Below, in pieces: positions 1 through 21,223 of a stretch of DNA of 21,223 bases. Numbering within the stretch: position 1 is the stretch's first letter; every line of letters starts with the position of its first letter. The notes beneath the pieces were generated by a model that did not search any database, had not been told where the DNA came from, and worked only from the letters and a program-made list of their open reading frames with translations. The stretch is from Candidatus Aminicenantota bacterium. Its GTDB lineage: Bacteria; Acidobacteriota; Aminicenantia; Aminicenantales; Aminicenantaceae. Made by a program: the position numbers and the translations under genes. The stretch is taken from NCBI GenBank assembly GCA_016926925.1, contig JAFGNQ010000028.1, positions 1 to 21,223 of the forward strand, given 5' to 3'.

Positions 1-62
1 ATATGCTCAGGCGACATCTTCTAAAATTGAAAACGGGATAACTCAAAAACGGATCCTTAAAT

Positions 63-620
63 ATGAGAACATTTGTGGCTTTAGAGCTCAATCCTGAGAT
101 AAGGTCACATCTTTCCGAACTCATAGCTCTCCTCAGCTGTAGTCAATCGAATATCAAGTGGGTGCGCGAAGAAGGGATGCATTTAACGCTCAAGTTTCTT
201 GGGGAAATTCCGGACAAACGGATATCAGAGATAAAGACAGCGATTCAAGAGGCATGTGACGGACACCCATCATTCTCCCTCTCGTTCAAAGGAACAAGCA
301 CATTCCCCCATGCCTCCGTGTATCCACGGGTTTTCTGGGTCGGCATCGAAGAATGCAAAGCCCTCGCCGCCCTCCACAAAGATCTCGAAATCAAGCTTGC
401 GAAACTCCATTTCCCTAGAGAGAAAAGAAAATTCAGCCCTCATCTGACTCTCGGGAGAGTGAAGTCAAAAGAAAATCTCGAGCCTGTCTTGGACGAATTG
501 GAAAAACACCGCACTGCGGATTTCGGAAATTTATGCGTACAAAATGTTATATTCTTTAAAAGCACGCTGAAACCTTCAGGAGCCGAGTATACACGGATCG
601 CCGAGTTTCGACTGAAATGA
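63..620 (+). CDS. thpR: RNA 2',3'-cyclic phosphodiesterase (LigT/2H family)
   Basis: This 185-residue protein belongs to the 2H phosphoesterase superfamily, whose bacterial ThpR/LigT members hydrolyse 2',3'-cyclic phosphate ends of RNA in the cytoplasm. The two catalytic HxTx motifs are both present: HLTL at residues 40-43, followed by KFLGE, and HLTL at residues 127-130, followed by GRV. Their spacing and the total length are normal for the family, and the start MRTFVALEL is typical of the first beta strand. The stop codon overlaps the plsY start as ATGA, so the two genes are translationally coupled. Any promoter lies upstream of the window. ThpR often sits beside cinA and phospholipid genes, which fits the neighbours. 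The family assignment is secure; the physiological RNA substrate is not known from sequence. Confidence 0.93.
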   Translation: MRTFVALELNPEIRSHLSELIALLSCSQSNIKWVREEGMHLTLKFLGEIPDKRISEIKTAIQEACDGHPSFSLSFKGTSTFPHASVYPRVFWVGIEECKALAALHKDLEIKLAKLHFPREKRKFSPHLTLGRVKSKENLEPVLDELEKHRTADFGNLCVQNVIFFKSTLKPSGAEYTRIAEFRLK

Positions 621-1207
621 CTATCATTTATGCCCTGCTCTCCTACATGTTCGGCGCTATCCCTACGGGATATATCATCTTCAGGTTAACAGAAAAAGAC
701 GATATCCGCAGATATGGAAGCCAAGCAACAGGTGCCACGAATGTTTTGCGCTTGAAAGGCTGGAAATACGGTGTTCCCGTCGGGATTGCCGATGTAAGCA
801 AGGGTTTTTTGCCTGTAGCTCTCGCTATGAAAATTTTTTCCGATGAACGGATCGCCCTCCTGTGCGGGTTTTTAGCCGTACTTGGTCATTGTTATCCCGT
901 TTTTATCAGATTCAGGGGAGGAAAGGGCGTCGCGTCGGCGGCCGGTGTTTTTCTTGCCATCGCTCCCCTGTTTGTTTTGATGTGCGCAGGAATTTTTTTG
1001 GCAAGCGTATTGATCACCCGCTTTGTCTCACTAGGATCGCTTCTGGCGATGGGCTCGTTTCCTTTAATTGTGTTGCTATTCGAAGGTAATGGCAACGTCG
1101 CCTTCATGGGCATGTGTGTTTTTATCTTGATTTTACTAAGGCATAAGGGGAATATCCAGCGTCTAATCGCAGGGAACGAAAGGAAAATTGGAGAAAAAAA
1201 AATATGA
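617..1207 (+). CDS. plsY: Acyl-phosphate:glycerol-3-phosphate acyltransferase
   Basis: PlsY is an integral membrane enzyme that transfers an acyl group from acyl phosphate to glycerol-3-phosphate, giving lysophosphatidic acid, the first step of phospholipid synthesis. The 196 residues contain the family motifs in order: FGAIPTGYI in the first membrane segment, GSQATGATNVLRLKG, ADVSKGFLPV, and the glycine-rich GHCYPVFIRFRGGKGVASA loop. Several hydrophobic stretches fit the usual multi-pass topology. The start overlaps the thpR stop by four bases and the stop overlaps the gpsA start by four bases, so the three genes form one coupled transcript. GpsA, directly downstream, makes the glycerol-3-phosphate used here. 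Length and motifs are complete. Confidence 0.95.
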   Translation: MTIIYALLSYMFGAIPTGYIIFRLTEKDDIRRYGSQATGATNVLRLKGWKYGVPVGIADVSKGFLPVALAMKIFSDERIALLCGFLAVLGHCYPVFIRFRGGKGVASAAGVFLAIAPLFVLMCAGIFLASVLITRFVSLGSLLAMGSFPLIVLLFEGNGNVAFMGMCVFILILLRHKGNIQRLIAGNERKIGEKKI

Positions 1208-2199
1208 AAGCAGCTGTGATCGGTGGCGGAAGCTGGGGAAGTGCCTTCGCCCTCCACCTCGGTCGCCAAAACATCCCAACCTACCTCTGGATTCGTGAAG
1301 CAGATATTTTCGAAGAAGCCCAACGTTATAGAGAAAACAAGACTTTTCTTCCGGGGGCTGTATTCCCTCCAGCGGTGACCTTCAGCAATGACTTGAGAGA
1401 GAGTGTCACATCCTGTGAGATTGTCTTTGTTGCTGTTCCTTCCCAGTTTTTCAGGAACGTGTTCACGCAGCTGCAGCCTCTTCTCTCTTCCGAGCAAACC
1501 GTCGTGAGTTTGACGAAAGGCATCGAAGAAAATACGCTGAAAAGAATGAGTGAAGTAATGACGGAGGTTTTTTCTCCACAAATCAAACCCAAGCTTGCCG
1601 TTTTGTCTGGTCCCAGTTTTGCCCGGGAAGTTGCGGAATCGCATCCCACTGCTGTTGTCGTCGCATCCGAGAATTTGGATTTGGCCAAAAAAGTTCAGGT
1701 TTTTGTTTCGGGCTCTTATTTCCGCAGCTATACTTCCGATGATGTCCTGGGCGTAGAATTGGCCGGATCACTCAAAAATGTCATTGCCCTTGCTGCCGGA
1801 ATATCGGATGGTCTCCAATTCGGTGATAATTCCAGGGCAGCGCTCATCACCAGAGGATTGGCGGAAATAACGCGATTAGGCCAAAGCCTCGGTGCGAAAA
1901 AAGAGACCTTTGCAGGACTGGCCGGCGTCGGGGATCTGGTTCTTACATGCACCGGGAAGTTGAGCCGCAATCATTTTGTCGGCTATGAAATCGGTCAAGG
2001 AAAACGGCTGGAAGATATCGTATCCCGAATGAAGATGATTGCAGAAGGCATTCGGACCACCCTGTCCGGCAGACAGCTGTCCATGCGTGAAAGAGTAGAA
2101 ATGCCCATTTTTGAACAGGCCTATCTTGTTCTCTACAAGAACAAGGACCCGCGGACTGCGCTTCAAGATTTGATGTCGAGAAAACTGAAAAACGAATGA
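1204..2199 (+). CDS. gpsA: NAD(P)+-dependent glycerol-3-phosphate dehydrogenase
   Basis: GpsA reduces dihydroxyacetone phosphate to sn-glycerol-3-phosphate with NAD(P)H, supplying phospholipid synthesis. The 331-residue protein starts with the Rossmann dinucleotide-binding motif GGGSWGSA (about residues 7-14). It then has LTKGIE, the SGPSFAREV segment, the catalytic-lysine region AGSLKNVIALAAG (Lys191), and the substrate-binding GDNSRAALITRGLAEI and GVGDLVLTCTG signatures. Length is standard. The ATG overlaps the plsY stop as ATGA, so the pair is coupled and functionally linked: product of one, substrate of the other. No truncation or missing key residue was seen. Confidence 0.96.
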   Translation: MKAAVIGGGSWGSAFALHLGRQNIPTYLWIREADIFEEAQRYRENKTFLPGAVFPPAVTFSNDLRESVTSCEIVFVAVPSQFFRNVFTQLQPLLSSEQTVVSLTKGIEENTLKRMSEVMTEVFSPQIKPKLAVLSGPSFAREVAESHPTAVVVASENLDLAKKVQVFVSGSYFRSYTSDDVLGVELAGSLKNVIALAAGISDGLQFGDNSRAALITRGLAEITRLGQSLGAKKETFAGLAGVGDLVLTCTGKLSRNHFVGYEIGQGKRLEDIVSRMKMIAEGIRTTLSGRQLSMRERVEMPIFEQAYLVLYKNKDPRTALQDLMSRKLKNE

Positions 2200-2221
2200 A
2201 ATTTACGGGAAGGAGACGCCA

Positions 2222-2980
2222 ATGAAAATGAAGACAACCGTCCTTGTAATGATGTGCATGGTTCTTTCATTCTGTGCCTCACCGGAAAAAAAGCTACAGA
2301 GACAGCGTCAAAAAGATCCGCGGTATCAGTACAACCTGGCGTTGTTTTATTTGAATAACGGTAATCCGGACGAAGCCATTAAATACTTCCAAAAAAGCAT
2401 CTCTCTCGACTCACAGCATTTTCTCTCCTATAACGGAATGGGAATCGCCTACCTGATGAAGGTGCAATTCGAACTTGCCATCAAATATTTTGAAAAGTGT
2501 CTCAAAATCAATCCAACACTCACAGAGGCTCACAATTACCTGGGAACGGCATATCAGGAAATTGGGCTTATCGATAAGGCCGAAAAAGAATACCGCACTG
2601 CCACAGAAGATTTGAACTATCAATCGAGAGAGCTCCCATTCTACAATCTCGCCAGGCTCTATTTTACGCAAAACCGGTTCGAGGACGCTCTCTACTATGT
2701 GCAAAAATCCATTGAAGCCAACTCGCAACTGGTAATGGCACACAACTTGAGAGGGGTCATTTTCGAGCGCATAGAAGACTACGAGGCGGCCATCGACAGC
2801 TACAAAAGGGGTCTTAAAATTTCAGAGGATGATATCGATCTCAAATTCAATCTCGCGGTAGCCTATTTCAAAAATAAAGAATACGAACTGGCAAAAGAAT
2901 TCTTCGATCAGATTTATTCGGGTGCGGAGCTGGAAATGAAGAAACAGATAGACGGCTATAGAAAGATGATGAAACAATAA
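2222..2980 (+). CDS. TPR-repeat probable lipoprotein (PilF/PilW-like)
   Basis: This 252-residue protein begins with a short hydrophobic signal ending in L-S-F-C at residues 15-18, a lipobox-like site with an unusual phenylalanine just before the cysteine. The rest is a run of about six tetratricopeptide repeats, with typical patterns such as YNLALFYLNNGNPDEAIKYF, YNGMGIAYLMKVQFELAIKYF and NLAVAYFKNKEYELAKEFF. The architecture matches PilF/PilW-type outer-membrane pilotins and other TPR scaffold lipoproteins, so a protein-binding role at the envelope is likely, but the partner cannot be named. A strong AAGGAG site precedes the ATG and the gene lies 22 bases after gpsA, so it is probably co-transcribed. 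It converges with ahcY, leaving six bases between them. Confidence 0.8.
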   Translation: MKMKTTVLVMMCMVLSFCASPEKKLQRQRQKDPRYQYNLALFYLNNGNPDEAIKYFQKSISLDSQHFLSYNGMGIAYLMKVQFELAIKYFEKCLKINPTLTEAHNYLGTAYQEIGLIDKAEKEYRTATEDLNYQSRELPFYNLARLYFTQNRFEDALYYVQKSIEANSQLVMAHNLRGVIFERIEDYEAAIDSYKRGLKISEDDIDLKFNLAVAYFKNKEYELAKEFFDQIYSGAELEMKKQIDGYRKMMKQ

Positions 2981-2986
2981 TCCAGA

Positions 2987-4309
<1,323 letters not shown>

Positions 4310-4333
4310 CTACGGGATGCATGTCCGGAACTA

Positions 4334-5500
4334 TCATAACCCGGCTTCGTTTTTCAGCAGCTCTGCCTTGTCGGTTCTTTCCCAATTGAAGCCAGCATCC
4401 TCTCTCCCGAAGTGTCCGTACGCAGCCGTATTTTTGTAAATGGGCCTTAACAGGTCAAGGGTTTCGATCATCCCTTTAGGTGAAAGTTCGAAGTGGCTTC
4501 GAATCAATTCCTTGATTTTGTCCTCGCTCACTTTTGATGTCCCGAACGTCTCAACCATGACCGATACGGGATGCGCAACTCCGATCGCATACGCTATCTG
4601 TACTTCCAGCTTGTCCGCCAGGCCGGCAGCAACAAGGTTTTTTGCGACATAGCGTGCCATATAAGATCCGGAGCGATCTACTTTGGAGGGATCTTTCCCG
4701 GAAAAACATCCTCCGCCGTGACTGCCCACACCTCCGTAGGTGTCAACAATAATTTTACGTCCCGTCAACCCCGTATCTGCAAAGGGGCCCCCACGGCTGA
4801 AACGCCCCGTCTCGTTGATGTATATCTTGGTGTTTGTATCGACCATATGTCCGGGTATAATTTCCTGGATGACGTATCGTTTAAGATCTTCTCTCAAGTT
4901 CTCTATTTTCACTTTTTCATCATGTTGAGCGGCTAGAACTACGGCATCGACTCTTTTGGGAGCATTGCCGTCGTATTCGATCGTGACTTGGGATTTCCCG
5001 TCCGGGCGGAGATAAGGCAGCGTTTTTTTTCGCCGGAGCTGACTCAATCGCTTGACCAGTTTGTGAGCCAGCATAATGGGCAGCGGCATCAACTCGGGAG
5101 TCTCCCGACAGGCATAGCCGAACATGATTCCCTGGTCGCCGGCACCCTGTTCATGTTCTTTTTCCTCATTGACTCCCATGGCAATATCTGGAGATTGTTC
5201 ATGTATGGACGAAATAACACAACAGGTCTCATAATCGAAACCATACTTAGCCCGTGTATACCCGATCTCTTTGACTGTATTGCGTACTACTGTTTGAAAA
5301 TCGCAGTAGCCTTGGCTCGTAATCTCTCCTGCAATGAGCACAAGCCCTGTCGTGACCAGCGTCTCACAGGCAACGCGACATTTCGGATCTTGCCGGATGA
5401 GGTCATCCAGAATTGCGTCTGAGATCTGATCACATATTTTATCCGGATGTCCTTCTGTTACCGATTCAGAAGTGAACAAATGTTTTCCTTCTTGACTCAT
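4334..5500 (-). CDS. metK: S-adenosylmethionine synthetase
   Basis: MetK makes S-adenosylmethionine from methionine and ATP. The 388-residue protein has all the family landmarks: [20 protein letters not shown] at the N-terminus, [13 protein letters not shown], the [20 protein letters not shown] signature, and the phosphate loop [16 protein letters not shown]. The open frame extends 48 codons further upstream to 5644, but that extension has no homology-like character and would overlap the divergent gene. A GGAG site six bases before ATG 5500 and the family's usual N-terminus ([13 protein letters not shown]) fix the start here. It is followed by ahcY on the same strand and divergently flanks the RsbW-like gene. 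Confidence 0.96.
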
Positions 5501-5576
5501 GAGCATCTCCGTTATACTGGATTTATCCGATAAGCACAAAAAAGTAACACAAAAAGAATGACTTTGCAATGACCAT

Positions 5577-5604
5577 TTGATAGAATTCCAAAGGCTAATA
5601 TGAC
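5577..5604 (+). promoter_or_regulatory. Candidate sigma70-type promoter for the RsbW-like gene
   Basis: A TTGATA box at 5577-5582 and a TATGAC box at 5599-5604 are separated by 16 bases. The expected transcription start near 5611 leaves a leader of about 24 bases before ATG 5635. It lies in the 134-base divergent region between metK and the RsbW-like gene. The match is by eye only and the -10 box is imperfect. Confidence 0.4.
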
Positions 5605-5634
5605 AATATGTTCCATAAACGTCGAACCTGAAGA

Positions 5635-6036
5635 ATGGAAGCAATCAAAGTCGAAAGCGATCTCAGCGAGATCAACAAAATAAGAGCTTACCTCAAAAGG
5701 AACCTCAATACCTTATCCATAACGGAGAAGGATTATTACTCCATAGAACTGTCGCTTTTAGAAATTTGTATCAACATAATCCGTTATGCCTATCCGAATG
5801 AAAAAGGAGAAATCCGGGTAAGAACTTGGAATGAGCCCGGTAAAATTATATTGGAAGTCAGTGATGATGGAATCCCCTTTGATCCTAGAAAAACAGACGA
5901 TCCCGACCTTGAAGAAATGATTTCCGGAGGGAAAAAAGGCGGGATGGGGATCTTTCTTGCTCGCAAACTCATGGATGGATTTGACTACAGGCGTAAGAAC
6001 GGCAAGAATGTGGTGACTTTGGTTAAACGGATCTAA
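5635..6036 (+). CDS. RsbW-like anti-sigma factor / serine kinase (HATPase_c_2)
   Basis: This 133-residue single-domain protein has the GHKL ATPase fold used by anti-sigma kinases of the RsbW/SpoIIAB class. The N box is [12 protein letters not shown] (Glu43, Asn47), the G1 box is [10 protein letters not shown] (Asp78, Gly80 region), and the G2 box is [17 protein letters not shown] (about residues 98-114). Known family members bind a sigma factor or other target and phosphorylate a STAS-domain antagonist on serine, with a PP2C phosphatase reversing this. No sigma factor or antagonist is adjacent; the nearest STAS and PP2C genes are at 14003 and 19448. The gene stands alone between metK and a ribbon-helix-helix gene. 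The family is clear; the target is not. Confidence 0.87.
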
Positions 6037-6089
6037 TCGGTCTATTCAAACTCGGATTTTTCAAGCAAAAACGGAGACATCCTTTTTGC

Positions 6090-6119
6090 TTGACAACAAT
6101 TCGCCTATTCGTGTAAATT
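6090..6119 (+). promoter_or_regulatory. Candidate sigma70-type promoter for the ribbon-helix-helix gene
   Basis: A perfect TTGACA at 6090-6095 is followed after 18 bases by TAAATT at 6114-6119, with a G at 6113. The start of transcription would fall near 6126, just ahead of the AGGAG ribosome site at 6131-6135. A short inverted repeat (ACTC at 6123-6126, GAGT at 6133-6136) spans the start region and could be an operator for the encoded DNA-binding protein, although four-base arms are weak evidence. Confidence 0.55.
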
Positions 6120-6141
6120 GAGACTCTCATAGGAGTGCCAT

Positions 6142-6396
6142 ATGAGTGCATTGAAAGTCAATCCGAGAGAGAGCAAAGTTACCATCAAAATCCCGAGGAA
6201 CCTCTATAACCGGATTTCCGAAATCGTAAGAGGAAGTGGTTTTAACTCTGTGACCGATTTTGTGGTATACGTCCTCCGGGATTTGGTCTCGACCGATATC
6301 CGAATCCGCGAAAACGAAAAGCCCGAGGATATCGCTTTAAGCAAAGAAGAAATTCAAGCTATCAAGAAAAGGCTCAAATCCCTCGGCTATCTTTAA
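6142..6396 (+). CDS. Small ribbon-helix-helix (CopG/Arc-type) DNA-binding protein
   Basis: This 84-residue protein has an N-terminal strand SKVTIKIPRNLYNRI followed by two short helices (SEIVRGSGFNSVTDFVVYVLRDLVS), the pattern of a ribbon-helix-helix dimer that contacts DNA through the paired strands. The C-terminal tail is charged and ends KEEIQAIKKRLKSLGYL, a helix often seen on such small regulators. A good AGGAG site lies six bases before the ATG and a recognisable promoter precedes it. No toxin gene follows, so an antitoxin role is unlikely. The next gene, sat, begins 88 bases downstream after a palindrome, so a local regulatory role over sat-cysC or itself is possible but unproven. Confidence 0.75.
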   Translation: MSALKVNPRESKVTIKIPRNLYNRISEIVRGSGFNSVTDFVVYVLRDLVSTDIRIRENEKPEDIALSKEEIQAIKKRLKSLGYL

Positions 6397-6430
6397 TTGA
6401 TTTCGCATCTCTTGTGTCTCTTCGAAAAAC

Positions 6431-6451
6431 CGCCGTTCCATGGAATTGGCG
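6431..6451. promoter_or_regulatory. Palindrome between the ribbon-helix-helix gene and sat
   Basis: A perfect ten-base palindrome TTCCATGGAA at 6436-6445 is flanked by CGCC at 6431-6434 and GGCG at 6448-6451, making an extended, slightly asymmetric inverted repeat. It ends 33 bases before the sat start codon. It could be an operator, for example for the preceding ribbon-helix-helix protein, or an RNA hairpin in the sat leader. It is not followed by a T-run, so it is not a classical terminator. Confidence 0.45.
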
Positions 6452-6484
6452 TAATGTCCGAAATGAAATGATGAGGAGGTCCAT

Positions 6485-7651
6485 ATGAAAACTAAACTCA
6501 CACCGCCTCATGGAGGCAAATTGAATCCCCTTCTTCTTGAGAGTGAAGAGCTTGCGGCGACGCTAAAAAGAGCGCAATCCCTCCCACAGGTTCGGCTCTC
6601 ATCTAGAGAGACTTCAGACCTTATCATGATGGCGATCGGAGCTTTCAGCCCGATTGAAGGCTTTATGGGAAAAGAGGATTACTCGCGAGTTGTCCACGAA
6701 ATGCGTCTTGCAGACGGAACCCTATGGCCGATACCCATCACCTTATCCGTGAGTGAAACGGAATCCGAAAATCTTCCGATCGGATCGGATATCGCTCTTG
6801 TCAGTGCTGAAGACAATATGGTGATGGGAACGATGACCGTTAAGCAAAAATTCCGCTATGACAAAAAGCTCGAGGCTGAACATGTCTTCCGAACTGCCGA
6901 TGAAGCTCATCCGGGCGTAGCCAAAGTCTATGCCCAACAGGACATCCTTCTCGCCGGACCGGTGAAAGCCGTCAGCGAAGGTCCTTACCCCGCTCTTTAT
7001 GGAAAAAAGTATGGGAGACCTGCAGAAACACGCTCTCTCTTCGAAGAAAAAGGATGGGCTACCATAGCCGCATTTCAAACCAGAAATCCCATTCACAGAA
7101 GTCACGAATACTGCACAAAAATTGCCCTCGAAGTGTGTGACGGACTGTTAATACATCCCTTGGTAGGGAAGCTCAAAGAAGATGATATTCCTGCGGACGT
7201 CCGTATGAAATGTTATGACGTTCTGCTCCGTAATTATTATCCCGATGACAGGGTTGTTCTCAAGGTCTACCCCATGGAGATGCGTTATGGCGGCCCAAGA
7301 GAAGCCCTCCTTCATGCCATTTTCCGCCAAAACTTCGGGTGCAGCCATTTGATCGTGGGAAGAGACCATGCCGGTGTCGGCAGCTATTACGGGCCCTTCG
7401 ATGCGCAGAAAATATTTGACGAAATTAACGAGGAGGACCTTTTCATAAAGCCATTGAAAATCGACTGGACATTCTGGTGTCACAAATGTGACGGGATGGC
7501 GTCAATGAAAACCTGCCCTCATTCTAAAGACGACAGGGTGCTCATCAGCGGAACGAAGCTGCGCGAAATGCTGGCCTCCGGCAAGGAACCTCCAAAAGAA
7601 TTCAGCCGCCCGGAAGTGGTCCGAATCCTGATGGACTACTATCACCGCTAG
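6485..7651 (+). CDS. sat: Sulfate adenylyltransferase (ATP sulfurylase)
   Basis: Sat joins ATP and sulfate to give adenosine 5'-phosphosulfate (APS) and pyrophosphate. The 388-residue protein is the homomeric, single-chain type rather than CysD/CysN. It has the substrate motif [12 protein letters not shown], the [17 protein letters not shown] signature, and a [15 protein letters not shown] zinc-binding segment near the C-terminus found in many bacterial and archaeal members. A near-perfect AGGAGGT lies just upstream of the ATG. cysC follows after 16 bases, so the two enzymes probably act in sequence from one transcript. Dissimilatory sulfate reducers also use this type, but no aprAB, dsr or assimilatory reductase gene is visible in the window, so direction and purpose cannot be fixed from the sequence. 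Confidence 0.95.
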
Positions 7652-7667
7652 AGAGGGAGATAAGAAA

Positions 7668-8273
7668 ATGACGATTCAAAAAGCAAAGAACATCACCTGG
7701 CACCAAGGGACGATCGCCAAGCAAGACCGTGAGCGGCTCTTGCAGCAGAAAGGCATTGTCATCTGGTTTACCGGACTTTCCTCATCAGGGAAATCTACCA
7801 TAGCCCGCGCGGTAGAAGAGAGCCTTTTCGAACGAGGGCACCTGGCTTACGTTTTGGACGGTGACAACATTCGACACGGGCTGAACAAAAATTTGGGTTT
7901 TTCACCTGAGGACAGAGAGGAAAACATACGGCGTATCGGGGAAGTTGCTAAACTTTTTGCCGATGCCGGTTTTATCGCCATGACTGCTTTTATCTCGCCT
8001 TACCGGGGGGACAGAGACAAAGCGAGATCTCTCCTCCCCGATGGAGAATTCATTGAGGTATTTGTCAAAGTGTCGCTGAACCAGGCTGAGGAAAGAGATC
8101 CCAAAGGGCTTTACAAGAAAGCACGGGCGGGAGAAATCCCGGAATTCACGGGAATTTCCGCTCCTTACGAAGAACCGGTCAATCCGGAAATCACGGTTGA
8201 TACCGACGAACTGGACATCGAACAATCACGCGATTTGGTCATCCGCTATCTGGAGCAGAAACAGGTTATCTGA
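7668..8273 (+). CDS. cysC: Adenylylsulfate (APS) kinase
   Basis: CysC phosphorylates APS at the 3' position to give PAPS, the sulfonate donor for sulfotransferases and a substrate for PAPS reductases. The 201-residue protein has the P-loop GLSSSGKST at residues 36-44, the APS-binding segment [16 protein letters not shown] with [16 protein letters not shown], and the SPYRGDR and [19 protein letters not shown] segments. Length is normal for a stand-alone kinase. It lies 16 bases after sat. It converges with the secreted kinase-like gene at 8286, leaving only 12 bases; a weak five-base hairpin (8281-8295) there is not a convincing terminator. Confidence 0.95.
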
Positions 8274-8285
8274 CTGGACGTCTGT

Positions 8286-9116
8286 TCAATACAGAACTTT
8301 GTCCTCGCCTAGTTCCTTGATCTTCTTTTCAACCCAGGTAACGATCAAATCCTTGCGAATGAGAACGGCTTCGATTTCTTTGTCCGTCAGGTATTCTCCG
8401 ACTGTTTCACGGAGAATGCCGTCATCCAGTGTTTTCAGTTTTTCATAAAAGGCTCTGGGCAGCTCTTTCATAAGCCTCGGGCCTTCATGGTATTTTTCAT
8501 CATAGATAAGCTTTTTTGTAAATTTTTTGTCTGTACGGAACGACCTGGAGTGGTCGATAAGAATCATCCGCCAATCATCCATGATCAAATATTGATTCTG
8601 ATGTCGGTCCTCATTGGCGATCAAGTTGTCGAATGCCCTCTGTAAATAAAGTGCTCTGTTCCAATAAAACACTTTGTATGAAGGAGTTTTGACGTCTTTC
8701 TCATATTTATCCTTCAAGCTCATCATGGCATCTATCCATATTTGACAGGAGCCCAAGTCTCCTTGGAAGCGCCTCTCGACGGTTGGAGGGACCATGTTCA
8801 ATCCCAAGTATTTATCGAGGCGGTAGGCGGCTATCTCCCATTTCCAGCTTTCCATAAAGCCCTTCATGCGGCCCTGCGGGTTTTTCCATATGGCCATCTT
8901 TGTGATTCCATCCTTTTCCATGGTTAGCCGCCACGGCCGTGTAACAGCTTCTCGTGCACTGAAGGGCTGCTCGGAATGAGTGATTTCCGCCTCCAAGAGA
9001 AAATTTTCCCATTTTGCTCGTTCCGCTATTTCTTCGGGTTTGAACTGCGTCCATGCAGGCAAGGCAGCTCCAAGCAAAAAGACAAAAATCCATAGCATGC
9101 CTCGATATTTGTTCAT
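8286..9116 (-). CDS. Secreted HipA/FAM20-like kinase-fold protein, copy 1
   Basis: This 276-residue protein starts with a Sec signal peptide (hydrophobic residues about 7-23, ending near AWTQ) and then a domain resembling the HipA/PI-kinase/FAM20C group. A likely ATP-binding lysine lies in AIWKNP (Lys78), the helix glutamate in EIAAYRLDKYLG (Glu94), a conserved LNMVPPTVER stretch follows, then the catalytic loop ANEDRHQNQ (Asn168, Asp170) and the metal-binding IDHSRSFR (Asp188). This order matches active members of the fold. GTG 9119 is an alternative start, but GGAGG lies six bases before ATG 9116. Two paralogues lie upstream on the same strand. The signal places it in the periplasm or outside, where substrates are unknown. 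The fold is assigned from motifs only. Confidence 0.68.
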   Translation of the reverse strand: MNKYRGMLWIFVFLLGAALPAWTQFKPEEIAERAKWENFLLEAEITHSEQPFSAREAVTRPWRLTMEKDGITKMAIWKNPQGRMKGFMESWKWEIAAYRLDKYLGLNMVPPTVERRFQGDLGSCQIWIDAMMSLKDKYEKDVKTPSYKVFYWNRALYLQRAFDNLIANEDRHQNQYLIMDDWRMILIDHSRSFRTDKKFTKKLIYDEKYHEGPRLMKELPRAFYEKLKTLDDGILRETVGEYLTDKEIEAVLIRKDLIVTWVEKKIKELGEDKVLY

Positions 9117-9165
9117 CACTTCCCTCCCTCGTTGTCCCTAATACATATTTTTATTATTCACGGTA

Positions 9166-9185
9166 TGATGCCTCCATAGGCATCA
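9166..9185. repeat. Perfect 8-bp inverted repeat between kinase-like copies 1 and 2
   Basis: The arms TGATGCCT (9166-9173) and AGGCATCA (9178-9185) are exact complements around the four-base loop CCAT. It lies in the 125-base gap between the two kinase-like genes, both read on the minus strand. No T-run follows on either strand, so a standard intrinsic terminator is unlikely. It could be an mRNA-processing or stability hairpin that sets unequal expression of the two genes, or a protein-binding site. Confidence 0.5.
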
Positions 9186-9241
9186 GCATCATCAAATCAT
9201 TCAAGCCGTTCCATCTAATGCGTTGGCGGCCTTCCATGACT

Positions 9242-10066
9242 CTAGTACAAGACGTTCTCCTCACCCTTTTCTTTGATCATATCTTGTATTTCTGCCAATA
9301 AAAGGTCTCTGCGGTCAAGAACGGCTTCGATTTCATGGTTCTTGAGATAGAGACCGGTCACGGCTTTTATTTTCTCGAAATCCAAAGCCTTGAGGTTCGT
9401 AACAAAAGCGCGGGGAAGCATCCTGAACAGCTTTTGAGCCAGCAGACCGTTACGTCCCAAAACGAGCCTCTCTCTGAACTCGTCGGCGCTGCGGAAGCTT
9501 CGCGAATGATCGATGAGAATCGTACGCCAGCCTTCCATATAGCGGATGTTCTGCTGGGTTCGGTCTTCATTGGCAATCAGACAATCAAAGGCTCGAGCCA
9601 GGTATTTTTGTTTGCTCCAGTTGTCCAGCTTATCCTGAGGAATGTCGATCCCTTTCTGCATTCTTTCGAGATCGTTCATAGTGCTCGTGATCCAGTACTG
9701 AAAGGATCCTTTTCTCCCTTTGAACTCCCTTTCCACTGTCGGCGGGATCATGTTCAGGCCCACAAGTTTATCCAGCTCATAAGCGGCAATTTCATACTGC
9801 CAGCCTTCGTAAAAGCCTTTCTGCATGCCGCTGGGATTTTTCCAGCAGCCGCTCTCTTCTTTCTCTTCTAATTTGAGATAGAGACGGCAGGGCTTGGTCA
9901 CACCTTCTCCGATATCTTCGGATTTCATAATTTGCGCCTTTTTTAAAAATTCTTCGAGTGCACTTCTTTGAGCGAGCTCTTCAGGCGTGAACTGGGCACG
10001 AAGCAATGGGACGACGGATAGACAAAAAGCACAAAAAAAACCCGTGGTTAGAAATCTTCTTTTCAT
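9242..10066 (-). CDS. Secreted HipA/FAM20-like kinase-fold protein, copy 2
   Basis: This 274-residue paralogue of the gene at 8286 has a signal peptide (MKRRFLTTGFFCAFCLSVVP, cleavage probably near LLRAQ). It keeps every motif of the kinase-like domain: Lys76 in CWKNPSG, Glu92 in YEIAAYELDKLVG, LNMIPPTVERE, Asn166 and Asp168 in IANEDRTQQN, and Asp186 in LIDHSRSFR. The C-terminus EIEAVLDRRDLLL...GEENVLY closely matches the first copy. A GGGGAG site precedes the ATG and a good candidate promoter lies just upstream, so this gene and copy 1 may form their own transcript. A kinase acting on extracytoplasmic proteins, sugars or lipids is plausible from the fold; the substrate cannot be read from the sequence. 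Confidence 0.68.
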   Translation of the reverse strand: MKRRFLTTGFFCAFCLSVVPLLRAQFTPEELAQRSALEEFLKKAQIMKSEDIGEGVTKPCRLYLKLEEKEESGCWKNPSGMQKGFYEGWQYEIAAYELDKLVGLNMIPPTVEREFKGRKGSFQYWITSTMNDLERMQKGIDIPQDKLDNWSKQKYLARAFDCLIANEDRTQQNIRYMEGWRTILIDHSRSFRSADEFRERLVLGRNGLLAQKLFRMLPRAFVTNLKALDFEKIKAVTGLYLKNHEIEAVLDRRDLLLAEIQDMIKEKGEENVLY

Positions 10067-10102
10067 TTATCTCCCCTTTGATCGAATCATCCCCGTCTAA
10101 TA

Positions 10103-10131
10103 AATATAATCCGATGCATTCGGAAAATCAA
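10103..10131 (-). promoter_or_regulatory. Candidate sigma70-type promoter for the kinase-like pair
   Basis: Read on the minus strand, TTGATT (10131-10126) and TATATT (10108-10103) are separated by 17 bases, a 4/6 and a 5/6 match to consensus. The start of transcription would be near 10096, giving a leader of about 30 bases before ATG 10066 that contains the GGGGAG ribosome site. It lies in the 104-base gap after the NTT carrier gene. Confidence 0.55.
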
Positions 10132-10170
10132 ACGCAAATTTCTTAAAAGACCCGTCTCCCCCTTCCATAT

Positions 10171-11562
10171 TTAGCAGGCTGATTTATACAAGAGCTTGTG
10201 TTGTCTTACGATCAGGATGCCCAAGACAATCCAAATGAAGATGAGGACCACATTGAAGGATGCAAATTTTGAAACGTTGAAAGCGAAATAGGTTGTTCCG
10301 AGAAACACGATGAGGCCCGAAAGCAGATCCCCCGCCCTTTGAAAAAACGTATCGATCGCTGCTTTGGCCTTGTATTTTTCCTCCCGCGAGGTTATCAGAA
10401 ATAGCGCATGCCTCGTGGTGTTCATCAAAGAATAATCCGTTCCGTTCTCAAAAATTTTCACCCATTTTACGATGAGCAAAGATATTCCGGCGGCAACAAA
10501 AGCATATCCGCCGAGAGCAATGAACGGCAGAACGAATAGAGCTCCGCGAACACCGATCCATTTGAATACACGTGATACGACAAAGAGCTGTATGATCAAT
10601 GCCAAGAAGTTCACATACTTAAAGAACCCTGAGTAGAATTTACCGATGTATTCCTCAACATTCAGCCCTCCCGATTGCCCTGTTTCAACAATCTTGGGTG
10701 CTTCTCTTGTGATGTATTTGCCCAAAATGTACTCGCCGTTTGTATTGACATAGTTGAGTATGAGCACAAAAAAAGCGATGTAGATGAGATATCTTCTCTT
10801 GAAAACGAGCTTGAATCCACCGCCTTTTTTCAAGGGTTTTTCCAGTTCCTTCCCAGAATCTTTCTCGTTGCACATCATTTGGCTCTCCGGTCTCAGGGCT
10901 TTTCTAAGCTCTCTGAGGTGGGTGATCCGGGTTAGAAGAATACAGACAAGCAGAATCGCACCCGAAACCAGCATCATTTGGTAGAGACCGATGGGTTTCA
11001 CGAGCCATCCGAATATGGCGCTACCTGAGAAGGAACCGAAAGTCGCCCCGATAGCGACTAGCGGAAACAGACGCTTTCCCTCTTCCGCGGAATAGATATC
11101 ATTGGCAAATCCCCAGAATTGGGCAGGGACCAGCAGGTTGAAAATACCTATCCATACATAAAAAATGACTCCCATTGTACCGAGGTCGACCCCTGCAACA
11201 GATAGGAAATAAAACAGAACGAGGTTTGAAATAAAAAAGAGTGTCACCCAGGTGATCAATCTCTGTCTTGAAACGTGAGAAGCAATCGAGCTGAAGGCTT
11301 TTACGACGAAAATGAGCGAGACAGCGGTTGCAGCCGAGAGATAGCTTTTAATTTCCGCCCCTTTCCCTGCCAGAATTAAAGCTTCCCTGACGGGCTTTAT
11401 AAGGTAATAGGACATGAAAATCAAATAAATGTTCAGCGTTAAAAGTAACGCCGTAGGAGCCTCTCCAGGATAGAGTTTGGCAAATAATCCGAGAGCCTTA
11501 GAGACGGCCATTCCGGACGCAAGTCGATTTGAGCCGCTCTCCCCTTTTAACGGAAGATTCAT
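10171..11562 (-). CDS. NTT (ATP/ADP translocase) family nucleotide carrier-like protein
   Basis: This 463-residue protein has about twelve hydrophobic segments and the hallmarks of the NTT/TLC ATP-ADP translocase family: a charged first-helix motif YYLIKPVREALIL, the loop NDIYSAEEGKRLFPLV, and the late segment KYKAKAAIDTFFQRAGDLLSG, corresponding to the family's K-GKAAIDV-R-GKSGG region. NTT carriers exchange or co-transport nucleotides across membranes in plastids, Chlamydiae and Rickettsiae, and homologues exist in free-living bacteria with unclear roles. A GGAGGAGGG site six bases before ATG 11562 selects this start over an upstream ATG at 11601. It lies between three secreted kinase-fold genes, so it may be linked to extracytoplasmic phosphorylation. 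Transport and substrate are not demonstrated by sequence. Confidence 0.8.
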   Translation of the reverse strand: MNLPLKGESGSNRLASGMAVSKALGLFAKLYPGEAPTALLLTLNIYLIFMSYYLIKPVREALILAGKGAEIKSYLSAATAVSLIFVVKAFSSIASHVSRQRLITWVTLFFISNLVLFYFLSVAGVDLGTMGVIFYVWIGIFNLLVPAQFWGFANDIYSAEEGKRLFPLVAIGATFGSFSGSAIFGWLVKPIGLYQMMLVSGAILLVCILLTRITHLRELRKALRPESQMMCNEKDSGKELEKPLKKGGGFKLVFKRRYLIYIAFFVLILNYVNTNGEYILGKYITREAPKIVETGQSGGLNVEEYIGKFYSGFFKYVNFLALIIQLFVVSRVFKWIGVRGALFVLPFIALGGYAFVAAGISLLIVKWVKIFENGTDYSLMNTTRHALFLITSREEKYKAKAAIDTFFQRAGDLLSGLIVFLGTTYFAFNVSKFASFNVVLIFIWIVLGILIVRQHKLLYKSAC

Positions 11563-11591
11563 GGAGATCCCTCCTCCATCGGACTCCCATG

Positions 11592-11620
11592 AATTTTTCA
11601 CACCATCGGAAAAATGTCAA
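11592..11620 (-). promoter_or_regulatory. Possible promoter for the NTT carrier gene
   Basis: On the minus strand a perfect TTGACA (11620-11615) is followed after 17 bases by AAAATT (11597-11592), a poor -10 match. The predicted start near 11585 would leave the ribosome site and ATG 11562 intact. The gap from 11563 to 11803 otherwise shows a GCGGCCGC palindrome near 11796 and no gene. Confidence 0.35.
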
Positions 11621-11803
11621 CAGGAAATCGGGCTTGTTTTCCACGTTTTCTGTGAAAAAGTGTGTTGAAAAACCTCTCCGGTCTTACATAACAAATTGAT
11701 TTTGCAGGCATTACCGTCAATTGCACACTATTTGGGCATGCATCCTGCGCCTAGCCTGGATTATTCATAAAATAAAGTGGAATCGATAACCGGAGCGGCC
11801 GCA

Positions 11804-12598
11804 TCAAGGGATGAACAATACCGCTTCTCTGCCTCTTTCCTGAATCAGATGTCTCAGATGATTGAGGATCAGCTCTCTCCGGCTCACTAAAGCTTGGATT
11901 TCCTCAGCATTCAAGTGATTCTCAAGCCTGGAGCGAAAATCATTCGGATTCGTATCCGCGAGCTTGAGGTAGAGTTTTTCGGAGCAACGCTGGATTTTGC
12001 TCCCTGAAAACATTTTTTTTTCGGGGTCAAAAGCTTCAGAGAAATCGACGCGGCAGACGCTCCAATCCTTTCCATGGATGAGAATATCCGACTCTTCCCG
12101 TTTACAGTAGGATAGATTTTCGAAAACGGCAAGATCATCCAGAGCATCAGCGAGTCGCTGAGGATCAGGAGCCTCTAACACCATTCTTCTCTGACGATCC
12201 AGTGGAATGCAGTCTTCCAGAAAAAGCTGCAGCGAGCCTTTTATCCCCTCAATCTCCCTTTCAACTACGGGAGGAATGATGGACATATCGAGAAGCTTGC
12301 TCAGTTCGTAGGCGGCAATTTCATAATGGTAACTGTCGGGCAGCAATTCGGGTCGTGCGAGATCGATGTTTTTGAATCTGGCTTTCCTATGTGTTTTTCC
12401 ATCGTCCAGGATAACATCCCAGGGGGCCGTTCTGCCTGCATCTTCACGAACGACAACGGAAGTTATCCTTGCTGTTCTTAAAAAATGTTCCATCTGTTTC
12501 CAATCTTCTTCAAGACCCCCCTCCCCCTGAGACCTTAAAATAAGATCAAAAGAAAAGCTCAGGAGAAAGAAAAGCAGCAACGTTTTAATTATTTTCAT
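11804..12598 (-). CDS. Degenerate secreted kinase-fold paralogue (probable pseudokinase), copy 3
   Basis: This 264-residue protein is a diverged paralogue of the genes at 8286 and 9242, with a hydrophobic signal sequence (residues about 5-22). It keeps the lysine (Lys76 in ARFKNI), the helix glutamate (Glu93 in YEIAAYELSKLL), the IIPPVVERE stretch and the C-terminal EIQALVSRRELIL pattern. The catalytic loop is lost: the position of ANEDR is VFENL (Phe159, Asn161), and the IDH motif is VDF (Asp185, Phe186). It may therefore bind nucleotide or protein without catalysis, or be a regulator of the active copies. The frame is intact and the start overlaps the upstream phosphatase stop by 14 bases with a strong GGGGGGA site, arguing against simple decay. 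Confidence 0.62.
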   Translation of the reverse strand: MKIIKTLLLFFLLSFSFDLILRSQGEGGLEEDWKQMEHFLRTARITSVVVREDAGRTAPWDVILDDGKTHRKARFKNIDLARPELLPDSYHYEIAAYELSKLLDMSIIPPVVEREIEGIKGSLQLFLEDCIPLDRQRRMVLEAPDPQRLADALDDLAVFENLSYCKREESDILIHGKDWSVCRVDFSEAFDPEKKMFSGSKIQRCSEKLYLKLADTNPNDFRSRLENHLNAEEIQALVSRRELILNHLRHLIQERGREAVLFIP

Positions 12599-13682
12599 TA
12601 TTTTCCCCCCAAAGGCTCAATTCCCCACCCTCTATGATTAAAGCGCTCAAAAAACCACCGTAAGCTTTCGATATACCGGTATCTATAACCCAGACTTTCC
12701 CATCAAACCTGCTCACAAACTCTTTGGTGACCACCCGGCTTCCCCTTTGAGGGGTGTGAGCAATGACCATTCGCTCTGCCTGAAGATTGTCGAGAATTTT
12801 ATCCACTTCCGTGGTAAAGCTTGAGTCTTCCTGCGCCAAGCCTCTGTACCAGAGTGGGCCATCGGATGCATAGACGATTCTGGGTTTGAAATTTAAAGAT
12901 TTCCTCTGCTTCAATGCTATGCGGAACTTGTTCAGCTCCATTCTCAAGAGTGTGTTAATATCTTCGAGCTTCCACTGAGAATATTTATGGCTGATTCCGC
13001 CATGAACAAAGACGGTCCCGTTGATTTTTATGACAGCATTGTGTTCAATAATCCATTTCCCATAAGTGTCATTGAAATGTGCCGTGTATGCCGATTTGGC
13101 TTCATCGCTGTTTCGGAGCATGTTCGTCCAGAACTCTTCGAGTTCGGTCTCTAAAGACGCTCCAGAGTCCTTGCCTCTGTGATCTTCACTTTCAAACCGT
13201 TTTCGGATTTCCTTTTCTTTCAATTCGATGTATGGGGAGGGGAGGAATGAAAGGAATTGGCTCACCAGGACATAACGAGGCTGCCGGATGGCGATTCCGG
13301 TGATGTTCATCTCCTCATGATTGCCGATCAACATGTGAACCATTCCGCCCGCTTGTTCTGCCTCCTTTTCCAAATTCATGATTAAGTCGAAGATAATTTT
13401 GGCATCCGGCCCCCTGTCCATGACATCCCCGGTTTGGACAAGATGAGTTTTGCCGCCGATCCAATGAACGGATTCATCAACGAGACGCACACCCTTTAAT
13501 ATCCTGACAAAATTATTGTAATCACCGTGCAGATCACCGATAGCAACGACCCTCTCAATCCCCGACCATCGGCATTCACTGTCCTTTGCAGTGGCAACAG
13601 CTGCGCTAAGAAGAAAAATCAGGAAGATATACAAGAAGACATGTTTATGACTCCCAAATTCGCTTCGATTTCTCTCTTCCAT
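12585..13682 (-). CDS. Secreted calcineurin-like (Shewanella-like) metallophosphatase
   Basis: This 365-residue protein has the metallophosphoesterase signature: GDLHGDY at residues 49-55, GDVMDRG at 85-91, GNHEE at 120-124, and later VFVHGGIS and VIAHTPQRG with metal-binding histidines. The pattern matches PPP-type Shewanella-like phosphatases, which dephosphorylate phosphoproteins. A hydrophobic segment (about residues 15-30, ending AAVATAKD) indicates secretion. The frame is open up to 13784, but an exact TATAAT box lies inside that extension and the signal peptide fits ATG 13682, so the shorter form is preferred; its ribosome site is weak. It overlaps the downstream degenerate kinase-fold gene, so the two are translationally coupled. 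A phosphatase facing the same compartment as secreted kinases suggests opposing activities. Confidence 0.78.
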   Translation of the reverse strand: MEERNRSEFGSHKHVFLYIFLIFLLSAAVATAKDSECRWSGIERVVAIGDLHGDYNNFVRILKGVRLVDESVHWIGGKTHLVQTGDVMDRGPDAKIIFDLIMNLEKEAEQAGGMVHMLIGNHEEMNITGIAIRQPRYVLVSQFLSFLPSPYIELKEKEIRKRFESEDHRGKDSGASLETELEEFWTNMLRNSDEAKSAYTAHFNDTYGKWIIEHNAVIKINGTVFVHGGISHKYSQWKLEDINTLLRMELNKFRIALKQRKSLNFKPRIVYASDGPLWYRGLAQEDSSFTTEVDKILDNLQAERMVIAHTPQRGSRVVTKEFVSRFDGKVWVIDTGISKAYGGFLSALIIEGGELSLWGENNENN

Positions 13683-13713
13683 TACATTTTTACGGGAGAT
13701 CTTTTCAATATTG

Positions 13714-13742
13714 ATTATAGTCCTAATGCCGGACAACCGCAA
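13714..13742 (-). promoter_or_regulatory. Candidate promoter for the phosphatase-led cluster
   Basis: On the minus strand an exact TATAAT (13719-13714) lies 17 bases after TTGCGG (13742-13737), which matches the -35 consensus only at TTG. Transcription would start near 13707, about 25 bases before ATG 13682. Its position inside the longer possible frame supports the downstream start. Confidence 0.5.
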
Positions 13743-13866
13743 GAAGCACGGTTGGCAGGAAAATGAACTTCCTCTGGTTTTCATATTGGCTCAAATCCAC
13801 ATCTCCGGCAGCCTTCATGGATTGGCATCGGCCTCATATTTCAAAGGCCTTAAGCCTTAAAACGTA

Positions 13867-13895
13867 TTGACTTTGTTCAACCCTTTTGATAAAAA
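13867..13895 (+). promoter_or_regulatory. Candidate promoter for the STAS-NTT-HEAT-PP2C cluster
   Basis: TTGACT at 13867-13872 and TAAAAA at 13890-13895 are spaced by 17 bases. The start of transcription would be near 13902, giving a leader of about 100 bases before ATG 14003. No later promoter of similar quality was noticed before the downstream genes, which are closely spaced. Confidence 0.42.
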
Positions 13896-14002
13896 CATTG
13901 TTAGAATTGAAACATGTTCTGTGGATAAAAGCCGGATTCAAGTAAGGTCAGAACATCCATCACCTTCACCTTACGCACGGCTTCAAAATCATAGGGATAC
14001 AA

Positions 14003-14350
14003 ATGCGAATACAATCAAGAAAAAAGGATGATATCATCATCTTTGATATCGAGGGAGAAATTCGGCGTTCAGATATGAGCGATGTCACGCTTCATCAGCT
14101 CGTAAAAGATCAATTGGATGCAGGTGATAAAAAAATCCTCTTGAATTTCGAGAAAGTTGAGTTTATCGATAGTTTTGGCGTCGGCGAAATTCTGGCGAGT
14201 TACATCTCCACGCATAATTTTGGGGGACAGTTCAAAATCGCAAAAATCTCGCAAAAGCTCTATCTCGTCTTCCAGGTAACGATGCTAACCAAAGTGCTTG
14301 ACATTGTGGATGATGTTGAAACAGCGATATCCAGCTTTTTAAAAGAGTAA
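14003..14350 (+). CDS. STAS-domain anti-sigma factor antagonist
   Basis: This 115-residue protein is a single STAS domain of the SpoIIAA/RsbV type. The strand-helix pattern and the phosphorylation-site segment VEFIDSFGVGEILASY are recognisable, with Ser57 following Asp56 where the family's regulatory serine sits; the usual second Ser is replaced by Phe58. In known systems the unphosphorylated antagonist sequesters an RsbW-type kinase and so frees its target, while phosphorylation by the kinase turns it off and a PP2C phosphatase reactivates it. Such a phosphatase is encoded at 19448 in the same direction, and an RsbW-like kinase lies at 5635. An AGGGA site lies five bases before the ATG. The NTT-HEAT gene follows after 35 bases. 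Confidence 0.9.
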   Translation: MRIQSRKKDDIIIFDIEGEIRRSDMSDVTLHQLVKDQLDAGDKKILLNFEKVEFIDSFGVGEILASYISTHNFGGQFKIAKISQKLYLVFQVTMLTKVLDIVDDVETAISSFLKE

Positions 14351-14385
14351 ATCTTACATAACTCGAACAAAGGCTGACCTGATTC

Positions 14386-16911
14386 ATGGCAAAAAGCCGG
14401 CTGTTCCGAATTCTATCCCTTGTCGTCGAGATCAAGCCGAAAGAAGAGTTCATTGCCCTTTTGCTTTTTTCATATTTCTTCCTGATCACCGCCTCTTTCA
14501 CTATCATCAAGTCTCTCAGAAATGCCCAATACCTGAGAACTTATGACGCTATTGACTTGCCCAAAGCTTACCTCCTTACCGCCGTCTTTATGGCATTCGT
14601 CGTCGCCGTGCATATCAAGCTGGAAATCAAACTGTCAAGAACTCTGTTGATTATCACCAGCTGCATTTTTTTTGTCATTTCCGGAGCGGTTTTTGCTTTC
14701 CTTTTCCTAAGGCCTTGGATGTGGGTCGCCTTAGCTTTTTTTATCTGGGCTAACGTCTTCATCACCGTACTTATGACCCAGTTCTGGATTGTCGTCAACG
14801 ACGTCTTCAATCCACGGGAAGCAAAAAGATTGATCGGTTTTATCGGAAGCGGAGGGATACTGGGAGGAATTATCGGGGGGTTATCTGTCGGCTTATTGGA
14901 TCTGTACATCCATGACTACCTACTCTTTATTGCCTGCGGTTTGATGGTCGTTACCCTATTTGTACTGAGAATCATTTTTGCCTGGCAGAAAAAAAATCAT
15001 CCCGGGCTCAGCAGCGTGAAACCAATCGTCGGCTCCGAGTACCCGTCGCCTAAAAAAGTAGGATTCAAAGATTGTTTCGATACCGTGCGGAAAAACAGAT
15101 ACCTCAGGCTTTTAGCGGCTGTCGTTACGGTCACTCTCATTGTTTCCACTCTGATCGACTGGCAATACAACAGAGTCGTCGAAGTTTCACAGAAACCTGC
15201 CTTGTACGCTTCCCTGTTCGGATATTTTAACGCGATCTTCCTGTCCGTTCCTTTTTTCTTTCAACTTTTGATGACGAGCAATATTATCAAGCGTTTCGGA
15301 ATCCGGATCACCCTGCTTGTCTATCCCATAATGCTTCTCGTTTGCAGTCTAGCGATAGGCATCGTTCCAAGCCTGGGGTTTGCGCTGTTGATTAAGGGAT
15401 CTGACAAGAGCTTATCATTCTCCCTCAATCAATCCGTGCGTGAACTTCTTTTCATCCCCGTTTCCCAACAGCTAAAATACAAGGCCAAAGTCTTCATCGA
15501 TATGTTCGTCAATCGGTTCGCTAAAAGTGCAGCGGCCTTATTGCTTATGCTTGTCCTGGCGATCCCATTCAAATTCCCACCGGATCAAGAGCCCGTTTTC
15601 CTTTGGAAAAGCCAGATTACGATCGTCAGCCTGATATCTTTTATGTTGATTCTGGTTTGGGTCTACTTGAATCTGAAAGTGAGCAACGAATATGCCGACA
15701 CGGTCAAGGGCAAATTGGTTCAGCAACGGGCCCGAGGAGACAGCCTCGTAGATGAAAAAGTCGATATCGGTTTCATGAAGCTCGTTATCGATTCGTTAGA
15801 GAATAAAGACCGGAGTTCGGTTTTGCATGCGATGGATGTTTTCGACTTGATCAGCCGGGATAAGCTCACACCTGAAGTGCGTCGATTGATTTCGTACAAA
15901 GAAAATGAAATGAGGGCTTCTGCACTCGGAGCTCTCATCGAAGGTTCTGAAATCGGGATTGCTCCTGAAATCGAAGAAGCGGTCGATGAGAAAGCGATGG
16001 TGGCCGAGATCAATGAGATCATGGGCTTGGATGTCTATCAAAAAGTCATGAACGGGTACATGGACAAGATGCTTGCTGAGGAGGATAAGGCCAGTGAAAT
16101 AGAAAGAATGGAAGCCGCCCGGTCGATCGGCTTCATGAACGTGGACTCACCTTTGTCCGTAAGATTGGCTGAATTTCTTTGGGATGAATCTCCGGAAGTC
16201 CGAAGGCAAGCTATAATGAGCGCAGCAAGGTTGAAGCGCAGAGAGTACGTCACCGGTCTGGTCGAAGCGATGCACAACCCGCAGACAAAGGAAGACGCCA
16301 AAGCGGCCCTGTCAGAGTTTGGAGCCGCTATTACCGGAACTCTTGCCGATTACATGGGGGATGAAGATGTGGACCGAGAAATCCGAAGCGGCGTTATCAC
16401 GCTTCTCGGGAAAATAGGAAATCAAGAAGCTTCCGAATATCTCATCTGGGAACTGGCGGATAACGATAAAAACTTCCTTACGGAAATCATTGATGCCTTG
16501 GATAGAATTCGATCAGAAAGGCAGGACGTCACTTTTAAAGAAGATGTTGTGAAGAAAATTATCGGCGACTTGATCAGAAGATCTTGCAGTTGCATTATTG
16601 CCGGATACGAATCAGACCCGGAAGGAAAATATTTGGAAAAGGACAGCGGTAAAAAAAACGGCCATCTTACTGATGATCTTATGAACATTTTCAAACTACT
16701 CGGCCTCATTTATTCTCGAGAAGATATCATTAAAGCCTATCAAAACATTGAAATCGGCACCAAGGATTCCGTGGCATACGCAATCGAACTCCTCGACAAC
16801 AGAATAAGAAAAGAAATGAAAGATGCCTTGTTTCCTCTCATTGAAGACTTGAGCCCAAGAAGCCGCTTAAGAAAATGCCGGCTGCTCCTTAAAAATTTTC
16901 CTATTTTATGA
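14386..16911 (+). CDS. NTT-like membrane domain fused to HEAT-repeat domain, copy 1
   Basis: This 841-residue protein has an N-terminal membrane half (about residues 20-430, roughly twelve hydrophobic segments) of the ATP/ADP translocase superfamily type. The first-helix motif is ASFTIIKSLRNAQYL, the loop NDVFNPREAKRL lies near residue 138, and KYKAKVFIDMFVNRFAKS lies near residue 364, equivalent to the NTT KGKAAIDV region. The C-terminal half (about 430-841) is soluble and contains HEAT-type helical repeats such as ESPEVRRQAIMSAARLKRRE, ending in a conserved block with DIIKAYQNI. The next gene is a full-length paralogue. HEAT repeats usually bind proteins, so the tail may connect a carrier or nucleotide sensor to the flanking STAS and phosphatase proteins; that link is inference. 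The ribosome site is weak. Confidence 0.8.
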   Translation: MAKSRLFRILSLVVEIKPKEEFIALLLFSYFFLITASFTIIKSLRNAQYLRTYDAIDLPKAYLLTAVFMAFVVAVHIKLEIKLSRTLLIITSCIFFVISGAVFAFLFLRPWMWVALAFFIWANVFITVLMTQFWIVVNDVFNPREAKRLIGFIGSGGILGGIIGGLSVGLLDLYIHDYLLFIACGLMVVTLFVLRIIFAWQKKNHPGLSSVKPIVGSEYPSPKKVGFKDCFDTVRKNRYLRLLAAVVTVTLIVSTLIDWQYNRVVEVSQKPALYASLFGYFNAIFLSVPFFFQLLMTSNIIKRFGIRITLLVYPIMLLVCSLAIGIVPSLGFALLIKGSDKSLSFSLNQSVRELLFIPVSQQLKYKAKVFIDMFVNRFAKSAAALLLMLVLAIPFKFPPDQEPVFLWKSQITIVSLISFMLILVWVYLNLKVSNEYADTVKGKLVQQRARGDSLVDEKVDIGFMKLVIDSLENKDRSSVLHAMDVFDLISRDKLTPEVRRLISYKENEMRASALGALIEGSEIGIAPEIEEAVDEKAMVAEINEIMGLDVYQKVMNGYMDKMLAEEDKASEIERMEAARSIGFMNVDSPLSVRLAEFLWDESPEVRRQAIMSAARLKRREYVTGLVEAMHNPQTKEDAKAALSEFGAAITGTLADYMGDEDVDREIRSGVITLLGKIGNQEASEYLIWELADNDKNFLTEIIDALDRIRSERQDVTFKEDVVKKIIGDLIRRSCSCIIAGYESDPEGKYLEKDSGKKNGHLTDDLMNIFKLLGLIYSREDIIKAYQNIEIGTKDSVAYAIELLDNRIRKEMKDALFPLIEDLSPRSRLRKCRLLLKNFPIL

Positions 16912-16918
16912 ATAGGCG

Positions 16919-19405
16919 ATGAGTGATATAAGTCAATATTTCCGCCGCATCAGCGACATAAGGGATGAAGAGGCGGTCTCGGCACCTCTTCTCTTTACTT
17001 ATTTTTTCCTGATTACTACTTCGGTTTATATCGTCAAGCCGGTTAAAATTTCGACTTTTCTCGCTAAGCTTGAACCCCATAGACTTCCATACGCCTACCT
17101 CCTAACCGCTCTGATTATGGGTCTGGTCGTCGCTTTAAACACAAAACTCGTCGATTCCGTAAGGCGGCAGCTTTATATTTCGGCGAGTTTGATTTTTTTT
17201 GCCGGGAACTTGGTCCTATTTTGGTTTCTCTTTAAACTTAATTGGATTTGGATATCCATGATCTACTGGATATGGGCTGATATTTTCACAATTATGACCG
17301 TAACCCAATTTTGGATAACAATAAATGACATCTACCATCCGAGACAAGCAAAAAGACTGGTAGGCTTCCTGGTAAGTGGCGGTCTTCTGGGGGGAATCTC
17401 AGGCTCGTTGTTATCAGCTTTTTTTGCGCGAAGCCTTGGAACGGAGAATCTGCTGTTGATCTGTCCGGTCTTGCTCCTTCCCTGTATCGCCGTCATCCAT
17501 TTTGTTTACAAAAAATCTCCAAAGCTCGGAGAAGCCCCAACTGCACGGGATGCAGCAGTCAAGAGGTCTCGCATTGGATACAAGGAGAGTTTCGACATAG
17601 TCAGGAAAAGCCGCTATTTGCTGTTATTGAGCAGTATCATGGGGGTGTCCGTCATCACCACCACATTGGTGGATTTTCAATTTAACTCCGTTGTGGAGAG
17701 TGCGTTTTTCCTCAAAGATTCGCGAACCGCTTTTCTCGGTGCTTTTTTTACTGGGTTGTTGATTTTTTCCTACCTTCTTCACATTCTCCTGACAAATCGT
17801 ATTCTAAAAAATTTCGGATTCAAAACAGCCCTCATGATCGCTCCTATATTTCTACTTTTCTGTTCTTTTTCCGTATTCTTTCTTCAAGGCGTTTTCCTCA
17901 TTTACTGGGCAGCGTTCTTGAAGGGCGGAGATAAAAGCCTTGCCCATTCTTTGAATCAATCCGTGCGCGAGTTGCTCTACATTCCCATATCTTCTGAGAT
18001 CAAATTCAAGGCAAAAGTGTTTATCGATATGTTCATCAATAAATTTGCCAAGGGGATAGCAGCCGTTCTTCTGCTTATAGGAATGTCCCTCGGCCACATT
18101 TCGCTCGTTCAAGTAAGCATCATCACGGCCGTCGCTTCACTTATATGGCTCTATCTCAATCAAAAAATCACAAAAGAATATGTCGGACACGTCAAAAATA
18201 ACCTCCATATCAAATGGCAGGATGCCGATAAGCTCATCTCCGAAGCCGTAGATATCGACCTGGCTAAATTGGTCTTCGATACGATCCAAAGTAAGGAGAA
18301 AAGTTCCGTACTCTATGCCATGAATCTCTTCGATTTACTAAAAAGAGAAAATCTGAGTCCGGAGATGAGAAAAGTCATTTCTCTCAAGTCTAACGAAATC
18401 CTTGCCAGTTCTATGGACTCCTTGTTGGATCTGGACGGAGAACTTCTACTCCAGGAGAGTGATGACCTTTTTGAGCAGAATGATTTGAGCACCCAAGTCA
18501 AAGAAATTATGTCCCAGAACGTCTATCACCGGATTATGAAAGAGCATATTGGAAAACTTCTGGATAAAAAAGGATATAGAGACGAAGTAGCCAGGATGGA
18601 AGCAGCAAAAATGATCGGGATGCTGGAATCCCCAGGCCCTTTAGCCCGTGATCTCATCAAACTGCTGCAGGATGATTCTCCTGAGGTTTTGGAATACGCC
18701 ATCGAGAGTGCAGGAAAACTCAAGCATAGAGAGTTTGTGCCCCATCTCATCAGTCAGCTCTCCAATCCTTTGACTTTGCGCGTCGCGAGTAAAGCCCTTA
18801 TCGGGTTCGGAAGCAAAATTGTAGGAACTTTGAAAGACTATTTAGGAGATGAGTCGGAGAATATCCAGGCAAGAAAGGCCATTCCTGATATTCTAGCCCA
18901 TATCGGGACTCAGCGCACTGCCGATTTTTTATGCCTTGACCTTCATAAAAAAGAAAGCGACCTCGAATCTGAAGTCATAGAAGCGCTTTACAAGATGAGA
19001 CTGAGAGATACACAAATTCATTTCCAGAGAAATCTTGTTCTCTCCAAAACGCTTCAAACCATAAAAAAGTGCTACCTAATTTTATCGGAGATGCACGACA
19101 TCCTGTCGGATAAAAAGAAGGATGGCCTAAGAATCGACCTAGAAAGAAATCTAGCCCGACACCTTAAACATGTGTTTGAGCTTCTCAGTCTCATTTACCC
19201 TCTCAACGATATCATCAAAGCCTATCAGAACATTCGTGCGGGGACGAAAAAATCCATTGATTATTCCATCGAGCTCTTGGAAAACACTCTCCAAAAAGAT
19301 ATCAAAGAATTCCTTGTGCCTTTAATCGATGACATATCCTTCGCGGACCGTGTCCGCAAATGCAAGAGCATGATCAAGCCGCTGGAAAAGGTCAATTTTT
19401 CTTGA
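16919..19405 (+). CDS. NTT-like membrane domain fused to HEAT-repeat domain, copy 2
   Basis: This 828-residue paralogue starts seven bases after the first copy and has the same layout: a membrane half (about residues 20-410) with TSVYIVKPVKISTFL, NDIYHPRQAKRL and KFKAKVFIDMFINKFAKG, then a soluble HEAT-like half with SPEVLEYAIESAGKLKHRE and the C-terminal DIIKAYQNI block. The first-helix motif differs from copy 1 (KPVKI against KSLRN), so the two may differ in substrate or have lost transport and act as sensors. The two are clearly alike along their whole length but well diverged, so the duplication is not recent. Both are bracketed by signalling genes rather than metabolic ones. Membrane location is certain; function is not. 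Confidence 0.8.
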   Translation: MSDISQYFRRISDIRDEEAVSAPLLFTYFFLITTSVYIVKPVKISTFLAKLEPHRLPYAYLLTALIMGLVVALNTKLVDSVRRQLYISASLIFFAGNLVLFWFLFKLNWIWISMIYWIWADIFTIMTVTQFWITINDIYHPRQAKRLVGFLVSGGLLGGISGSLLSAFFARSLGTENLLLICPVLLLPCIAVIHFVYKKSPKLGEAPTARDAAVKRSRIGYKESFDIVRKSRYLLLLSSIMGVSVITTTLVDFQFNSVVESAFFLKDSRTAFLGAFFTGLLIFSYLLHILLTNRILKNFGFKTALMIAPIFLLFCSFSVFFLQGVFLIYWAAFLKGGDKSLAHSLNQSVRELLYIPISSEIKFKAKVFIDMFINKFAKGIAAVLLLIGMSLGHISLVQVSIITAVASLIWLYLNQKITKEYVGHVKNNLHIKWQDADKLISEAVDIDLAKLVFDTIQSKEKSSVLYAMNLFDLLKRENLSPEMRKVISLKSNEILASSMDSLLDLDGELLLQESDDLFEQNDLSTQVKEIMSQNVYHRIMKEHIGKLLDKKGYRDEVARMEAAKMIGMLESPGPLARDLIKLLQDDSPEVLEYAIESAGKLKHREFVPHLISQLSNPLTLRVASKALIGFGSKIVGTLKDYLGDESENIQARKAIPDILAHIGTQRTADFLCLDLHKKESDLESEVIEALYKMRLRDTQIHFQRNLVLSKTLQTIKKCYLILSEMHDILSDKKKDGLRIDLERNLARHLKHVFELLSLIYPLNDIIKAYQNIRAGTKKSIDYSIELLENTLQKDIKEFLVPLIDDISFADRVRKCKSMIKPLEKVNFS

Positions 19406-19447
19406 TATTTCTTCGTATCGGGCGTTATAATCGTAAAGCCGTATCAA

Positions 19448-21121
19448 ATGCCATATCTTTACATATATCCGAAAGAGGGGGAGTTCCAAAAATTCCTTCT
19501 ATCCGAAAAGAAAATTTCCATCGGGAGATCATCCGAAAACGATATCCCTCTGCCTGATCCTTTTTGCTCGGGAAAACACGCCTTCATCTACCGTGGTGAT
19601 AGTGGATTCGTTCTCCGTAACAATCAAAGCAAAAACGGGATGTTTGTCAACGGGAAACGCATAGTGAATGAGGTGGAACTCAAAAAAGGAGACGAAATAC
19701 TTATCGGTACGACCAGGGTAGTATTTGACAGGGAAATTTCTTCCAATGTCGAAATGACGGATTCAGCATCACACTCAGCCAATGTCAATACGATCATGAA
19801 CCTGGACGAGGTCCTCAAAAAACATGACATAAGCACGACCATCAAGTCTGCGAAACCGGTCGATTTCGAGCAGGTCAAGCTAAAACACAGGCTTCTCGCA
19901 ATCATTAATGACGTCAACAAAGCACTCCTTCTCCATATGTCTTTAACCGATCTTTTAGAGCACATCATGGACCGGATTTCCGAGCATATTTCGATGGACA
20001 GAGGAATCCTCATGCTGAAAGAAGGCAATCCGGCTCAACTGATCCCCAAAGTCATTCGCATCAATAACGATCGTCTGAAAAACGAAAAAATTCACGTGAG
20101 CCAGAGTATCGTCAACATGGCGATCAATAAACACTCCTCGCTTCTGATATCCGATGTTCAGGATGATTCCCGTTTTAAATCACAAGACAGCATTCTCAAA
20201 ATGAACATCAAATCGGCTATGTGTGTTCCTTTGTACAACAACAAAGAGATTATAGGCATCATTTATGCCGACCGGATTTCTCTCTTGAAACCTTTCGCCG
20301 ATGATGATTTGGAGCTACTGACGCTCCTATCGAACCTGGCAGCCGTTAAAATCGAACATTCGATTCTGTATGAACAATCCATTGCAATGGAAAAATTGGA
20401 GAAAGAGCTGGAATTGGCGGCTCAAATTCAAAGAGATTTCCTGCCGAAGGAAAATCCTAAATGCCGGAATTTCGATATCGCCGGGGCAAACTTTCCCTGT
20501 TATCAAGTCGGAGGAGATTTCTACGATTTCATCCCTATCGATCCCGAACGGTTGGGAATCACTATTGCGGATGTTTCCGGTAAAGGTGTGAGCGCGTCTT
20601 TGCTCATGGCTTCCATGAGAGCGCGCCTTCATGCCGAGATCAATCCGCATATCATACTTCAAGAGATGGCAAAAAAACTGAATGATTTTGTTCATAAAGA
20701 CACTGCCTCGTCCGCTTTTATAACCTTCTTTTTCGGGGCCCTCAACATTCAGACGGGAGAGTTAGAATACCTCAATGCCGGACACACTCCTCCTGTAATC
20801 ATGAATAAAAAAGGAAAAGTCCGTCGTTTGGAGAGCGGAGGATTCTGCCTCGGGATGTTTCCTTCGGTCGGCTTCGAGATTCAAAAATGCTTTTTTGACA
20901 TCGGAGATACGGCCTTATTCTTCACAGATGGATTGACCGAGTGCAGAAATTCTGCCAATGAGGACTTTAAGGAAGAAGGTCTCATAGACCTGCTTGCAAA
21001 ATACAGAAAGTTGTCTGCACAAAAACTTTTAGAGAAAATTTATGAAGATCTTGACCTCTTTACAAGTGATATGGAACAAATGGATGATATGACCTTAGTC
21101 ATTGTCAAAAGAATCTTTTGA
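19448..21121 (+). CDS. FHA-GAF-PP2C (RsbU/SpoIIE-type) serine phosphatase
   Basis: This 557-residue soluble protein has three domains. The FHA domain (about 1-95) shows GRSSENDI at 26-33, SGKH at 41-44 and SKNGMFVNG at 61-69, the phosphothreonine-binding residues. A GAF domain (about 150-300) contains MDRGILML, SAMCVPLYNNKEIIGIIYAD and DLELLTLLSNLAAVKIE. After a coiled-coil linker (EKLEKELELAAQIQRDFLP), the PP2C domain carries metal-binding aspartates in GGDFYD (355-360), ADVSGKG (374-380), FTDGLTE (492-498) and DDMTL (546-550). Known relatives dephosphorylate STAS antagonists of the type encoded at 14003, with sensory domains controlling activity. Here the FHA domain suggests docking on a phosphothreonine protein, and GAF a small-molecule or redox signal. 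It lies 42 bases after copy 2 of the NTT-HEAT pair. Confidence 0.92.
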   Translation: MPYLYIYPKEGEFQKFLLSEKKISIGRSSENDIPLPDPFCSGKHAFIYRGDSGFVLRNNQSKNGMFVNGKRIVNEVELKKGDEILIGTTRVVFDREISSNVEMTDSASHSANVNTIMNLDEVLKKHDISTTIKSAKPVDFEQVKLKHRLLAIINDVNKALLLHMSLTDLLEHIMDRISEHISMDRGILMLKEGNPAQLIPKVIRINNDRLKNEKIHVSQSIVNMAINKHSSLLISDVQDDSRFKSQDSILKMNIKSAMCVPLYNNKEIIGIIYADRISLLKPFADDDLELLTLLSNLAAVKIEHSILYEQSIAMEKLEKELELAAQIQRDFLPKENPKCRNFDIAGANFPCYQVGGDFYDFIPIDPERLGITIADVSGKGVSASLLMASMRARLHAEINPHIILQEMAKKLNDFVHKDTASSAFITFFFGALNIQTGELEYLNAGHTPPVIMNKKGKVRRLESGGFCLGMFPSVGFEIQKCFFDIGDTALFFTDGLTECRNSANEDFKEEGLIDLLAKYRKLSAQKLLEKIYEDLDLFTSDMEQMDDMTLVIVKRIF

Positions 21122-21223
21122 TCTCTTCATTTCCTTAAAACTGATAAGGATTTGGACGAAATCCCATCGCCCCCGAAAACGCAAATATCCAGCATACCTA
21201 CGGAATACGGAAATCCCGTGAAT

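Follow-up and report, generated by a model that had tools for sequence, protein, structure and literature searches.

A conserved Aminicenantes locus with a partner switch, ATP/ADP-translocase-like carriers and predicted exported FAM20-like kinases

The window, by which we mean the whole analysed stretch of 21,223 nt and not the cassette alone, carries at positions 14003-21121 four genes running in one direction with intergenic gaps of 35, 7 and 42 bases. They encode a STAS protein, two fusions of an ATP/ADP-translocase-like (NTT) domain to a HEAT domain (NTT-HEAT), and an FHA-GAF-PP2C phosphatase, which confirms the four-gene cassette of the original prediction, made from the sequence alone. 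The remaining features considered here are collected in Table 1. Between the switch kinase and the block of FAM20-like and NTT genes, at 6485-8273, lie genes for ATP sulfurylase and APS kinase; members of the same two clusters occupy the corresponding place in two related loci (L031, L041) and stand directly before the cassette in two others (L036, L043).

Table 1. Features of the window, with positions counted from its first letter
Feature	Position	Strand	Length (aa)	Basis and remarks
RsbW/SpoIIAB-type HATPase_c_2 serine kinase	5635..6036	+	133	PF13581 8.1e-28
Exported FAM20-like kinase, NEDRH	8286..9119	-	277	export predicted
Exported FAM20-like kinase, NEDRT variant	9242..10066	-	274	export predicted
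Stand-alone NTT carrier-like protein, no HEAT tail	10171..11601	-	476	PF03219 3e-17; NTT1 structures by sequence 3.5e-6 and 2.8e-4
Exported FAM20-like pseudokinase	11804..12598	-	264	profile match; export predicted
Exported PPP-type phosphatase	12585..13784	-	399	PF00149 8.9e-12; 2z72 4.2e-35; export predicted
STAS-only protein, RsbV/SpoIIAA type	14003..14350	+		PF01740 1.5e-9; TIGR00377 above cut-off
NTT-HEAT fusion 1	14386..16911	+	841	carrier domain about 1-445, then HEAT-like tail
NTT-HEAT fusion 2	16919..19405	+	828	PF03219, PF13646
FHA-GAF-SpoIIE/PP2C phosphatase	19448..21121	+	557	domain matches

A scan of a one-genome-per-species collection gave 100 relatives; the 80 best were retained and correspond to 72 loci. 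The Aminicenantes set, drawn up first from record titles and afterwards from the tree, comprises L001-L051 and L068, or 53 loci with the window; it includes L005, titled Clostridiales, and several records titled Acidobacteria. All rows of this set form one clade of the tree, apart from the other phyla. The locus in the record of L005 ("Clostridiales bacterium") is typical of Aminicenantes and clusters with them, and the label is probably wrong. The original prediction had proposed looking for the four genes as neighbours in related genomes, and there we find them: among the 53 loci the STAS gene lies directly upstream of NTT-HEAT in 44/44 loci with room for it, and the FHA-GAF-PP2C gene directly downstream in 45/47. 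Gene calling alone gave 43/44 for STAS; the apparent absence in L051 is a gene-calling artefact, and an unrestricted six-frame search recovers the gene. The two loci lacking the phosphatase (L036, L043) keep STAS and one NTT-HEAT, and none of their reading frames gives a significant SpoIIE-type match. Among the 45 phosphatases one is truncated (L008), one is split over two frames (L038) and one is in frame with a frameshifted NTT-HEAT (L050). In the 39 fully flanked loci two NTT-HEAT copies are present in 24 and one in 15. The grouping of STAS, NTT-HEAT and PP2C is far from a chance arrangement.

The soluble proteins retain the residues of an RsbU/V/W-type module. The D-S-x-G serine of the STAS protein, here Ser57 (DSFG), is conserved in 43/43 aligned rows. 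In the phosphatase, FHA residues R27, S41, N63 and N68 are found in 43/43 rows, as are the metal-binding aspartates D357 and D360; D375 is kept in 42/43, and D494, D546 and D547 in all 41 rows with a letter at these positions. A candidate for the third partner came from single-copy loci: directly behind the PP2C gene of 11 loci, all with one NTT-HEAT, lies a protein of 139-149 aa, which in L068 is a HATPase_c_2 domain of the RsbW/SpoIIAB kinase type (8.2e-28). The window ORF at 5635-6036 shares a BLAST cluster, spanning 25 loci, with this type of kinase; RsbW models match its product below their cut-offs. Its ATP-site motifs are intact (E43, N47, D77 and G79, invariant over 13 rows). We take the listed residues to be those that matter in switch-kinase motifs, FHA phosphopeptide binding and PP2C metal sites. 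In the L014 chromosome the cluster kinase is by far the top PF13581 match, at 95 bits against 39 for the next.

To these we add a sample of 100 genomes from the class of L008's genome, taken as the Aminicenantes class. With limits chosen after seeing the score gap (STAS at least 129 bits, kinase at least 140 bits), STAS occurs in 30 genomes, the kinase in 31 and both in 28, leaving two with STAS only and three with the kinase only, counts uncorrected for kinship. In 23 of the 28 the two genes share a contig, always on the same strand (23/23), and in 22 they lie within 12 kb. Because the kinase was found, co-occurs with STAS, and all three proteins keep their key residues, STAS, PP2C and the RsbW-type kinase probably form a complete, active partner switch, which strengthens the partner-switch reading of the original prediction. 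Two further proteins (P0126, P0128) hold FHA, GAF, SpoIIE and HATPase_c_2 in one chain, that is, switch phosphatase and switch kinase together.

The membrane proteins of the cassette match PF03219 above cut-off and show the NTT carrier fold, which places them in the NTT (TLC ATP/ADP transporter) superfamily; the order of NTT followed by a C-terminal HEAT domain, seen in sequence and model, is that of the NTT-HEAT clade. Structures were predicted for fusion 1 and for one FAM20-like kinase. Sequence matches and an all-helical predicted model support the HEAT-type tail claimed earlier. The two fusions share 38% identity, and fusion 2 belongs to a separate clade: in a FastTree phylogeny of 98 rows, 27/27 first copies fall in one clade and 32/32 second copies in another. 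Rows from single-copy loci occur in both clades, and where a kinase lies behind PP2C they adjoin the second copies. This split of the midpoint-rooted tree suggests that the pair are old paralogues and that single-copy loci may reflect losses.

Several genes carry a HEAT tail in other contexts. In the chromosome-level genome of L008, where the PP2C of the main cassette (L008:7610-14382) is truncated, an intact PP2C lies elsewhere, directly behind a HEAT-only stub (L086), and a further HEAT-only protein is encoded close to a STAS gene but on the opposite strand (L087). These HEAT-only genes hint that the tail can work without a carrier. An apparent HEAT-PP2C fusion, which would have linked tail and phosphatase directly, was rejected. 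This frame of L050 (1350 aa) is a frameshift, its HEAT match ending at 657 with a stretch in shifted frame behind it, and the best 120 of 1681 matches contained no further HEAT-PP2C fusion with an NTT domain. In the 1509-aa frame of L085 the first roughly 700 residues have no match to a carrier profile, and this part too was taken as spurious.

The genes on the reverse strand, apart from that of the stand-alone NTT, encode predicted exported proteins. The FAM20-like kinase domains (n=42) have the catalytic Lys, Glu and two Asp of the FAM20 family, with K79 in 41, E95 in 41, D171 in 40 and D189 in 42 domains, the remainder being gaps; in the pseudokinase group, 28/28 domains have no Asp at the catalytic Asp column. 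In the predicted kinase model the FAM20 fold is nearer than other kinase folds; a plain Foldseek search with the same model places PI3-kinases first, ahead of FAM20. Pfam Fam20C scores 16 bits against a gathering score of 26.8, and the SCO1664 family TIGR03843 scores 50.7 against 172.4, both below cut-off; because of the Fam20C score we call the proteins FAM20-like and not FAM20 members. A simple hydropathy scan finds a hydrophobic N-terminal stretch in 55/55 FAM20-like proteins. In other species the pseudokinase family is fused to the phosphatase. For the phosphatase, the only solved relatives at E of 0.01 or lower are 2z72 (the best), 1v73 and 2zbm; 2z72 is a protein-tyrosine phosphatase of the Shewanella type.

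These genes keep company with carriers. Around the 24 stand-alone NTT calls in Aminicenantes loci, a FAM20-like gene lies at most two genes away in 18 and the phosphatase at most three genes away in 19. The six calls without such a FAM20-like neighbour are in L021, L027, L033, L037, L044 and L050, the L021 entry being a cut NTT-HEAT. Among 199 genomes drawn evenly from the phylum of L008's genome, which we take to be Acidobacteriota in GTDB, 78 match the NTT-HEAT profile (1e-20) and 36 a FAM20-like profile (1e-10), and all 36 lie within the 78 (hypergeometric 4e-18, uncorrected for kinship). Each of the 36 has a match to the carrier part among those listed. The two genes lie within 10 kb of each other in 16/36 genomes among the matches listed, which cover 76 of the 78 NTT genomes and include many fragmented assemblies; outside seven Aminicenantes-type genomes the figure is 10/29, again among the matches listed. 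In L091 and L101 a phosphatase-FAM20 fusion follows, on the same strand, an NTT-HEAT with a cyclic-nucleotide-binding-type (cNBD) domain. The switch block and the FAM20-NTT block neighbour each other in both branches in differing order, as though the switch had changed sides relative to the FAM20-NTT block. In other phyla, where 15 of 21 NTT-HEAT loci were covered, one genome of 15 gave a FAM20-like match, a weak one (37 bits) in a 3428-residue frame, and NTT-HEAT thus did not arise for FAM20-like kinases.

Outside Aminicenantes the NTT-HEAT proteins have other partners. A cNBD often lies beside NTT-HEAT (L062, L069) or is fused to it, as reported in the consulted parts of Major et al. 2017 (PMC5381601). 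The cNBD cluster has no member in the 53 Aminicenantes loci, and no cNBD profile matches in L085-L087 and L092-L096, so that the Aminicenantes proteins lie outside the NTT-HEAT-cNBD subgroup. NTT-HEATs of other phyla adjoin histidine kinases and response regulators: L062 has PAS histidine kinases and a receiver-only protein, L054 a receiver-PP2C protein and L057 a SpoIIE-type neighbour of the same size. PAP2 and Omp85 genes are also found nearby. It appears from these neighbourhoods that different soluble regulators may act on one kind of HEAT tail, and this variety favours carriers as the output of the switch. The cNBD fusions, receiver domains and exported kinases and phosphatases would fit that direction at least as well as one in which the membrane proteins are sensors.

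Several other arrangements were seen in these genomes. L088, L097 and L098, from further genomes of the L008 phylum, have two NTT-HEAT genes side by side, divergent or convergent; one of the two carries a fused cNBD in L088 and L097, and both do in L098. In Balneolaceae (L069:11175-14963, L071:11422-15210) a 1262-aa protein follows NTT, NTT-HEAT and cNBD genes; that of L069 has metallophosphatase and Omp85 domains and is possibly a surface phosphatase beside carriers. A family of about 600 aa, denoted c6, lies near NTT-HEAT or NTT genes in several phyla, among them Zixibacteria, Latescibacterota and Nitrospirales, often with PAP2 and Omp85 genes (L052-L055, L057, L059, L060, L062, L064-L066, L070, L098, L099). 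It has D-x-K-x-x-N and D-F-G-like motifs, and some N-termini are lipoprotein-like; against the FAM20-like set, Pfam and solved structures it gave no significant match. From its motifs, c6 may be another exported kinase.

What the carriers move was approached through their pockets, in 99 NTT-HEAT and 26 stand-alone NTT rows, taking the five commonest residues per group. In AtNTT1, mutants of Lys155 and Lys527 lose ADP and ATP binding or have it weakened, according to the consulted part of PMC3306366. Lys155 maps to column 64, or to 62 if prolines are matched, and no Lys is among the five commonest residues there in any group. At the Glu245 position most rows have Asn, Asp, Ser or Gly (Glu in 7/33 second copies); at Glu385 most NTT-HEATs have Asp, and 14/26 stand-alone NTTs have Glu; at Lys527, 60/79 Aminicenantes NTT-HEATs have Lys or Arg, and 23/26 stand-alone NTTs have Asp. 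The charged set K155/E245/E385/K527 of the canonical NTT1-type exchanger is thus incomplete, and TIGR00769 scores far below cut-off. Given the missing Lys155 counterpart and the Asp at Lys527 in stand-alone NTTs, ATP/ADP exchange is not assured. The equivalents of Lys511, Lys515 and Asp519 are retained in most rows of every group.

The picture with most support is of a conserved locus in which a cytosolic switch would be coupled to NTT carriers and to predicted exported FAM20-like kinases and their phosphatase. We tentatively propose, as the best explanation though one we rate somewhat below even, that the locus supplies envelope kinases with ATP in a regulated way, the partner switch acting as the gate by way of the HEAT tails. 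Inside the cell, the FHA-GAF-PP2C phosphatase and the RsbW-type kinase would set the phosphorylation of Ser57 of STAS, and one form of STAS would dock on the HEAT tails and open or close the carriers. The stand-alone NTT and the two NTT-HEATs would carry ATP, or a nucleotide related to it, out of the cytosol and take the spent form back in return; outward carriage is proposed because the periplasm lacks ATP (PMC9177699, in the part consulted). Outside the inner membrane the exported kinases would phosphorylate envelope targets, protein or glycan, and the exported PPP-type phosphatase with the pseudokinase would reverse this. The cytosol would thereby set the amount of envelope phosphorylation. 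Several results speak against this model: the missing Lys155 counterpart and the Asp at Lys527 of stand-alone NTTs, the single weak FAM20-like match among 15 NTT-HEAT genomes of other phyla, the six stand-alone NTT calls with no FAM20-like gene close by, the 10/29 figure outside the Aminicenantes-type genomes, the PI3-kinases at the head of the plain Foldseek search, the genomes with STAS or the kinase alone, the two loci lacking PP2C, and the frameshift behind the apparent HEAT-PP2C fusion. The analysis itself shows the order of the genes, their domains and catalytic residues, the folds, N-termini of export type and co-occurrence; nucleotide transport and its direction, STAS-HEAT docking and the substrates are what we infer.

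The main rival to carriers as output is the sensor direction of the original prediction, whose switch, gene order and HEAT-type tail stand and whose signalling direction becomes one option. Here the NTT-HEATs would be membrane sensors or transceptors whose HEAT tails relay the nucleotide or carrier state at the membrane to PP2C or STAS, the RsbW-type kinase then freeing a sigma factor or another target encoded elsewhere in the genome. The conservation of switch parts alongside the NTT-HEATs, the histidine kinases and response regulators next to them in other phyla, and the chromosome-level L086 stub directly before an intact PP2C all speak for it, as does the naming of RsbU-type phosphatases as sensor proteins of partner switches in the abstract of PMC11619594. 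We nevertheless consider it rather unlikely: it does not account for the exported kinases and the phosphatase next to the carriers, a Pfam scan of 18 window proteins revealed no sigma factor, and in two chromosome-level genomes TIGR02980 (sigma-B/F/G) had no match above cut-off. Several sigma-70 relatives do match below it, so a target may still exist.

The neighbourhood could also join two systems that work independently and are kept together only by chance or shared expression: a partner switch with carriers for nutrient nucleotides, and a set of exported kinases and phosphatase that has a carrier to itself. The two operons are indeed divergent, and L008's genome has the switch kinase and FAM20-like genes far from the cassette; the blocks are nevertheless adjacent in both branches despite their differing order, and in L091 and L101 the phosphatase-FAM20 fusion stands behind NTT-HEAT itself, which makes independence unlikely. 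Least probable, in our view quite improbable, is that the carriers move a non-nucleotide, such as a phosphorylated sugar or lipid precursor handled by the exported kinases or phosphatase. The changed pocket residues would suit such a cargo, as would the PAP2 and Omp85 genes found around NTT-HEAT genes of other phyla and a carrier fold common to transporters of many substrates. Against it, the nearest fold and sequence are those of ATP/ADP translocases, the equivalents of Lys511, Lys515 and Asp519 are retained in most rows of every group, and the exported kinases require a nucleotide donor.

The proposed ATP supply to envelope kinases may have a wider reading, which we hold more doubtfully: that free-living bacteria keep relatives of ATP/ADP translocases to power envelope phosphorylation, with the switch, elsewhere a cNBD or receiver, gating the HEAT tails. 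As part of this reading, the envelope system would parallel the import of ATP into the ER/Golgi lumen for secretory kinases; ATP of the ER lumen has to be carried in (PMC9286291, in the part consulted). The locus offers a concrete, testable answer to what NTT-HEAT proteins do and why free-living bacteria carry such relatives, an answer that rests on carriers standing next to exported kinases whose need for ATP arises in a compartment where, as reported, there is none. The locus also presents a bacterial group of predicted exported kinases whose predicted fold is nearest FAM20, and a partner switch with carriers as conserved operon neighbours. If true, bacteria would regulate the reversible phosphorylation of envelope molecules and drive it with energy from the cytosol.

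In the open-licence PMC literature we found no paper that connects NTT-HEAT with partner switching or with exported kinases. The consulted parts of the 2017 survey state that the functions of NTT-HEAT fusion genes are unknown (PMC5381601), in agreement with the original prediction, which noted such fusions as known from surveys with no assigned role, and its main text has no occurrence of STAS. A kinome survey lists FAM20 among eukaryotic- or Metazoa-specific clusters (PMC9758233, in part), and CotH, a bacterial kinase, resembles Fam20C in sequence according to the consulted part of a review (PMC12189002).

The locus can be set beside several known systems. With RsbU-RsbV-RsbW and SpoIIE-SpoIIAA-SpoIIAB it shares the STAS DSxG serine, the E/N/D/GxG motifs of the HATPase_c_2 kinase and the metal-binding aspartates of PP2C; unlike them it has one or two NTT-HEAT proteins between STAS and PP2C and an FHA domain on the phosphatase, and the 18 window proteins scanned include no sigma factor. 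The NTT-HEAT and NTT-HEAT-cNBD proteins of Major et al. 2017 (PMC5381601, as far as consulted) have the same NTT-then-HEAT order with PF03219 and PF13646, whereas Aminicenantes loci have STAS, PP2C and an RsbW-type kinase and no neighbouring cNBD gene. Compared with the plastid and chlamydial ATP/ADP translocases of the NTT1 type (9j3l, 9j3m, 9j3n), the carriers lack a Lys155 counterpart, have Glu245 mostly changed and gain a HEAT tail. The kinases differ from the Golgi/secretory kinases FAM20A/B/C in being bacterial, about 275 aa long and below the Fam20C cut-off, and the phosphatase differs from the PPP-type protein-tyrosine phosphatases 2z72, 1v73 and 2zbm in being fused or adjacent to a FAM20-like pseudokinase.
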